Shown: positions 1 to 64,000 of the stretch, one piece after another
How the letters are laid out: the number at the start of each line of letters is the position of its first letter
How positions within the stretch are numbered: position 1 is the stretch's first letter
Source: Micromonospora echinaurantiaca
GTDB taxonomy: Bacteria > Actinomycetota > Actinomycetes > Mycobacteriales > Micromonosporaceae
DNA length: 64,000 nucleotides
Assembly: GCF_900090235.1 (NCBI RefSeq)
Contig: NZ_LT607750.1
Location: 3,608,501 to 3,672,500 of the forward strand
Reading direction: 5' to 3'
The notes under the pieces: generated by a model
Databases searched by the model: none
What the model was told of the DNA's origin: nothing
What the model saw: only the letters and a program-made list of their open reading frames with translations
Program-made: the position numbers and the translations under genes

Positions 1-436
1 AGCCTGGCTTGCGGCGGTCGACCGGGCTCGGACCGTATTGTGCCGCCCTTGAGCGCCCGCACTTGGGACCCGTCGATCACCGCCGGGACATGTCCAACTG
101 CCCGACGGCCCGGAGTCTGCCGACCAGCACCTCGTGCAGCCGCTGCCACACGCCGGCGTCATTCCAGTCCCCGCAGCCTGCGCCAGCAGGTCATCCCCGA
201 TCCGAACCCCCGTTCCTGGGGTAGGTACTCCCACGGGATTGCGGCGTGGAGCACGAACAGGATCCCGCACAACACTTTGCGGTCGCCCGGTGGTTTGCGG
301 CCTGGGTAGCGGCGCCCGACGTGGAGGTCGGGGTGGCAGCAGCGGCGCGATCTCGGCCCAGAGTTCGTCCGAGACGATCCACGGCGGCTACTAACCCACC
401 AGACCGGTCCGCGAGGTTAGAAGGCACGACATCCAT
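1..436 (-). pseudogene. IS5-family transposase relic
   Basis: The reverse strand encodes pieces of an IS5-type transposase in different frames: an N-terminal stretch reading like DELWAEIAPLLPP, then VLHAAIPWEYLPQERGFGSG and RRLRDWNDAGVWQRLHEVL, then MSRAVIDGSHVRALKGG-like residues ending at the window edge. The order fits the N-terminal half of the family. No single frame is open across it, so it is a decayed copy and its 3' end lies outside the window. Confidence 0.7.
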
Positions 437-1406
437 CGGGCGTCTTCGGACAGCATGAGATTAAATCGGTCCCGCAATCGATGACATGCGCACAGTTGGT
501 TTGTTGGCAATCGCCCGCTCGTCATCAGCTTTGGTAGCCTGCCGCTGCTGGCTCATGCCAACTGTATCACAGCGGCCCCGGCAAATCCTGAAACTGAACA
601 CGCGCAATGAAACTGGCGATCCGCGCAGTTCATTTCGACCGGTCAGGCAATAGTGGTGATTGAACTGGGCGACGATTTGCGCGGCCAAGTGGGTCACGCC
701 AGTGACTCTCCTGCACACTTGTGGCCAAGTGCAGAGTAGGCCTCGCCCCCCCCTCTCCGCGAGCCCGACAATGCCAGGCCTCGGTGTGCTGCTCGCCTCA
801 CATCCTTCAAAAAGGTATACGGAAGCCCGCTTGCTTGAGCGCGGTGGGGCGAGTCCGGGGGGTGACGTCGGCCCCACCGCGCAAACACTGATCTGAACCC
901 TGAGCATCCCAGATCAGCCGGCCAGGACTTGAACCTGTCCTGTTCGGACTCTACGAGGAAACGCCTTCAACCTGGCTTCAACTGGCCTACAATTTGAGGA
1001 TCGGCAGCTCGGGACGCCGAGGCCATACGGGCCCTGCCCTCCTTCGCCCCCGGCCAGGTAGCAGAGAAGGTAGATCGTTCACGCCTGGCGAGCGCTCACG
1101 CGCCGGCTCCTTTAGTGCGTTACATCGGTGGCCGACCCTGCAGCGAGCAGTCGTTGTACCGCTTGCGCACGGAGCGGGCGAGCACTTGATGAGACGCTTG
1201 CCTGCCGGTCCGCGACGGCTTCGCCGGGGATCCGGCTGGCGCCGGTCATCCTGAGCGCGTCACGATCCTCATCGAGGCTAAGCCAGGAATGCCAACCCGC
1301 CATCTGAAACTCGTACCTCTGACGGGTGGATCGGGCGGGTCCTCATCCCCGAGCCGGATGCGTTCGACTAGCTTCGTAAGTGGATTCGGCGAGCGGGGAG
1401 TCGAGC
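437..1406. other. no recognisable gene
   Basis: About 970 bases separate the IS5 relic from the GH15 gene. Several open frames exist on both strands (the longest is 148 codons on the reverse strand at 461-907), but none has a convincing ribosome-binding site, a recognisable motif, or the third-position G/C bias of neighbouring genes. The last part (about 1300-1406) is presumably the upstream region of the GH15 gene. Confidence 0.4.
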
Positions 1407-3242
1407 ATGCAAGAATACCCGCCAATTGAGGACCATGGCCTCATCGGCGATCTGCAGACTGCCGCTCTGGTTACGCGTGACGGCACGGTCGACTGGTTTT
1501 GCGCGCCTCGGTTCGACTCCCCCAGCATCTTCGGCGCCCTTCTAGACCGGCGGCGGGGTGGCTACTTCGCAATCGCCCCGGACGGCGTGCGATACGTCTG
1601 CAAGCAACTCTACCTTCCCGACACACCTATTTTGATCACGCGATTCATCAGTGCCGACGGTGTCGCGGAAATTACAGACTTCATGCCCGTCACTGGCGAA
1701 CAACCAACCGACCAACATCGCTTAGTGCGTATGGTGCGGATGATACGGGGCAGTATGCGCTTCAAGGTGGAGTGCCGCCCTAGGTTCAACTACGGCCGCG
1801 ACCACCACGACCTATCCATCCAGTACGAGGGCTACATCTTTCGTGGCCCGTCCCTGACCTTGACTCTCAACCCCATCCGGCGAGTCCGGCGGCTGATTCG
1901 CGGGCAAGAAATCGACAGTAGCGGCGGCGACCTCGTCGGGTTTATCACCCTTAATGAAGGGGATGTAGGCGGGGCGGTCCTAGAAACGGCCGCAACCCAT
2001 GCGCCACGGGTCATCCCGACTGAAGAGGCCGAGTTATTGTTTGAGCAAACTCGAGATTATTGGCGCCGCTGGCTCGACCGATCTCGGTACACCGGCCGGT
2101 GGCGGGAAATGGTCGAGCGCTCCGCCATTACTCTGAAGCTCATGACGTTTGCGCCCAGCGGCGCCATGATCGCTGCACCCACCACTGGCCTGCCCGAGGA
2201 GATCGGAGGCGGCCGAAACTGGGACTACCGCTATACCTGGATCCGTGACACGTCGTTCTCGGTACACGCCCTCCTTGGCCTTGGATTTACCGAAGAAGCT
2301 CGCCGGTACATGAACTGGCTAGACGAGCGCATCCGGGAAGCAGGCGAGAATGCGGTACCGCTCAAGATCATGTATCGCGTGGACGGCTCATCTGACCTCT
2401 ACGAAGAAGAGCTCTGCCACCTCGAAGGGTACCGAGGCTCCAGCCCTGTCCGTATCGGCAACGGCGCGGCCGACCAACTCCAGCTCGACATTCACGGTGA
2501 GGCCTTGGATGCGATGCACCTTGCCGATGAACAGGGCATCCGCACATCCCACCAGGTGTGGCGCAGTACAGTTCGGCTCGTTGACTGGCTTTGCGACAAC
2601 TGGGACCAACCCGACGCAGGCATATGGGAGAGCCGCAGCCATCCCCGCCACTACACCTATGGCCGCCTCATGTCTTGGGTAGCGCTGGATCGGGCGATCC
2701 GCCTCGCCGCTCGTCATGGCCGACCGGGTGCGGTGGACCGGTGGGCTCGCCATCGCAATAATATCTACGACCAGATAATGGCCAAAGGCTACCATCAGGG
2801 CCGCCGGTCATTTGTTCAAAGTTTTGGGGAGAATGTCCTCGACGCTTCACTGCTCATCATGCCATCGGTCGGTTTCGTAACGCCAAACGATCCGATGTGG
2901 CGATCTACACTGAATGCCATCGACCACGAACTTGTCTCGGACAGCCTCGTCCGTCGCTACAAACCTTCCGCCGCCCCTGACGGCCTCCCCGGCGACGAGG
3001 GAACCTTCAATATGTGCACCTTCTGGTATGTCGCAGCCCTCGCCTGCAGTGGCCGCCTAGAGGACGCACGTCTGACCTTCGAGAAAATGTTTACCTTCAG
3101 TAACCACCTGCGCCTTTATGCCGAGGAAATCTCGTCTACCGGCGAACAGGTTGGAAACTTTCCCCAGGCATTCAGCCATCTGTCCCTTATTACCTCAGCA
3201 GTGGTACTTAATGATCTGCTCGACGCGAGCCGTGAGAATTAG
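1407..3242 (+). CDS. glycoside hydrolase family 15 protein (glucoamylase/trehalase-like)
   Basis: A 611-residue cytoplasmic protein with no signal peptide. It opens with PPIEDHGLIGDLQTAALV and DGTVDWFCAPRFDSPS, the standard N-terminal beta-sandwich of bacterial GH15 proteins. The (alpha/alpha)6 catalytic part carries GGGRNWDYRYTWIRD near residue 267, EGYRGSSPVRIGN near 340 (likely general acid region) and GDEGTFNMCTFWYVAA near 529 (likely general base). GH15 enzymes hydrolyse alpha-glucosidic bonds; this cytoplasmic actinobacterial subgroup includes trehalases, so a role in trehalose or maltodextrin turnover is an inference. ATG 1407 is preferred over GTG 1380 because GCGGGGAG ends six bases before it. 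The gene is isolated between IS relics and full length. Confidence 0.9.
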   Translation: MQEYPPIEDHGLIGDLQTAALVTRDGTVDWFCAPRFDSPSIFGALLDRRRGGYFAIAPDGVRYVCKQLYLPDTPILITRFISADGVAEITDFMPVTGEQPTDQHRLVRMVRMIRGSMRFKVECRPRFNYGRDHHDLSIQYEGYIFRGPSLTLTLNPIRRVRRLIRGQEIDSSGGDLVGFITLNEGDVGGAVLETAATHAPRVIPTEEAELLFEQTRDYWRRWLDRSRYTGRWREMVERSAITLKLMTFAPSGAMIAAPTTGLPEEIGGGRNWDYRYTWIRDTSFSVHALLGLGFTEEARRYMNWLDERIREAGENAVPLKIMYRVDGSSDLYEEELCHLEGYRGSSPVRIGNGAADQLQLDIHGEALDAMHLADEQGIRTSHQVWRSTVRLVDWLCDNWDQPDAGIWESRSHPRHYTYGRLMSWVALDRAIRLAARHGRPGAVDRWARHRNNIYDQIMAKGYHQGRRSFVQSFGENVLDASLLIMPSVGFVTPNDPMWRSTLNAIDHELVSDSLVRRYKPSAAPDGLPGDEGTFNMCTFWYVAALACSGRLEDARLTFEKMFTFSNHLRLYAEEISSTGEQVGNFPQAFSHLSLITSAVVLNDLLDASREN

Positions 3243-3259
3243 CGCACCCCGGGGGTGCG
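3243..3259 (+). terminator. short GC-rich hairpin after the GH15 stop codon
   Basis: CGCACCC and GGGTGCG form a perfect 7-bp stem with a 3-base loop directly after the TAG stop. No T-run follows, which is common for actinobacterial terminators. Function is inferred from position. Confidence 0.5.
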
Positions 3260-3393
3260 TGGCACCGCTGCGGATAATTCCGAAGCGGCGAAGCGATGTC
3301 CCGCTGGCGACCTATTTGCGGCCTTTCTTGATTCTGCTGATGCCCTCAAGGATAGGCGCCTCCCGTCGTAGCTCGATGCTTGGAACAAAGATC

Positions 3394-3882
3394 TCAGCGA
3401 ATACATAGGCCCTTCAGGGCCGTTCTGTCGCTAACCAGGCCGAGCTGACGCTCACGTCCCAGCCAATCAGATTGGCTGCGTCTCCGCGGTCTACAATCCA
3501 CAGACAATCCGCTGCCACGCCAGACCCCCCGCCAAACGGATGCCATTTTCAAGACGCCGGTGTCATCGACGAACAGCACACCCTGTGGGTCACCAAGGTG
3601 CCCGATCAGGTGGTCCCGCACGGCATCACGGACCGCCACGACATCCCAGTCCGCCTACCGCAAAACCGCTGCATCCCCTCCGGCGACACCTCACCCGCAC
3701 GCTCGGCCAGGGCCCGGCCGTTCTTCCGCTACAGCCCCCGCCGCGAGCCCGCACAGGTAGTGCCGCCCCCGCGCCCGCGGCTCCGCCCGCCAAAAGAGGC
3801 CTCCATTCCGAGCCCGCAGCCGATCCATCTCGGCCGCCCATGCATCGGCCTCCGCCACAATCACAGCCGACATCATGCGCAA
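3394..3882 (-). pseudogene. IS701-family transposase relic
   Basis: On the reverse strand, ADAWAAEMDRLRARNGG followed by RAEPRARGRHYLCGLAA matches the conserved N-terminus of IS701-type transposases. In another frame, VRDHLIGHLGDPQGVLFVDD matches the region carrying the first catalytic Asp (family form GVLVVDETGFLK). The parts are in family order but out of frame, and the C-terminal half is missing. Confidence 0.7.
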
Positions 3883-3925
3883 CCGGCATCCATAACTGTC
3901 GTTGCATTACTAGGTCGACGCAGTA

Positions 3926-4190
3926 ATGAGGTATCCGGGGGGTGGCAAAAGCGGTGCCGTCGCCGACTTCAAGGAGGATCCTAGCGGCGGTCCCGACGCC
4001 GATGCCGGCATCGAGGGCAGGACCGTGGCTGGAGGGTGTGCATCGAGCATCCTTTCGACCTCGTCGGCGGCCTGGTCGTGTTGTCGCAGGATGTCGCGGA
4101 GGGAGTCGCCGGGGGCGGGCCGGGACCGTCTCCGCAGCCTGGGACGCCGGGGACGGTGACGGTCTGCTCGTCGGGGGCGGTCATGATTTA
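3926..4190 (-). pseudogene. IS110-family transposase relic
   Basis: A reverse-strand fragment begins DEQTVTVPG, the same junction seen in the fuller IS110 copy at 21926-23115. At nucleotide level it follows that copy through the region for the MPGIGVRTAA/EVGDGTAF segment, with frameshifts. Only the central part of the transposase survives. Confidence 0.6.
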
Positions 4191-4343
4191 CTCGACCCGT
4201 TGGGCGACCGAGATTCCCCCGACCTAGACACGATCAACAAAGGTAAGGGGGACATCGCCTTCGCCGATCTCGAAGCCGGGCGGCAAGTCGCAAACGCCGC
4301 CCGAACGACCGATTCGGCTACCGTTGTCCCACCACACAGGTGC

Positions 4344-5000
4344 TCAGAAGGGCTCCGGTCGGACGGCGAGCAGGTCGATAAGGAGTGATGCAAGCACCAG
4401 CGCGCCGAGAACGAGGTAGACGATACCGCTGATCATGGCAAGCGCCCGCGCATTCTTGCCTCGCCGGGCCAGGAGGCGTCCGACGAGCCCACCCAACAAT
4501 GCGTAGACGGTGTCGATGAGGAAGCCGACGACGACAAACGAGAGCCCGAGGACTAAAAGCTGTACGGCGGAGTGTCCGATAGTGGTGTCGACGAACTGAG
4601 GCAGGAACGCGATGAAGAAGATCACGATCTTCGGATTGGTGAGATTCACGACCATGGCGCGCCAGAAGTTCCGGCCGGTGGCCGTCACCGGCGGCGCGTC
4701 CGGCCCGTCCGCGCGGCGCAGTGCTCCCATGCCGAGGTAGACGAGGTAGCCGGCGCCCACCAGGCGGATGGTCACCAGCGCGGCCGGGAGGGCTACCACG
4801 ACCGCGCCAACACCGGTGACCGCGACGAGGGTGTGGACCGTCATTGAGACGGCCATCCCGGATGCCGCGACCACTCCCGCGCGCCGACCGTTCCGCAGCG
4901 CGACGGCGCCGAGGTAGACATGGTCAGCGCCGGGCACCACGGCGATCACGAAGGACGCCGCCAGGAATGCCCCGTAGGCCTCCATCGGAACGCCGAGCAT
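4344..5000 (-). CDS. LysE-family amino-acid exporter
   Basis: A 218-residue inner-membrane protein beginning MLGVPMEAYGAFLAASFV, then PGADHVYLGAVALRNG, equivalent to the LysE/RhtB hallmark PGP..l....g...G. About six hydrophobic segments follow, with FWRAMVVNLTNPKIVIFF, the conserved second-half motif. The family exports basic or neutral amino acids. The ATG at 5000 overlaps the azlD stop codon by one base (TGATG), so translation is probably coupled; upstream in-frame starts would extend into azlD and are disfavoured. It is the last gene of an azlC-azlD-lysE operon, an unusual combination of two exporter types in one transcript. Confidence 0.88.
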   Translation of the reverse strand: MLGVPMEAYGAFLAASFVIAVVPGADHVYLGAVALRNGRRAGVVAASGMAVSMTVHTLVAVTGVGAVVVALPAALVTIRLVGAGYLVYLGMGALRRADGPDAPPVTATGRNFWRAMVVNLTNPKIVIFFIAFLPQFVDTTIGHSAVQLLVLGLSFVVVGFLIDTVYALLGGLVGRLLARRGKNARALAMISGIVYLVLGALVLASLLIDLLAVRPEPF

Positions 5001-5308
5001 CAGAACAACCACCGCACGGCGACCGTGATGGCCAGGCACACGAGCACTGTCACCAGCTGCCCGGCATGCAGTCGCCACGCCACAGCGGCTCCGGTCAGGC
5101 CCGCGAGAATCGCCGGATCTAGGCCACGCCACTGTGCATCGACCACGACGGAGACCAGCATCCCGGCCAGAAGGGCCGCAGGCAGCGCCTCGATCACCGC
5201 TTCAACCTGCTCGGGGAACCGCCGCTCATACAGCAACACCGGCCCTACCGCCTTCACCCCGTAGTTGATGACGGCGAAGATCAGAACCGTGACCAGCATC
5301 GAACTCAT
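5000..5308 (-). CDS. azlD: AzlD family branched-chain amino-acid exporter subunit
   Basis: A 102-residue membrane protein with about four hydrophobic segments: MLVTVLIFAVINYGVKAVGP, RRFPEQVEAVIEALPAALLA and two C-terminal helices, the typical size and layout of AzlD. AzlD is the small partner of AzlC in export of branched-chain amino acids and analogues. Its ATG (5308) overlaps the azlC stop by four bases and its own stop overlaps the following lysE-type start by one base, so the three genes form a tightly coupled operon. Confidence 0.9.
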   Translation of the reverse strand: MSSMLVTVLIFAVINYGVKAVGPVLLYERRFPEQVEAVIEALPAALLAGMLVSVVVDAQWRGLDPAILAGLTGAAVAWRLHAGQLVTVLVCLAITVAVRWLF

Positions 5309-6006
5309 GCGCGCCTCCTCGTCTCACGCAATGCCAACAGGGAGGCAATGCCGGCGCACAGCAGCGCAATCCCCGGCGGGACGAACCAGCACATCATCGC
5401 GGCGATCAACGCCGCCAGAAACACGGTCGACCGATGCCTCGGCTCGTCCCGTAGCGAATCGAGCACGAAGACGAGGAAGAACGCCGGGAAGATCGTATCC
5501 AGCCCCAGTGCGTGAGCGAGGTCCGGTCCGGGCGTGAGATAAGCCCCGATCGCAGTGCCGGCGACCCACGCCGGCCACTGCATCAGCGACGCGGCGATCA
5601 TCAGCTCCCGATCCACCGATCCATCCGGGCGATGAGCCGCCGCCCACGAACCATCCACAACGGCCTGGGCGTGCACCGACCGCACCCACCGGCCACCAAT
5701 CAGCGAGCGCGACGCCGTGACAGCCATCGGAACGAACCGCAGATTGATCAGCGTCGCCGCCCCCAGCGCGGCCATGGTGCCACCTCCGCCACTGAATGCG
5801 ATCACCAGCGCGAACTGTGCCCCACCGGCGAACACGACCGCCGACATCAGCACCACAAGCCACGCCGGCCAGCCCTCCGTGACCGCAGCCGCACCGAAGC
5901 TGACCGCCAACGCAAATGCCGCCACAGCCAGGCCGGACCCAATGCGCACACCACCTCGCCAACCATGCGGCCGGCCCCGTTCGCGCACCCGCGCTTTCGC
6001 GCTCAT
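5305..6006 (-). CDS. azlC: AzlC family branched-chain amino-acid permease
   Basis: A 233-residue multi-spanning protein of normal AzlC length. It carries the FAGGAQFALVIAF segment (family: F.G..Q......), ATLINLRFVPMA, and a C-terminal run of short hydrophobic helices. With AzlD it forms an exporter for branched-chain amino acids. The ATG at 6006 has a strong GGAGGTG ribosome site four bases upstream. It is the first gene of the azlC-azlD-lysE operon, and the region upstream contains the four regularly spaced half-sites described separately. Confidence 0.9.
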   Translation of the reverse strand: MSAKARVRERGRPHGWRGGVRIGSGLAVAAFALAVSFGAAAVTEGWPAWLVVLMSAVVFAGGAQFALVIAFSGGGGTMAALGAATLINLRFVPMAVTASRSLIGGRWVRSVHAQAVVDGSWAAAHRPDGSVDRELMIAASLMQWPAWVAGTAIGAYLTPGPDLAHALGLDTIFPAFFLVFVLDSLRDEPRHRSTVFLAALIAAMMCWFVPPGIALLCAGIASLLALRETRRRA

Positions 6007-6038
6007 GACACCTCCGCCCGCCAGTCAAGACGAACCGA

Positions 6039-6105
6039 GTCACGCCTTGACGACCATCTACCCGTGACTGACTCTGTCACGCGACGATACCCTTTTATGC
6101 GTGAC
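6039..6105. promoter_or_regulatory. tandem operator: two copies of GTCACG-N18-CGTGAC upstream of azlC
   Basis: GTCACG starts at 6039 and 6076, and its reverse complement CGTGAC starts at 6063 and 6100. This gives two identical 30-bp palindromes, each GTCACG-N18-CGTGAC, offset by 37 bp. The inner pair also forms CGTGAC-N7-GTCACG. Start-to-start spacing is 24, 13, 24. The block lies 33-99 bp upstream of the azlC start and is likely the binding site of a dimeric or tetrameric regulator (an Lrp/AsnC-type protein would fit the exporter function). The regulator itself is not in the adjacent sequence. Confidence 0.65.
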
Positions 6106-6179
6106 ATCGCGAGAGCTTCGGAGCCGCCGCAGCGCGCTCACCTGAGGCAAGGCGGCCAGGCCGGGTTCGATCATGGATG

Positions 6180-6981
6180 CTGTATCGAAGTCCGGGGCCA
6201 GGACTTGAGCAGGTTTGAGGATCTTCGCGTGTCAGAGATCTAAATGTGGCGAGGTGGACCAACCAGAACCTGCACCCGAAGACCTCGTGGATAGCCAGCG
6301 GTGACGTGGCGGTTCGACCCGACCGACGGGCAGTGGCCGGCGTGCTGGAGCCGTTGCTACCGGCGCCGAAGCCGCCGGATCGACGGTCGTTGTGGAGTAG
6401 GCGGCAGTTGATTGACGGGATCCGGTGGCGGACCCGGGTGGATGCTCCGTGGCGGGAGGTGCCGCCCCGGTACGGGTCCTGGTCGGCGTGTATGCCCTGT
6501 TTTTAGTGGCGGCAGCTGCACCTGGCCTGCTAGCAAGGGCAGAAGCCGCTTTCACCGCGTTGACCGCCGGACAGCGCGCGGACAGCGCGCGGACAGCCCG
6601 CACTTTATCCTGGTGCTCGACGGCATCCCGGTGCCCCGGCTGGCCGCGGGCCGGCCTCGCACTCGCCCGGACCGGGTCCTGGCCGACAAGGCATACACGC
6701 TCGATCCAGCCGCCGCTACCTGCCGACGCGGTCGCTGCACCCATCCCATTCCGAGGCCGACCAGGACGCCAACCGGCGCAGACTCGGCTCAAAGGGCGGC
6801 CGATCACGACCTTCGACCCCGAGCGGTACAAGCAGCGCTATGCCCTGTAGTGCGGGATCAACCGCCTGAAGCGTAACCGTGCCGTCGCGACGCGCTCCTA
6901 CAAGCGCACCGTGCGTACGAAGTCACCGTGCTGATTGCCGTCATCAATGAGTGGGCTGTGAACCCAATTCGACACAAGCCC
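6180..6981 (+). pseudogene. decayed IS5-family element (same family as 19501-20543)
   Basis: The left end retains TGTATCGAAGTC, like the terminal repeat of the 19.5-kb element, and the right end TTCGACACAAGCCC resembles the other terminus. Between them are [38 protein letters not shown], later LADKAY- and [19 protein letters not shown] segments, and a C-terminal IAVINEW. Frames are broken repeatedly and the middle is deleted (about 800 bp against about 1040 bp). Confidence 0.7.
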
Positions 6982-6984
6982 CAG

Positions 6985-7170
6985 CCGACGAGGCAAGGCC
7001 GGAGGGAACGGGTTGGGCGAGCACGGCATGCATTCTGTGGACGGTCTGGGTCCGGGTGCGGACCAGGTCGTGGTGCTCAGTCAACGCTTGTAGAGCCGCG
7101 AGGGCATCATGCATGACAGCCCGGACAGGGCTGCTTGGCTCCGGCGAGGAGGGGCAGACCAACTTTGGAC
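6985..7170 (-). pseudogene. IS110-family transposase relic
   Basis: The reverse strand encodes ALTEHHDLVRTRTQTVHRMH followed by AVLAQPVPSGL, the linker helix typical of IS110 transposases (compare EYRDDLVRSRTQTVNRLHVL at 51.5 kb). Both ends of the gene are missing. Confidence 0.6.
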
Positions 7171-7589
7171 CAAACAGACCGCTCTCGAGCCACACTCGCC
7201 GGCGGCCGTGGCCGGGACGCAGACCGTTCGGCAGCCAGCCCCGTGGGCGGCAGGTGTAACCCGAGCATCCCAATCACCGCCTCGAAATCATGGCTGCAGA
7301 CCACGACCTCCACCAACGATCAAACAAGTTGGAGGCCTCTCTGTTGCCAACGCCTTGACACAGGGAGGCGCCGTCCGTCTTACCGTCCCCCGCTTTACAG
7401 GTTCAGTACTCGAGTGTCGGGAGCTGAGCCGACGGGGTTCAGGTGGTGAATCGCGTCCCGAGCGGCGACGCCCAGGCCCCGCTGCGGGTGTTGTAGAGCG
7501 GACCGGTGCCGCCGCTGAGCAACGTTCGAACGATGGCGGCGGCGCTGTGCCGGCACCGGCGCCGATGTGGCTCGGCCGGCTACGCCTTC
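7171..7589. other. no recognisable gene
   Basis: About 420 bases between the IS110 relic and the 3' end of the HxlR gene. No coding motif, tRNA or clear terminator stem was found on either strand. Confidence 0.3.
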
Positions 7590-8045
7590 TCATCGCGTGG
7601 GCCCGCGGCCGTCTTCGATGTCGACGTCGGTGGCGTGGAGTGGTTCGCCGCACTCGGCGCAGCGGACCTCGGCGCGCGTGAGCGCGCCGCACGTACGGTG
7701 GTAAAGCAACGCGGGCGGCCCGGCCGATCCCGCCGTCCAGCGGTCGCCCCATGCAACCGCGACCAACAGCACCGCGCAGAGCTCAAAGCCCTTGTCGGTA
7801 AGCAGGTACTCATAGCGAGGCGGTCGATCCGAGTACGATCGCCGCCGGAGTACTTGCTGGTCCACGAGCCGGCCGAGCCGTTCGGCGAGCACCTTGCGGG
7901 ATACGCCGAGGTCACGCTGAAGGCCCTCGAAGCGGGTGACCCCGGTGAAGACATCGCGCAAGATCAGGGCCGTCCAAGGCTCGCCGAGCAGATCGAAGGT
8001 ACGCGCGATCGAGCAGGAGATCTCGGCGAAATTCGTCCTCTGCAT
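7590..8045 (-). CDS. HxlR-family transcriptional regulator
   Basis: A 151-residue protein starting MQRTNFAEISCSIARTFDLL, then GEPWTALILRDVFTGVTRFEGLQ and LGVSRKVLAERLGRLVDQQVL, the winged-helix core of HxlR (MarR-like) proteins. The C-terminal tail has paired cysteines (CGALTR....CAECGEPL) that could form a small zinc ribbon, as in many actinobacterial members. ATG 8045 has AGGTGG five bases upstream; GTG 8054 is an alternative. It is transcribed divergently from the MFS exporter at 8127 and is its likely repressor. The effector is unknown. Confidence 0.88.
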   Translation of the reverse strand: MQRTNFAEISCSIARTFDLLGEPWTALILRDVFTGVTRFEGLQRDLGVSRKVLAERLGRLVDQQVLRRRSYSDRPPRYEYLLTDKGFELCAVLLVAVAWGDRWTAGSAGPPALLYHRTCGALTRAEVRCAECGEPLHATDVDIEDGRGPTR

Positions 8046-8126
8046 GCCAACCACCTACCAGTTTCTTTAAGGGACGGACCATGGTACGGTCAGTTCTCTG
8101 AAGAGACTAACAAGGTAGGAGGACCG
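8046..8126. promoter_or_regulatory. divergent promoter region between HxlR regulator and MFS exporter
   Basis: Two related 17-bp segments begin CAGTT and end GAC at 8059-8075 and 8091-8107, 32 bp apart (about three helical turns). Between them, GACC...GGTC half-sites flank an ATGGTAC core. HxlR proteins often bind two spaced sites in such divergent regions. AGGAGGA at 8117-8123 is the exporter ribosome site. Confidence 0.45.
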
Positions 8127-9680
8127 GTGACGACGAAGGGGGCAGCGCCCGCCACGGGCGGGAGAGTGGCCGCAGGGCGGCGAGAGTGGCTCGGTTTGGT
8201 TGTGCTCGGCCTTCCCACGCTGCTCATCTCGATGGACATGACCGTCCTGCACCTGGCAGTGCCGCAGATCAGCGCCGCGCTGAACCCGTCCGGCGCTCAA
8301 CTGCTGTGGATCGTGGACGTCTACAGCTTCTTTGTCGCCGGTCTGCTGATTGTTATGGGGGCCATTGGTGACCGGATCGGCCGGCGCCGGTTGCTACTGG
8401 CCGGTGCCGTCGGCTTCGGCGTGGCGTCGCTGCTGGCCGCCTACTCGACCAGCGCGGAAACGCTGATCGTCGCCCGCGCGCTACTGGGCGTCGCCGGTTC
8501 GACGCTCATGCCATCGACGTTGGCGCTCATCCGCAACATGTTCCACGACGCGAAGCAGCGCGCCATGGCCGTTGCCGCGTGGTCGATGACCCTCATGGCG
8601 GGCGCCGCGCTCGGCCCCGTCGTCGGCGGCGTGCTGCTGGAGTTCTTCTGGTGGGGCTCGGTGTTCCTGCTTGCCGTCCCGGTAATGGCGATCCTGTTGG
8701 CCTTCGCGCCGGTACTGTTGCCGGAGCACCGCGATCACCACCCGCCCCGGTTGGACTGGGCCGGCGCGGTACTGTCGCTGATCGCGGTGCTGGCCGCAAT
8801 CTATGGCCTCAAACGCGCCGCCGAGGACGGCCTTGACGGAGTGACCGCGCTGGCAATGGGGGTCGGGCTCACCGCAGGCCTCCTGTTCATCGCCGGGCTG
8901 CGTCGATCCAACCACCCGTTGATCGACCTGACACTGTTCCGGCGGCGGACCTTCAGCGTGGCGCTGTCCGTCCTGCTACTCAGCACGCTCGTTCTATTCG
9001 GGATCACCTACTTCACCGCGCAATACGTGCAACTCGTTCTCGGGCTGAGCCCGCTCGCCGCCGGGCTCTGGATGGTGCCCCCGCTGCTGGTGGGGCTCCT
9101 GCTCACCATGCTCGCGACGGCCGCCAGCGGTCGGCTGCGTCCCACGCATGTCATCGTCGGCGGGTTGGCGCTGGCCGCGCCGGGCTTCGCCGTCCTGGCC
9201 GGTCTTGACGACACGGGTGACCTGCCTCAACTGGTCATCGGTCTCGCCTTCGCATTCGGAGGCATCCTGCCCGCGTCCACCCTCGGTGTTGACATCGTCA
9301 TCAGTGCCGCACCACCCCAGCGGGCAGGCGCCGCGTCGGCCATCTCCGAAACCGCGACCGAACTCGGCGGAGCCCTGGGCATCGCGGTCCTGGGCAGCAT
9401 AGGCGCCGCCGTGTACCGTGAGCGGATCGGCGCCGCCCTACCGGCCGGAACGTCGCAGCGCGTGGCGGACGCCGCCCGCGACTCGCTCGGCGGCGCGACC
9501 GCCGCAGAACTGCCCCCGGCGGTTCTTAGCGCGGCTCGAGAGGCCTTCGCGGCCGGCATGCGGGTATCCGCGATCGTCGCCGCACTGCTGGTTGTCGCCG
9601 CGTCGCTGACCGTCGCGACCGTGCTTCGCCAAACACGTGGGTCACGAGCGGCCGGTCGTGGTCAGCGCGCTGTCGGGTGA
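8127..9680 (+). CDS. DHA2-type MFS drug exporter (14 TM)
   Basis: A 517-residue integral membrane protein. LPTLLISMDMTVLHLAVPQI is the DHA2 first-helix motif with the acidic residue of helix 1, GDRIGRRRLLLAGAVGFG is MFS motif A, and RALLGVAGSTLMPSTLALI with AALGPVVGGVLLEFFWW is motif C. Hydrophobic segments support 14 helices, as in QacA/SmvA-like proton-coupled multidrug exporters. GTG 8127 is preceded by AGGAGGA at four bases. The same frame stays open to 7506, but that upstream part is antisense to the HxlR gene and lacks MFS features. Probably induced by a toxic ligand through the divergent HxlR regulator. Confidence 0.92.
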   Translation: MTTKGAAPATGGRVAAGRREWLGLVVLGLPTLLISMDMTVLHLAVPQISAALNPSGAQLLWIVDVYSFFVAGLLIVMGAIGDRIGRRRLLLAGAVGFGVASLLAAYSTSAETLIVARALLGVAGSTLMPSTLALIRNMFHDAKQRAMAVAAWSMTLMAGAALGPVVGGVLLEFFWWGSVFLLAVPVMAILLAFAPVLLPEHRDHHPPRLDWAGAVLSLIAVLAAIYGLKRAAEDGLDGVTALAMGVGLTAGLLFIAGLRRSNHPLIDLTLFRRRTFSVALSVLLLSTLVLFGITYFTAQYVQLVLGLSPLAAGLWMVPPLLVGLLLTMLATAASGRLRPTHVIVGGLALAAPGFAVLAGLDDTGDLPQLVIGLAFAFGGILPASTLGVDIVISAAPPQRAGAASAISETATELGGALGIAVLGSIGAAVYRERIGAALPAGTSQRVADAARDSLGGATAAELPPAVLSAAREAFAAGMRVSAIVAALLVVAASLTVATVLRQTRGSRAAGRGQRAVG

Positions 9681-9714
9681 CGGCCGTACAGCGAACGTCG
9701 CCGAGGGGGTTCAC

Positions 9715-11121
9715 CTAAGAGGGTGTCGCTTCTTTTCGGAGGGCGCGAGCGAGGCGGCGAACGGCCTCGTCCATGAGGTCGGGTGGGGCAGCGGCGTAGG
9801 TCAGGCGCAGGTGCGGCGCCGGGGGTTCTGCCGCGTACCAGGGACGGCCGGGGAAGACGACGACGCCTTCGGCGGTCGCTGCGGCGGCCAGCGCGACATC
9901 GTCGGTGCTGTCCGGAAGGCGGACCCACAGGTGCAGGCCGCCGCGTGGGACCGTCGGCAGGGCGAGTTCGGGCAGGTGCCGGCGCAGTGCGGTCAGAAGC
10001 GCCTCGCGCCGTGCCCGCAACGCGGTGCGCAGGGTGCGGCGGTGCCTCGTCCACGCCGGTGCGGTGACGAACTCCAGCGTGGCCTGCTGCAGCGGGCCGG
10101 CGACGAAGAAGTCGTCGAGCAACCTGGCCGAACGCAGCCGGGCCCCGGCTGGGCCGCGGGCGCCGATCGCGGCGACGCGGAGGCCGGGAGCGACCGACTT
10201 GGTCAGTGAGCGCAGGTAGATTACGTGCCCGTCAGGGTCGTCGGCGGCCAGCGGTAGCGGGGCCTCTCCGTCGATGGTGAGGTCGCGGGCGTAGTCGTCC
10301 TCGATCAGGAACGCTCCGGCGTCGCGTATGGCACCGGCGACCTCGACTCGGCGGTGAGCTGCCAGGGTCGCGCCGGTCGGGTTGGCGTAAAGCGGTTGGC
10401 AATAGAACAGTCGCGCGCCGGTGCGAGCAAACGCGGCGGCGAGCTGGTTAGGGACTACGCCGTCGGCGTCGGCGGGCACCGGTACTACTCGGAGCCCAGC
10501 CGCCCGGGCGGCGGCCAGCGCCCCCAGGTAAGTCGGGGACTCGACGAGCAGGGTATCGCCGGGTGCGGCGAGCGCGCGCAACGCGGACGACAGCGCCGCC
10601 TGCCCGCCCGGGCAGATCACCATGTCGTCGGCGCGCAGCCGGGCCCCGGCCTCACGGGCGAACCAGGCGCGCAGGTCCTCGCGCCCCTCGACGGGCCAGC
10701 GCTGCCATGCCGTGGGCTGCCGGGCCGCCCGGGCGAGCGCGGCGCCGAGCGTCGCGGCCGGCTGCAGATCTGCGTCCAGGTAGCCGCCAGATAGCGGAAT
10801 CGCTCCCGCAGGGGGCAACGCCAGTAACGCTTGCACCTCCTCCTCGCCAGGTCGGCGGGCACCGAGAGCGACGGTCTGCCAGGACAGGTCGGGGGCGCGT
10901 CGCTCGTGCGGAAGGGCGGCCACGAAGGTGCCCTTTCCTGGTCGCGTCTCGATCAGGCCTTGCGCCACCAGCCGTCGGACCGCCTCGGCTACAGTCACCG
11001 GCGAGGCCTGATGTCGGGTGGTCAACTCGCGCACCGAAGGCAGCCGTGTGCCGGCGTCCGCGGCGGCCACGAGCCCGCGCAGATCTTGGATAATGCGGTC
11101 CACCGCGTTACCGTCGTTCAT
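9715..11121 (-). CDS. MocR/PdxR-type regulator (GntR HTH fused to aminotransferase domain)
   Basis: A 468-residue two-domain protein. Residues 10-75 form a GntR winged helix (RLPSVRELTTRHQASPVTVA, EAVRRLVAQGLIETRPGKGT). Residues 100-468 form a fold-type I aminotransferase-like domain, with SGGYLDADLQPAATLG, a CQPLYANPTGATL segment, IEDDYARDL and SLTKSVAPGLRVAAIG, where the Lys of SLTKS is the PLP-binding lysine. MocR proteins sense PLP or amino-acid derivatives and act on divergent genes. ATG 11121 overlaps the divergent transporter ATG (11120) by two bases; GTG 11103 is an alternative start. The paired EamA transporter is the likely target. Confidence 0.88.
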   Translation of the reverse strand: MNDGNAVDRIIQDLRGLVAAADAGTRLPSVRELTTRHQASPVTVAEAVRRLVAQGLIETRPGKGTFVAALPHERRAPDLSWQTVALGARRPGEEEVQALLALPPAGAIPLSGGYLDADLQPAATLGAALARAARQPTAWQRWPVEGREDLRAWFAREAGARLRADDMVICPGGQAALSSALRALAAPGDTLLVESPTYLGALAAARAAGLRVVPVPADADGVVPNQLAAAFARTGARLFYCQPLYANPTGATLAAHRRVEVAGAIRDAGAFLIEDDYARDLTIDGEAPLPLAADDPDGHVIYLRSLTKSVAPGLRVAAIGARGPAGARLRSARLLDDFFVAGPLQQATLEFVTAPAWTRHRRTLRTALRARREALLTALRRHLPELALPTVPRGGLHLWVRLPDSTDDVALAAAATAEGVVVFPGRPWYAAEPPAPHLRLTYAAAPPDLMDEAVRRLARALRKEATPS

Positions 11122-12055
11122 GAAGAAACAGAGTAGCGCTACTGCCGAAACTACGGTAACGGCGGATCGGGTCATCGGTCTTACGCTCGGCGCGCTGGGC
11201 GTGCTCGCTTTCAGCATGTCGCTTCCGGCCACCCGCGTCGCCGTTCAGCAACTCGACCCGTGGTTCGTAGCCTTCGGTCGAGCCGTCGGTGCGGCGTTAC
11301 TGGCAACGGCGTACCTACGGTCCACCAACCCGCCCCGGCCGACTAGGAGCCAGTGGCGGCGACTGTCGATCGTCGCGCTGGGCGTGGTCGTCGGCTTCCC
11401 GCTGTTCACCTCGCTGGCACTGACCACCCACACCTCGGCACACGGCGCGGTGGTCATCACCGTGCTGCCCGCCATGACCGCCGTGTTCGCGGTACTGCGA
11501 GCCGGCGAGCGCCCACCCCTGTTGTTCTGGGCCGCCAGCATCGGCGGGCTACTGGCGGTGCTCGCCTTCCTGATCACGAGCGGTGCTGTGCACGGCGCAC
11601 TGTCGACGGCCGACCTTTTCCTGCTCGCGGCGGTCGTCCTGTGTGGGCTGGGATACGCCGAGGGCGGCGCGCTCGCCCGGGAAATGGGCGGCGCCCGGAC
11701 GATCTGCTGGGCCCTGCTGCTCTCGCTGCCCGTCACCCTGCTCATCACGCTCGTCGCCGCGTCGGCCCACCCGCCGCGCGCCGACGCCGCTGCCTGGTCG
11801 GCGTTCGGCTACCTCACCGCAATCTCCATGTTCCTTGGTTTCTTCGCCTGGTACGCAGGCCTAGCCCGAGGTGGCATCGCCCAGGTCGGCCAGATCCAGC
11901 TCACACAGCCGGTACTCACTCTGCTCTGGTCCGCGCTACTGCTCGCAGAGACCGTCACCCCTGCCTCGATCGGGGCAGCGCTGGTCGTGCTGGCCTGCGT
12001 CGTACTGTGCCAACACGCTCGCAGCGCGCGCAACAACTCAGGACGCAACCGCTGA
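11120..12055 (+). CDS. EamA/DMT-family transporter
   Basis: A 311-residue membrane protein with ten predicted helices in two EamA repeats. It starts MKKQSSATAETT, then IGLTLGALGVLAFSMSLPAT; the second repeat contains YLTAISMFLGFFAWYAGLA and VGQIQLTQPVLTLLWSALLL with LLAETVTPASIGAALVV, classic EamA signatures. DMT proteins of this class export amino acids, nucleobases or drugs. ATG 11120 is the only plausible start, because the first helix begins about 18 residues later and no other start codon precedes it. It lacks a ribosome site, suggesting a leaderless mRNA. It is divergent from, and presumably regulated by, the MocR protein. Confidence 0.88.
   Translation: MKKQSSATAETTVTADRVIGLTLGALGVLAFSMSLPATRVAVQQLDPWFVAFGRAVGAALLATAYLRSTNPPRPTRSQWRRLSIVALGVVVGFPLFTSLALTTHTSAHGAVVITVLPAMTAVFAVLRAGERPPLLFWAASIGGLLAVLAFLITSGAVHGALSTADLFLLAAVVLCGLGYAEGGALAREMGGARTICWALLLSLPVTLLITLVAASAHPPRADAAAWSAFGYLTAISMFLGFFAWYAGLARGGIAQVGQIQLTQPVLTLLWSALLLAETVTPASIGAALVVLACVVLCQHARSARNNSGRNR
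11132..11143. promoter_or_regulatory. perfect 12-bp palindrome AGTAGCGCTACT
   Basis: The palindrome lies 10-21 bases upstream of the MocR start codon and inside the first codons of the EamA gene. It sits in the only sequence available for a MocR promoter, so it may be the regulator's operator. Inferred from position and symmetry only. Confidence 0.4.
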
Positions 12056-12204
12056 CGCAATGGATCCGCTTGTCCACCACCCATGTCCCGGGCGGCGCAA
12101 GGCTTCCAGGCGAGCGTCTGGCCTCGCCCGCTAGTCCCTGAACCTGTCGACGTGACGGCCTCGGGCACACTCAACTTAGCTGCCCGTTTCATTGAGCTGC
12201 GACC

Positions 12205-12546
12205 GTGGCCCGTGCGATCGGGGCAGTGAAGTACTGCTCGGCCGAGTTCGCCCGCGCCTTCGTACGGTGGAACGTACGCCAGCCGATGGGCCGGGTCGAG
12301 TCATGTTTCGACAACGCCGTCGCGGAGGTCACTTTCTCCAGCATCAGGGTCGAGCACGTCTACCGCCGCCAGCGTGAAATAATTGGCCTGGGCGAGCGAG
12401 GCTCCGGCCTCGCATCTGACGGCAAATCGTCGAACAGACCATCGCTCTGTTCCACTGGTCCCGCCAGCTGCGCAACCGCTGGGAATCCACAAACTTCCTC
12501 ACCCTCTGCCCATCATCCGCCGGCGACGAACTCCGACACTCGATGA
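12205..12546 (+). pseudogene. IS3-family transposase relic
   Basis: The forward strand reads CSAEFARAFVRWNVRQPMGR followed by VESCFDNAVAEVTFSSIRVE and HVYRR, the end of the IS3 integrase domain around the third catalytic residue (family form SCFDNAVAESFFSSLKVE). The catalytic Glu position reads VTF instead of ESF. Upstream and downstream parts are absent or shifted. Confidence 0.65.
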
Positions 12547-12744
12547 GTTAGGAGGAGTTCCAACGCGCGGGGATGCACAATACGCACCGTGCGCGCCCGG
12601 AGAGACCGCCGGCGCCCAAATCCCCCCGGTATGCAAAAACATGCCCCGGCGAACAGGTGAGGTGCACCCGTGCCTGAACGTGAACGGTTAGAAGATGCAC
12701 CGTAGATAGGGTAGGCGCCGCTGGGGGTTTTCCCCACTCCCCCG

Positions 12745-13866
12745 TCAGCCGGTTCTAATCTGTACCTCAGGGGTACTGCCGGTGAACGTGGCGATGCGCT
12801 CGGCTTCCGCCTCAATCTCCCCCTTTGGGACATCGCCGCACTCCTTGAACAGCACCACATCCAGCCTGTCATCCTTGAGCTCCCAGGTGCCGGCGATTCG
12901 TCCCTGATGAACCACTACGGCAGATATCCATCCCCCTGCCCTGCTGATGTCCTTGCGACGCGTGGCGCCGATCAGCTGGGTATCCTTCGTGCCCGGGCCG
13001 AGTATATACTGGTCGAAGGCGGGAAGTAGGCGCACCTCGTCGAATGGCTTGACCTTCGCAATCTTGTCCACTTCGCGCGCGGGTGCGTACGCTGACTGAC
13101 CCTCAACGTCCACCTCGATGAGCTCGCCGGCGTCAACGAGGTCGGCGTACCATGACTTCAAATGGGTCATCTTCAGCCCGCCGCGGTAGAGCCACTGGTT
13201 GAACACGTCGATTGACGCGGGACCGTAGCTGTTGAGGTACGCCGGAATCGCGACGCGCGCCGCTTCTGCCGGGTGCGGCAGTCCTTTCCAACCCCTCAGG
13301 TAGGTGTCCGGACGGGTGAACGTGACTCGGTTACCGTCGCTCGGCCCGTTGATGAGATATCCCTGAAACGCCAGCGGCTTGAGCACCGTACCCCAGCCTG
13401 ACGTCAGGTCCTCCCTGATGCTGGCATCCTTCGTATGCTCGATCACGGCTTCCGTCAACTGTTCGCGGGTGAGAACTTTGCCATCCAACGCTGTATAGAC
13501 GCCCTCAGCGATCGCCTCTAATTCCTTGAGGGTAACAAAGTTGCGCTGCCACACCGGCTTCTCCCACGCCCTGGTGGCGGCCAGCAGCGACAGATAGGCG
13601 GGCGCGTCTTCCGGGGCCAGTAGATGCAACGTGCCGCGCATCGCCCAGGTCTTGATGAGCTTCTTGTCTTTAACTGCCTTCGGCAGGTCGCCTTTGATTG
13701 GTTTCGCCTGGCGCGCCGCGACGGCAAGTTCGGCACATGACGCGACCTGCGCCTGCACACCACAGAGGACCCGCACGACGGCAGCTACACCGGTGTCTTT
13801 CACCTGACGGTCAAGAAGTTGACGACGCATCCGCCATGCGAACACCTGATCCCACGTCAACTTCAT
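12745..13866 (-). CDS. AlkZ/YcaQ-family DNA glycosylase-like protein
   Basis: A 373-residue cytoplasmic protein of the winged-helix DNA-binding family now known to include AlkZ, the glycosylase that removes crosslinked or alkylated purines. The N-terminus MKLTWDQVFAWRMRRQLLDR leads to GVQAQVASCAELAVAAR with Q38-A39-Q40, matching the catalytic Gln-X-Gln motif of the family. TWAMRGTLHLLAPEDAPAYL and the C-terminal GRIAGTWELKD beta region are also typical. ATG 13866 follows GGAGAGGCT; a longer frame upstream to 14208 covers an IS5 relic and is not used. AlkZ relatives act in self-resistance or general interstrand-crosslink repair; which applies here is unknown. Confidence 0.85.
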   Translation of the reverse strand: MKLTWDQVFAWRMRRQLLDRQVKDTGVAAVVRVLCGVQAQVASCAELAVAARQAKPIKGDLPKAVKDKKLIKTWAMRGTLHLLAPEDAPAYLSLLAATRAWEKPVWQRNFVTLKELEAIAEGVYTALDGKVLTREQLTEAVIEHTKDASIREDLTSGWGTVLKPLAFQGYLINGPSDGNRVTFTRPDTYLRGWKGLPHPAEAARVAIPAYLNSYGPASIDVFNQWLYRGGLKMTHLKSWYADLVDAGELIEVDVEGQSAYAPAREVDKIAKVKPFDEVRLLPAFDQYILGPGTKDTQLIGATRRKDISRAGGWISAVVVHQGRIAGTWELKDDRLDVVLFKECGDVPKGEIEAEAERIATFTGSTPEVQIRTG

Positions 13867-13949
13867 AGCCTCTCCGCCCTCCGAGACGAATCGTGTCACC
13901 CATGCTAGCAACAGTGATCGGCCGCGTTCCGACAGTACTCTGGCAGCGT

Positions 13950-14330
13950 ACGGATGGAGCGAAGAACTGATCGAACGCTTTTGCACCGCCCTCAGGACTA
14001 CGACGCGCCGTCTACCTGCGCAACGCACTGACCCAGGCACCGGAACCCCCTCGCCGTGTCGCTGACCGGTGGCAACCGCCACGACATCACCGAACTGCTC
14101 TCGCTGATCCACAGGAACCCGCCCGTAGGGAGTCGACGTGGCTGACCCCACGCCGGCGTCCCGGCTAGTTCTCCGGCAACCGCGCCGGACAGTACGGGCG
14201 AAGAACATTCATCCGTCCACGCATCGCCCGCCGCGATCAACCCCACGTCGAATGGGTGGTCCAGGCCACCGTCGCCTGATACAGGGCTTGAAACTTTCAC
14301 GTATCCGGCGTGAGTATCCCGTCCGCTGCC
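13950..14330 (+). pseudogene. IS5-family transposase relic (C-terminal half)
   Basis: Forward-strand segments read VSLTGGNRHDITELLSLIH, the family signature around the second catalytic residue. In another frame, RRTVRAKNIHPSTHRPPRS is equivalent to the family REVRARGIHPSIARR. Several frameshifts; no terminal repeats were recognised. Confidence 0.6.
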
Positions 14331-14743
14331 GACGACTCTAACGCTCAAAGAGTTAGAGTTATTAGAGGTCCGCGCCATTACCCGCCCCCGCCCGCCGACC
14401 ATGAACCCGCCAAATTGGGCGACCTCCTACTTAGACAGGCGCGACTCTAGCGTTTCTTCACCAGTAGGCCGCGTCGGTCCACAGTCGGAAGTCGGCGCGA
14501 ATTCCAGCGGATCCAGGCGGGGAAACTCGTGGGCGGCCTGATGTCTTACGGGCAACGACAAAGTGTTGCTCCTGATGAATACCCGCGCTCTGCGGACGGA
14601 AGGCAAAGTCCCCACGGGTGCTACGAATTCGGGGTATCGGACGCGCTGGCGATGGCCCACTCTCAGGTAGTGCGCGGACCTGCATATCTCACACTTCCAT
14701 CCGTTGAGGCGAAGAATTTTTTGCGTCAAATCCGGGCCTCATG
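14331..14743. other. no recognisable gene
   Basis: About 410 bases downstream (relative to its transcription) of the cutinase gene. Reverse-strand frames of 75-100 codons exist without motifs or ribosome sites. No clear terminator stem was identified. Confidence 0.3.
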
Positions 14744-16447
14744 TTAAGCAGCTGTGACACTTTCGCCCAACTCCTCTGTGAACCATCGACGACCATCCCA
14801 CCACGTATGCAGGAGGCTGGCCGGAGCTGAAGATGCGGTCGCAAAGACCGAGAGTTGCGTGTCGTATTGTACCGCTACTGGATCACTGACAATGGAATGC
14901 CCGCTGTCTTCATAATGCCAGCTTCCGAAGTAGTACCAATGCAACAGGGTTCCTTCAGCGCCACGGGCATAGATTTGTAGACTACCGTCAAGATAGGTTA
15001 TCGCGCTCGGCCGGCCTGCGATGTACCCGCCAGGAAGTCCCTGGTAGTGCCAGGTATGGTCGTCCTGCGTGAAGTAGTGCTTGAGCGCGTTGTCCACGCC
15101 TCGGGCGAACACGCTAAGCTGGCCATTATAGACAACGGCAGTTGGATCACCACTGATTACGCCGCCGAGGTTGGTCTTCGACCAGCCATTACCGTTCCAC
15201 CGGCGGTGGTGCAACGAATTGCCCTCCCGCGCGAACACATGCAGCCCATTAGCATACTCCACGACGGTTGGATCTCCGGAAATGCCGTCACTGAAAGATT
15301 CGCTGCTCCAGCCAGTATCCAAGCGATACCACCAGTGCCACAGCGCGCTGCTGCCGCTCCGGGCTAGGACATGCAGAGTCCCGTCGGAATAAGCTGTGAC
15401 CGCTGGTGTGCCAACGATAGAGCCACCTAGGTCTTCGGTGCTGCTCCAGCCCGTTCCGTACCAAAATCTATGCAGAAGCTGATTGTCAATGCTGCGACCG
15501 AAGACGCTAAGCTGGTTGTTGTACCTCACGGCGATGGGCGTACTGTTGATCGGGTCGCCCATGGATTCGTTGATCCAAACATTGTTGCGGTAGTACCAAT
15601 GGTGTAGCGCGCCGTTGACGCTTCTCTGGAATACCTGTAACGTGCCATCAAGATATTCGAGGGACGCACTTCCTGGCGGCCGTGGGACATATGCCTTGTC
15701 CGCCGCAGACCTCCCATAGTGCTGCAGCACGTTTACGGAGGAGCCCACCATAGCATAGCTGCCATGCACATCGGTCGAGCTGCCCCTCGAGCAAACCAAG
15801 TCCAGGGCGAGGCAAATAGTAACGGCACGACTTGTGAACTGCGTGTTGATCTGTGCACTGCCGAGGATTCCGCCACCGCCATATGCTCCCAGATACTCCC
15901 CGGTACGGTTGTCGATATAATGGCTATAGCTTGCGTTGTTCACTCCGATTGGGTCAGATATCAGAAGAATGGCGCCGATCGCCCCTCTGGCGCTTTCGCT
16001 AAGCTGACGATCAAGCGTTGTGTGAACAATCTGAGCTCCTTGTGAGTAGCCAATCAGAATTGTTCTTGATATCGGACAACTTGCGGCAGCGGTATTAAGA
16101 ATGGAAACGAGGTTCGCGACGCCCTCCTCCATCGATCTCCAATAGCCTCCCGACACTGCTTTCCAATCAATTGGCGCAGCCGGATAGGCCAACGAGACGT
16201 AACTAATCTGACTTTGTGGAACGCGCTTAGACGCCAGCCGTTGACCGATGTGGTCGGCGGCGGGGCCGACAGGCACACTCATCCGGTGAGGACCGTCGTA
16301 CCCCTGACCTGAACCGCGAACGCCGACGATCGTATAATCGGTGCATTCGGCTTCGTTCCCTGAACTTCCGCGAACCGGTTCGACAACGACGAGAGTAGCG
16401 ATGAGCACCACAACTAGATTCGCTATGACTTGGGTTCGGATTCTCAT
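14744..16447 (-). CDS. secreted cutinase-like esterase fused to a seven-repeat beta-propeller
   Basis: A 567-residue exported protein. Residues 1-27 form a signal peptide (MRIRTQVIANLVVVLIATLV). Residues 30-255 are a cutinase/serine-esterase fold: GYSQGA with Ser135, LALDLVC with Asp216 and DVHGSY with His228 give the catalytic triad, and Cys35/124 and Cys212/219 fit the two cutinase disulfides. Residues 258-567 hold seven repeats of about 45 residues, each of the form YxxGxLxVFxRxxxxxLxHxxY, as in PLL-type lectin propellers. ATG 16447 is chosen because it begins the signal peptide. Cutinases hydrolyse polyester or lipid esters; the propeller probably binds a glycan or surface. The repeat count of seven suggests one closed propeller. 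Confidence 0.85.
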   Translation of the reverse strand: MRIRTQVIANLVVVLIATLVVVEPVRGSSGNEAECTDYTIVGVRGSGQGYDGPHRMSVPVGPAADHIGQRLASKRVPQSQISYVSLAYPAAPIDWKAVSGGYWRSMEEGVANLVSILNTAAASCPISRTILIGYSQGAQIVHTTLDRQLSESARGAIGAILLISDPIGVNNASYSHYIDNRTGEYLGAYGGGGILGSAQINTQFTSRAVTICLALDLVCSRGSSTDVHGSYAMVGSSVNVLQHYGRSAADKAYVPRPPGSASLEYLDGTLQVFQRSVNGALHHWYYRNNVWINESMGDPINSTPIAVRYNNQLSVFGRSIDNQLLHRFWYGTGWSSTEDLGGSIVGTPAVTAYSDGTLHVLARSGSSALWHWWYRLDTGWSSESFSDGISGDPTVVEYANGLHVFAREGNSLHHRRWNGNGWSKTNLGGVISGDPTAVVYNGQLSVFARGVDNALKHYFTQDDHTWHYQGLPGGYIAGRPSAITYLDGSLQIYARGAEGTLLHWYYFGSWHYEDSGHSIVSDPVAVQYDTQLSVFATASSAPASLLHTWWDGRRWFTEELGESVTAA

Positions 16448-16529
16448 ACTCCATCTTGGAAGGTGCGGGTATAGGCGACGTATAGCAGGGCGCTCCACTT
16501 GGCGGCAATCAGACGGCTTAATGTGTGTT

Positions 16530-16960
16530 TGAGAACGGGCTGACGAGGTCTAGGTGGGGTGGTTCGTCGGCCTGGTCGTGGAGCCTGTCATGCGGGTGAT
16601 GGCGGCCAGCGGGCGGAGGCGGCCGGGTGGCGTTCGTAGTCGCGGGCCAGCGGGCGGGAGAGGGTGAGCCAAGCCAGGGGGGTTCGACCCAACGGTAAGG
16701 GTGAACCGCGAAGCCGCCTGTTCGGCGGGCTTGTGGACGACCTCGAGCGTGGTGCGCGGGGTGTCGTGGGTCCAGTCGACCAGGCGACCGCCCAGGCCAC
16801 GGGTGTTGGCGCCCTTCACTGTTTGTGAGTCGACAAGGCCCGCCGAAATCCCGGCTGCCGGCGCTACACCGCGCCTCAACCCGCAGCCTCGCCAGCAGTT
16901 CTCCGTCGCCCCGACTTCTTCGCACCGGGTGATACGCCGGTAGACCGCTGCCATGGCGGC
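16530..16960 (-). pseudogene. IS5-family transposase relic
   Basis: The reverse strand encodes ISAGLVDSQTVKGANTRGLG, the motif around the first catalytic Asp, then in shifted frames LEVVHKPAEQ and FAVHPYRWVEPPWLGS, equivalent to the family's RWVVERTLAWL. The internal segment between the two motifs is deleted. Confidence 0.65.
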
Positions 16961-17059
16961 GAGTCAGCATGCGTCTGGTGCGCAGTACCTAAGTGATTGC
17001 ATGAGAATCTCCCGCCGTGGATGCTGTCCCCGGCGGCCGTCCATGCTCAGCCTGCTAAC

Positions 17060-17640
17060 AGCAGCTCGATCAGGCCAACCCGGCATCCGGCAGGATCCTT
17101 CTATGGAAGTCAAGCGGCGGTGAGGGTGGTCAGGTTGCGAGGAGAGCGGGTAGATCTCGCGGACGATGTATCGCTTGAGGCAGCGCATGGGTCTCATTCT
17201 TGTTGGGGCCTGTTTGGTGCGTCTGTCGACGTATGCGCGGGTGCGGGGATCGTGACGTATGCGGACGAGGGCACCGGCGTCTAGGGCGGCGTTAGCGGCT
17301 GTGTCTCGGCCACGGTTGAGGCGGTCTCTGTCGGTGCATCCCGAGCTGGCGAGGATGCGTGCGGCGCCGCAGAGGTGTGCCCAGGGCGGCTTTCGGAGCG
17401 CAGCCGGTCGAGGCTGTCGCGGGCGGTGCCTTGCGACGTCGGTGCCTGCGCCGTAGACGACGTGCAAGTGTTGGCCGGTACGGGGCGACGGCGGGTTGCA
17501 GGCGCAGGTCGGCTTGGGTGGCTCTCGGCGGTCAGCGTCTAAACCCAGGTCGCCAATGACAGCCAAGGCGGCCTTGGTGGCCTCGACCGGATCGTGAGTC
17601 GGGTCTCGTCGACCGTCAGCGTCGCGCTGCCGGTCGATGA
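17060..17640 (-). pseudogene. IS110-family transposase relic (C-terminal half)
   Basis: The reverse strand reads CGAARILASSGCTDRDRLNR, then GRDTAANAALDAGALVRIRH and PRTRAYVDRRTKQ, then MRCLKRYIVREIYPL. It is co-linear with the intact-looking C-terminus of the IS110 copy at 49-50 kb (LNRGGDRQANSALYIIVIAR and TRAYIDRRVSEGKT). Stops and frameshifts interrupt it upstream. Confidence 0.65.
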
Positions 17641-17885
17641 GCGTGGCGCCGGGGGTGGCTCAGCTCGCCCTCGGCGCATTTCGGGTGCTGAGACGAGCAG
17701 ACGGTGCAGTTGATTCATTGCGGCGGTAGGGCTTTCACCGCGCCTCGGCGGGCTACTCGTAGGGTGCGGACGGCCTCGACTGATCCGGATCGTGTCTCCG
17801 AGGATGCCGTTTGCTAGCCCACGCCGGAAAAGGGGGTGTGAAGCATTGCCCAGTGCCGGACACAGGATGGGTGGAAGGGGGTCAG

Positions 17886-18434
17886 ATGCCGGCGGTGGAA
17901 AAGCGTTTTACGGCGCTGTACGAGCGCTACTACGACGACGTCGAGCGGTATGTGCGCAGGCGGGCGGCCGATATCGCGGTGCGGGATGTCGTGGCTGAGG
18001 TGTTCTTGGTTGCGTGGCGACGGTTCGGTGAGGTGCCGAGTGAGCCGTTGCCGTGGCTGTACGGGGTGGCCCGCAGGGTGCTCGCAAACGAGATACGTGG
18101 TCTTCAGCGCGGCCGACGACTCGTCGAGTGGGTCGCGGCGAACGCCGTGGGCGTTGTTGGTGATCACGCGGATGAGGTGATTGGCCGGGTGACGGTGGCC
18201 GTGGCGTTCGAGCGGTTGCCGGAGAGCGACCGGGAGGTGCTGCGTCTGGTGGCCTGGGAGGGCCTTGGGATGCGGGATGCGGCTGCGGCGGCTGGCTGCT
18301 CGATGGCGGCGTTCGCGATGCGGCTGCACCGTGCCCGGCGGCGCCTCCATCGCGAGCTGAGTTCCGTCGCCCCGTCGCCCGACACGGCAGCGGGGTGGCT
18401 GAGACCGGTTGTTGTAGAGGAGGGAAACGGATGA
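17886..18434 (+). CDS. ECF-type RNA polymerase sigma factor
   Basis: A 182-residue sigma-70 family protein with sigma2 (RFTALYERYYDDVERYVRRR, then VVAEVFLVAWRRFGEVPSEP and LPWLYGVARRVLANEIRG) and sigma4 (RLPESDREVLRLVAWEGLGM, then DAAAAAGCSMAAFAMRLHRA). It lacks extra domains. ATG 17886 follows GAAGGGGG by about five bases. The TGA stop overlaps the next gene by four bases (ATGA), so the sigma factor and its membrane-anchored partner are translationally coupled. Target promoters are unknown. Confidence 0.88.
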   Translation: MPAVEKRFTALYERYYDDVERYVRRRAADIAVRDVVAEVFLVAWRRFGEVPSEPLPWLYGVARRVLANEIRGLQRGRRLVEWVAANAVGVVGDHADEVIGRVTVAVAFERLPESDREVLRLVAWEGLGMRDAAAAAGCSMAAFAMRLHRARRRLHRELSSVAPSPDTAAGWLRPVVVEEGNG

Positions 18435-19480
18435 TTCGACGCGTGAGGCGTGAGGTTAGTCAGCTGCTGGGTCCGTTGGACCCGGCACAGGGAGGGGAGA
18501 CCCTGGTGGGCGCGACTGGCCGGCAGGTTGATTTGCAGCGGATCATGTCGTCGGGGAATCGAGGCCCGGATCGGCCGAGGTTGGGCCTGACCCGTCGTCG
18601 GCTTGTGTTAGCCGCGGCCGTCACAGCAGCCGCCGGCACCGCAGCAGCGACGGGTACGAGCTTGTTGGGGCCTGCGCCGAATCCGGCGCTCGCGGCAACG
18701 CCGGCGCCGCTCGCCTTTAAACGTCCAGCCAATGCGTGGCCAGCGGAGAAGATTCTCAGGGATATCGCGGGTAGGGCGGAGCATTCGACTGACGAACCGC
18801 GCGGCGGAGAGGATGAACATCTGGTGATCGTGAGCTGGGACCTGTGGACTCAGGTTGATGGCAAGCGAGTGACCTCCGCGGTGGTTCCTGCCCGGCGGGA
18901 GTCGTGGCGGGGCCCGGATGATTCGGGACGGGTAGTCTCGAGCTACGAGACGCCGATTTTTCGCTCAAAGGAAGACCGCAAGACCTGGGAGCGCGACGGC
19001 TCGCCAGGAGCCACCGCCGAGCGTCAAACGACGGACTTTCCCACTGGACAGTTTCCGGCGATTTGGAAAGAACAGCCGCCCACCGACCTAGCGTCCCTGA
19101 CGGAGTGGCTGGCCCGCGGCCACCCGACCGAGAACGGCCCAGCCGAGGCGATCGTCGCGATTACCGATCTGGCCCGGGAACGTGTCCTCGGGCCTTCCAC
19201 TCGGGCCAACGTGCTCCGCGTGCTAGCCACACTTCCAGGTCTGGCCTACGACGGCGAAGTCACCGACCGGGCTGGCCGCCGAGGCGAGGCATTCTCGATC
19301 GAGTCTAGCTTCAGCGGCCTGCCCACCCGATACACGGTCATCGTGGAGCCCGCTACCGGCCATCTGCTCAGCTATGAGCAGATGCTCACCCAGACCGCTG
19401 GAAAACTCAACGTCCGCATCCCGGCAGTGATCGGATATGAAATGTACCAAAAGTCCAACTATGCAGACCGCCCGAACTAG
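18431..19480 (+). CDS. membrane-anchored sigma-factor partner, CU044_5270-like
   Basis: A 349-residue protein: a short cytoplasmic N-terminus (MIRRVRREVSQLLGPLDPAQ), an Arg-rich stretch and one membrane segment at about residues 57-80 (RRRLVLAAAVTAAAGTAAAT), then an extracytoplasmic domain with SWDLWTQVDGKRVTS and RVLATLPGLAYDGEVTDRAG, as in actinobacterial CU044_5270-type proteins encoded after ECF sigma genes. It lacks the zinc-binding HxxxCxxC motif of ZAS anti-sigma factors. Start ATG 18431 overlaps the sigma stop. A sensing or anti-sigma role is inferred from coupling. A broken second copy lies at 34.6-35.1 kb. Confidence 0.8.
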   Translation: MIRRVRREVSQLLGPLDPAQGGETLVGATGRQVDLQRIMSSGNRGPDRPRLGLTRRRLVLAAAVTAAAGTAAATGTSLLGPAPNPALAATPAPLAFKRPANAWPAEKILRDIAGRAEHSTDEPRGGEDEHLVIVSWDLWTQVDGKRVTSAVVPARRESWRGPDDSGRVVSSYETPIFRSKEDRKTWERDGSPGATAERQTTDFPTGQFPAIWKEQPPTDLASLTEWLARGHPTENGPAEAIVAITDLARERVLGPSTRANVLRVLATLPGLAYDGEVTDRAGRRGEAFSIESSFSGLPTRYTVIVEPATGHLLSYEQMLTQTAGKLNVRIPAVIGYEMYQKSNYADRPN

Positions 19481-19520
19481 AATTCTTGGCCGAGACGCCT
19501 AGGGCCTGTGTCGAAGTCCG

Positions 19521-20398
19521 TCACAGCCACTCGTTGATTGCGGCGAGGTGGATGGTGGCTTCGTAGCGGACGGCCAGCTTGTCGAAGCGGGTGGCCACGG
19601 CGCGGTTGCGCTTGAGCCGGTTGATGCCGCACTCCACGGCATGACGCTGCTGATAAATGTGCGGGTCGAAGGCCGGTGGCCGGCCTCCCTTGGATCCCTT
19701 CGCTCGTCGGTGGGCGTCCTGGTCGGCCTTGCTCGGGATGGTCGCGGCGATGCCACGTCGCCGCAGGTAGGACCGGTTGGCTTTCGACGTGTACGCCTTG
19801 TCGGCCAAGACCCGATCCGGGCGGATCCTCGGGCGGCCGGTGGTCAAGCGGGGGACGCGGATGGCGGCCAGGACCGGGATGAACTGCGGACTGTCGCCGC
19901 GCTGTCCGGCGGTCAGCACGATGGCGAGGGGTTTCTGGCCCTGCTCGCAGCCCAGGTGCAGCTTCGTGGTCAACCCACCGCGGGACCGGCCCAGCGCATG
20001 GTCGGCCGGCTCGACGCTGACACCGCCGGGTGGTTCGGCCTGCAGATCCCTCTTTTCCTCGCCCCGGCGGCGTGCTGGTGAGCGCGGGCCGTGGTCGAGT
20101 CCACCGACACGTCCCAGGTAATCCGCCCGGCCGCGTCGGCCAAGGTCTGCAACGTCGTCAGCACCCGCTGCCAGGTCCCGTCGCGCTGCCACCGCCGGAA
20201 CAGCCCATACACCGCTGACCAGGACCCGTATTGCGGCGGCACGTCCCGCCACGGCGCGCCCACCCGGATTCGCCACCGGATCCCATCGATCAACTGCCGC
20301 CTACTCCACAACGACGGTCGACCTGGCCGCTTCGGCGCCGGCAGCAACGGCTGCAGCACCGCCCACTGCACGTCGGTCAGGTCAAACCGCCTCGTCAC
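19521..20398 (-). CDS. IS5-family transposase, two frames joined by a probable -1 frameshift
   Basis: The first frame encodes [40 protein letters not shown] and the catalytic [18 protein letters not shown], and ends at 19970. The second frame continues [40 protein letters not shown] and [20 protein letters not shown] to [10 protein letters not shown]. The frames meet at a GGAAAAG run near 20053-20057 where a -1 slip from AAA joins them exactly, the arrangement used by many IS5-group elements for programmed frameshifting. The start is GTG 20398 or 20413, just after the hairpin at 20413-20468. All three catalytic regions survive, so the element may be active. Confidence 0.8.
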
Positions 20399-20412
20399 CG
20401 CTAGGGTGTCCA

Positions 20413-20468
20413 CGAGGTCTCCGGTTTTAGGTTCTGCTTGGTCGCTGAACCATCTACCGGAGACCTCG
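20413..20468 (-). promoter_or_regulatory. 13-bp fold-back hairpin ahead of the IS5 transposase start
   Basis: CGAGGTCTCCGGT (20413-20425) and ACCGGAGACCTCG (20456-20468) are perfect inverted repeats around a 30-base loop. The stem base coincides with the candidate GTG start. The derivative at 48369-48426 conserves it with one mismatch. A stem here could hide the start from read-through transcripts, as known for IS10. Confidence 0.5.
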
Positions 20469-20760
20469 CCCATTTTCGATCTCCGACACGCGAAGATCCT
20501 CAGGCCAACTCAAGCACTGGCACCGACTTCGACACACGGCCTAGCCCGCAGCCGCTTGATGACCCCGCCGATAGTGCCTCGGGACTCGCTGGCTGAACCA
20601 CCGCCCAGCTCAGCCCTTCAGCGAGCCAGTCCCGATCGGCCAGGAATCGTCTACTAGCACGCCGCGTCCGACACCATCCGCTTGCAATACGACGATCATG
20701 CCACCGTCGGCCGCCGCCTGAAGCCCATCTCCGCTGTGAGTCCGCAGACTCTGGCACGCG

Positions 20761-20812
20761 CCTGCTCCCCGTCGTCAACACAACGATCCTCGTGTTGACG
20801 ACGGGGAGCAGG
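20761..20812. repeat. perfect 21-bp inverted repeat with 10-base loop
   Basis: The arm CCTGCTCCCCGTCGTCAACAC (first 20 bases at 20761-20780) is exactly mirrored at 20792-20812 around AACGATCCTC. No T-run follows on either strand. It lies 180 bp upstream of the GGDEF-like relic. It could be a bidirectional terminator or a single-strand/replication origin of a lost integrative element. Confidence 0.6.
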
Positions 20813-20994
20813 TCTGTCTGGCTCCGCTCCTGACTCGCCTGAAGGGTGGGCGGTCCCATCTCTGTCGAAGATCCCCGCCGGAGGCATCGATTCCGTCTAC
20901 CTGGCGCAGTCTTGCACCCATCGGCCGGCGCGCCGGCCGATACCGGACTTCCGTCCGCCGTAACGGCACTCCGCTGGGCTCGGGAGGTCTTTTG

Positions 20995-21300
20995 ATGAGC
21001 CACACCGCCCTGTTCCTGGTCGCTGGCCTCGCCGTCCTCGCATTTGACCAGTATCGGCTCTACGCCGTCCGACACGAACTCGCCGCACTGCAACGCGCCG
21101 AACTGCGCGACCCGCTCACCGGCCTCGCCAAACCGCGCCAAAAGCGCCGACGCGTGGACGCCGCTCGCCCCACACCGACCCGGGGCTGCGGCCGTGGATC
21201 TGGACGGCTTCAAGCCCGTCAACGACACCTGATGCTGGGCGGTCGCCGCGCTGAGCGCCTGCGGCTCGTCGACCGGGTCCGGCCGCGACCATGACACCGC
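20995..21300 (+). pseudogene. GGDEF-like small membrane protein relic
   Basis: ATG 20995 follows GGGAGG and begins MSHTALFLVAGLAVLAFDQY, a membrane segment, then ELRDPLTGLAKP (GGDEF-domain start DPLTGL.NR). The next frame supplies AAAVDLDGFKPVNDT (family LDLDGFK..ND), after which a stop and frame changes end the reading. No GGDEF signature loop remains. In actinomycetes such small degenerate GGDEF genes are often found on integrative and conjugative elements, so this may mark a lost element (inference). Confidence 0.5.
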
Positions 21301-21925
21301 CGCCACCCAGGCGACGGACCCTCCGTCGAACCCCCGGGCGCTGCCAATCCGGGACGGCCTCGTCGACCCACAGATCGTCCCGTGGCACACCTGGCGCGCC
21401 GCCGACGACCGGACGCTCGAGGTTACCGTGACCGCCGGGCCACCAACTGCTACGGCGTCGGGTAATGGCCTGATCGACGGTGTGCCGATCGCTAGAGGTG
21501 ATCATCGTGTCGGGCGGAGCACGAATGGCATACCCAGCGCGTCAATGGCGCACATCGCGAACACCTCGACATGGCCGGAGTGATACCGCCAGCGGCGCTG
21601 GTGTCGGTGAGTACGGGTAAGCCGCGACCAGGCGTTGACTGTGTCCAGGCTCTGCGGCGTTCACGGCGGCGCGGATGTCGCCAGCACCGGGGCGGTGCCG
21701 GTGACGGCGAAATGACTCGCCGAATCGTCCAGTGCACCTACCGCAGCCTGTCGGGCACCTGCTCGGCGCGGCGGGCGGGTCCGTCTGGATGGGGCCGCCA
21801 GGGTCCGTGCGACGCGCCGCCAGGCTCGGCTGCCCAGAGCTAGCCGGCTCGGCGCCTTTCGCCTGGCGCAGGGCAGCGCGTGTTGCTCCGGTGGGCAGGG
21901 TCGGGGGGTGTCCCTATGGGTTTCG
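21301..21925. other. no intact gene; possible relic sequence
   Basis: Between the GGDEF-like relic and the IS110 copy. The forward strand shows TWRAADDRTLEVTVTAGPP at 21390-21445, which is protein-like and may continue the mobile-element relic, but I cannot name it. The remainder shows nothing recognisable. Confidence 0.3.
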
Positions 21926-23115
21926 TCAAGCCGCGATTGGTGTGGTGGGGCGGAGCTGGTAGGAGATCTTGTCGCGGAGCATGGCGTAGAGCACGTCGCA
22001 GCGGCGTCGGGCGAGGCAGATGAGGGCGGCGTTGTGGCGTTTGCCTTCGGCGCGTTTGCGGTCGTAGTAGGCCCTGCTCGCCGGGGCGGCGAGGGCGGCG
22101 AACGCGGCGAGGAAGAAGGCTAGTTTGAGCTGCTTGTTGCCGCCGCGAGGTGGGTGTTCGCCGCGGATGCTGCTGCCGAATCGTCGGGTGACCGGGGCAA
22201 GGCCGGCGTAGGCGGCGAGATGGCCGGGGGTCGGGAAGGCAGTGCCGTCACCGACCTCGAGCAGGATCCGGGCTGCGGTCCTGACACCGATGCCGGGCAT
22301 CGAGGTCAGGACCCCGGCAAGAGGGTGGGCATCAAGCATCCTCTCGACTTCGCCGGCGACCTGGTCGCGTTGGCGCAGGACCTCTTGGAGGCTGTCAGCC
22401 AGGCGAGGCAGGATCGCCTCCGCGGCCTGGGTGCCGGGGACGGTGACGGTCTGCTCGTCGAGGGCGGTCATGATCGGCTCGACGAGGCGTTCACCCATGC
22501 GTGGGGCGTGGGGGCTGGCGATGGACAGCAGTTTACGTCGGCCGGCCTTGCGCAGCCCGACCGGGCCGCCGCAGCGGGACAACAGTTCCAGGACCGCTTT
22601 GTGTTGGATCTTCCCCGTTCCAGGGCGGGGTGGATCTGAGTGAGCAGGCCGCGGATGCGGTTCGACACGCGGGTGACCTCGCCAGCGAGGTCGTCGTCGA
22701 ACCCGACCACGACTTCCAACTCGGCCAGAGTGTCGTCGCCGACGTGAACCCGGCGCAGCGTGTGCGGCAAGGTGCGGGCGGCGTCGGCGATGACGTAGGC
22801 GTCCCGGGCGTCGGTCTTCGCGTTTCCGGGGTGCAGGTCGGCGATGCGGCGCATCGCCAGCCCGGGCAGGTAAGCAACCTGATGACCAGCAGCAGGAGCC
22901 ACTGCGACCGGCAGGGCGCCGATCGAGGCAGGCTGGTCAACCACTACCAATACCGTGCCGTGACGGGCCAGCTTGTCGAACAACTGCCGAAGGCGGGCCT
23001 CGGTGTTCGGCAACGGCGCATCGTGCAACCGTCTGCCGTCCGGAGCCAACCCGACCGCGTGATGATCACCCTTGCCGACGTCCAAGCCTAGGAAGATGCC
23101 GTAGCTGCCGTGCAC
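21926..23115 (-). pseudogene. IS110-family transposase, frameshifted
   Basis: The N-terminal frame (GTG 23115) carries FLGLDVGKGDHHAVGLAPDG with the first catalytic Asp, LVVVDQPASIGALPVAVA, and PGNAKTDARDAYVIADAART with the fourth. The C-terminal frame carries LLSRCGGPVGLRKAGRRKLL, SMPGIGVRTAARILLEVGDG, YAGLAPVTRRFGSSIRGEHP and the end AMLRDKISYQL. The two are out of frame near 22600, where bases appear lost before the QHKAVLELL segment. Otherwise complete, so inactivation is recent compared with the other IS110 relics. Confidence 0.8.
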
Positions 23116-23519
23116 CAGCCCGCCTCCACACCTCGTCGCGTGGGTCCTCGGCCAGTCAACGGCGTCGGACTGCCGGCAGCCACGTTACGAAGAGACCAAC
23201 CCCCGCAGGGGCGGTCGTGTCCCTGAGTTGTTGAATCGGGGGCAGACGCCGGGGTCTGCAGCCCTTAGCGTCCAGGGTGCCGGTTGGCTCAGGTCCGCAT
23301 GTTCCTTGCCGCCCCGCGGGTTGGCTCACTGATAGCGTGCCGCGCCGGCCGGCGCCCGGCCGTGGCGTGGCTCGACAGAGCATGCGATCGATCTTCAAGT
23401 CAGGATGCCCACCACGGCAACGCCCCCTGTCAGCGCCGTCGTGGAGAACATTATCGAACCATCGCATGAAATCCCACCAAGCTCCCACAACCATGCACGA
23501 GATCGTCAGCGCGTTCGAC

Positions 23520-23909
23520 CTACGTCTCGCCGGCGTGCTCTAGATATTCGCGGATCGCGCGGTCGAAGGCGCCAATCGGCAGGGTCCATGCGCCGTCTTG
23601 AGGCGCGCCGAGCCGACGCAACGCGGGTGGTATTGCGTCGATCCAGCCGAACAGACCACGTCGCTTCATCCGTTGTCGATACAGTAACCGCCCGGCCTCT
23701 GTGGGCCGGTAGAGATCGGCTTCGGCGTCGGCGACCATCAGGCCGGCGGCGACCAGGCGGGGCACGGCTTGGGTGAACTCGGCCTCGGTCAACATTGCGT
23801 GGTTGATTACGTCGGCCTTCGTGATGATCTCGGCGAGTGTGCAGGCGCTGTCAGGGCCGGTTCCCTGGATGGAGGAGAAGACCCAGGCGTCGGAGGTCGT
23901 CCATTGCAT
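23520..23909 (-). CDS. hypothetical protein with winged-helix-like layout
   Basis: A 129-residue soluble protein: MQWTTSDAWVFSSIQGTG, then TLAEIITKADVINHAMLTEA, EFTQAVPRLVAAGLMVADAE and YRPTEAGRLLYRQRMKRRG. The arrangement (helices, then RLVAAGL, then a beta wing with LTEAG-like turn) resembles small MarR/PadR-like winged helices, and similar unnamed proteins are common in actinomycetes. ATG 23909 is preferred to ATG 23939 because the family-like N-terminus starts there; neither has a clear ribosome site. The neighbours are IS relics, so no role can be assigned from context. Confidence 0.65.
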   Translation of the reverse strand: MQWTTSDAWVFSSIQGTGPDSACTLAEIITKADVINHAMLTEAEFTQAVPRLVAAGLMVADAEADLYRPTEAGRLLYRQRMKRRGLFGWIDAIPPALRRLGAPQDGAWTLPIGAFDRAIREYLEHAGET

Positions 23910-24002
23910 GGCCACAGCGCCAGAATAGAGGCATAGCATCTTGGCGAGAACCGCTTGCCTCGCGACGCCAGGTAGGCGTCCGCGATTAATTCTGAAGCGG
24001 AG

Positions 24003-24511
24003 TCAGGTAAGATGTAGTCGATCTGGGCGGATGCCCGGTAGCGGCAGGCGAGCTTGATCGTATGGATGCCGAGCAGCCGACGGCAGGCTGGCGGGGTTCG
24101 GTAGCTGAGTTCGTAGAGCTCGCGTGTGACGGAGCGCTTGAGGCACGGATGGCTTCCGCCTCAAGGTTTGCCTTCGGAGACGCGTCGGTCGATGTAGGCG
24201 CGCGTGCGCTCGTCCCAGCGAAATCGGCCGATTGCGATCATGTAGAGTTGGCTTGGCGGTTGCCACCTCGGTCGAGCCGGCGTCGTTGGGTCTTGCCAGC
24301 GGACAGCCCGATTGGGCTGGTTCCGCAGAGCGCCGGGAAGGAATGCCTCGCAGGCGTCGAACCCGCCGGACGGGCGACTTGCGTTCAGCAGGCGTCCGAG
24401 CCGTGGCGCCGACTCTGCATCAGCTGGACGATCACCTACGGGCTCACACGGGACAAATTCGCCGATTGGGTCTCCTGCTCCACGCCCGAACGAGAGGGCT
24501 ACCTGAAGCAC
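24003..24511 (-). pseudogene. IS110-family transposase relic (C-terminal)
   Basis: The reverse strand encodes RWDERTRAYIDRRVSEGKP, identical in layout to the IS110 copy at 49-50 kb (RWDQRTRAYIDRRVSEGKT), preceded by FDACEAFLPGALRNQPNRAV from the catalytic-serine half. The sequence is split over three frames. Confidence 0.65.
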
Positions 24512-24960
24512 TTTGATGTTCCGGACCGCGAGCGCTTGCGCGATGCCTCAACCACCTCATGGAACGGCTGCGCGAGGGGCGTTGAAGCTCCTGGCTGATC
24601 CGAGGCGGCGCACCGGATCCCGGCCCCTCCCTCGACGCTTAGCGACGCAGCCAGGGTGTGAATCCCCGCCCGTGCACCATGGGCTGCCCGAGCAACCCGG
24701 ACTGGGCCAACGCCAAGCCGCTTCGCTGTCGCCGACCCCGAACCTTTCCCCGCCGGAGAACCCGGGGCAGGGACGAGCCTGCCCGACCGAGAAGATTTCA
24801 CAGCCGTCGCGTGGTGAATGGCAACTCCCTGGGGCATCCACAGGCAATAGCCGGTATCCGGGCAGGCGCTATCGGGCAGGAGTTAGGCGTCACGACGATT
24901 GAGGCAAGCAGGCCGATCCAGACAACCCCGGCCAGCGGGGAACGCTCTCTGAACTGACGG

Positions 24961-24990
24961 AGGCGGGTTCGATCCGCGTCGCCCGCTCCA
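24961..24990 (+). other. tRNA 3'-end-like fragment (T-arm, acceptor strand, CCA)
   Basis: The segment reads as a T-arm GCGGG-TTCGATC-CGCGT (one mismatch, one wobble), then a 7-base acceptor strand CGCCCGC and TCCA. No matching 5' acceptor GCGGGCG lies at tRNA distance upstream, so it is not a whole tRNA. It could be an attachment-site remnant. The perfect hairpin that follows would be the tRNA terminator. Confidence 0.3.
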
Positions 24991-25030
24991 TGCGCTCCGG
25001 TCCAAGTCTTCCGACCCGGACCGGAGCGCA
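24991..25030. terminator. perfect 13-bp hairpin terminator
   Basis: TGCGCTCCGGTCC (24991-25003) pairs with GGACCGGAGCGCA (25018-25030) around a 14-base loop. On the reverse strand it stands 58 bases after the stop of the membrane-partner gene and probably ends the sigma operon. On the forward strand it directly follows the tRNA-like CCA. Confidence 0.65.
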
Positions 25031-25088
25031 CTTCGATTTATGCGGTCGGTCCCGACGAGGGATTAGGAGTTCCCGCAGTTCCTAAGCG

Positions 25089-26129
25089 TCACCGAGAGGG
25101 GTTTAGTTGGACACTGCGGGCGATGGCGATTACCTGGTCTGCGCTGAATGAGCGCGGCGTCATCAAGGTAAATCCGGATCCGTCGGGAAGGATGGCGGTC
25201 AGTCGCCAGAATTGCACAGCCGCCACCAGCTTGGCCGGCCGCTCGTTGATCGTAACGGTCTGCGCCGTTTGGAAGCCCTCGACGTCGGAGTCTGGGCTGG
25301 TGTCCGGCTTCGGCGTCCACTGTACGTGCAGGTCGAGGCCCTGCGCCGCCGGAGCATGGTACGAGATCATCGAGCCGTCGTCCTTGAACCCGCCGAGTTC
25401 CCAACCGTCAGGGACTAGGCCGATAGTGACCTTGAAGCCGATGGGCTGGGGCCGGTCGACCACCTGACCGGCGAGTTGAAGCACGGCCTTCTCGCTGGCG
25501 TGCCGGCCATTGCCAACGATTGTCACCCATCTGCCAGGCTCACGCTGCCAGGTCACCTGGACGGAGGCCACGGCACCCGACGCGTCCGGAATTGAAACGA
25601 TGCGTCCTGGTCGGCCGTCGATGCTGATGTCTCGCTGACCCCGGATCTGCTGATCCGCGCGCGCTGCGCCGGTGGTGAGTACCACGTCGCTACCGTTCGC
25701 CCCAGGGTAGACAGCCATGATGGAACCACTCGGATCAGCGGTGAACGACGCCTTACCGAGCCTTGGCAACGCATATGGGAACTCCGGTGCGGTCACGGCG
25801 ACCAGCTTGATTCCGCCTTGGGAACCCGGCCCAGTTCCGTTTACCCCGTCCGCCGTGACAGGCGGGCGGGCGGGGCTTTGCCACACGGTCGGCACGACCA
25901 CGACAGCCCCGGCCGCCACTACGGCCAAGCCCGCTCCCCCGATCGCGACACGTGCAAGGATCTGCCCACGGCGCAATCTGGCCGACCGCAGCCGGGCGAG
26001 GAGGTACGGGGCTGCTGTCGAGGCGGCCGAAACCTCGGTGAGCAGACTTGTACGAGCGGCGCTCAGCGCCTCCTCAGACAGGCCCGGCCCGTTCGGCCCG
26101 TGGGTCTCCAATAGCTTGATCTCGTCCAT
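25089..26129 (-). CDS. membrane-anchored partner of the adjacent ECF sigma factor
   Basis: A 346-residue single-pass protein. Residues 1-55 are cytoplasmic (MDEIKLLETHGPNGPGLSEE, then ALSAARTSLLTEVSA). One membrane helix lies at about residues 57-83 (ILARVAIGGAGLAVVAAGAV), followed by a Pro/Gly linker and a 250-residue extracytoplasmic region of beta-rich character (RDISIDGRPGRIVSIPDA, VPDGWELGGFKDDGSMISYH). No enzymatic motif was found. Its ATG overlaps the sigma stop by one base (TAATG), showing coupling. The layout is that of sigma/partner pairs such as the one at 17.9-19.5 kb, although sequence similarity to that partner is not evident. An anti-sigma function is inferred. Confidence 0.75.
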   Translation of the reverse strand: MDEIKLLETHGPNGPGLSEEALSAARTSLLTEVSAASTAAPYLLARLRSARLRRGQILARVAIGGAGLAVVAAGAVVVVPTVWQSPARPPVTADGVNGTGPGSQGGIKLVAVTAPEFPYALPRLGKASFTADPSGSIMAVYPGANGSDVVLTTGAARADQQIRGQRDISIDGRPGRIVSIPDASGAVASVQVTWQREPGRWVTIVGNGRHASEKAVLQLAGQVVDRPQPIGFKVTIGLVPDGWELGGFKDDGSMISYHAPAAQGLDLHVQWTPKPDTSPDSDVEGFQTAQTVTINERPAKLVAAVQFWRLTAILPDGSGFTLMTPRSFSADQVIAIARSVQLNPSR

Positions 26130-26677
26130 TAGTCCTCCTCTAAGTGGCTCAGTGCAGCACGGGTCAGACGGCGGGCCCGATTGATCCGCGACCGCACGGT
26201 TCCGATTGGAATGTCGAGCGCGGCGGCGATCTCGGCGTACGAGAGCTGAGCCCAGGCCAGCAACAGCAGCACATCCCGGTCCGCGGGCTTCAGCGCCGCC
26301 AGTGCCGCGGCGAGCTCAGCTCGCAGCGCCTGCGCATCCAGACGGTCATCGGGCGGGTCGTCCGTACGTGAGCTCGCTTCGAGAAGCCTGGCCCGGGCGA
26401 GAGCTCGATAACGGCGTTCCTCCTTGCGTACGTGCCGCTGCAACACCTTGGTCGCGATGCCAAAAAGCCATGGCCGCACGTCCAGCTGCATCGGCCGGTA
26501 TGAAGCCCGCCGCCGAAACGCAACCAGAAAGGTTTCGGACAGCAAATCGTCTGCCGGCTCGCCGATCCTCCGCGCCAAGTAGCGATGCACGGCGGCTGCG
26601 TGTCGGTCGAAGAGCGGCGCGAACCGTTCCGGCTCTCGTATCGACTCGCGGATCAGGACGTCGTCGGCGACTTGCAT
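26129..26677 (-). CDS. ECF-type RNA polymerase sigma factor
   Basis: A 182-residue sigma factor. Sigma2: RFAPLFDRHAAAVHRYLARR, DDLLSETFLVAFRRRASY and RPWLFGIATKVLQRHVRKEE. Sigma4: LKPADRDVLLLLAWAQLSYA, EIAAALDIPIGTVRSRINRA. ATG 26677 has CGGAG four bases upstream and gives the usual family N-terminus; GTG 26701 is an alternative. It forms a two-gene operon with the membrane partner. The flanks are IS relics, so the pair may be mobile cargo or a spared original resident. Confidence 0.88.
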   Translation of the reverse strand: MQVADDVLIRESIREPERFAPLFDRHAAAVHRYLARRIGEPADDLLSETFLVAFRRRASYRPMQLDVRPWLFGIATKVLQRHVRKEERRYRALARARLLEASSRTDDPPDDRLDAQALRAELAAALAALKPADRDVLLLLAWAQLSYAEIAAALDIPIGTVRSRINRARRLTRAALSHLEED

Positions 26678-27099
26678 CGGCTCCGAGCGTAATTCGTTCA
26701 CACCTGTTCATGCCCGATCACCGGAAGCAGGTTCATCGACCCTGCGCCCTAGCCGCATCTGAGTGGTCCGCATCGAGTTCCCGCGAGAGATCGATCGATG
26801 GCCAGGAGGGGCGTGAGATTGCGAGAGCTGTTCTACCTGCTATGACCCGGTTCATGCCAGTGCCCCGGGCGGCAACTTGGTCCCACTGGGCGTTTTGATC
26901 ACTTCCACTACCTATTGCTGCTCTCGGTCAGGCGTCGGCAGGGGTCGAATGATCGCCACTTGGGCCAGGTCCACCTGATTGATGCCGATGCGAGTTGCCC
27001 TGCTTTGACTCAGATCGTTTCTGGCTCACAGAGTTCGGAATCGGCGAACCTCAGGTGCGATCCACCGCGCAGTCCACAGTAGACGCATCGTAGGACCGA
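26678..27099. other. upstream region of the sigma operon, no gene seen
   Basis: About 420 bases between the sigma gene and the next IS relic. It must hold the sigma operon promoter, but no convincing ECF-type -35 AAC motif could be assigned by eye. Confidence 0.3.
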
Positions 27100-27270
27100 A
27101 CGACCTGCCTACCCCTCCGACCTGTCCGACGCCCGCTGGGCGCTGATCGCACCACGACTGGGCGCCTGGCGCCAGGCTCGCACCGATGCTGCCGTCGGGG
27201 ACGCAAACCCACCTACGATCTGCGGGAGATCTTTTCTGCGTGTTCTTGGCCGTTTACACCGAGACTCGCG
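27100..27270 (+). pseudogene. IS5-family transposase relic (N-terminal)
   Basis: The forward strand reads YPSDLSDARWALIAPRLGAW, RQARTDAAVGDAN, and in the next frame PTYDLREIFSA, the conserved N-terminus of an IS5 subgroup. It stops abruptly near 27270. Confidence 0.6.
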
Positions 27271-27589
27271 CGATGACCACCATCTCGGCAGCACGCCGTA
27301 GCAGGTCAGCTCCTGCACCATCTCCCGGGACGCGACTTACGCGGCCGCGTCCAACGGCGTGGTGTACGACTTGCGGCCGTGCAGCTTCCAGCCCTTGAGG
27401 GTGGACACGGCGCGTCGCGGGCAGTTCGGATCTTGGGCGTCGTACCGGTTGACCTGCTTCTTCCAAAAGGCAGGCGGGCCGCGGCGGCTTTTGAACCGGG
27501 GTTCAAACGGTGCCGCGGGCGCATTGGTATCCCTAATGGGCTCAGAGCGGTTGGGCTCTTGCCGCGACTCGTTTGGTATCCCCGGCACT

Positions 27590-27990
27590 CGATGCCTCGT
27601 CACAAGCCAGGCCCGCGCTGGCCGACGGTCTCAGTGCCCCGTACCGACCGGGAGTCGACCAGCGCAGCCGACGGCTCCCGGTTACGACCCTCGACCTGCT
27701 CGCGGACCTGTTCCCGCAGGCTGTTGTGCATGCGGTTCAACGTTCCGTCGCGGTCCAGCTCGTGAAGTAGTGGTGGATGAGCTTGTGGTGCGGGAAGTCG
27801 GCGGGCAGCGCGTCCCATTGGCTGGCAGCCGTCCGGTCGAGGTAGCGGATCGCGTCCACGACGTCGCTGCGAAGGCACATGATTGGCCGGCCGCGTCCGG
27901 TCCCGGCCGGCACGTACGGAGCCAGGACCTACCATTCGGCATCCGAGGTGTCAGACGGATAGTGCCGTGGCCAGGCGGTGGGCAGGCGAT
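27590..27990 (-). pseudogene. IS5-family transposase relic
   Basis: The reverse strand encodes, over two frames, YPSDTSDAEW, LRRDVVDAIRYLDRTAASQW, ALPADFPHHKLIHHYF and then DGTLNRMHNSLREQVREQVE, GRNREPSAALVDSRSVRGTE. This is the first half of the transposase through the first catalytic Asp. The C-terminal half is gone. Confidence 0.7.
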
Positions 27991-28250
27991 CGTCAACGGT
28001 AGCCGGGGTGGCGGATGCGACAACGCCGGCGGCAAGGTACACAGACACGGTTGGGCCTTCGGTCGCGCTGGTTTAGCCGCCTTTGCTCGTACCGAAGGCC
28101 CAACCCCATGTCACGCCGTCACGCCGACGCCGTCACAATTGTCGATCTTCGCCAGGACCGGCGACCGCCCGAACCCTTTATTTACTAGGCTCTTAGCGTA
28201 GCGCGATCGCCCAACGTCACGATCGAGGCCACGGACGCGGTGTCGCCCGG

Positions 28251-28406
28251 TCAGATATGGCCCGGCTCAATCGTGGAGTACTTCGGCGTCACCGCGGTGC
28301 CGGCTTCCGCCTGCGCAGGCTGAGCGTTGGATAGTGATATCAGCGCCGCGGCCACCACGGCTACGACGATGGCCAAGCCGAGTCGCGCAAGGCTCGCAGC
28401 GATCAT
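28251..28406 (-). CDS. small secreted peptide, 51 residues
   Basis: A strong ribosome site GGAGGAG lies four bases before ATG 28406. The product MIAASLARLGLAIVVAVVAA continues through LISLSNAQPAQA, a full Sec signal peptide with an AQA cleavage site, leaving a mature peptide of about 18 residues starting EAGTAVTPKYSTIEPGHI. No homologue is recognised. The frame upstream to 28448 is open but lacks a ribosome site. The neighbours are IS relics, so it stands alone. It may be a signalling or surface peptide; the function is unknown. Confidence 0.6.
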   Translation of the reverse strand: MIAASLARLGLAIVVAVVAAALISLSNAQPAQAEAGTAVTPKYSTIEPGHI

Positions 28407-28799
28407 TATCTCCTCCAAAGGTCGGTGAACGATCGCATCAGCCTTCATCTACGCGGTATGGCAAAGGTATAGGCAGGCCATTTACCGGCGGAGTTCCAGC
28501 GCGCGATCGTAATGGGGCTAAGAATCACCAACGAGACGATCGGCAAGGGCGCAGTGACATGGATGCGACGCACGGCAGCAGAGCCCTGAGGCAGCCGCTA
28601 TATCTTGCCCATCCTTGACCATGCTCGATCATCAGCTTATGCCGTCCAAATGAGTCGCCCTTCCTCACCCACGCGGGAGCCCACCTACTCCCTTCGGGCC
28701 GCCGGCCAAAACGAGCCGCTGCATGGGTACGGGATCATGGCGCAAGCACCTGTCCGGCGGACGCGTACGCCTAGTACTGCAACGGCAGTTATAGCGGGT
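28407..28799. other. no recognisable gene
   Basis: About 390 bases upstream of the small secreted peptide, including its presumed promoter. Nothing else was identified. Confidence 0.3.
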
Positions 28800-29570
28800 A
28801 ACCGCGGTGGCGGTAGTGGCTGGTGCGGGCTTGGTGTTTGCGTCTGCGAGCGCCAGTGTGACCAGGCCCAGATACGTGCCGGGCAGGGCGGCGGTGAGGG
28901 TCAGGGACATCATGAGTCGGCGGATCTCCGGTACGGCGTGTTGCCGATCATCATGTCCTCGTCGCGTGCGGTTCCCCCTTTGTCGTGCGGGTTTGGCGGC
29001 GGTGAGCGTGGCGATGGCTCGTTCGCCACGAGCACGGATTCTCGCGTGCGCCCGATTGACCGCCCTCTGCCGGCGCGACAGCTTCGGCCGGAAACTGCGT
29101 CGCTTGACGGCATGCGCATGCCCCGAGCGCCCTGGTGCCCTCGGGTGCCTCCACCACTGCCTGAGAAACGGCAGCACTACCGAGAAACGACGGCCTTCCC
29201 AATTTCGGTCGAAGCCACCATCGCTGCTTGACAGCTAGGCCCATCGGGTGTCATGTCTGAACGTCAGTACGTCGCGCTGGTCAGCGTGTCGATCAGGCCG
29301 TGGTTGCGGGCGATGGTGAGGTCGTGGACGGAGCCGGGCAGGGCGGCCGACGCCCAGATCAGCTGTCCTGCGGCGTCGGCCAGGGCTTGCACGTTGATGC
29401 CGTGGCGCTTGTGCTAGCCCGAGTAGTTGCGCCATTGGTTGGCGAACCGGTCGATCGGAATCAGGATGCCGTCGAGATCGCGTACGCCAGCCGGACGGCC
29501 CGCGCATCCCGGCGACTAGATCGTCTACACAGGCCGCGAACATATCAACGGCTCCGCGCAGATGCCGCCA
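28800..29570 (-). pseudogene. IS5-related (DDE_Tnp_4-type) transposase relic
   Basis: Reverse-strand pieces in order: IPIDRFANQWRNYSG, HKRHGINVQALADAAGQLIW, ASAALPGSVHDLTIARNHGL, then RPKLSRRQRAVNRAHARIRA, RGERAIATL. These correspond to the second catalytic region and the C-terminal helix of the HARBI1-like transposase group. In-frame stops and frameshifts separate them. Confidence 0.65.
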
Positions 29571-29771
29571 AGCGGTAACACCGAGTCCTCGAAGCCAGCG
29601 GCGAGACGGGTGAGGGCGTCACCAATGCGCAGGTGAGCCAAGGCCATCAGAGACTGCTGCAAGACGACGATGAGAGCTTTTGTCATCGCGTGAATTGTCC
29701 AAGCTCGCCGAGGGTGCTGTTGGCGTTTGACGCAACCGACCTGCCGGCAGTGTGGTGAGCTGCCCGTACGG

Positions 29772-30122
29772 TCAGCGGTTGTTGTAGGCCTCTACCACGG
29801 AGGTCGGGATGCGGCCACGTTCGGAGACCTGGTATCCGTTCTCGGCGGCCCACTCTCGGATCGCGCGAGTGTGAGCACGACTGCTGCTGCCGGAGGTGGC
29901 GGGACGCGTCGACCGCCGCGCCGATCGGTCCGAGTCGATGCCTCCCCGCCCCATCCGGCGGCCCGCGGTGATGTACACGTCGAGGGCCTTACGCAGGGCG
30001 CCAGCATTCTGGTCGGACAGGTCGATGGCGTAGGCGACGCCGTCCAGGCTGAATTCGACGGTCCGGTCCGCCGCTCCGCCGTCGAGGTCGTCGGTCAGGA
30101 CGGTGATCAGTTTCCGAGCCAT
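29772..30122 (-). CDS. lsr2: Lsr2-family nucleoid-associated silencer
   Basis: A 116-residue protein starting MARKLITVLTDDLDGGAADR, with TVEFSLDGVAYAIDLSDQNA, GALRKALDVYITAGRRMG (the N-terminal dimerisation domain), a variable linker, and the C-terminal DNA-binding domain TRAIREWAAENGYQVSERGR IPTSVVEAYNNR, the core of which carries the RGR AT-hook-like motif. Lsr2 bridges and silences AT-rich foreign DNA. ATG 30122 with GGGAG nine bases upstream is preferred over GTG 30131. Length is normal. Its presence among mobile-element relics suggests an accessory Lsr2 paralogue. Confidence 0.9.
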   Translation of the reverse strand: MARKLITVLTDDLDGGAADRTVEFSLDGVAYAIDLSDQNAGALRKALDVYITAGRRMGRGGIDSDRSARRSTRPATSGSSSRAHTRAIREWAAENGYQVSERGRIPTSVVEAYNNR

Positions 30123-30159
30123 GGTGGTCACTCCCAGCGGATTCGTTGGTCGTAGCTTG

Positions 30160-30830
30160 AGCCGAGGAAATGGTACGCCCCGTCAGCTTCAGCAGCGACA
30201 GCCGGGCCATCGCACGATCCGCTGAATCGACGATCGACAGTCGAATCTTCGGCGAAGATGCTCGACGAGGTGGCCTCAGCCGCAGCACCGCTAGCATTCG
30301 CTGTACGGCGGCGCGCAGGATTCCCTTCTCGGGGATGTCCTGCTGTACTCGTCGGACTGCACCTCGATGGACAACGGTATGCCGGGGCGATTGGCGACGT
30401 GGTCGCCGAACCGTATCCGTTCGCGGACGAGTGGCAGGGCAACATCGACGGTGGCGGTATCCGCGCAGTGGTCCCGAGGCGGCTGCCCGACGGGTATGGC
30501 GGACAGTAACGTAGCCAACTCGGGCCACAGGCCTGTAGTCGGCACGCCCGTCACGCGGGGCGGAATCCCGGGCGTGTTGTGTAGCCGAGGAAGAAGTGCA
30601 AGTTGGCAACGTCGGCCTCCGGCGTCACCCTCGATTTCGATATTGCCGATCCGGATCACACCAACGTTGCGGCCAGCCTTCAGTCTCCATCGACCGTCGG
30701 CAGCAAGGCACGGTGACCAGATCGCCCGCGGCAGGGTCGCCACCTGGTCATCGTTCAGCGCCAGCACAACCTCTTGGGTGCCCACCTCGGTCAGGACGAT
30801 CGGTCCGGAGGCGCCGATGAGGGTTTAACG
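30160..30830 (-). pseudogene. mcrC-like restriction subunit relic
   Basis: The reverse strand encodes TEVGTQEVVLALNDDQVATL, PRAIWSPCLAADGRWRLKAG, RNVGVIRIGNIEIE and later DVALPLVRERIRFGDHVANR PGIPLSIEVQSDEY, co-linear with the N-terminal and middle parts of McrC. After a frameshift, DIPEKGILRAAVQRMLAVLR continues the family order. No initiation codon is found at the start, and the C-terminal PD-(D/E)XK nuclease domain is absent. It follows the mcrB relic on the same strand, as in intact McrBC loci. Confidence 0.65.
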
Positions 30831-30864
30831 CCCTCGCCCGCGGTTGCGACGGCATCGTCTAGCA

Positions 30865-31260
30865 TGGCCGAAGCCTGCCGAAGTGGGTTCCGCTACCTCC
30901 TTGCGCGCCGTTGGGCGCCCCGGTGCCCATCCGCAGCCGGTTCGCCGGCAGGCCGAACCGGCTGCGAACCGCCACGCGCGACAGGCGTCCCGCGCAGTCC
31001 TCACAGCAGCGGCAGCAAGTCGTGGTCCCAGACCCGGTCAAGGCCATCGGCGTGATCTGCGCCTGGTCGCATCAAGGCAGGAGGCACCGATCTTGAAATC
31101 GTGGTCCGCCTCCCCGTCGCCTCGCTGAGGGCACGCAGCAACGCCGGGCGTATGTCATCGGTCTTCCCCGCTTCTTCAGCCACTCGTTCAGCACAGATCT
31201 GACCGGTTCCTCGTCTGGGCAAAGCTCAACGAACGCGAAGCGGCGCCGGAAACGGCGTCA
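30865..31260 (-). pseudogene. mcrB-like AAA+ GTPase relic (C-terminal part)
   Basis: The reverse strand reads FRRRFAFVELCPDEEPVRSV, LNEWLKKRG, then after a frameshift DDIRPALLRALSEATG and YLMRP-like and DGLDRVWDHDLLPLL segments, the C-terminal helical lid of McrB (family form LRRRF.F..L.P...V). The P-loop half is missing and replaced by other relic sequence. Together with the mcrC relic this is a dead type IV restriction locus. Confidence 0.6.
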
Positions 31261-31539
31261 ACCTAGGCAATCGACCGGTTAGCTCGCGGCAGTGCGCACC
31301 GATCATGGCGTCCTGCAGATCTCTGAACGGTTCCTGTCCGAGGATGAGCGGGGTGAGCATGGCCGTCGCCGGGCAACAGGGTGCAGCATCCGCGCGAGGC
31401 GCCAAAGCTGGCCGCCGACGAGGCGTTACGCACGTTCGTGGAGCAATGCGCCATGGCCCAGTCGTACCAGCCGTTGGCTTTCGACCCTGCCCTGGCCGAC
31501 AGCCGTTTCCGCGCATCGTCGGGTGCCTACGTTCGGGCA

Positions 31540-31800
31540 GCGGCTAGGCATCCTCGGCCTGCTCGCTCGATGGGCTCCATCGGTGACTGCTACGACCGTG
31601 AGCATGGTGGAGTCGTTCTTCGGCTCGATGCAGCTCGTGCTACTCGACCGCCGATCCTGGCAGGCCCGCCAGGAACTAGCCGACGCAATCTTTGAGTGGA
31701 TCGAGGCCCGGTACAACAACGCCGACGCCAACCAAGCATCGGCAACCTGTTCCCAACCGACTACGAAAGACACCACACCCCCGCCGCAGGGGCGGCTTGA
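31540..31800 (+). pseudogene. IS3-family transposase relic (C-terminal)
   Basis: The forward strand encodes SMVESFFGSMQLVLLDRRSW, QARQELADAIFEWIEARYNN, closely matching the IS3 transposase at 58.8 kb (SMVESFFGSMQLELLDRQPW). Preceding SIGDCYD is in another frame. Only the last third survives. Confidence 0.75.
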
Positions 31801-32109
31801 CCACCACGCGGAAGTCGCCCAGCAAACCGGGAGAAGGTCACTTGGGTTCTGCGCACTCATCCGACGTGACGCATGGCCGTCGACCAGCATCGACCTCAGC
31901 TTGCCGAATCTATTCCCGCACCACCTCACTGCTGACTCCAAGCTTGCGCGCCACCGACGTGATCGCCTCCCACTCCGCTGTCGTGCTGAGACCCGGCCCG
32001 CCCACCAGCCGTGTGCATGGCCCGCTGCAGAAGTAAGCCGAGCACCTGTTGGGTCGTGCCATAACTCCATCTCCTCAAGAAATGGAGCCTCCACCAAACC
32101 CAGGGCGGT
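31801..32109. other. no recognisable gene
   Basis: About 310 bases downstream of the MFS gene (relative to its transcription). Frames on both strands lack motifs; probably terminator and relic DNA. Confidence 0.3.
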
Positions 32110-33516
32110 TCAGTCCGCACCACGCGCGCCGCGCCGCAGTAGGTGAAGCGCACCCGCCGCGGCACCGAGCACGGCAAGCGCGGCGCCGACAAACGCCCAT
32201 CGGTACCCGCTCAACGCCTCGGCCGCGGTGGGCTCGGCGCTGCCAGTCAGCGCGGCGGTACGCAGCGACGCGAGGGTCACCAAGGTCGCCAGCCCGGAGG
32301 CGACACCCAGCTCGCTGGCGCTGTTCAGCAGGCCCGACGCGGCGCCCGGATGGTCGCCGGCCGCCCGGGTGCCGATCGTAACCGCCATGACCGCCGCTAG
32401 GCCGTTGCCGAGACCCATGAGGAGGAAAGCCGGGATCGTGACCGCCAACGGCTCACCTCGCACCGGGAGAGCGAGCAGCAGCAGGGCGCTGACCGCGATC
32501 GTCACCATGCCGGCCGTCATCGCGACGCCTGCGGCACGTCCCCGCAGCAGCGCCGGGCCCCCGAGCGACGCCGCCACCACGGCGAGGTTGAACGGCACGA
32601 ACGCCAGGCCGCTCACCGTAGCGCTCAGGTGCGCCACGTCCTGCAGGTACAGCGCGCACAGCAGCAGTACCGAGGTCGTCGTTCCAGTTACCGCCATGGA
32701 GACGATGAGCCCTGCGCCCAGCGTCCGCTGCCGCAGCAGGCCCGCCGGTAGCAGCGGTGACTGGACCCGCCGCTCCACCCATGCGAACAAACCCAGCAAC
32801 GCAGTGCCGCCGCCCAGGCCGACCGACACCGACCAGTGAGCCGCCGGGCCCCCGACCTGAGTGAGTCCCAGGACCAGCAACGCCATGCCTGCAGTGACGA
32901 GCACCGCCCCGGCTATGTCCGGTCGCTGGGCGTTCGGCGCCGGCAGCCGGCCCGGCCCCGCTCGCATGATCCACAGTGCGCCTACGAGGACCACCATACA
33001 CACCGGCACGTTTGCGAGGAACAGCCAGCGCCAGCCGAGGTGCTCGCCGACGATCCCACCGGCGATCCAGCCGGACGCGCCGCCAACCGCCTGTGCTGCT
33101 GTGTACCAGGCGACCGCGCGCGTGCGCCTGACACCAGCCGGGAACGCAGCGACCAGGATGGCTAGTGCGGACGGCGCGAGCATGGCGGCGCCCACTCCCT
33201 GCACAGCCCGGGCCGCGAGCAGCGCCGCCGCCGAGCCGGCGGTGGCGCAGCCCGCCGATGCCACGCCGAAGACCACCAGACCGGCGAGGAACAGCCGACG
33301 CCGGCCGTACAGGTCGGCTGCGCGGCCCGCGACAACGAGCGCGCCGGCAAATGCAAGCGCGTACGCGCTGATTATCCATTGTAGATCCCCCGTCCGGACA
33401 CCGAGTTCGGCCTGCACCGCCGGCATCGTGATCGTGACGACGGTGACCCCGAGCACGACCATGAACTGACTGACGCAGACCAGCGTGAGCACAGCGCGGG
33501 AGCGATCCTCCCTCAT
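32110..33516 (-). CDS. DHA2-type MFS drug exporter
   Basis: A 468-residue membrane protein. The N-terminus MREDRSRAVLTLVCVSQFMV leads to VTITMPAVQAELGVRTGDLQ WIISAYALAFAGALV, GRAADLYGRRRLFLAGLVVF (MFS motif A) and QAVGGASGWIAGGIVGEHLG (motif C region). About 14 helices, as in DHA2 actinorhodin/EmrB-like exporters, which pump out drugs or secondary metabolites using the proton gradient. ATG 33516 is preferred; GTG 33525 is also in frame. A broken LuxR-type regulator lies just upstream in the same direction, so the exporter may now be uncontrolled. Confidence 0.9.
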   Translation of the reverse strand: MREDRSRAVLTLVCVSQFMVVLGVTVVTITMPAVQAELGVRTGDLQWIISAYALAFAGALVVAGRAADLYGRRRLFLAGLVVFGVASAGCATAGSAAALLAARAVQGVGAAMLAPSALAILVAAFPAGVRRTRAVAWYTAAQAVGGASGWIAGGIVGEHLGWRWLFLANVPVCMVVLVGALWIMRAGPGRLPAPNAQRPDIAGAVLVTAGMALLVLGLTQVGGPAAHWSVSVGLGGGTALLGLFAWVERRVQSPLLPAGLLRQRTLGAGLIVSMAVTGTTTSVLLLCALYLQDVAHLSATVSGLAFVPFNLAVVAASLGGPALLRGRAAGVAMTAGMVTIAVSALLLLALPVRGEPLAVTIPAFLLMGLGNGLAAVMAVTIGTRAAGDHPGAASGLLNSASELGVASGLATLVTLASLRTAALTGSAEPTAAEALSGYRWAFVGAALAVLGAAAGALHLLRRGARGAD

Positions 33517-33549
33517 GTCGGTCACGGGGCGCTCCGCCGCCTTGCCCGC

Positions 33550-34577
33550 CCGCGCCCGGCTACCCGCAATCCCGCCCCTGGAACCCGCCGGTCGCTTCCA
33601 AGCGGTCGAGTAGCCCGGACATCGTCCACCGGGCCCTGCGCAAGGAGATCCCGAGGTGGCGCGCCACCGCCTCGTCCTTCTCGCCCAGATTCAGCAGGCA
33701 CAGCAGTTCCGTTCGGTGTCAGGGAGCGCTTTGCCCGCCGGGTCGCCGGTGGGGGTACCGGCGGCCGGCATCGCACTCGCCGCCTCTCCGGAGCAGTCGA
33801 AGACCACACAGCGCGCCGACGTGACGGCCACACCGTGCAGCAACGGCGTCTCGTCCCTGTCGCCACCCGCACCGTCGGCAAGCGATACGCGCCGGTCGAC
33901 GAGGACCAGCCGCAGCGGTGCTGACGACGCCAACCAGCCTTCTCGCCCGACTCAGTCATCTGCCGGGCGTACTCCCACCGTTTCGCGGGGGCCGCTGTCC
34001 CCCGGCGGCGAAGACCGCCGGCGGCTGGGCACCGCGTTCAAAGGCCTTCCGCCTGCGCGGCAGGCAGCGACGGGTCGTGTCCGCGTCAGGCGAGCGCACC
34101 TGACGCATGACCTGGACCGCACGTCACGCCAAGCTAGAAGACGCCAGAGCATGAAGTCCACCGACTCCCGTCCTGTGAGCCAGCGAGTGCCCCCAGCGTC
34201 GCCGGCGAGGTGGTGGTGCTGCACATACTCCCGAAGTAACGGCGACACCTTGCGCCGGATGGTCGCGGCCAGGCGGGGCCGCGACGCCTCGAACTCCTCC
34301 TCGCAATGAGCTCATCTAGCGCGTTGTCGGACTCAAGCGGAGGCATCTCCGGCGAGTCGTGCAGCCGCCGCAGCAGCCCTCGCTCCGCTAGTCGCGCCAT
34401 ACTGCCAACCACCCGGGTCTCCGCAATCGAAGCCGGCAAGCGATGGGGATGGGACAGGACCAACTCGGAGACGCTGCTGGCTATGTCCGGCCACCCCTGT
34501 GCCTGAGGTATGCCTCCCCCAGTTGTACATTCTGGGTCACCATACGGGCAGTGCGGTTTAACGTGCAACACATGCAA
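33550..34577 (-). pseudogene. LuxR/TrmB-type transcriptional regulator relic
   Basis: Reverse-strand pieces over several frames give an N-terminal helix-rich region (ETRVVGSMARLAERGLLRRL, SDNALDELIARRSS), then VSPLLREYVQHHHLAGDAGG and TGRESVDFMLWRLLAWRDVR, then ASSAPLRLVLVDRRVSLADG, and finally LLCLLNLGEKDEAVARHLGI SLRRARWTMSGLLDRLEATG, a LuxR-type C-terminal helix-turn-helix. This is the common actinobacterial two-domain regulator. At least three frameshifts or stops break it, although the HTH itself is conserved. Confidence 0.65.
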
Positions 34578-34619
34578 ATCACGGAACGCAGTGCTCTACG
34601 ATGACGGCGTATCAGGCGG

Positions 34620-35101
34620 GCAGGCCGCTGTAGTTGGACCCGATCGAGGATGCCGGCGGCCAGCCCGATCGATGACTTCGCCGCCGTAGGTAGGACCCGG
34701 AAATTCGGCTGAGACACGGAGCACGTTGGCCCGAGCGGAAGGCCCGAGGACACGTTCCCGGACCAGATCGGTAACCGCGACGATCGCCTCCGCCGGGTCG
34801 TTCTCGGCCGGTTAACCGTGAGTCAGCCACTTCGTGAGGGACGCCACGTCGGCGGGCGGCTGCCCCTTCCACATCGCCAGAAACTGTCCAGCAGCCTTGT
34901 CCGTCGTCCGAGGCTCGGCGGCTCCTGGCGAGCCGTCGCGCTCCCAGGTCTTGCGGTCTTCCTCGGAGCGAAAGATCGGCGTCTCGTAGCTCGAGACTGC
35001 CCGTCCCGAATCATTCGGGCCGCGTCGCGCCTCCCGCCGGACAGGAACCACCGCGGAGGTCACTCGCTTGCCATCGACCTGAGTCCACAAGTCCCAGCTC
35101 A
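34620..35101 (-). pseudogene. broken second copy of the CU044_5270-like sigma-partner gene
   Basis: The first frame SWDLWTQVDGKRVTSAVVPV then SSYETPIFRSEEDRKTWERD is nearly identical to residues 135-190 of the intact gene at 18431-19480. A TAA at 34812-34814 (after LASLTKWLTHG-like residues) ends it, and further frameshifts follow through the ERVLGPSARANVLRV and SYLRRRSHR-encoding region. The 5' end stops abruptly at 35101, where an IS256 relic begins. No sigma gene accompanies it. Confidence 0.8.
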
Positions 35102-35102
35102 A

Positions 35103-35345
35103 TGGTGCGGTCTCAAGGGCCTGCCCGACGCGATCGCCGAGGTGTGGGCCCTAAGCGGTGGTGCACCTACATCATTCACCTGCTGCGGGCGTCGTTGGGC
35201 TATGCCGGACGCCAGATTTTGGGCGCGATGGCCAAGGCGCTCAAGCCGGTCTACACAGCATCCACCGAAGCGGCGGCGAAGGTCCGCTTCGCCGAGTTCA
35301 TCGAGGTCTGGGGAAACAAATATCCGGCACTCGGCTGTGAGAGCA
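35103..35345 (+). pseudogene. IS256-family transposase relic
   Basis: The forward strand reads GLKGLPDAIAEVW, then one frame over CTYIIHLLRASLGYAGRQIL, GAMAKALKPVYTASTEAAAK VRFAEFIEVWGNKYPAL, a clean match to the central region of IS256 transposases (family TCIIHLIRNS...). It is truncated at both ends. Confidence 0.75.
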
Positions 35346-35684
35346 GACGTGGGCGCGGGGAGCCATCAGGATGACTACCGGGCATCTCGTTCCGCGTACA
35401 AGCGGCCTGCGGAACCGGCACCGGCTCGACGGGACGGACGGGACAGCCGAGATCCCTCGACCGCAACGCCGGACCGTCAACGGCAACGCTGTCACAACGC
35501 CTTCGCAGCGCGGAAGAGCGATCATCGATCACGCCTGCGTATCGGTCGAAATCCGACGTGTGCCGCCTGACATCACGCCGAGCAGGCGTCATCGAGCCGG
35601 AGAGGAAGCCTGTCTCCGCCATCGACCTGACGAGCCGGCGCGAGTACCACTTGTCCGCACCGTAGTCCAAGGAGGGACATCATC
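35346..35684. other. upstream region of the candidate RiPP operon
   Basis: About 340 bases without a recognisable gene. It must contain the promoter of the precursor-like gene at 35685. No clear -10/-35 pair or inverted-repeat operator could be assigned. Confidence 0.35.
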
Positions 35685-35957
35685 ATGAATCCGCACCTCG
35701 AGAAGCCGGCGGCCGTCGGCGCCGCCGCACTGGCCGTCGCCGCCGCGGTCGCCGGGGCAAGCATCGCCGGAGAGCGCGCCGCGCCCGGTGAGGTCGCCGC
35801 CAAGTTGGCCAACTTCGCATCCGCGCTGCCCGCCGTCGAGCAGCTCAACCTTGCCGAGCTGATGACGTCGAACGACACCGTACTCGCCATTGCGATCCAG
35901 GCCACCCGGGAGCTGGGTCAGGTGGGGGCCGCCATCCACCATGGCTTCCAGAACTGA
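35685..35957 (+). CDS. candidate RiPP precursor peptide, 90 residues
   Basis: ATG 35685 has AAGGAGGG eight bases upstream. The N-terminal half is Ala-rich and hydrophobic (VGAAALAVAAAVAGASIAG, residues 11-29). The second half has two aromatic tripeptides of the type crosslinked by cyclophane-forming radical SAM enzymes: F44-A45-S46 inside NFASAL, and F88-Q89-N90 as the last three residues, preceded by IHHG. It is followed by a hairpin, a radical SAM/SPASM gene and an HExxH gene on the same strand, the order of RiPP operons. The protein does not end in the FxSxx motif of FxsA precursors. The precursor role is inferred from position and composition; a small membrane protein is the alternative. 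Confidence 0.65.
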   Translation: MNPHLEKPAAVGAAALAVAAAVAGASIAGERAAPGEVAAKLANFASALPAVEQLNLAELMTSNDTVLAIAIQATRELGQVGAAIHHGFQN

Positions 35958-35984
35958 TCGGACCATCCGCTGATCTAAATGGGG

Positions 35985-36010
35985 GTAGGCCGCGGCTTCG
36001 CGCGGCCTAC
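35985..36010 (+). terminator. 10-bp GC-rich hairpin between precursor and radical SAM genes
   Basis: GTAGGCCGCG (35985-35994) and CGCGGCCTAC (36001-36010) form a perfect stem with a GCTTCG loop, 27 bases after the precursor-like stop and 20 bases before the enzyme start. No T-run follows. It may act as a partial terminator or mRNA stabiliser giving more precursor than enzyme transcript. Confidence 0.55.
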
Positions 36011-36030
36011 CAATCTGCAGAGGAGTGCAG

Positions 36031-37245
36031 ATGACAGTTTCGGTCCAATGGCCGACCCGCTCGTGGGTGACCGCGGTCCGCGCTGCGGAGATCTGGCGGC
36101 CGTACCCTTTCCAGCAATTCATCCTCAAGCTGCACGGCTGGTGCAACCTGTCGTGTGACTACTGCTACGTCTACGAGATGGCGGATCGGTCGTGGCGGGA
36201 TCGCCCACGCGCCATGCCGACGGCAACGCTCGGGCGGGCGGCCAGCCGGATCGGCGAGCACGTCGCCGAGCACGACCTGCGCACGGTCAACGTTGTGCTG
36301 CACGGCGGGGAGCCTCTGCTGGCCGGGCTGGACAGCATCGCCCACGCGGTGCGCGCCGTCCGGCGGGCGGTTCCTACCGGGGTCGACCTGACATTCCGGC
36401 TGCAGACCAATGGCACGCTGCTGACCGGAAAGGTGCTGGACCTCCTGCTAGACCTCGACGTCAAGGTGGGCATCAGCCTGGATGGCAACCGTCGAGGCAA
36501 CCGACATCGCCGATACCCTGGCGGCCGGGAAAGCTACGACGCCGTGGTACGCGGGATCGAGACGTTGCGCCAGGATCGGTATCATCGGCTGTTCTCGCAC
36601 CTTTATGCCACCGTCGACCTGGACAACGACCCGATCGAGACGTACGAGACACTGCTATCGTTTCAGCCGCCGTTCGTGGATTTCCTTTTGCCGCACGGAA
36701 CCTGGGACGCGCCGCCGCCGGGCCGCACCACCGATCCAGCCAGCACACCGTATGCGGACTGGCTGGTCGCCGTCTTCGACCGCTGGTACGGGGCCCCCCG
36801 ACAGGAAACCCGGATCCGCTTTCTGAGTTCGATCATGAACTTGATACTCGGTGGTCACGGCCAGGTGGAGACGATCGGACTCGAGCCACGCGCGCTCGTG
36901 GTGGTCGACACGGACGGGTCCATCCAGCAGGTGGACTCCTTGAAGGCGACCTTCCCGGGAGCGCCGGAGACCGGGCTGAATGTCTTCCGGCATGCCTTCG
37001 ACGACGCCCTGGACCATCCCGTGACGGTGTCTCGCCAGGTCGGCATGTCGGCCCTGTGCGACACCTGCCAGCGCTGCCCGGTGCGGGATATCTGTGGCGC
37101 CGGGTACTTTCCTCACCGCTACCGCGCCGGCAGCGGGTACCTGAACCCGTCCGTGTACTGCCCGGACCTGTTCGCCCTCATCGTCCACATTGGTGACCGT
37201 ATCGTGAGAGACCTGAACGAACTCGTGGAGCCTACATGCAGATGA
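36031..37245 (+). CDS. FxsB-type radical SAM/SPASM peptide-modifying enzyme
   Basis: A 404-residue protein. WRPYPFQQFILKLHGWCNLS opens the radical SAM domain, with C38-x3-C42-x2-C45 in HGWCNLSCDYCYVYEM binding the [4Fe-4S] cluster. VNVVLHGGEPLLAGLDS (GGE SAM-binding motif), LQTNGTLLTGKVLDLLLDLD and VGISLDG follow. The C-terminal SPASM-type region near residues 343-395 has CDTCQRCPVRDICGAGYFPH and a later NPSVYCPDLF. This is the FxsB family layout; relatives install aromatic-to-side-chain cyclophane bonds in precursor peptides. ATG 36031 follows GCAGAGGAG; GTG 36025 is an alternative. The 3' end overlaps the HExxH gene. Confidence 0.88.
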   Translation: MTVSVQWPTRSWVTAVRAAEIWRPYPFQQFILKLHGWCNLSCDYCYVYEMADRSWRDRPRAMPTATLGRAASRIGEHVAEHDLRTVNVVLHGGEPLLAGLDSIAHAVRAVRRAVPTGVDLTFRLQTNGTLLTGKVLDLLLDLDVKVGISLDGNRRGNRHRRYPGGRESYDAVVRGIETLRQDRYHRLFSHLYATVDLDNDPIETYETLLSFQPPFVDFLLPHGTWDAPPPGRTTDPASTPYADWLVAVFDRWYGAPRQETRIRFLSSIMNLILGGHGQVETIGLEPRALVVVDTDGSIQQVDSLKATFPGAPETGLNVFRHAFDDALDHPVTVSRQVGMSALCDTCQRCPVRDICGAGYFPHRYRAGSGYLNPSVYCPDLFALIVHIGDRIVRDLNELVEPTCR

Positions 37246-39032
37246 CGACGTTGAGCCTTCCCACCGACGAGTTCGATCTGCTGGCCGCCGGATCCGCGGG
37301 TGCCGATACTCATACGCTTCTACGCACTTGCCAACTGACAAAGCGGTTCCTGCAACTGCGGGTGCTGGCCGACGACACCGCGAACGCCCACCCCGAGGTG
37401 CGACAGCATATCGACCTGCTCTCGGCCGTGCAGCGGACCGACGCCGCAGCGGTGGCGACGGTGCTGGGTCATCCCCAGGTTGGTGCGTGGCTGTCGCACT
37501 GCCTCCAGCGACTTCACACCACGACCGAGCCGGACGACGTACCGCTGGATGTCACGGTTGGACAGATCGCCGCAGTTGCTGCCGCCGCAGCGATTCGAGC
37601 CGGCCATTGCGCCGAGGTCACCGTGCCGCTGCGCCGGGGCGAGCTCATGCTGCCCACGCTCGGGCTGGCCCGGCTGGCGGACGCAGCCTCGTTCGATCCG
37701 GCGACGATCCGGATCGAGCCGGCTGGCACGGTCGTCGCCAGCGGTGGCCGCACGATAGCGATCCCGCCTGACCCAAGCGCCGACGCACCCGGGTGGTACG
37801 GCCTCCGCCGCCTCTCGGCGACTGCCGGCGGGCACACCGTGGTCGTGGATCTGGACGACCTCAGTCCACACCGCCCGAGCCTGGACCCGTTGGCCCCGCG
37901 CCTCTCCGCGCTGGAGTTAGCCCAGTGGCAGGAAATGCTGGACCGGTCGTGGGCGCTGCTTGTCGCGGTGCATCCCCGGCATGCCTGCATGGTCGGTGTG
38001 TCGCTGCGCTCGCTCATTCCGCTCGCTGGCATGCCGGGCATGGCGAGCGCAAGCATGACCTCGAGCGACGCGTTCGGTGCCGTGTTCCTCTCCCGCCCCG
38101 TCGACAATGAGATGTTTGCCGCCACGATCGTGCACGAGCTGTTCCACTCGACGCTGAACGCGATACTGGACCTGATTCCCTTGCATCGCGCACCGGGCGG
38201 GGAACTGCTGTACTCGCCGTGGCGCGACGATCCCCGCCCGCTGCACGGCATCCTGCACGGCGCGTACTCGTTCATGGGCGTCGGCGACTTCTGGCGACGC
38301 CGACATGAAAACCGCGAAGACCGGGAGGCGCGGTTCGAGTTCCTGCGTACCAGGCACGAGGTCGAGGTCGCGCTGCGCACCCTGCTGCACAGCGATTACC
38401 TCACCGAGGAGGGTGTGCGTTTCGTCCGCGCAATGAGCGCCAACATCGCGTCCTGGCCGAACCCGAACGCGCCGGACGAGGCGGCCGGTGCCGCCGAGGA
38501 CGTGACCGACCACTGGCTCCGGTGGCGCCTGCACAACCTGCACCCCGACCAGGCTGAGATCGACGCAATCGCCACCGCTTGGCGCAACGCCGAAGATCAG
38601 CACCTGGACCTAGACGCCCTTCGTACGACGATCCGTCCGGTGACCCGCACCCAGTTCCGCGGCGAACGGGGTCGGATCAGAGTGCGCACTGTGCAACTGC
38701 GCGACCCGGACTTGTTCCAACGGATCGTCAAGGGGCAAGCAGAACGACCGGTCGAGGCCACCCCGGCCGACGTCGCTTACATCGCCGGCCACTACGCGGA
38801 CGCCATCGAGCGCTATGAGCGTGAGCTGACCGAGCGCCCCGACCGCGCCGAGCAGTGGGCCGGTCTCGCGCTGGCCTGCCGCCGCAGCGGCGACGAGGAG
38901 GCGGCCCTGGTTCTCACCAGCCGCCCGGAGGTGGTACGCGCATTGCACCGCGCCGTGACGCCACCGGCTAGCCCGGTTCAGTTGGCGAGGTGGCTAGGCA
39001 AACGGAGCGTGGATCGTGTCCCAGCTCGATGA
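37236..39032 (+). CDS. HExxH-domain peptide-modification protein (aKG-HExxH type)
   Basis: A 598-residue soluble protein with TIVHELFHSTLNAILDLIPL at residues 297-316, so H300-E301-L-F-H304 forms the HExxH metal site. The conserved downstream LHGILHGAYSFMGVGDFWRR probably supplies the third ligand. This matches the HExxH family found beside FxsB-type radical SAM enzymes, some members of which are reported to be 2-oxoglutarate/iron-dependent peptide beta-hydroxylases rather than proteases. The C-terminus has a TPR-like segment (YIAGHYADAIERYERELTER). ATG 37236 has GGAG five bases upstream; ATG 37242 overlaps the radical SAM stop as ATGA. Translational coupling implies action on the same peptide. 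Confidence 0.85.
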   Translation: MQMTTLSLPTDEFDLLAAGSAGADTHTLLRTCQLTKRFLQLRVLADDTANAHPEVRQHIDLLSAVQRTDAAAVATVLGHPQVGAWLSHCLQRLHTTTEPDDVPLDVTVGQIAAVAAAAAIRAGHCAEVTVPLRRGELMLPTLGLARLADAASFDPATIRIEPAGTVVASGGRTIAIPPDPSADAPGWYGLRRLSATAGGHTVVVDLDDLSPHRPSLDPLAPRLSALELAQWQEMLDRSWALLVAVHPRHACMVGVSLRSLIPLAGMPGMASASMTSSDAFGAVFLSRPVDNEMFAATIVHELFHSTLNAILDLIPLHRAPGGELLYSPWRDDPRPLHGILHGAYSFMGVGDFWRRRHENREDREARFEFLRTRHEVEVALRTLLHSDYLTEEGVRFVRAMSANIASWPNPNAPDEAAGAAEDVTDHWLRWRLHNLHPDQAEIDAIATAWRNAEDQHLDLDALRTTIRPVTRTQFRGERGRIRVRTVQLRDPDLFQRIVKGQAERPVEATPADVAYIAGHYADAIERYERELTERPDRAEQWAGLALACRRSGDEEAALVLTSRPEVVRALHRAVTPPASPVQLARWLGKRSVDRVPAR

Positions 39033-39620
39033 CAGGCCCGACCCGGCCGCGCTCGAGGATGCGTATCGGATCGGGTCATAGTGGCGAGGGCAGGGGGTTT
39101 CGTCAGTGCGCATCGACGTCTTTCAATCGCCGTCGCGGCTGGGCGCACTGACGCGACGACCGAGTTGGGCATCATCGGTCAGCAGGGTGTTGATCGCGAA
39201 GGCTGCGGAGTTGCGCCGCATGGCCGCCACCGGCGGCAATGCGCGCCGCAGGCAACCTTGGCGCACTGCTGGTCGACATCGCCGCGGCAAGGAGGCCGAG
39301 CACTGACTAGGGATCGCCACCACTGCGGGCCAGCTCGTGCCGGCCAGCGAGTTAGGCGAGCTGCTGGGGCATCGCGGCGAGTTCGCGGAGGTTGAGTGCC
39401 GGCAGCATGTCGCGTTGGCAGCGAGCAACCCACCGACGGTATGGCGGCTCGGGCTGCTCTCTACGACCAGGGCCGACACCGCGAGGCGGAACAGTGGTTC
39501 CGGCGTGCCTCGGCCGACCGGCATCCGGACGCCATGCACCGGTTGGGCCAACTCGCAGCCCGGCAAGGCGCTGCTCGGCCACAGCTCGGCAGCGTTCACC
39601 GTCCGCGGCTGCAGCTAGGT
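39018..39620 (+). pseudogene. relic of a TPR/Sel1-like repeat protein
   Basis: GTG 39018, overlapping the end of the HExxH gene, begins VSQLDDRPDPAALEDAYRIG and then stops. Further on, in other frames, AAELRRMAATGGNA and YDQGRHREAEQWFRRASADR HPDAMHRLGQLAAR have the spacing of tetratricopeptide/Sel1 repeats. The pieces are on the same strand as the RiPP enzymes and end just before the convergent SARP gene, so a third accessory gene of this operon may have decayed. Confidence 0.5.
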
Positions 39621-39629
39621 CGCCGGCGA

Positions 39630-42557
39630 TCAGCCGAGAGGCGGCGGCTCCGGAGGCGGCGGTGCGGCCGGCTCATCGAGCTTTCTCAGGCGGACCCGCA
39701 CCGGGTCCACCTCACGTACGGGAAGCCCGGTCAGGATGTTCAGCGCCTGTTGCCAGGCGTCGCGCGCCGCCTGACTCTCCTCGGCGGCATGGTGGGCGTC
39801 GCCGAGTCGGACGAGAGTCTTCGCCTCGTGAAACCGGTCACCCAGCTCCCTGAACAGGTCGATGGCGCGAGCGTAGCTGAGGATCGCCGAATGCTGCTGC
39901 CCGAGGTGGTGCCGGGCGAACCCGATGGTGTCCCACGTGTGGGCCTCGCCATCCATGTTGCCGAGATGCTGGTGGAGACCCTGCGCCCGCAGGCAGTGCG
40001 TGAGAGCCTCGCGGTGGCGGCCGAGTCGGATCTCGCACCAGCCGGCGGCGTTCAACGACTCGGCCTCCCCCCAGCGATGGCTGGCGGCGCGGAACAGTTC
40101 CTGGGCGCGACGGACGTGGTCCAGAGCCCGGTCAGGCTGATCGAGACAATCCCACAGGAATCCGATGTTGTGATGGGTCTGGGCCTGTCCTGCGAGGTTG
40201 TCGAGCCGACCGTAGAGGTCCAACGCCTCCGTGAAATGGCGGTGGGCCTCCTCATAGTCGCCGAGCAGCGTACTGACGCTGGCGATCGCGCGGTGGGTGT
40301 ACGCCTCGGCCACCGGCTCACCCAGGTGCTCGGCTGCCCGTAACCCTTCGCGCCACACGTCAAGTCGGTCACTCGAACCGACCTGCCGGTTCAGGAACGT
40401 GTCCAACACCCAGGCGAGCTGCCAAGTGCGCCGGTGCCATCCCAATCCGGCAGCCCGTCCTACGGCGGCGAGTAGCGGGCGTTTTTCGGCGTCCAGCCAC
40501 GCCAGCGCCGCCTGGCGATCGGAGAACTGCTCCGGGCACGTGCCGACCGATGGCGGCTCGAGCGGAATCGGGATCGCGTCCCGAGCCGGATGCAGCAGCC
40601 GATCGGCGGCGTATCCGGTGTGCAGGTAGTGGTCGAGCAGCCGTTTGACGGCGGCGTCCCGCTCACGCGCCGGGACATGGGTTCCGGCGAGTTCGGTGGC
40701 GTACGTGAGCACGAGGTCATGGCAGACGTACCGGCCTGGAGCTCGCTCGCGGAGCAGACTGATTCCGGCCAGTTCCGTCAGCATCTTCCGGGCCTGCGGA
40801 AGGCGAACAGCGGCAAGGCTTGCCGCCGCACGCGTTCCTATCTCGCAGCCGTGGTTCAGGCCGAGGAGCCGGAACAGGCGTGCCGCAGCCGGGGTGAGCG
40901 CCGCGTACGACCAGGAGAACGCGGCCCGGATCCGACCGCTGGGATCGATGGAGTCCAGCGCGTCAAGGCGGTCGCCCATCTCGATCAGCTCTGCGACGAC
41001 CTGCACAAGCGGGAATCCGGTCTGCTGAGCGCGCGCGGCGATGATGCCGAGCGCGAGCGGCAGACCGGCGCAAAACGCGATCACATTCTCGGCCGCGGCG
41101 GGATCGGCATCCACCCGATCGGCTCCGAGCCGGTCGGCCAGTAGCTCCCGAGCCTCGCACCCGGTCATCGGATCGAGGACGATTGAATGGGCACCGCCGT
41201 CGACAACCAGACCGGTGAGCAGGTCGCGGCTGGTGACGACGACCAGCGCGGTCCGGGTGCCTGGCAGCAGCCGACGGACCTGACCGCTGTCGCGGGCATT
41301 GTCCAACAGGATCAGGACCCGTTTACCGGCGACAAGGCTACGGTACAGGCCGAGCTGGGATTCGAGGGCTGCTGGAATCCGCTCCGCCGGCACCTGGAGG
41401 GCGTCCAGTAACCCTCGCGCAACCTCGGCGGTGCTCAATGCCGACTGGCTCCCATCGAACCCCCGCAGGTCAACATAAATCTGTCCGTCCGGGAACAGGT
41501 GCGCGAACCGGTGCGCCCAATGCACCGCCAACGCGGTCTTGCCGACTCCCGCCGTGCCGGACACCGCCACGATGGCGACCGCGGTCGACGCCCCACCCAG
41601 CAGAGCCTCCATGGTCGCCAACTGCGACTTGCGGCCGACGAAGACGGCCAAATCGGCTGGCAGCTGTGCCGGTCTCACGACGACGGCCCCGGCTACCGCC
41701 TCCGCGACCGGCACTCCGGCAGACGGCCGGGACGACCCGACGGTCGATACTGGAGATGTCGGTACCGCCGGTTCACCCCGCAGAATCTCCCGGTGCAACG
41801 CCTGGAGCTCCGGACCGGGGTCGGTGCCCAACTCCTCCGCGAGTCGCGCCCGGGCCCGGGCGTAGTGCTCCAGAGCGTCGGCCGGCCGACCCGCGGCCCG
41901 CAGCACCCGCATGAGCGCCGCGATCAGCGACTCGGCGCGCGGATGCTCGCTGACCATCCGCGTGAGGGGGCCGAGCACCTCGCCGGGGTTGCCGACCCGC
42001 AGCTCGGCGTCGGCCCAAGCCACCGTGGCGTCGAGCCTCTCCTCTTCCCAGCCGTCGCGCATGCAGGCAGCCCAACTCCCACGCATCCCGGCCAACGGGA
42101 CGCCGTGCCACTGAGCCAGCGCTTCCCGCAGCAACCCCGCCCGTCGCTCCTCCGGGCAGTCCGGCTCCCTCGCGGTGGCGGCGAACCGACGGAACCGGAA
42201 CAGGTCGATCAAGTCCGGATCAACGTCCAGCAGGTAACCACCGTTGGAATGGACCAGCCGTGGTGACATCCCGGCGGCGTGCACCGCACCGAGTACCTTG
42301 CGTACCCGGGTGACATGGGCGCGCAGCGCCCCTCGGGCATCGCTTGGCGGAGAGTCGTCCCAGAGCCTCTCGACCAGAACGTCCGACGGCACGACCTGTC
42401 CGGGATCCGCCAGCAGGGCGGCCAGTAGCGCGCGCCGCCGCGGTTCCCCGGAGTCGACGGGCTGCCCATCGACCAGCAGCACCACCGGGCCCAGAAGGCG
42501 ATACCGCACCGTCGTCGTCAGACCGCTGTACGAAGTCGCGCCGCCTCTGGTCCTCAT
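39630..42557 (-). CDS. AfsR/SARP-type regulator with BTAD, NB-ARC and TPR domains
   Basis: A 975-residue regulator. Residues 17-115 form the OmpR-like SARP DNA-binding domain (VRYRLLGPVVLLVDGQPVDS, RRRALLAALLADPGQVVPSD VLVERLW). Residues 120-265 form the BTAD domain (ALEHYARARARLAEELGTDP). A linker leads to an NB-ARC ATPase with Walker A GTAGVGKT at 334-341, RVLILLDNARDSGQVRRLLP and GLPLALGIIAARAQ. The C-terminal third holds TPR repeats (GDYEEAHRHFTEALDLYGRL). SARPs activate secondary-metabolite clusters. It converges with the RiPP operon, which makes it a candidate controller. ATG 42557 follows GGAG; GTG 42509 is an alternative. Confidence 0.9.
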   Translation of the reverse strand: MRTRGGATSYSGLTTTVRYRLLGPVVLLVDGQPVDSGEPRRRALLAALLADPGQVVPSDVLVERLWDDSPPSDARGALRAHVTRVRKVLGAVHAAGMSPRLVHSNGGYLLDVDPDLIDLFRFRRFAATAREPDCPEERRAGLLREALAQWHGVPLAGMRGSWAACMRDGWEEERLDATVAWADAELRVGNPGEVLGPLTRMVSEHPRAESLIAALMRVLRAAGRPADALEHYARARARLAEELGTDPGPELQALHREILRGEPAVPTSPVSTVGSSRPSAGVPVAEAVAGAVVVRPAQLPADLAVFVGRKSQLATMEALLGGASTAVAIVAVSGTAGVGKTALAVHWAHRFAHLFPDGQIYVDLRGFDGSQSALSTAEVARGLLDALQVPAERIPAALESQLGLYRSLVAGKRVLILLDNARDSGQVRRLLPGTRTALVVVTSRDLLTGLVVDGGAHSIVLDPMTGCEARELLADRLGADRVDADPAAAENVIAFCAGLPLALGIIAARAQQTGFPLVQVVAELIEMGDRLDALDSIDPSGRIRAAFSWSYAALTPAAARLFRLLGLNHGCEIGTRAAASLAAVRLPQARKMLTELAGISLLRERAPGRYVCHDLVLTYATELAGTHVPARERDAAVKRLLDHYLHTGYAADRLLHPARDAIPIPLEPPSVGTCPEQFSDRQAALAWLDAEKRPLLAAVGRAAGLGWHRRTWQLAWVLDTFLNRQVGSSDRLDVWREGLRAAEHLGEPVAEAYTHRAIASVSTLLGDYEEAHRHFTEALDLYGRLDNLAGQAQTHHNIGFLWDCLDQPDRALDHVRRAQELFRAASHRWGEAESLNAAGWCEIRLGRHREALTHCLRAQGLHQHLGNMDGEAHTWDTIGFARHHLGQQHSAILSYARAIDLFRELGDRFHEAKTLVRLGDAHHAAEESQAARDAWQQALNILTGLPVREVDPVRVRLRKLDEPAAPPPPEPPPLG

Positions 42558-43453
42558 GGCTCCGCCCGGACAGAAGTAGGACTAACAGCAATGCCGACCA
42601 CTGCCGGGTGGATTATGACCCGTTCGTTCGTTGTACGGTACGCCGAGGTTTGCGTTGTACAGTTCGCTCCGGCCCGCCCCATGTGATCACCCAAGCTCGC
42701 GCTGAACCTCACTCCATGACGGCAATCTCGCCATTTAGTGCAGGGCAGTCTCACACAGGTCGACTGATCGTCAGCCCAGTTGCCCCCGCGAGTGATGTCC
42801 AACGCCCGCCTTTCCCAGGTATGTTTAGCTACTCGGAGCTGGCAGCAGGAGCGCGACGTCCTAATAGGAGGGGCCTCTGGCCCCAACCACCCTCAAGTTG
42901 TTCGTGCCCCCAGCAGACTGCAGAAATCTCCCCATCGGATCACAGCTGAACGCTCAACGGCTCGACAAAAGACGACCTCTGCGGCAGGCCCAGAGCTCAT
43001 AACACGAACCCAACCACGACACGAAACGACGACCGCTGTGGGCTGCCACCCTTCAGCGCCTGTCGTAAGGAAGGGTTCAACTCCGAAGGGGATCACCGAG
43101 AAGCTGGGCGGCTTTTAACGAGATTAGACTTATCTGGTTGTCGATTGTTGGTGCCCAGTGCATCGCCTGGATGGACCACTGTCGTTGATGCCTAGCCGTA
43201 GCCGGTGGTTGGGATAGGCGGTGCGGTTGACTCACCTCATCGAGCCTCGGGCTGGCTGAGTCCCCTCCTGGACACTGCAAGATCAGCAAGGAAGAGGGTG
43301 GTCTCATATCAGGCGTGATCATCAGATTGCATTAACCCCACTGCAGGACGTGTTGGCGACGGTGGCCGAGGCCGCTTGGTGAGGAAGCGACCCCGGCCAG
43401 CGTCACGGGTTCCTTTAGAGTGGGCGTTTCACCAACTGCGGTCTAGATGCAGG
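42558..43453. other. about 900 bases without a recognisable gene
   Basis: Upstream of the SARP gene and downstream of the FG-GAP gene. Local G+C is lower around 42600-43130. No frame has convincing motifs; the longest (113 codons on the forward strand at 42780-43118) lacks a ribosome site. It holds the SARP promoter by position. Confidence 0.4.
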
Positions 43454-44968
43454 TTAAGCTGCGAACCCTGACGTGATCGACCTCCGATCCCATCCCACAA
43501 TGAGCGCCGTAGAGGACCATCCCTGGTTGCGGTAGGCAGTATGGTCATTGTTCACGCCACTAACGGCGACAACATCCGAACGTAGATCCCCATCGATGTC
43601 AGCGAGCTTGAGGGGCCACAGCGCTCCGAACCCACTGACGAGTGCTTTGCGGTCCCAACCGACGATGACACCACTGGACGCGTTCCACCCCTGATTTCGA
43701 TAGACCGTGAGGTCGTTGTTCGCACCACTTGCGGCCACGAGGTCAGCGCGCCGGTCGCCATCGATGTCCGCGAAGTCAAACTCGAGCGACCCTCCGAACC
43801 CACTGACGAGCGGCTTACGATCCCAACCGACGATGACACCGCTGGAAGCATTCCACCCCTGATTGCGGTACACAGTAACGTCGTTGTTCGCGCCCGTGGT
43901 TGCGATCAAGTCGGCTCGCCGGTCGCCGTCGATGTCGGCGAATTTGAGGCCATCGAGCGAGCCGAACCCACTGGCAAGCAGCTTCCGGTCCCAGCCAACA
44001 ATGACACCGTTGGCAGAATTCCATCCTTGATTACGATACGCCGTAATGTCATTGTTGGGTCCACTCACCGAAATCAAATCCGCCCGACCATCCCCGTCGA
44101 TATCGGCAAACGTGGTTCTAGACGCATCCCCGAACCCGCTGACAAGCGACTTACGATCCCAACCGACGATCACGCCACTGGAAGCGCTCCACCCCTGATT
44201 ACGATACGCCGTGAGGTCGTTATTAGGACCACTCACTCCGATAAGATCCCTCCGGCCATCTCCATCAATATCAGCATACTCTGTCTGCTCTACCACGTTG
44301 ATACCGGGGAACACACCGGGTGTGTACCAGCGCTTGGCACCCCCGAAGTCGTCGAAGTAAATCGGCGCACCTGAGGACAGAGCTCGCGCCCCTCCGGCCC
44401 TGAAGTTGACCGTCGGGCGGGACATCACGGTGCCGTAATGAGGGTGGTCCACCTCGGCTGAGGCGGTGTACTGACCACCGATGTACACGGTGCCCTGGGT
44501 CACGGATTCGTCGCAGTAGGGAGACACATAGGTTCGCTTCACGTGGATGTGCTGCACGGCAAAACCCACTCTCCAGTGGGTGAGTTTTCCTGCGGCGAAG
44601 GTGAGGTTGATCTCCGTCTGCTGCTGGAACGCCAGTGCGGACTTCACCTCCCAGCCGAACTCAGCGTTGATCTCCGCGACCGCCGCGCTGGCACTGACAC
44701 TCGCCGAGCCGGAAACCGACACCTCGAAACTCAGGTCCCTCGTCTCCGCATACTTGCGCGACGAGCCCTGCGACTGTGCACGATGGTCGGCCCATCCTTC
44801 CTTGTAGTCACCCCACACGACCGCACCCGGTTGGTACTCTCGATACGAGTAACCGGGATCGCAAGGCGGTACGGGGCTTTGCGGAGCGACAGGTCCGGCG
44901 GATGCGGGCGCTGAAGCCAGCACGACCGCTACGACACCCGCCAGCATCGTTGCAGCTTTTTTGAGCAT
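43454..44968 (-). CDS. secreted FG-GAP/VCBS-repeat protein
   Basis: A 504-residue exported protein. Signal peptide MLKKAATMLAGVVAVVLASA with cleavage after PASA (about residue 24). Residues 25-220 form an unrecognised beta-rich domain (YQPGAVVWGDYKEGWADHRA, SVSGSASVSASAAVAEINAE). From residue 231 there are five 56-residue repeats, each starting FADIDGDGRADLI and ending VIVGWDRKxLxSGFG; DxDxDG loops bind calcium as in FG-GAP propellers. ATG 44968 follows GGAGAG. Five repeats plus the N-terminal domain could make a propeller, although six or seven blades are usual. Function probably binding or adhesion at the cell surface. Confidence 0.85.
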   Translation of the reverse strand: MLKKAATMLAGVVAVVLASAPASAGPVAPQSPVPPCDPGYSYREYQPGAVVWGDYKEGWADHRAQSQGSSRKYAETRDLSFEVSVSGSASVSASAAVAEINAEFGWEVKSALAFQQQTEINLTFAAGKLTHWRVGFAVQHIHVKRTYVSPYCDESVTQGTVYIGGQYTASAEVDHPHYGTVMSRPTVNFRAGGARALSSGAPIYFDDFGGAKRWYTPGVFPGINVVEQTEYADIDGDGRRDLIGVSGPNNDLTAYRNQGWSASSGVIVGWDRKSLVSGFGDASRTTFADIDGDGRADLISVSGPNNDITAYRNQGWNSANGVIVGWDRKLLASGFGSLDGLKFADIDGDRRADLIATTGANNDVTVYRNQGWNASSGVIVGWDRKPLVSGFGGSLEFDFADIDGDRRADLVAASGANNDLTVYRNQGWNASSGVIVGWDRKALVSGFGALWPLKLADIDGDLRSDVVAVSGVNNDHTAYRNQGWSSTALIVGWDRRSITSGFAA

Positions 44969-45055
44969 GGACTCTCCACTGATTGACCGAAGTCCTCATC
45001 TGGGGCACTACGAGACGCTCCGCCTCCGGAGGGCAACTGTGACGGAAGACGCGCT

Positions 45056-45097
45056 CGTGTTGCCTCCGATAGGACTCGTGTTGCCTCCGGTAGGAGC
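45056..45097. repeat. two tandem 21-bp units
   Basis: CGTGTTGCCTCCGATAGGAC (first 20 bases, 45056 on) is followed by a second unit with 18 of 21 identical bases at 45077-45097. It lies about 90 bp upstream of the FG-GAP gene and could be a paired regulator site. Confidence 0.4.
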
Positions 45098-45352
45098 ATG
45101 GTGACGTGCTGGAGTATTGCGTCGGCATAGGGCTTGTATAACGCCACAGATGGGAACCGTCTCAGCTCGGCTCGATTCGATTGACGCCTGATCTGTGAGG
45201 ATTTGTTCCTCGGGACAAGCCGCCCTACGATGGCGGCCCGCCGACGGCCTGGAACCCCTGGCTCCCTCATCCACAGTCACCTGATCTTCGAGGAAGCCTG
45301 CCGGCGCACGGGCATTGGTTCTGCGAAGACCTGGCGGCCAATGCGAGCCGCC

Positions 45353-45608
45353 TCAGGTCGCGCGTAGAAGCCACTCGCACCGCTGAACAGCAAGCGGCAG
45401 CCGACCACTACTGAGGTAATCAGTCCATATCTCGCCAAACGTGACGGTCTTGCTCGACGACGCCAGGACGCTACCGCCGCGGCTCAGGTCGCCGAGGCGG
45501 GGTTGCAGATGGTCATCAACCTCGAAAGACGAGCGTGACGCCGGTTTAGCCGACACCAGCTCCAAGATCCGCACCCGGATTGCCCGTTCAAGGCTGTATA
45601 AGAGGTAC
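45353..45608 (-). other. unidentified coding-like fragment truncated by IS481
   Basis: A reverse-strand frame encodes ILELVSAKPASRSSFEVDDH, LQPRLGDLSRGGSVLASSSK, TVTFGEIWTDYLSSGRLPLA and ends CEWLLRAT. It has natural-looking composition and runs back to the IS481 end at 45609, where an upstream part would have been cut off. I cannot name the family. Confidence 0.25.
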
Positions 45609-45660
45609 TAGGTGTTTTGTCCATGGACGTTGGTGACGCGGCGGGGATCTTGAAATAGGT

Positions 45661-45718
45661 GAGGACCTCCGGGTGAGGTGGAGCTTGTCGAAGGTTCCGC
45701 ATCACCCGGGAGGTCCTC
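45661..45718 (+). promoter_or_regulatory. long hairpin covering the IS481 transposase ribosome site
   Basis: GAGGACCTCCGGGTGA (45661-45676) pairs with TCACCCGGGAGGTCCTC (45702-45718), 16 bp with a single bulged base. GGGAGG, the ribosome site for GTG 45719, lies within the right arm, so the folded mRNA would hide it. Confidence 0.55.
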
Positions 45719-46711
45719 GTGCCCCACGCTAACGCACCCCTGACCGAACGCGGCCGGCTGCGTCTGGCCAGCTGCGTCGTTGATGACGGCTGGCCGCTGC
45801 GCCGGGCGGCGCAGCGGTTCCAGGTCAGTCCGACCATGGCGAAGCGGTGGGCCGACCGGTACCGGGTCGAGGGTGTGGCGGGGATGGTCGACCGGTCCAG
45901 CCGGCCGCTGCGGTCACCGCGACGCACGCCGGCGCCGGTGGAGCGGAAGGTGCTGCATCTGCGGGCGAAGCGCCGGTGGGGACCGGCGCGGATCGGTGGC
46001 CGGTTCGGGCTGGCGGCGTCGACGTGTCATGCGGTGCTGCGCCGGGCCGGAGCCGCCCGCCTGGCCCACCTGGACCGGGCCACGGGCCGGCCGGTACGCC
46101 GTTACGAGCATCCCGCGCCCGGAGACCTGGTCCACGTCGACATCAAGAAGCTGGGCAACATCCCCGACGGCGGCGGATGGCGCACCCAGGGCCGGCGTCA
46201 AGGAAAACTCAACCGCACCGCCACCACAGACCACGCCACCGACCGGTGGGGCGGCGCCCGGCTCGGCTACTCCTACCTGCACACCGCCATCGACGACCAT
46301 TCCCGGCTGGCCTACACAGAGATCCTCGACGACGAACGCAAAGACACCGCGGCCGCCTTCTGGCGCCGCGCGCAGGCCTGGTTCGCAGCCCACGGCATCA
46401 CCGTCCGCCGGGTCATCGCCGACAACGGCTCCTGCTACAAGTCCTTCCTCTGGCGCGACACCCTGCACGAGCTGGGCATCGCCGTGAAGAAGACCCGCCC
46501 CTTCCGGCCGCAAACCAACGGAAAGGTCGAACGGTTCCACCGCACCCTTACCGAGGAATGGGCCTACGCCCGCCCATACCCCTCCGAATCAGCCCGCCGA
46601 GCAGCCCTACCCGCCTGGCTCCACGCCTACAATCACCACCGCGCCCACACCGCACTCGGCGGCCACCCACCAACCAGCCGCGTCCCCAACCTCTCTGGAC
46701 AGCACAACTAA
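45719..46711 (+). CDS. IS481-family transposase
   Basis: A 330-residue protein. The N-terminal HTH (LTERGRLRLASCVVDDGWPL, RRAAQRFQVSPTMAKRWADR) is followed by KRRWGPARIGGRFGLAASTC and the DDE integrase core: HVDIKKLGNI (first Asp), VIADNGSCYKS (second Asp) and KVERFHRTLTEEWAYARPY (Glu), then YNHHRAHTALGGHPPTSRV. All three catalytic residues are present and the frame is uninterrupted, so the enzyme is probably active. GTG 45719 with GGGAGG five bases upstream. Confidence 0.95.
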   Translation: MPHANAPLTERGRLRLASCVVDDGWPLRRAAQRFQVSPTMAKRWADRYRVEGVAGMVDRSSRPLRSPRRTPAPVERKVLHLRAKRRWGPARIGGRFGLAASTCHAVLRRAGAARLAHLDRATGRPVRRYEHPAPGDLVHVDIKKLGNIPDGGGWRTQGRRQGKLNRTATTDHATDRWGGARLGYSYLHTAIDDHSRLAYTEILDDERKDTAAAFWRRAQAWFAAHGITVRRVIADNGSCYKSFLWRDTLHELGIAVKKTRPFRPQTNGKVERFHRTLTEEWAYARPYPSESARRAALPAWLHAYNHHRAHTALGGHPPTSRVPNLSGQHN

Positions 46712-46761
46712 CTTGATCTTTAACCTTTGGCGGCTGGTCGGTGACCCCGGCTGATCATGGT

Positions 46762-46820
46762 GACAGCCCCTGGTCGATCATCTTCTTGTCGAGGGAAGAG
46801 GATCAATACCAGGGGCTGTC
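46762..46820 (+). promoter_or_regulatory. 13-bp hairpin just before the transposase start
   Basis: GACAGCCCCTGGT (46762-46774) and ACCAGGGGCTGTC (46808-46820) are perfect inverted repeats with a 33-base loop. Beyond a 4-base mismatch the pairing resumes with CTGATCA/TGATCAG, which takes in the start codon region (GTG 46824). Confidence 0.55.
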
Positions 46821-46823
46821 TTG

Positions 46824-48272
46824 GTGATCAGTGTGCATGATGCTGGTTCTGCTGGTGCGTTCGGGGAGCTGGCGGCGTTCCGGCGGGAGTTTCATGGCTG
46901 TCTGACCGCTCGGGCGGACGCGATGTTCGAACTGGCCGACGCGGTGTTGTGCGGCGACGGGCCGGTGCATTCGCTGGTGGAGCTGTCGCTGGTGGGCGAG
47001 CATCGTCGTGGTCATGGGTCGCTGTACGCGGCGCTGGCCCGAGGTCGGGTGGATGTCGAGCGGCTGCGCAGGAGCTTGGCGGCGCTTCCGCTGCCTCGCG
47101 GGGCCGACGGCCGCCTCGTTCTGGCGGTGGACATCACCTGTTGGCTGCGGCCGGACGCGCACACCTCCGCGGAGCGGATCCTGTGCCACACCTACGGCCG
47201 CGGCAAGGACCAGCACGTGACGATTCCTGGCTGGCCGTACTCGTTCGTCACGGCGTTGGAGCCCGGCCGCAGTTCCTGGACCGCGCCGCTGGACGCTCAG
47301 CGACTCGCGCCGGGCGATGATGCCGCCACTGTCACCGCCGGGCAACTGCGCCACCTCGTGCAGCGACTCATCACCGCCGGGCAGTGGCGCACCGGTGATC
47401 CCGACATCCTGGTCGTCGCCGACGCCGGCTACGACACGCCCCGATTGGCATACCTGCTGCGCGACCTGCCGGTGCAGGTGCTGGGCCGGATGCGCTCCGA
47501 TCGAGTGCTGCGCCGCGCGGCCCCGCCCCGACGGCCGGGCACGAACGGCCGACCACCCCGCCACGGCGGCGAGTTCATCTTCGGCGATCCCGCCAGCTGG
47601 GGCGCGCCCGAGGTGACCACGGTGACTGACACCCGCCTCTACGGCACCGCGACCGCCCGCAGCTGGAACCGGCTGCATCCCCGGCTGACGCACCGCAACG
47701 CCTGGATCGACCAGACCGGCGACCTGCCACTCATCGAAGGCACCGTGATCCGGCTGGAGGTGAATCACCTACCCAGCGGCGCGATCCCGAAGCCGGTGTG
47801 GCTGTGGTGGTCCGAGACGGATGCCACACCCGCCGACGTCGACCGGCTCTGGCAGGCGTTCCTGCGCCGCTTCGACATCGAGCACACCTTCCGGCTGCTC
47901 AAACAGACCCTCGGCTGGACCTGCCCGAAGATCCGCACCCCACAAGCCGCCGACCGGTGGACCTGGCTCATCCTGGCCGTCTACGCGCAGCTGCGCCTGG
48001 CACGCGGCCTCACCGGTGACCTGCGCCGCCCCTGGGAGAAACCGACACCGCCCGAACGCCTCTCACCCGCCCGCGTCCGCCGAGGGTTCCGGCACCTCCG
48101 CCCGAAGACCGCCTGCCTGGCCAGCGCGCCGAAACCCTCCCGCCCAGGCCCAGGGCGACCACCAGGCCGACCCAACAAGCAACCCGCTCAACGACACGAC
48201 GTGCACATCAGCCCGAACGCAAGGAAGAAACCGAAGACCTCGAGCAGTCCCCGCCCACGCCGCACAGGTTAA
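46824..48272 (+). CDS. transposase, IS701-like/NF041680-type
   Basis: A 482-residue protein starting VISVHDAGSAGAFGELAAFR. It carries LVLAVDITCWLRPDAHTSAE (first catalytic Asp), HTYGRGKDQHVTIPGWPYSF, DILVVADAGYDTPRLAYLLR (second Asp), and RRFDIEHTFRLLKQTLGWTC with the catalytic Glu, ending in a Pro/Lys-rich basic tail. This is the layout of a large actinobacterial DDE transposase group related to IS701. GTG 46824 is preferred over TTG 46821; no strong ribosome site is free outside the hairpin. Confidence 0.85.
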   Translation: MISVHDAGSAGAFGELAAFRREFHGCLTARADAMFELADAVLCGDGPVHSLVELSLVGEHRRGHGSLYAALARGRVDVERLRRSLAALPLPRGADGRLVLAVDITCWLRPDAHTSAERILCHTYGRGKDQHVTIPGWPYSFVTALEPGRSSWTAPLDAQRLAPGDDAATVTAGQLRHLVQRLITAGQWRTGDPDILVVADAGYDTPRLAYLLRDLPVQVLGRMRSDRVLRRAAPPRRPGTNGRPPRHGGEFIFGDPASWGAPEVTTVTDTRLYGTATARSWNRLHPRLTHRNAWIDQTGDLPLIEGTVIRLEVNHLPSGAIPKPVWLWWSETDATPADVDRLWQAFLRRFDIEHTFRLLKQTLGWTCPKIRTPQAADRWTWLILAVYAQLRLARGLTGDLRRPWEKPTPPERLSPARVRRGFRHLRPKTACLASAPKPSRPGPGRPPGRPNKQPAQRHDVHISPNARKKPKTSSSPRPRRTG

Positions 48273-48289
48273 AGATCAAGTTAGGTCCT

Positions 48290-48830
48290 GTCTTAGAAAT
48301 GAAACCGGCTGACCGTCTGCCGTTGACCCACGTTGGTCTGGCATCGGCGTTCGGTGAACGATAGATGGCGAGGCCTCCGGTAGAGAAGTTCATCGACCAA
48401 GACGAACTTTCATACCGGAGACCTCGTGGCCCATCAAGCTTCACCTTGCCGATGAGCAGGGCGGTAAGCCGTCGTCGACGATGCTCACCGCCGACACCAC
48501 GGTGACAACCCTCAGTTCGTCCCGTGCTGGCTGGCATCCCGGTCACCAGGGCCAGCGGTGCCCGACCGCGCACACGACCGGGTCGAGTCCTGGCGGACAG
48601 GGCCTACAGTTCCCGCACCAATCGGCAGCACCTGGCCCGCCGAGGGATCGCCGCGACCACCCCGATCAAGACCTCAGGCGGCGAGCCGGCGCACGAAGGG
48701 CTGGAAGGGGGTCTGCCACCGACCTTCGAACCCAGCGCCTACCGGCAACGCGACACCGTCGAGTGCGGCATCAACCGGCTCAAACGCCACCAGGGCCTGG
48801 CCACCCGATACGACTGTGAGGATGATCTAG
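48290..48830 (+). pseudogene. internally deleted IS5-family element
   Basis: It begins with the same start-proximal hairpin as the 19.5-kb element (48369-48426, one mismatch) and then jumps directly to the C-terminal transposase half: [78 protein letters not shown]. The N-terminal half is deleted and the gene ends early near 48815. Confidence 0.7.
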
Positions 48831-48879
48831 TGCCGCCCGGGACTGGAGTCTGACCCGCGATACGACCGGCTTCCGATGC

Positions 48880-49049
48880 CTTGAGTTTGATCTGTCGACT
48901 CGAGTCCTGGGCGGTGCTTGCTGCCGCCGGACCGGCGGGACGTGTCCCGATAGGGGCCTTGCCGCTAACAAGGCACCATCACAGTCCTGACCGCCCCTAC
49001 CGGCCCGGCGACGGCCATCCGTTCCCGAGCCGTCAGGAGCCGAACAACC
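48880..49049 (+). ncRNA. possible IS110 bridge RNA region
   Basis: A 170-base non-coding leader precedes the IS110 transposase. It contains short stems such as GCCTTG...CAAGGC (48958-48976). IS110-family elements are known to encode a structured bridge RNA in the non-coding end; whether this leader does is inferred only from position and folding potential. Confidence 0.3.
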
Positions 49050-50145
49050 GTGACCAGCATGTCCTACCGGCCGACGACCAGCCAAGACGACACCTCACCC
49101 GAAGCGGTTCTCGGTGTCGACACGCACAAGGAGGTCCACGTCGCCGCAGTCGTCAGCATCCATGGCGTCCTACTCGGCAGCCACAGTTTCCCGACCACGG
49201 CGGAGGGCTACCGCACGATGCTGGACTGGGCTGCCACACTCGGGCGAGTGCGGCAAGCCGGGGTGGAGGGCACCCATTCCTACGGCGCCGCGCTGACTCG
49301 CCACCTGCTGACCGTCGGAATCAGCGTCATCGAGGTCAACCAGCCGGACAAGGCCCACCGGCGCCGCCACGGCAAGACCGACGCCATCGACGCCGAAGCA
49401 GCGGCCAGAGCCGTCCTGTCCGGCCGAGCCACCGCCGCCGCCAAGACCAGCGACGGTCACGTCGAGCGCGTTCGCCTGTTCAAAACTGGCCAAAGCCTCG
49501 GCCACCAAGGCTCGGACCCAGGCGATCAACCAGCTCAAAGCCATCCTCGTCGGCGCCGACCCAACCCTGCGCGATTCCCTGACCGGGCTCAGCAACCCCA
49601 AGCTCGTCCGCCGCTGCGCTGAGCTCGACCCCGGCCAGCCCGACACCCCAATGTCAGCCGCCGCATACACCCTGCGTCTGCTCGCGCGCCGGATCATCGA
49701 ACTTACCCGCGAGGCCGATGACCTGAACCAGCGGATCACCGATGCCATCAACGCCCACACACCCGAACTGCTGCGACGTCACGGTGTCGGTCCCGACACC
49801 GCTGCGGCGCTGCTCCTGGCCGCCGGCGACAACCCGCAACGACTCACCACCGAAGCGTCGTTCGCCGCGCTCTGCGGAGCCAGCCCGATCGAGATGTCCT
49901 CCGGCAAGACCCGACGGCGCCGCCTCAACCGAGGCGGCGACCGCCAAGCAAACTCCGCCCTCTACATCATCGTCATCGCCCGACTTCGCTGGGACCAGCG
50001 CACCCGCGCCTACATCGACCGGCGCGTCTCCGAGGGCAAAACCAGACGCGAAGCGATCCGCTGCCTCAAACGCTACGTCGCCAGGGAACTCTACGAACTC
50101 ATCGTCCAGCCAACGAGCCACACCATCCACCGCTCGACCGCTTGA
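49050..50145 (+). pseudogene. IS110-family transposase with a single frameshift
   Basis: The first frame (GTG 49050) has AVLGVDTHKEVHVAAVVSIH, AGVEGTHSYGAALTRHLL and HGKTDAIDAEAAARAVLSGR, the DEDD catalytic residues. At TTCAAAACTGG (about 49480) one extra A shifts the frame; the +1 frame continues LAKASATKARTQAINQLKAI, GPDTAAALLLAAGDNPQRLT, SFAALCGASPIEMSSGKTRR and RGGDRQANSALYIIVIARLR to the end. It is complete apart from that base. A sequencing error in the A-run is possible. Confidence 0.85.
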
Positions 50146-50241
50146 CATCCATAGGGGCATCAAACTCGCCGTCCGCTAACCACGCCACCGTATACATCGC
50201 CACGACCAACGAATGGCTCCTACGCGGCTATGAAACACGGC

Positions 50242-51018
50242 CTAGCAGCCTCCGGGGTTGACGGCCGGATCTAGGTGGAAGAGATGTTGCCCGGTGGTAG
50301 TGGCGGCCCAGTCCCCGCGCACCACCCGGTTGCCCGGCTCCCAATAGCTGTAGTAGCCCGGCCAATGCAGGAACATCCAGTGCCCGTCATAGGAGCAAAC
50401 CAAAAATTTTGCATACGTGTTGAAGGTGGATTCGGCTCCGTCCAGACTTATACCAGCGTACATCTGCGTACTACCATCACGAGCCACAATATCGCCGGTG
50501 GAGTTGGCGAGGAACATATACGAGTAGTGCTCGCGCCAGCTACTCAGCCAGCACGGAAGGAAGAACTGGTTCCAATAGTCGGCGTTCCGTTGGCCATTTG
50601 CAAAGATGCGCCAATCTTGGGCTGTGGTGCGCCAATGCGAATCCGTTGCGCCACCACGGATAAAGCGCCACGAGGCAAGGCAATACACACCGTTGGCATC
50701 GGTGCCGGCTCCCTGCGCTGCCGCCCTCGCTTGCTCGCGCCTGACCCTTGGCAAATCTTTGTCGTCGACGACGGTTATCCCCCTTAGCACCTTTCCGTTG
50801 CGGGTAGTGACCGTGTGAGCCGACCGGTCGATCCCCACGCTAAGATCGATGTGCTCCGCCGGACCGGCCGCGCCGTCGGTATCAGGGGTGTCGGCGAGGG
50901 CCGGCACCGCAACGAGGAGCAGGCTCACGCCAAGCACACCGACCAGCGTCCTGCGCACCGGTCGCAGACCGGCGACAGTGACATGCCAGAGCGCCGGCCG
51001 TGGCATCCTGATTCTCAT
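50242..51018 (-). CDS. secreted aromatic-rich protein of unknown function
   Basis: A 258-residue protein with a signal peptide (MRIRMPRPALWHVTVAGLRP, hydrophobic core LVGVLGVSLLLVAVPALA, cleavage near residue 43). The mature part starts with a charged region (DDKDLPRVRREQARAAAQ) and continues with a Trp/Tyr-rich domain (SWRFIRGGATDSHWRTTAQD, DYWNQFFLPCWLSSWREHYS, HWMFLHWPGYYSYWEPG) containing four cysteines, ending NPGGC. ATG 51018 follows GAGG by seven bases. I do not recognise the family. It stands alone between IS elements. Confidence 0.75.
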   Translation of the reverse strand: MRIRMPRPALWHVTVAGLRPVRRTLVGVLGVSLLLVAVPALADTPDTDGAAGPAEHIDLSVGIDRSAHTVTTRNGKVLRGITVVDDKDLPRVRREQARAAAQGAGTDANGVYCLASWRFIRGGATDSHWRTTAQDWRIFANGQRNADYWNQFFLPCWLSSWREHYSYMFLANSTGDIVARDGSTQMYAGISLDGAESTFNTYAKFLVCSYDGHWMFLHWPGYYSYWEPGNRVVRGDWAATTTGQHLFHLDPAVNPGGC

Positions 51019-51180
51019 CTCGTGACCTCGTTTCGTCGTAAACGTACGGCTGTTGCTGTCGACGCCATCAACGGCTGAATCCATCTCGGACAACTCTTCC
51101 GGTAGCCATCCCTGCTAGCGGCGGGCGCGAGGATATCGAGAACGGCTCAATGCTCGGTATGGGCTCGGTATAAGAACTCT

Positions 51181-51300
51181 TAGCAGTATGATCATCTGAG
51201 GAGTCTGCGGTAGCGGGTAATCGCGCAGGCTAGGCTCATGAATGCTTCGGGGATGTCGTCGCGGATCTCCCACCGGCGCGTAGTCGGCGGAACCAGTACA
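51181..51300 (-). pseudogene. IS5-family transposase C-terminal fragment
   Basis: The reverse strand reads RRWEIRDDIPEAFMSLACAI TRYRRLL, the usual IS5 C-terminus (family RWEIRDDIHEAFL.LA). It begins at a junction with IS481-like sequence. Confidence 0.6.
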
Positions 51301-51309
51301 GCCGCTGGC

Positions 51310-51450
51310 GGACTGCGGGCGAGGCCGGATCTGCGGGAACGGCCCAGCATCGCCCGCCGGCTGCCTGGAAAGACCCCGGCCGCCGTGGAAGCGGCGATCT
51401 GCCAACTGCGCCAGGACCGCAAGCTCGGCCCGCGGCGCCTTGGCCCACTG
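51310..51450 (+). pseudogene. IS481-family N-terminal fragment
   Basis: The forward strand reads LRERPSIARRLPGKTPAAVE AAICQLRQDRKLGPRRLG, the linker after the IS481 helix-turn-helix. It fuses directly to IS110 sequence at about 51450. Confidence 0.45.
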
Positions 51451-51454
51451 CTGA

Positions 51455-51900
51455 ACCGGGCGCTGATCGAATACCGCGACGACCTGGTACGCAGCCGCAC
51501 CCAGACCGTGAACCGGCTGCATGTCCTGCTCGCCCAGTCCTGCCCGCGGGCGCCGCAGCCAACCTCACCGCCGACGCTGCGCGTGCGCCCCCGCCAGCTC
51601 CTGGCCCGCACCCACCGCCAGATCGCGGTTGACCTCGTCGCCGAGATCCGACGACTCGACCGCCGCCTCAACGCGGCCGGCGATGCCATCAGCAGCGCCG
51701 TCGTCGCGTCCGGCTGCACCCTCACACAGCTCTACGGCGTCGGCGACATCGTCGCCGACATCCTGCTCCCCCGCACCGGGCCGGTCAGCCGGTTCGCCTC
51801 GCCAGCCCACTTCGCGTCCTTCAGCGGCGTCGCCCCGATCGAAGTCTCCTCTGGCGACGTGGTCGGCCATCGGTCTGCTCGGCGTTGGTGGGCGAGAACT
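51455..51900 (+). pseudogene. IS110-family transposase relic
   Basis: EYRDDLVRSRTQTVNRLHVL, ARTHRQIAVDLVAEIRRLDR, LYGVGDIVADILLPRTGPVS and FSGVAPIEVSSGDVVGH run in one frame and represent the middle to C-terminal part of an IS110 transposase. Confidence 0.65.
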
Positions 51901-52019
51901 ACCCGCCCGGGCACCGCTGAACGGCGCTATCGAGGGCGGCGTCCTCTTCGTGCCGGCTGATCATAGCGGTCCACTTCGCGATCGACGCGGTCGCCGGGCC
52001 GTTCCGGGCCAGACTCGCC

Positions 52020-52420
52020 GCGCACCACGTTTACCCCGCGATTCAGGTATCCCCGGTGTCGGCCCGGTGCTGGGGGTGGTGTTCGTCGCGCCGAGATCGA
52101 TCGACCGGGTCCCCGGCCTGGCGCAGCTGTCCTCGTGGGCCGGGCTCACGCCGCGGCACGGCGAGTCCGACCTCGTCGTGCAACCCGGGCGGATCACCCA
52201 AGGGTTCCACGCTGGTGCGGTGGCCGCGGTCGAGGCCGCCCACGGTAGACCGCGTACCGCCAGGTGGCTGACCTGCACCCGCGCCCGCATCGCCGAGCGA
52301 CGCGGAGGCAACATCGCCACGGTCGCGGCGTGCTCACCCTCGTCTACTACGGCCTACGCGACGGGCACCTCCGCGCCCTCGCACCGGCCCAGGCGGCGGC
52401 GTGAACAGGTTCGGACGTGA
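52020..52420 (+). pseudogene. second IS110-family C-terminal relic
   Basis: The forward strand encodes DSGIPGVGPVLGVVFVAPRS, AQLSSWAGLTPRHGESDLVV and, in shifted frames, AAVEAAHGRPRTA and ARIAERRGGNIATVAA with a YYGLRDGH-like end. This is a different IS110 subgroup from the adjacent one. Confidence 0.6.
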
Positions 52421-52424
52421 CCGG

Positions 52425-52937
52425 ACGCGTGGTCGTGCCACGTCTGGCTCCCGTCGGCCGACGGCGAGGCCGCACGCTTGATTGACCCCATTTCGGTAAC
52501 GGTCGCACACCACCAGGCCCCGAAGGCGCGGGCGAATGGATGACCGGCAGCCGAACCACGGCCTGTCCTCCGACATAGGTCGGACCTTGCGACGCGACTA
52601 CACCCGCAACCTATCTTCCGGCATGACCGTGGCGTCCACGGCGCCGGCGTCAAGGCCAAGCCCTACGAGTGGCTGCGGCCCAGCCTTGACCCCGACGCCG
52701 CACACGCGCCTGCGTGAACTCCATGCCGGAAGGCAGGCAAAACAACGTCAGCAGGTCAAACCCGGGCCTTGGCCGGCCCCGCTCCTTCATGGATGCGTGG
52801 CGAGTCGGACGGCGGCCCCTCCCACAAGGGCGGGTCGATGGCCGACGGGACGGCAGGAGTGTGCGTGCCGCTAGACGGCGACATCCCTTGTCTATCAAGG
52901 TCGCGCCTTCGACTTAACCCGACTTCCTCTTCAGCAA
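52425..52937. other. no recognisable gene
   Basis: About 510 bases after the IS110 relic and 3' of the response-regulator gene. Frames of 60-110 codons occur without motifs. No partner histidine kinase remnant was found here. Confidence 0.35.
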
Positions 52938-53636
52938 TCAAGCCGATACCTGATCCTGATACTCCAACTTGTAACCGAGGCCGCGCACGGTGATGATATA
53001 TCGAGGTACTGACGGGTCTGGCTCAACTTTGGAGCGAATTCGCTTTATGTGGACATCGAGCGCCTTCGTATCGCCCACGTAGTTGGTGCCCCAGACTAGG
53101 CTAATTAGCTGAGGGCGAGTCAGCACCCGACCAGCGTTACGCAACAGCACTTCAAGCAGCTCAAACTCCTTGAGTGGGAGATGTACACGGGCATCGTTAA
53201 CGGTAACCACATACGCATCGACGTCCATTCGTATGCATCCCACCGCGAGGGGCCGGTCTGTCAACATTGCCGGCTCGTTCCGCCTGCGAAGCGCCGCCCG
53301 CATGCGGGCAATCAGTTCGCGCGCAGAAAACGGTTTCGTTACATAATCATCAGCCCCGACCTCAAGCCCGACCACCTTGTCGATTTCGTCGTCACGATCT
53401 GTCACCATGATGATCGGCACGGAGGAGTGTTGACGGAGTCTTCGACATATCTCAACGCCTGAGACTTCGGGTATCGCGACCTCGAGCAGCACGATATCTA
53501 TCGCCCGCCGATCGAACTGCTCAAGAGCCGATGTGCCGGACATGGCGCCAGTGACGGCGAAACCCTCACCGCACAGCATCAGAGTAAGCGTTTCAGCGAA
53601 AGGCTTGTCGTCTTCAACTATTAGAACATGCGGCAA
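52938..53636 (-). CDS. RegX3/PhoB-like response regulator with Glu at the phosphoacceptor position
   Basis: A 232-residue OmpR-family regulator. The receiver starts PHVLIVEDDKPFAETLTLML with acidic residues E8, D9, D10; residues 49-56 read VLLEVAIP, so the phosphoacceptor position 52 is Glu instead of Asp (codon GAG at 53483-53481). T79 (MVTDRD) and K101 (YVTKPF) are conserved. The effector domain has HLPLKEFELLEVLLRNAGRV, SLVWGTNYVGDTKALDVHIK RIRSKVEPDP and the wing IITVRGLGYKLE. The start is TTG 53636 with AAAGGA about seven bases upstream. The 53652-54545 IS5 element lies 16 bp upstream. No histidine kinase is adjacent. Most similar in layout to mycobacterial RegX3. Confidence 0.88.
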   Translation of the reverse strand: MPHVLIVEDDKPFAETLTLMLCGEGFAVTGAMSGTSALEQFDRRAIDIVLLEVAIPEVSGVEICRRLRQHSSVPIIMVTDRDDEIDKVVGLEVGADDYVTKPFSARELIARMRAALRRRNEPAMLTDRPLAVGCIRMDVDAYVVTVNDARVHLPLKEFELLEVLLRNAGRVLTRPQLISLVWGTNYVGDTKALDVHIKRIRSKVEPDPSVPRYIITVRGLGYKLEYQDQVSA

Positions 53637-53651
53637 GATCTGATCCTTTAC

Positions 53652-54545
53652 CTAAGGGACGTCTCGTAACCCTGGCGTCTGTCTGTTGAGGATGATCGGG
53701 CAGGATGCCTGGGTGCAGGTGATCACGGCAGCCCACCTTGAGTGGATCTTCCCGTTCACCGGGCTGCAGCCCGCCCAGTTCCGCAAGCTGGTCCGGCTGG
53801 TCGCCGAGCGTGGCGGTGATGGCATCGCCGACGGCCGGCCGGGCCGGCAATGGGCCCTCGACCTGGCCGACCGGGTGCTGCTGGTGGCCACCTACTGGCG
53901 TACCAACCTGACGATGCGCCAGATCGGCCCGCTGTTCGGGGTGTCGCACTCCGCGGCGCACCGGGTCATCGACACCCTCGCGCCGCTCCTCGCACTGGCG
54001 CCGGTGCGCAAACGGCCGGTCGAGCAGATCGCGATCGTCGACGGGACTCTGATCCCCACCCGCGACCACCGCCTGGCCGCCCGGAGCAAGAACTACCGGT
54101 ACTCGACGAACCTGCAGGTCGCCATCGACGCCAGCACCCGCCTGGTCATCGCCGTCGGCGACCCGCAGCCCGGCAACCGCAACGACACCATCGTCTACCG
54201 CACCTCGGGCATTCAGGAGAAGCTGGACGGGAGGCCGGTGATGGCAGACGGCGGCCACCGGGGCAACCCCGAGGTGATCATCCCGTACCGCAAGCTCGCC
54301 GACGGGAGCGACCTGCCCGCCTGGAAAGAAGCCCTCAACGTCGAACACCGGACCGTCCGAGCAGGGGTCGAACACGCTCTGGCCAGGATGAAGTGCTTCA
54401 AGATCTTGCGTGACTACCGCCGCGCCGCCCACACATTGACCGACGCCGCTTCCGGCATCGCCCACCTCCACAACATCATCCTCGCCGGCTGACCACCGGC
54501 CTGAGGCCGGGCAACGCCTTCACCCAGTTACGAGACGTTCCTTAG
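53652..54545 (+). mobile_element. complete IS5-related element upstream of the response regulator
   Basis: CTAAGGGACGTCTCGTAAC (53652-53670) and GTTACGAGACGTTCCTTAG (54527-54545) are 18/19 inverted repeats. One uninterrupted transposase gene lies between. The left repeat supplies an in-frame TAG upstream of the regulator's TTG start. Confidence 0.85.
53686..54492 (+). CDS. IS5-related (DDE_Tnp_4-type) transposase
   Basis: A protein of up to 268 residues. ITAAHLEWIFPFTGLQPAQF and WALDLADRVLLVATYWRTNL TMRQIGPLFGVSHSAAHRVI form the HTH part. EQIAIVDGTLIPTRDH carries the first Asp, PGNRNDTIVYRTSG the second, and VRAGVEHALARMKCFKILRD the Glu. The frame is intact and flanked by good repeats, so the element is probably active. 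The exact start is uncertain; in-frame starts at 53686 and 53692 lie close to the left repeat. Confidence 0.88.
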   Translation: MRMIGQDAWVQVITAAHLEWIFPFTGLQPAQFRKLVRLVAERGGDGIADGRPGRQWALDLADRVLLVATYWRTNLTMRQIGPLFGVSHSAAHRVIDTLAPLLALAPVRKRPVEQIAIVDGTLIPTRDHRLAARSKNYRYSTNLQVAIDASTRLVIAVGDPQPGNRNDTIVYRTSGIQEKLDGRPVMADGGHRGNPEVIIPYRKLADGSDLPAWKEALNVEHRTVRAGVEHALARMKCFKILRDYRRAAHTLTDAASGIAHLHNIILAG

Positions 54546-54551
54546 TACCCA

Positions 54552-54596
54552 TTGACCGCCCAATTTCGGTCGTTGACATGCGAAGATCCTCAAGAC
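54552..54596. repeat. terminal fragment of the 19.5-kb IS5 family
   Basis: CGCCCAATTTCGGTCG followed by TTGACATGCGAAGATCCTCA aligns with 20469-20511 (CGCCCATTTTCGATCTCCGA CACGCGAAGATCCTCA). Only this subterminal piece remains between the newer IS5 element and the sigma operon. Confidence 0.55.
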
Positions 54597-54598
54597 GG

Positions 54599-55339
54599 CT
54601 AGTCAGCGTCGATCTTGCCAATCGTCGAGGGGTCCGAGTTGTGGTAGGGCGGCTCGGTTGCCTGCAGCGGCAGCGCTTCACAGCAGCCCTGCTTGCTGTG
54701 GGGGCGTTCGACTGCATCGACGCCCGGCAACCCGGCAACGGCGAGAGTTACCCGGTCGTAGGCCTGCGTCGTGTCGAGGAGAACGAAGAAGAATTGGGGC
54801 GTCGTCCTGTCGAAGATTAGCCCGGAACCCGATGAACTGACGATGATTCCACTCCCATGGGTGGCACAGGTGTCCCGGATTGCCGACTCGAAGGTTTTCG
54901 CCGCCGATTCACTGAGGAACTGCACGCCCTTGATGCCAACGAGCGTTTCCCGAACAGCATCACGTTGTGCGGCGGTAGCGTCCGAACGGAGAGTCACGAT
55001 GGCGCTATAGGGATCCAGCGTCACTTTACAGTTTACGGGCCGCGGCGTTTGCGGTCCCGAAGGTCGGGTCTGCGGATCGGAATCGGCGGAAGGCCCTGCG
55101 CTGGGGCCTGCAGCCGGGGCTAACGCCCCGGGGTCTGAACCAAAGTCCGCTGACCAGAGGGGTCCGGCCGCGACGACCATCGCCGAAACGGCCGCGACCG
55201 CTCCGGCGGCCGCGCCAGCCTGCCGGCGTCGGCGGCGTTGATTGCCGCGTGCCCGAACCGCCGAGGCCGGCGAAAGCTTTACCTGGGCGAGCACCATTCT
55301 CAGCTCGGACCCCAGCTCACGGAAATGCGGGGAATCCAT
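54599..55339 (-). CDS. membrane-anchored partner of the SigE-like sigma factor
   Basis: A 246-residue single-pass protein. N-terminus MDSPHFRELGSELRMVLAQV, a basic stop (RGNQRRRRRQ), one membrane helix at about residues 41-62 (GAAAGAVAAVSAMVVAAGPL), a Pro/Ser/Gly linker, then an extracytoplasmic domain with DPYSAIVTLRSDATAAQRDA VRETL, GVQFLSESAAKTFESA and VTLAVAGLPGVDAVE, resembling an FtsX extracellular-domain fold (permease-like cell-division protein FtsX-type). It lacks a zinc-binding motif. It starts within the sigma gene (23-base overlap) behind GGAGTGGTG, indicating coupling. The role as anti-sigma or sensor is inferred. Confidence 0.75.
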   Translation of the reverse strand: MDSPHFRELGSELRMVLAQVKLSPASAVRARGNQRRRRRQAGAAAGAVAAVSAMVVAAGPLWSADFGSDPGALAPAAGPSAGPSADSDPQTRPSGPQTPRPVNCKVTLDPYSAIVTLRSDATAAQRDAVRETLVGIKGVQFLSESAAKTFESAIRDTCATHGSGIIVSSSGSGLIFDRTTPQFFFVLLDTTQAYDRVTLAVAGLPGVDAVERPHSKQGCCEALPLQATEPPYHNSDPSTIGKIDAD

Positions 55340-55859
55340 CACCACTCCTTTCCTCCAGCCCGGCTCCCTCACCGAACGCCACCGCCAGTCGGGCCCGGGC
55401 CCGGTGGAGGTATGCCTTGACGCTGCCCACGGGCATGCCAGTGCTTTCGGCGATCTCCGCCACGGGATACCCGTAGAGGTAATGCAGGACGACAACCTGC
55501 CGCTGCTTGATTGGGAGTTGCTGCAGCGCTCGCACGATTGCTACTCGGTCCGGCCCCGGCCCCGGCGTTGGCGGCGGCTCACCGCGTCGCGCCCAAGCCC
55601 TCGCCCGGCGACGTGCGCTACGCCAACGGTTGGCTGCCAGCCTCCACGCCACCACGCGCACCCACGCCTCCGGATCGGCGTAAGCGCTCACCTTGTGCCA
55701 GTGCTGCCATGCCTTCGCGTAGGCTTCCTGGACCACATCCTGGGCGTCGGCCAGGTCGCCGTAGACAGCGAACACGTGACCAACGACGCGCACCGCCGTG
55801 GCCGTATAGAACGCATCGAACTCGGCCGTGCCGCACCCATCCGCCCTTGCCTCCTGCAC
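55317..55859 (-). CDS. SigE-family ECF sigma factor
   Basis: A 180-residue sigma factor. EFDAFYTATAVRVVGHVFAV YGDLADAQDVVQEAYAKAWQ HWHKV is sigma2, with AWVRVVAWRLAANRWRSARR. LQQLPIKQRQVVVLHYLYGY PVAEIAESTGMPVGSVKAYL HRARARLA is sigma4. This is the actinobacterial SigE-like group. GTG 55859 after AGGGAGG gives the usual length; the frame is open much further upstream (to 56144) without family features. The 3' end overlaps the membrane-partner gene. Confidence 0.88.
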   Translation of the reverse strand: MQEARADGCGTAEFDAFYTATAVRVVGHVFAVYGDLADAQDVVQEAYAKAWQHWHKVSAYADPEAWVRVVAWRLAANRWRSARRRARAWARRGEPPPTPGPGPDRVAIVRALQQLPIKQRQVVVLHYLYGYPVAEIAESTGMPVGSVKAYLHRARARLAVAFGEGAGLEERSGDGFPAFP

Positions 55860-56505
55860 CTCCACCTCCCTTGCAATCTCCGGAATGAAGACACCGCAGC
55901 GAGTCACTCGGTTACACTCACGGCCTGATCTAGTTGGCATGCGGCGCGGAGCATGAATACCGGGACCACGCATAGGCTGTGTCAGACGACAACGACGGGC
56001 TGATCGACGGCGACCACCGACGCCAGTATTACTGGATATCAAAAGATTCAAAACGCATAGATCAGACATAAGACCGCCCGCGCCTAGCATCATCGTTGAG
56101 GTGGATCCGAACGTGAGAAAAGTACTACCCACGGCCAACGCCATTTAATTGACGTCATTGAAAAATGCATCGCTCAGAATATTGGCGCAGTCGGCGAATC
56201 GACCGAAGCCGCATGAAGAAATTTCCCGTCGGGTCGGTGTCGGTCGATGGCACCACTTTCGGGATAGCCCGCCGGCATCGGTAGACGTTCCGGGTTGAGG
56301 TGGCCGACGGCTCAGCCGCCGTCCGCAACGGATCCGACGAGCGCAATCTAAGATTCCAGCTGCTGACCGGCGCTGAGACTGACTACTGCTACTCAGCGAC
56401 AACGGTTGCGCCCGTCAGACCAAGCCACCTCGTTTGCTTCAGTCCCTTCTTCCGGTCATGAAGGGGCCCGGGAGCAGAATGTCCTTACTCCCGCGCTTTC
56501 ACGGC
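55860..56505. other. about 650 bases without a recognisable gene
   Basis: Between the two sigma operons. Relatively AT-rich near 56000-56200, suiting a promoter region for the SigE-like operon. A reverse-strand frame of 85 codons (56145-56402) has no motif. Confidence 0.4.
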
Positions 56506-57303
56506 TCACAGGTGCAGAGCGGGATCCAGGCCTACAGCGGTTAGTTGGTCGGCTGTGAACGGGCTGCGCTCGCCAGCCCCTGGTCCTCCGTTCTTGTCTT
56601 CGCAGGCGATGAAGATTCCGGTGCCGTCCGGCTTGCTCATGTTTAGTAGGTATGGCTTGGCCAGGATGTTCTCACCATTCGGGCCGCGCCTTGGGCTGTC
56701 GCCTTGCTCTGCGGCAATGCGGCGCTCGTTTGCGCCGGTTTCGTCTTCCGGGGGGGTCGCAGGATCGTAGTGAGTGGTTCGTGCGATGGTGAGTCTGACG
56801 TTGTACACGCCAGTGGGTGAGGTTAGGGTGCCTCTCCAGGCGTAGTACTCGCCCTTGCGATGTAGTGAGTCGGGCGGGCACGCCTCGTCCAGTCGTGCGG
56901 CGTCGTACGGCACCAGCTGACTGACGGCCGGGTTGTCCGGATTGCATTTGTGCATCTGTCGTTGCAAAGTGTCGAAGCCACTGACGTTAGGTGCTTCCCG
57001 TGCGAACGCCGATTTTAGTGCCGTCAGTAGCCGATCCGCCGGGTCGGCCGATGCAGCCGATTCGCTTGCCACAATGCTCGCCGACGAATTCGCCGCAGGT
57101 GGCAGCGGCGGTCCTGCCGACGGCTTGAGCGCGCTGACTCCAAGGAGTACCGCCACGGCGAGTAGTCCCAGCGCGCCCGAACTAACCGCGAGCCGCCGCC
57201 TCAGCTGAGAGCGTCGCCCACGCGTCACGAGGTCATCAATGTTTATGGAGGTGCGTGGAGAATCTGCCACATACTCCTCGAAGGTCTTTCGGTAATCGTT
57301 CAT
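56506..57303 (-). CDS. membrane-anchored partner of the adjacent ECF sigma factor
   Basis: A 265-residue single-pass protein: a cytoplasmic N-terminus MNDYRKTFEEYVADSPRTSI NIDDLVTRGRRSQLRRR, one membrane helix at about residues 39-60, and a Ser/Ala-rich linker. The extracytoplasmic domain has CNPDNPAVSQLVPYDAARLD, GEYYAWRGTLTSPTGVYNVR and AKPYLLNMSKPDGTGIFIAC. ATG 57303 follows GAGGG; ATG 57315 overlaps the sigma stop and is an alternative. No zinc motif. Sequence differs from the other partners, although the layout is the same. Confidence 0.75.
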   Translation of the reverse strand: MNDYRKTFEEYVADSPRTSINIDDLVTRGRRSQLRRRLAVSSGALGLLAVAVLLGVSALKPSAGPPLPPAANSSASIVASESAASADPADRLLTALKSAFAREAPNVSGFDTLQRQMHKCNPDNPAVSQLVPYDAARLDEACPPDSLHRKGEYYAWRGTLTSPTGVYNVRLTIARTTHYDPATPPEDETGANERRIAAEQGDSPRRGPNGENILAKPYLLNMSKPDGTGIFIACEDKNGGPGAGERSPFTADQLTAVGLDPALHL

Positions 57304-57304
57304 T

Positions 57305-57805
57305 TCATCCCTCATCTATATAAGCATTCGCTGCCAGCGACCGTAGGGTTTCAAGTGCCCGAGCCGACTGACTCTTGCCAGTTCCATCGGAAACTCCAAG
57401 CAGACGGGCTGTCTGCTCCACAGACAGGTCGCAGTAATAGCGCAGGATCACCACTGCTCTCTGTCTGGGACTGAGCCCGAGCAGTAACCGTCCGATGCTG
57501 TGCCGATCCCCGGGCTCGGTCGCCTCTATCCAGCTCTCCGGCAACTGCACGGTGGCATGTTCATGTCGCCGCCATGGCCGCCGCAACTCGTCCAGCCAGG
57601 CGTTAGTCAGCATCCCTCGCACGTAGGCGTCTAGGTTCTCCGCCTGCCGGACCGACCGCCAAGACCGGAAGAGCTTTAGTAACACCGTCGACACGAGGTC
57701 GTCGGCGGCATGCCAGTCATGACAAAGTAAATACGCGACGCGGCGTAAATGCTCCAGCCGTGCCGACACATATTCCCGGTACTCGCTCTCCTCCTCGCGC
57801 GTCAC
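57305..57805 (-). CDS. ECF-type RNA polymerase sigma factor (SigE-like)
   Basis: A 166-residue sigma factor. VTREEESEYREYVSARLEHL RRVAYLLCHDWHAADDLVST VLLKLFRSWRSV is sigma2, and LLGLSPRQRAVVILRYYCDL SVEQTARLLGVSDGTGKSQS ARALETLR is sigma4. GTG 57805 is preceded by AAGGTGG and gives the typical SigE-like length; the frame extends to 57874 but reaches into IS3 sequence. Organised with its membrane partner as the fourth sigma/partner pair of the window. Confidence 0.88.
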   Translation of the reverse strand: MTREEESEYREYVSARLEHLRRVAYLLCHDWHAADDLVSTVLLKLFRSWRSVRQAENLDAYVRGMLTNAWLDELRRPWRRHEHATVQLPESWIEATEPGDRHSIGRLLLGLSPRQRAVVILRYYCDLSVEQTARLLGVSDGTGKSQSARALETLRSLAANAYIDEG

Positions 57806-57867
57806 ACCCACCTTCTCTCCGTCGTCCTGCACAGGGGACGTATCGCAACTAGATACAGGTTGCATCC

Positions 57868-58118
57868 CGTTCAAGGAGGCTCAGCTGCGGGACAAGCCGG
57901 TCCGGGAGATCGCGAAGGACCTGGGGATCTCGGAGTCGTGTCTGCGGAACTGGCTGGCCCAGGCCGACACCGACGACGGTAAGCGCGAGGGCTTGACCAG
58001 CGACGAGCGCAAGGAGTTGGCGGCGCTGCGGAAGGAGAAGCGGCGCCTGGAGGTGGAGAACGAAATCCTGCGCCGGGCCGCGGCCTACTTCGCGCGGGAG
58101 AACGTCCTCCCAAAATGA
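57868..58118 (+). pseudogene. IS3-family OrfA, 5'-truncated
   Basis: The forward frame reads FKEAQLRDKPVREIAKDLGI SESCLRNWLAQADTDDGKRE, then a leucine-zipper-like RKELAALRKEKRRLEVENEI LRRAAAYFARENVLPK and stop. This is the IS3 OrfA helix-turn-helix plus coiled coil, but the first codons and the left terminal repeat are absent; the sequence starts next to the sigma gene. The TGA overlaps the OrfB ATG at AAAATGA. Confidence 0.75.
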
Positions 58119-58999
58119 TCTACCCGGTCGTCGCTGATCTCGCCGCCGGCGGGATCGCGGTGGCGGTGGCGTGCCGGGTCCTCGGAGTGTCGACGTCCGG
58201 CTACTACGACTGGCGAAGCCGACCCGTCTCGCCGCGTGAGGCGGCCGATCAGGCGCTCGGTGAGCTGATCCGCGAGGTCCATCAAATGTCACGGGGCACC
58301 TACGGATCCCCGCGGATGCACGCCGAGCTGCGGCTGGCCGCGGGGGTGCGGTGCAGCCGCAAACGCGTCGAGCGGCTCATGCGGCACTCCGGTCTGCAGG
58401 GCGTCTACCGACGCCGCCGCACGGGCTGCACCGTGCGCCACCCTCACGCCTCGCCGTCGGCGGACCTGGTCAACCGGCGGTTCGGCGCCGACCGGCTGGA
58501 CGAGTTGTGGGTCACCGACATCACCCAGCACCGCACCCAGACCGGCTGGGTGTACTGCGCGGTCGTGCTGGACGTGTTCGCCCGCCGGGTCGTGGGCTGG
58601 TCGATCGCCGACCACCTACGCTCCGAGCTGGTCATCGACGCCCTCGACATGGCCCGCTGGCGACGCCGCCCCACCGAGGGGCAGACAGTGGTCCACTCCG
58701 ATCACGGCAGTCAATACACGTCCTCGGCCCTCGGGCAACGGCTACGGTCGGCCGGGCTGCTCGGCTCCATGGGCTCCATCGGCGACTGCTACGACAACAG
58801 CATGGTCGAGTCGTTCTTCGGCTCCATGCAGCTCGAACTGCTCGACCGCCAGCCCTGGGCCACCCGCCAGGAGCTGGCCAACGCCATCTTCGAGTGGATC
58901 GAGGCCTGGTACAACCCACGCCGACGCCACTCAAGCCTTGGCAACCTGTCCCCCATCGACTACGAACGACAACACACCCCGGCCGCAGCCGCAGCCTGA
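58115..58999 (+). CDS. IS3-family transposase OrfB
   Basis: A 294-residue integrase-type transposase. VACRVLGVSTSGYYDWRSRP and GSPRMHAELRLAAGVRCSRK RVERLM form the HTH_21 region. LWVTDITQHRTQTGWVYCAV has the first Asp, VHSDHGSQYTS the second, and DNSMVESFFGSMQLELLDRQ the Glu, ending YNPRRRHSSLGNLSPIDYER. All catalytic residues are present. ATG 58115 overlaps OrfA by four bases at an A-run suited to -1 frameshifting. Because OrfA is truncated the element is probably immobile by itself. Confidence 0.92.
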   Translation: MIYPVVADLAAGGIAVAVACRVLGVSTSGYYDWRSRPVSPREAADQALGELIREVHQMSRGTYGSPRMHAELRLAAGVRCSRKRVERLMRHSGLQGVYRRRRTGCTVRHPHASPSADLVNRRFGADRLDELWVTDITQHRTQTGWVYCAVVLDVFARRVVGWSIADHLRSELVIDALDMARWRRRPTEGQTVVHSDHGSQYTSSALGQRLRSAGLLGSMGSIGDCYDNSMVESFFGSMQLELLDRQPWATRQELANAIFEWIEAWYNPRRRHSSLGNLSPIDYERQHTPAAAAA

Positions 59000-59034
59000 C
59001 CATCACGGAAGCCGTCCGGGAAACCGGGGGAGTA

Positions 59035-59560
59035 CAGACGATCGTCCGGACGGCCTTCTCGTATGCGGCCGCTTCAGCATCGAGGAACCGACGCGGTGGG
59101 CGAGCTCCCGCAACATGGTCAGGGTCGTGAACACCTCGACGTCGGCGCTGGTGGTGGGGCGCAGTCGGGTGGCGGTGGTGAGGATGAGCCGGGTGCTCTG
59201 GCCGCGGAACCGGGCCCGCACTGCCTCCGGGGCGGTGACCACCAGGGCGTGTAGCTGCCGCTGGGCAGTGACGATGGCTTCCACGGCTGCCCGGCGGGCG
59301 GTCAGCCGTGCCTGCAACGCCGCCCCGTTCGGGCCCGGTCTTGGGCTGTGCCAGGTGGGTGCGGGCCAAGGCGTCGCGGGCGGCGCGTTCGGCATCGATC
59401 GGGTCGGACTTCGCGCCGGCGCGGCGGGCCGGGCGCGCAGGCCGGTCCAGTTCGATGACCAGCTCACCAGCGTCGGCCAGGTGCCGGGCCATGCCGGCGC
59501 CGTAGCCGCCGGAGCCCGCGTTGAACGCCTTCGCCATCACCTTCAGCGACCGCTTCCCAG
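59035..59560 (-). pseudogene. IS110-family transposase relic (middle part)
   Basis: The reverse strand reads NAGSGGYGAGMARHLADAGE LVIELDRPARPARRAGAKSD PIDAERAARDAL, then one frame over AALQARLTARRAAVEAIVTA QRQLHALVVTAPEAVRARFR and DVEVFTTLTMLRELAHRV. It ends next to the IS3 right end, suggesting that IS3 inserted into or beside it. Confidence 0.7.
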
Positions 59561-59613
59561 CCGCTGAAACCTACTAACCAAGATCGCCGAAAAACACCGT
59601 TAGCGAGACGCCC

Positions 59614-60846
59614 TCACGGGCCGGCGAGGGCTTCTGTCGGTGCGAGTCGGCTTGCTCGTACCGCAGGATAGAGGCCGGCGATGGCGCCGATTAGGAGGGT
59701 GGCCGCTAGGCCTCCGGCCATTGCCTGGGCCGGCATGACGACGGGCCAGCGTTGACTGGCTGCGTAGAGCGCGGTGGCGAGGATGGCGAGTAGGGTTCCG
59801 CCCACGCAGCCTAGGGTGGAGAGTAGTAGCGATTCGGCGAGGAACTGCCTGCGGATGTGTCCGCGGGTGGCGCCGAGCGCTCGGCGTAGTCCCACCTCGG
59901 CGCGGCGTTCGAGTACCGAGATCACCATGGTGTTGGCGATACCGACGCCGCCAACTAGGAGCGCTACCGCACCCAGGCCGAGGAGCAGCCCGTTAAGGGC
60001 GTTATCGGTGGCCTGTTGGGCGGCCAGTGCCTCGGAGGGCCGAGATATCGCCACCTCGTTGGGTGCTTCTGAGTTGACGGTGCGGCCGAGTACCGCTCGA
60101 ACCGTCGCGACCTCGGTGGGCGCTGCGCGGACGTACAGGCGGGTAGGGTGGCCGTCGAATCCGAGGTAGGACTGAGCGGCGTCCCACCCCACTAGCGCGG
60201 CTGAGTCCAGCTCCTCGGCCAGGGGTACGGGCGTCAGGAGGCCGATGACGGCGAACCATTCGTCGCCTAGCCACACCCGTGTCCCGACGCCGGGTACGTC
60301 TAGGCGGCGGGCGGCGGTGGCGCCCAGCACGACCGTTGGGTAGGCGGCGGTGGCGGGTGTGAACCAGGAACCGGCGTGCAGTGTAGCGTTGACGACGGTC
60401 AGCAAATCGGGTTGAGCGGCGAGCACCGCGATGCTGCCGGTCTGACCCGCGGGTACATGGTCGGTACGGTAGACGAATGTCTCGACAAAGCCGGTTGCGC
60501 TGACCGATTCCACCGCTCCGATCCGACCGACTGACGCCGTCGACTCCTTCGGCAGCACCGCGTCTTCGCCCGTCCAGGTCTCGCCAGGAGCAGCGGTCAG
60601 CAGGTTGGTGCCAAGCCGGTCGAGGGTCTGGTCCAGTTCGGCTCGGCTGGAGGTGGAAATCCCAACTACCGCCAGCATCGCGCCGATGCCGATGGCGATG
60701 CCCAGCGCGGAAAGGAAAACCCGCAGTGGTCGGGCCCGCAACCCTGCCGCGCCAAGTCGGGCCACGTCGGCTGGGCTGAGCCGCGCCGGTCGCGGTTTCG
60801 CGGTACCAGGTGTCAGCGCCATGGCACCGCCGGCTTTCCCGGTCAC
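59614..60846 (-). CDS. MacB-type ABC transporter permease
   Basis: A 410-residue protein with an N-terminal helix ([26 protein letters not shown]), a large periplasmic-type MacB_PCD domain (residues about 70-280), and three C-terminal helices with an FtsX/MacB core ([39 protein letters not shown]). Type VII ABC systems of this kind use mechanotransmission to move peptides, lipids or drugs outside the membrane. The GTG start overlaps the ATPase stop by four bases. Last gene of a four-gene operon. Confidence 0.9.
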
Positions 60847-61535
60847 GGGCGCACCGCCAACGACGCGCTCGAGTCGCGAGTAATCCGGCCATCGCGCAGC
60901 ATGATCTGCCGGGGCAGGCTGGCCGCGATGTCCTGATCGTGTGTGATCACCAGAACCGTTGTGCCTTGGGCGTGCAGCTCGTGTAGCAGCGCCAGCACGG
61001 CTGCACCGGCGGCCGAGTCGAGGTTGCCAGTCGGCTCATCGGCGAGCAGTAGCGCCGGTTCGCCAATGACGGCACGTGCGAACGCCACTCTCTGCCGTTC
61101 ACCGCCGGACAGCTCATGCGGCTGATGGTCGACCCGGTGGTCAAGGCCGATTCGGCCCAGGGCGTTCGCCGCGCGCCGTTGTCGTTCCCGCCTGGGCACG
61201 CCGGCGTAGAGCAGCCCGTCGGCCACGTTGTCCAGCACGGATACGCCGACGGTCAGGTGGAACTGCTGGAATACGAAGCCGATCCGGCGGCTGCGGAGGG
61301 CGGACACCTCGCGGTCGGTGAGAGCGGACACGTCGTGCCCGTCGATGCGCACCGTGCCGGTCGACGGGCGGTCGAGCGTGCCGATCAGGTTCAACAGGGT
61401 GGACTTGCCCGATCCGGAAGGGCCGACAATCCCAGCCAGTTCCCCATAGCCGATGGTCAGGTCGACCTCGCGTAGTGCCGTAACGCCGCCGGGATAGGCC
61501 CGAGACACCCCGGCGAGTTCGATTACATTCGTCAT
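60843..61535 (-). CDS. ABC transporter ATPase, LolD/MacB type
   Basis: A 230-residue ATPase with Walker [10 protein letters not shown] at residues 38-46, Q-loop VFQQFHL, signature [14 protein letters not shown], Walker [14 protein letters not shown] and H-loop LVITHD. Size and motifs match LolD/MacB-type subunits. It overlaps both neighbours by four bases (adaptor at 61532, permease at 60846), so the three are made together. Confidence 0.93.
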
Positions 61536-62674
61536 TGCGGCACCCCTACCATCACGCCCTCGGTCAGGGTCTCGCCGCTGACCTCGACCCGTCCGTCGGC
61601 GAACAAGCCCGCTTTTACCGCCACGATCCTGGTACCGGCCGGTCCGGTTACCTCCACGCCGTACCCGCCTTCGGCGAGCGCCAACAGCGCCTCGACCGGC
61701 ACGGTGAGCACGTCCCGCCGCTCCTCAGCGACATATCGCACGTCCACCGGCGTGGCACCCAGCGCACCCAATGCCTTCTGATCAGCGATCGCGATAATGA
61801 CCTCGACCGTGGCGGCGCCAGTTCCAGGCCGTTCCGGGTTGGCAGGCTGCTGCTCACCGCCGGCTAAGGCGCCGGGTGCTGGGGCGCCCACCGCGCTGAC
61901 CTTGCCGGCCACCGAACCGCCGGTGGGCAACGTCACGGTGACCTTGGTGCCCTTCGCCGCCCAACCAGCCTCACCCGCGCCGGCGGACACCGTCACCATC
62001 CGAGTGCTGCCGGTGTACGTCAACACGTCCCCGGTCGCACTCGCGCCAAGGCGTACCAGGTGCTGTGCGATGCGTACCGCCTTTGGCGCGTAGATCACCC
62101 GGTCTCGCTCGACCTCACCAGTCTCCGGCAGCTCCAGATCCTTCTGCCAACGCTTCACCGCGGCGGTAGTGGCCGCAGAAAACTCCTCGTCCACCGTGAA
62201 CCCGCCATAGCCGAGGGCGGCGAGGTTACGTTCGAACTGCCGCACGTCAGAGCCTTCTGTGCCCTCGGCCAACGGCCGGTACATCGGCAGGAAGCCATAC
62301 AGCAGCACCACCGGCCGCTCGTCGGCGCGCAGCAGCACCCCACCACGCCGCACCGTGGCTCCGACCTCCGGTAGCCAGGTCACCGTGCCCGTAGCGGTCG
62401 AAGCAAGCGGTAAAGCTGGACCGTATCCGAGGTCGCCGGCTAGCGTCACGGTCTTGGTCAGGGTCTGCCGGGTGACCGGCGCGGTGGCTGCCGGCCCGGT
62501 ACGCGCCGGCGGTGGTTCATCCCCGCCGCGTCCGCCGAGGCCAAGGGTGGCCGCGCCGGCCACCACAAGGGTGACCAACCCGACAACAACACCCAACGCG
62601 GCCCGCACCCGCCGGCGCCGCCTCCAGCCCTCCAGGGCACGAATCGGCTCCGTAATATCGGTCGGCTTAGTCAC
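61532..62674 (-). CDS. membrane-fusion/adaptor protein with peptidoglycan-binding domain
   Basis: A 380-residue protein: an Arg-rich cytoplasmic start, one membrane helix at about residues 22-48, a lipoyl-like segment [20 protein letters not shown], a PG_binding_1 domain ([40 protein letters not shown], about 140-195), and a C-terminal beta-barrel region typical of HlyD/MacA-like adaptors ([22 protein letters not shown]). In Gram-positives this class is common upstream of MacB-like ABC genes. Confidence 0.88.
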
Positions 62675-62688
62675 GGGCGCTTACCGAC

Positions 62689-63312
62689 TCATCCGACGCC
62701 GGTCGCGTTCGGGTTCGGGGTGGTCTTCGGCCGCCCATCCAACACCGGCTCACAGATTTGCGACGCGCGGATATTCGCCGCCTGCTCCTGCGGAGTAAGC
62801 TCCCGAGGACCCCACCCGTCCTCAGGAAATTCGCCATCCGGGCCCGGGTCAGGCCAGTCCGGCATCCCGTTCGCACGCATACACTTCGCGTACTCACGTC
62901 GATGCGCGATCTGCTCCGCCGTCGCCGGGGGCCCCTTCTCCTCCAACTCCTCAGGGACAGGCAGGTTGAAGTCCTTGCACTTCTTTTGAGCCGCCTCCCA
63001 CTTCGGATCGCCCTTCTTCGGGCTGCCTGGCGCACCCAAGTCGACAAAACCCTTGGCGTCTGGGTCCGGTAGGTCAAAGCCCTCCTTACGCAGGCAGTTG
63101 ACCCACTGGCGCCGCCCTTCGACGTACTGGGCGACAACTCCGCCGACCGCGCCAGGCGACCCGGTCGGCTGGGCGCTGGAACCGCCGGCCGTGGCCACCG
63201 GCGGGACATCCGTGGCGCCGGTGCAGGCGCTGAGCGCGAACACCGCTATTGCAGCGGCTCCTACACCGACAAGTCGGCTCCGGGTCTGGTGAAGAACTGT
63301 TGGACGAATCAT
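62689..63312 (-). CDS. lipoprotein of unknown function
   Basis: A 207-residue protein with a lipoprotein signal (SRLVGVGAAAIAVFALSAC, lipobox Cys30). The mature part has two segments with the same pattern: a Cys followed by an acidic W/D/P motif (VNCLRKEGFDLPDPDAKGF and AKCMRANGMPDWPDPGPDGE), and further Cys residues (KKCKDFNLP, SQICEPVLD). This duplicated motif is typical of lipoproteins encoded next to MacB-like ABC operons in actinomycetes. It stops 14 bases before the adaptor start and is the first gene of the operon. Confidence 0.82.
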   Translation of the reverse strand: MIRPTVLHQTRSRLVGVGAAAIAVFALSACTGATDVPPVATAGGSSAQPTGSPGAVGGVVAQYVEGRRQWVNCLRKEGFDLPDPDAKGFVDLGAPGSPKKGDPKWEAAQKKCKDFNLPVPEELEEKGPPATAEQIAHRREYAKCMRANGMPDWPDPGPDGEFPEDGWGPRELTPQEQAANIRASQICEPVLDGRPKTTPNPNATGVG

Positions 63313-63397
63313 GTTTTCTCCTGACTTCCTGTCCGGACTGAACGCGCGGGAGCCGCGAGGGCATCCAACGACTTGATTTGCGAGAGGAGAGTGATGT

Positions 63398-64000
63398 TTA
63401 GGAGCCGCGGGCTACCGGCGACCATTGCCAGCCATCGGTCGACCCGTACAACACCCCATCTGTGTAACTGTGCGTGTAGTACCAGCCATCCAGCGTGCGG
63501 CGGACGGAGTGGACGGTGGCGGGGAGGCCAGCCAGTTCGACCGGTTGGTACACACCATCCGAGCGAGCAGCCCACCAGCGGTAACCATCGACGTTCTGGC
63601 CGCGTTGCGGCAGGACTTCAGACAGCACATGTGTTCCGTCGGATGTGACGAACGATGGCGAACCGTCCGGGTCAGCCGGCACGTTGTCCACACCAGGAAC
63701 GCGGTGCCAGCCACCACCGGCCTGACCGCCGTTCTCCACATAACGGTAGACCGCACGGCGTCGCGCGCCATCGATCACGGCGTACCCGGTCGGCCCAACA
63801 TCCGTCGCCAAGGATGGTGCCGGACAGCCCTCCGGCGGGCACGCCGGCGCGTCCGCGAAGACCTTGGTGACCCAGCTACGCCCAGCATCCCGACTCATCG
63901 CGACGGCGGGCCAGCCAGTCGCCGGGTCGACACCCGACGCCCACAGGCGGCCGGCAGACTGCGCGATCGACAGACCTTCACCTTGGGTAACCGGGGGTTG
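63398..64000 (-). CDS. BNR/sialidase-like beta-propeller protein (5' end outside the window)
   Basis: The frame is open from the window end to 63398 (about 200 codons). It contains ASGVDPATGWPAVAMSRDAG RSW, an Asp-box type motif (S.D.G.SW), then TDVGPTGYAVIDGARRRAVY and LDGWYYTHSYTDGVLYGSTD GWQW, a second Asp-box-like turn. These are typical of BNR-repeat propellers. The N-terminus and any signal peptide lie beyond 64000. It is transcribed towards the lipoprotein-ABC operon, 85 bases upstream, and may belong to it. Confidence 0.7.
   Translation of the reverse strand, partial: QPPVTQGEGLSIAQSAGRLWASGVDPATGWPAVAMSRDAGRSWVTKVFADAPACPPEGCPAPSLATDVGPTGYAVIDGARRRAVYRYVENGGQAGGGWHRVPGVDNVPADPDGSPSFVTSDGTHVLSEVLPQRGQNVDGYRWWAARSDGVYQPVELAGLPATVHSVRRTLDGWYYTHSYTDGVLYGSTDGWQWSPVARGS

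Follow-up and report, generated by a model that had tools for sequence, protein, structure and literature searches.

Three genes lie close together on the plus strand of the window (the whole 64,000-nucleotide stretch of Micromonospora echinaurantiaca DNA that was analyzed). The first (35685..35957) encodes a 90-aa precursor peptide that looks like a variant derived from FxsA, since two FxsA HMMs match its leader and a homologue occupies the equivalent place in Asanoa ishikariensis. An AGGAGG Shine-Dalgarno sequence (35670..35675, plus strand), read directly, stands nine bases 5′ of its ATG, and AGGAGG likewise precedes the start codon of the Asanoa peptide. The second gene (36031..37245) encodes an FxsB-family radical SAM/SPASM maturase; its ORF opens at a GTG at 36025 and spans 36025-37245, and ATG 36031 is the likely start because the Asanoa gene opens with the identical ATGACAGTT, from which the numbering C38/C42/C45 of the radical SAM cysteines follows. 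The third gene (37236..39032), whose start overlaps the end of the radical SAM ORF at 37245, encodes an aKG-HExxH-type peptide beta-hydroxylase with a TPR-like C terminus. Folding of the spacer between the first two genes yields an 11-bp stem-loop (35984..36011, plus strand) that has no T-run and may be an attenuator; the Asanoa spacer gives a different fold.

The first-pass annotation had read this layout correctly: the 90-residue peptide gene with its strong ribosome site, the radical SAM gene with C38-x3-C42-x2-C45, GGE and C-terminal cysteines, the overlapping gene with HELFH at residues 300 to 304, and the peptide motifs FAS (44 to 46) and FQN (88 to 90, after IHHG and directly before the stop) are all present. 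Its remark that the peptide lacks an FxSxx ending also holds, the peptide ending in FQN and the Asanoa homologue in HGS. Beyond the three genes, a decayed Sel1/TPR gene that is intact in Asanoa occupies 39016..39569 (plus strand); tblastn detects it at 7e-26 with internal stops and a second stretch in a different frame, and blastn aligns it with 76% identity over 676 columns. This broken fourth gene and the N-terminal 21-residue segment described below are absent from the first-pass annotation.

Maturation enzymes and the Asanoa locus

The FxsB-type and aKG-HExxH-type identities that had been proposed for the two enzymes are borne out, as both score above NCBI cut-offs and keep their motif residues. 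The radical SAM protein reaches 442.5 bits against TIGR04269 (FxsB; cut-off, 370) and matches the ChlB structure 9gm3 (E, 8e-72). C-x3-C-x2-C, GGE, and C348/C351/C357 occur in 88/88 radical SAM sequences and C379 in 86/88, and the protein studied here holds all of the C-x3-C-x2-C, GGE, and SPASM-region cysteines. Membership in the YhhB maturase family (NF041707), considered in view of the IHH string in the peptide, was rejected at 329.3 bits against a cut-off of 445. The HExxH protein, which contains HELFH, reaches 149.9 bits against TIGR04267 (cut-off, 40), and its H300, E301, H304, P328, D332, and R334 are identical in 62/62 HExxH sequences; it matches structures 22nu, ChlH 8s5f, and SjiH 22ob, and a structure model built from four sequences (mean pLDDT, 69.1, poor near the active site) serves for fold matching only. 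We take IPR026335 to be the FxsB family. According to passages of PMC11002830, MscB (IPR026335) joins Phe C4 to Ser Cβ, XncB/OscB link Phe to Asn, and HaaB and YhhB use His, with HaaB making His-x-Ala crosslinks. Passages of PMC12636437 describe HEXXH proteins as aKG-dependent beta-hydroxylases, the ChlH type working on a preinstalled cyclophane.

Asanoa ishikariensis has the equivalent three genes in the same order, with identities of 82% (radical SAM), 76% (HExxH), and 66% over 80 aa (peptide). A two-peptide profile found the peptide in 2/354 Micromonosporaceae genomes, these two, and in both it adjoins the enzyme pair; no homologue was found apart from such a pair, in keeping with the association first proposed. 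A single-sequence search returned only the peptide itself among 5.8 billion proteins and gave no match in plasmids or in the genome-contig collection, in which an HExxH-alignment scan with two short patterns likewise gave no match; across 61 genomes, the only strong peptide match was in its own genome, the others being weak (best E, 0.00998). Between the two genomes, dN/dS is 0.21 for the radical SAM gene and 0.35 for the HExxH gene, whereas along the peptide it is 0.48 for residues 1 to 45, 0.62 for residues 46 to 76, and 4.05 for residues 77 to 90, the last value resting on 14 codons and an ungapped alignment. Judged from these two sequences, the enzymes and the leader are conserved and the last 14 codons are variable.

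Leader, proposed core, and N-terminal segment of the precursor

The FxsA-type leader covers residues 44 to 74 (35814..35906, plus strand; HMM alignments, 46 to 74 and 44 to 72), with FAS at its edge. The two FxsA leader HMMs, which were built for this analysis and are not a curated model, give 16.4 and 16.1 bits for the M. echinaurantiaca peptide and 18.4 and 18.2 bits for the Asanoa peptide; these scores are modest, the match ends before the core, and some circularity attaches to them because the training sequences were partly found through a profile containing both peptides. None of 2,000 shuffles scored as high as 16.1 bits, the best shuffle scores being 8.7 bits (1,000 shuffles, first HMM) and 11.3 bits (4,000 shuffles, second HMM), and the peptide has the top FxsA score among 521 window ORFs of 40 to 150 aa, the next reaching 6.3. 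Against TIGR04268 (FxSxx-COOH), by comparison, the peptide gave no match up to an E of 10, while 5/8 aligned peptides match; it also has no precomputed PF27839, which 25/29 listed proteins carry, and our own Pfam scans are uninformative on FxsA membership, returning PF27839 for 0/8 peptides. The peptide thus looks like a divergent FxsA offshoot. The separate precursor family suggested by the first-pass annotation is disfavored by the FxsA-like leader, whereas its aromatic-x-N core at the C terminus stands as the best reading, because both known members end in aromatic-x-N/S (FQN and HGS). Other small ORFs do occur next to the enzymes elsewhere, but many of them are FxSxx-COOH-family precursors with a similar leader.

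The proposed cyclophane core is FQN (residues 88 to 90; 35946..35954, plus strand). FAS was rejected as the core because both HMMs put it on the margin of the leader, which makes the C-terminal FQN the likely core. In a MAFFT alignment of eight peptides, F88 shares a column with the core Phe of six FxsA-type peptides, and Asanoa F85, not H88, is placed under F88; another MAFFT alignment gaps the ends. In an ungapped pairing, Asanoa HGS faces FQN, so that aromatic-x-N/S-COOH is kept although the letters differ. The expected conservation of both motifs is found for FAS, identical in the two homologues at the leader edge, and not for FQN, replaced by HGS in Asanoa. No residue follows aromatic-x-N/S in either peptide, whereas 61 other motif-bearing precursors have at least 2 residues after the first motif, counted as the first aromatic-x-[SND] within the last 40% of the peptide; counting from the last motif instead gives a tail of 0 in L087 (FVS, after an FTN) and of 1 in L044.

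Residues 9 to 29 (35709..35771, plus strand) form a 21-residue run free of D, E, K, R, H, N, Q, and P, a putative export or membrane segment. Such a run occurs in 5/64 compared precursors, the longest in any of the remaining 59 being 12, and none is concealed in the 80 open-frame residues before the chosen starts (63 precursors with a locus; longest, 14). This set comprises 63 precursors hand-picked from 90 loci, with starts set by eye and ribosome site, plus P0021; radical SAM matches ranking high in 200 genomes, plus our own locus, account for 70 of the loci, and HExxH matches ranking high in 394 genomes for the other 20, both non-random samples. Some picked precursors score low in the HMM (L052, 0.7; L087, 3.7; L041, 6.0), and some of the 27 loci left out have HMM candidates above 15 bits (L042, L157, L160). 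Six extended precursors, each with exactly 21 uncharged residues, are known: the M. echinaurantiaca and Asanoa peptides and those of Plantactinospora mayteni (P0009 = L037), Dactylosporangium fulvum (P0010 = L038), and metagenomic P0021 and P0030. In the latter four the segment likewise precedes an FxsA leader, and L037 and L038, the two with a locus, have FxsB and HExxH neighbors; unlike the M. echinaurantiaca peptide, all four carry PF27839 in the database and have 4 to 8 residues after the motif (cores FSNAPPR, FQSVSPQ, FNSAPPMNIQL, and FYNAPPPKLTH, respectively).

In a FastTree radical SAM tree, the four extended loci fall within a 6-tip clade (support, 0.72), whose other two tips (L048; L036/L065) have candidate precursors without the segment, the L036/L065 ORF being picked by eye. 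The midpoint-rooted HExxH tree groups L038 with the M. echinaurantiaca and Asanoa loci (4-tip clade including L048, 0.81) and leaves L037 outside; the smallest clade uniting all four extended loci takes in 56/62 tips. On a careful radical SAM tree, the segment needs 2 changes (0/500 shuffles as low), and one clade is not rejected (AU p, 0.216). With the HExxH scatter and the 2 changes, the trees do not demonstrate that the segment arose only once.

Proposed pathway and competing explanations

The locus probably encodes a triceptide-type RiPP pathway acting on an FxsA-derived precursor with a membrane- or Sec-like N terminus, a reading in which we infer the bond, the hydroxyl, their positions and, above all, export. 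In this precursor, the 21-residue uncharged segment would be followed by the FxsA leader (about residues 44 to 74), a short linker that varies, and a core of F88-Q89-N90 ending at the carboxylate. After binding the leader, the FxsB-type radical SAM enzyme would bond the aromatic ring of F88 to the β-carbon of N90 and so close a cyclophane of three residues (-2 Da). As an Fe/2-oxoglutarate oxygenase, the HExxH enzyme would place a β-hydroxyl within this ring or beside it (+16 Da). The N-terminal segment would then steer the modified product toward the membrane or the Sec pathway. A bolder proposal, offered tentatively, is that these precursors form a small FxsA-derived lineage in which cyclophane formation by radical SAM enzymes is combined with export. 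The peptide would be ringed (and hydroxylated) in the cytosol and leave through Sec as a cyclophane-capped mini-protein of about 55 to 60 residues, its ring sitting on the C-terminal carboxylate residue; closely related FxsB-type enzymes might accept either Phe (FQN) or His (HGS) as the aromatic partner. Passages of PMC7159879 discuss FxSxx peptides as parts of conflict systems and make no mention of export. If the product is secreted, inquiry into the role of FxSxx products would shift from the cell interior to the surface, with a directly testable precursor; a last-residue ring, if true, together with a Phe/His swap between 82%-identical enzymes, would probe aromatic-partner placement.

The nearest relatives are the actinobacterial FxSxx-COOH (FxsA)/FxsB/HExxH triceptide systems (TIGR04268, TIGR04269, TIGR04267), in which the precursor likewise adjoins radical SAM and HExxH genes. 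They share the enzyme families, leader similarity, and a near-C-terminal aromatic-x-N/S core, whereas the precursor described here fails TIGR04268, has the 21-residue segment, and has no tail after the motif. ChlB/ChlH and SjiH (9gm3, 8s5f, 22ob) are homologous radical SAM and HExxH proteins, and ChlB and ChlH are halves of one fusion protein according to the structure title, unlike the separate genes here. As described in passages of PMC12452194, bufferins (MNIO-modified, with Sec signal peptides) are also modified peptides with an export-type precursor start, but they involve other enzymes and Cys-based chemistry, and export is shown there and putative here.

Export is the part most open to another explanation. 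It is quite possible, at somewhat under an even chance, that the segment is an Ala-rich leader extension and that the product is cytosolic like other FxSxx peptides, linked to actinobacterial conflict systems; passages of PMC7159879 place such peptides with AP-ATPase/TPR conflict genes. The n-region net charge of 0 in the M. echinaurantiaca peptide is weak for a Sec signal, and the stretch is Ala-rich; the charge is -1 in L038 and +1 in Asanoa. In the annotated part of the window, no peptide-processing transporter is recognized beside the genes, and the nearest transporter gene, 2.2 kb upstream and on the opposite strand, encodes a DHA2-type MFS efflux protein. Against a leader extension stand the exact length of 21 in all six extended precursors and the textbook-Sec-like starts of the other three, each with an n-region charge of +3 and a stretch ending V-A-S-A before D/N; UniRef lists one of the three as “Secreted protein”.

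Other objections concern the peptide, the ring, and the state of the locus. It is very improbable that another ORF encodes the true precursor and that the 90-aa product is a small membrane protein of unrelated origin: the 90-aa ORF has no family match and a single known homologue at 66%, but it tops the FxsA scores of the window ORFs, occupies the common precursor place behind a strong ribosome site, and varies at its C terminus. A ring placed elsewhere, for example on FAS, or several rings (F85-A86-A87 and H88-G89-S90 in Asanoa) would accord with the identity of FAS in both homologues, the placing of Asanoa F85 under F88, the His-x-Ala crosslinks known from HaaB (passages of PMC11002830), and a title cited in PMC12636437 that terms ChlB a multiple cyclophane synthase; we regard this as unlikely, since FAS is on the margin of the leader match and coincides with no core motif when the eight peptides are aligned. 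The broken fourth gene means that the pathway might be decaying, and transposase genes about 7 to 20 kb downstream and the presence of the peptide in just 2/354 family genomes point the same way. Three intact frames with kept motif residues, low dN/dS in both enzyme genes, and the strong ribosome site nevertheless make it improbable that the peptide is no longer processed. Further downstream, a SARP/AfsR gene (39630-42557) was rejected as a pathway member, being convergent and not directly following the genes in Asanoa. In Asanoa, another ATPase/TPR-like ORF was seen by eye about 6 kb upstream.

Gene organization and enzymes of the locus

Reading of the window sequence (G000:C1:3608501-3672500 in a 7.2-Mb Micromonosporaceae genome) confirmed that the three genes named in the first-pass annotation are real and run head to tail. 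The peptide gene (35685-35957) carries an AGGAGG nine bases 5' of its ATG, an 11-bp stem-loop lies between it and the radical SAM gene (36031, or 36025, to 37245), and the HExxH gene (37236-39032) overlaps the latter. NCBIfam assigns the radical SAM protein to FxsB (442.5 bits against a cut-off of 370), and the second enzyme to the aKG-HExxH family (149.9 bits against 40); an assignment of the former to YhhB was rejected (329.3 bits, below the cut-off of 445). In the PDB, a sequence search matched the radical SAM protein to ChlB (9gm3, E = 8e-72), and a profile search matched the HExxH protein to 22nu and ChlH (8s5f); with a model of moderate quality as the query, Foldseek returned SjiH (22ob, E = 9e-16) and ChlH for the HExxH protein. 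In the sequence comparison, all 88 radical SAM proteins share the three cluster cysteines and the GGE, and 62 of 62 HExxH proteins keep the HExxH residues.

Entry IPR026335 is presumably the same as TIGR04269. MscB (IPR026335) is reported to join Phe C4 to Ser Cβ, and other enzymes of its kind form Phe-Asn or His-Ala/Arg bonds (PMC11002830). HEXXH proteins are described as 2-oxoglutarate-dependent β-hydroxylases, the ChlH type acting on a substrate that already carries a preinstalled cyclophane (PMC12636437). The locus is predicted to encode a triceptide-type pathway whose precursor is a variant derived from FxsA; a ring at FQN (residues 88-90) is predicted as likely, as is a hydroxyl on the peptide.

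Homologues, leader, and proposed core of the precursor

As a single query, the peptide matched only itself among 5.8 billion proteins. A radical SAM match at 1e-90 is present in 119 of 200 family genomes, and the top match outside the window's own genome (82%, in G110) pointed to a homologous locus in Asanoa ishikariensis (L063), where the gene order is that of the window, the HExxH protein is 76% identical, and a 90-residue peptide (P0014, named hypothetical protein in the database) occupies the same position with 66% identity over 80 residues. A profile of both peptides has matches in 2 of 354 family genomes, the window's own included, and in both the peptide lies beside the enzyme pair, as the first-pass annotation asked of homologues. 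Elsewhere, the peptide of L048 (G031, a genome of the window's own genus) is identical to database peptide P0002 of Micromonospora andamanensis, which makes Micromonospora the probable genus of the window.

Many other FxsB genes are adjoined by small ORFs that are FxSxx-type precursors. A first HMM of this type, built without our peptide, that of Asanoa, or other extended sequences (those with a 21-residue uncharged N-terminal segment), scored our peptide at 16.4 bits and that of Asanoa at 18.4 (best of 1,000 shuffles, 8.7); a second, with 59 precursors in the training set, gave 16.1 and 18.2 (best of 2,000 shuffles each, 11.0 and 11.3) and ranked our peptide first among 521 window ORFs of 40 to 150 residues (runner-up, 6.3). 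Because the HMM alignments span residues 44-74, FAS (44-46) is placed at the edge of the leader. Two columns of an eight-peptide alignment are invariant, and one of these holds our F88 together with F85 of Asanoa and the core F from each of six FxsA-type peptides. The window and Asanoa peptides are equal in length, and when they are paired without gaps, our choice and contrary to the gaps of MAFFT, F88-Q89-N90 faces H88-G89-S90; we read the Asanoa HGS as core, which is supported by His-x-Ser/Asn at the core place in L074 (AAHSSTP), L075 (AAHGNALDT), and L088 (AAHGSTP). Between the window genes and those of Asanoa, dN/dS is 0.21 for the radical SAM gene, 0.35 for the HExxH gene, 0.48 for peptide residues 1-45, 0.62 for residues 46-76, and 4.05 for residues 77-90, the last over 14 codons; the enzymes and leader are conserved and the core end is not.

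Unusual termini of the peptide

Positions 9-29 of both peptides comprise 21 residues without D, E, K, R, H, N, Q, or P. Such a run, each time 21 long, occurs in 5 of 64 precursors, these two and those of L037 (Plantactinospora mayteni), L038 (Dactylosporangium fulvum), and metagenomic P0021, and is at most 12 in the remaining 59; within 80 open-frame residues 5' of the chosen starts of the 63 precursors with a locus, no hidden run was found, the longest being 14. P0030 is a sixth precursor with the segment. Three of these six (P0021, P0030, and the L037 peptide, P0009) have an n-region of charge +3 before a segment ending in VASA, similar to a Sec signal; the n-region of our peptide has charge 0, and an export role for its segment is possible. 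The enzyme trees do not decide between one and several origins of the segment. The literature covered, a part of that on triceptides and on radical SAM maturases of actinobacteria, mentions no FxSxx precursor with an N terminus of this kind, and one may already be described in print.

At the other end, the window and Asanoa peptides have zero residues after the aromatic-x-N/S motif; the other 61 precursors with the motif extend two or more residues past its first occurrence, and L073 is without it. Scored by the last motif instead, the tail is 0 in L087 and 1 in L044.

Surroundings and related loci

A decayed Sel1/TPR gene (39016-39569) lies 3' of the HExxH gene and is intact 3' of that of Asanoa (L063:7109-7768, minus strand); past it the two neighborhoods differ, as judged by eye. 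An AfsR-like SARP/NB-ARC/TPR regulator (39630-42557, minus strand) is convergent with the locus, and the HaaT and FxSxx TPR models score on it, under their cut-offs. Five transposase genes or fragments of IS481-like, DDE_5, IS110, DDE_Tnp_4, and rve types (45719-46711, 46821-48272, 49050-49622, 53686-54492, and 58115-58999) make this stretch IS-rich.

The same genome has a second FxsB-like radical SAM gene (L002, G000:C1:4317242-4321366; 50% identity), adjoining a TPR-like ORF and a small two-helix ORF named by eye as SLATT-like; no convincing FxsA-type ORF was found there by HMM (L099). In a Plantactinospora locus (L066, 2388-6003, minus strand), two proteins named by eye, one a membrane protein resembling acyltransferases and the other large and metallopeptidase-like, are encoded next to the enzymes of an FxsA precursor that bears a signal. 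The precursors of L074, L075, and L088, FxsA-type with His-x-Ser/Asn replacing Phe-x-Ser, are encoded about 2.6-2.9 kb past the radical SAM start, and the radical SAM genes of these loci cluster in the tree.
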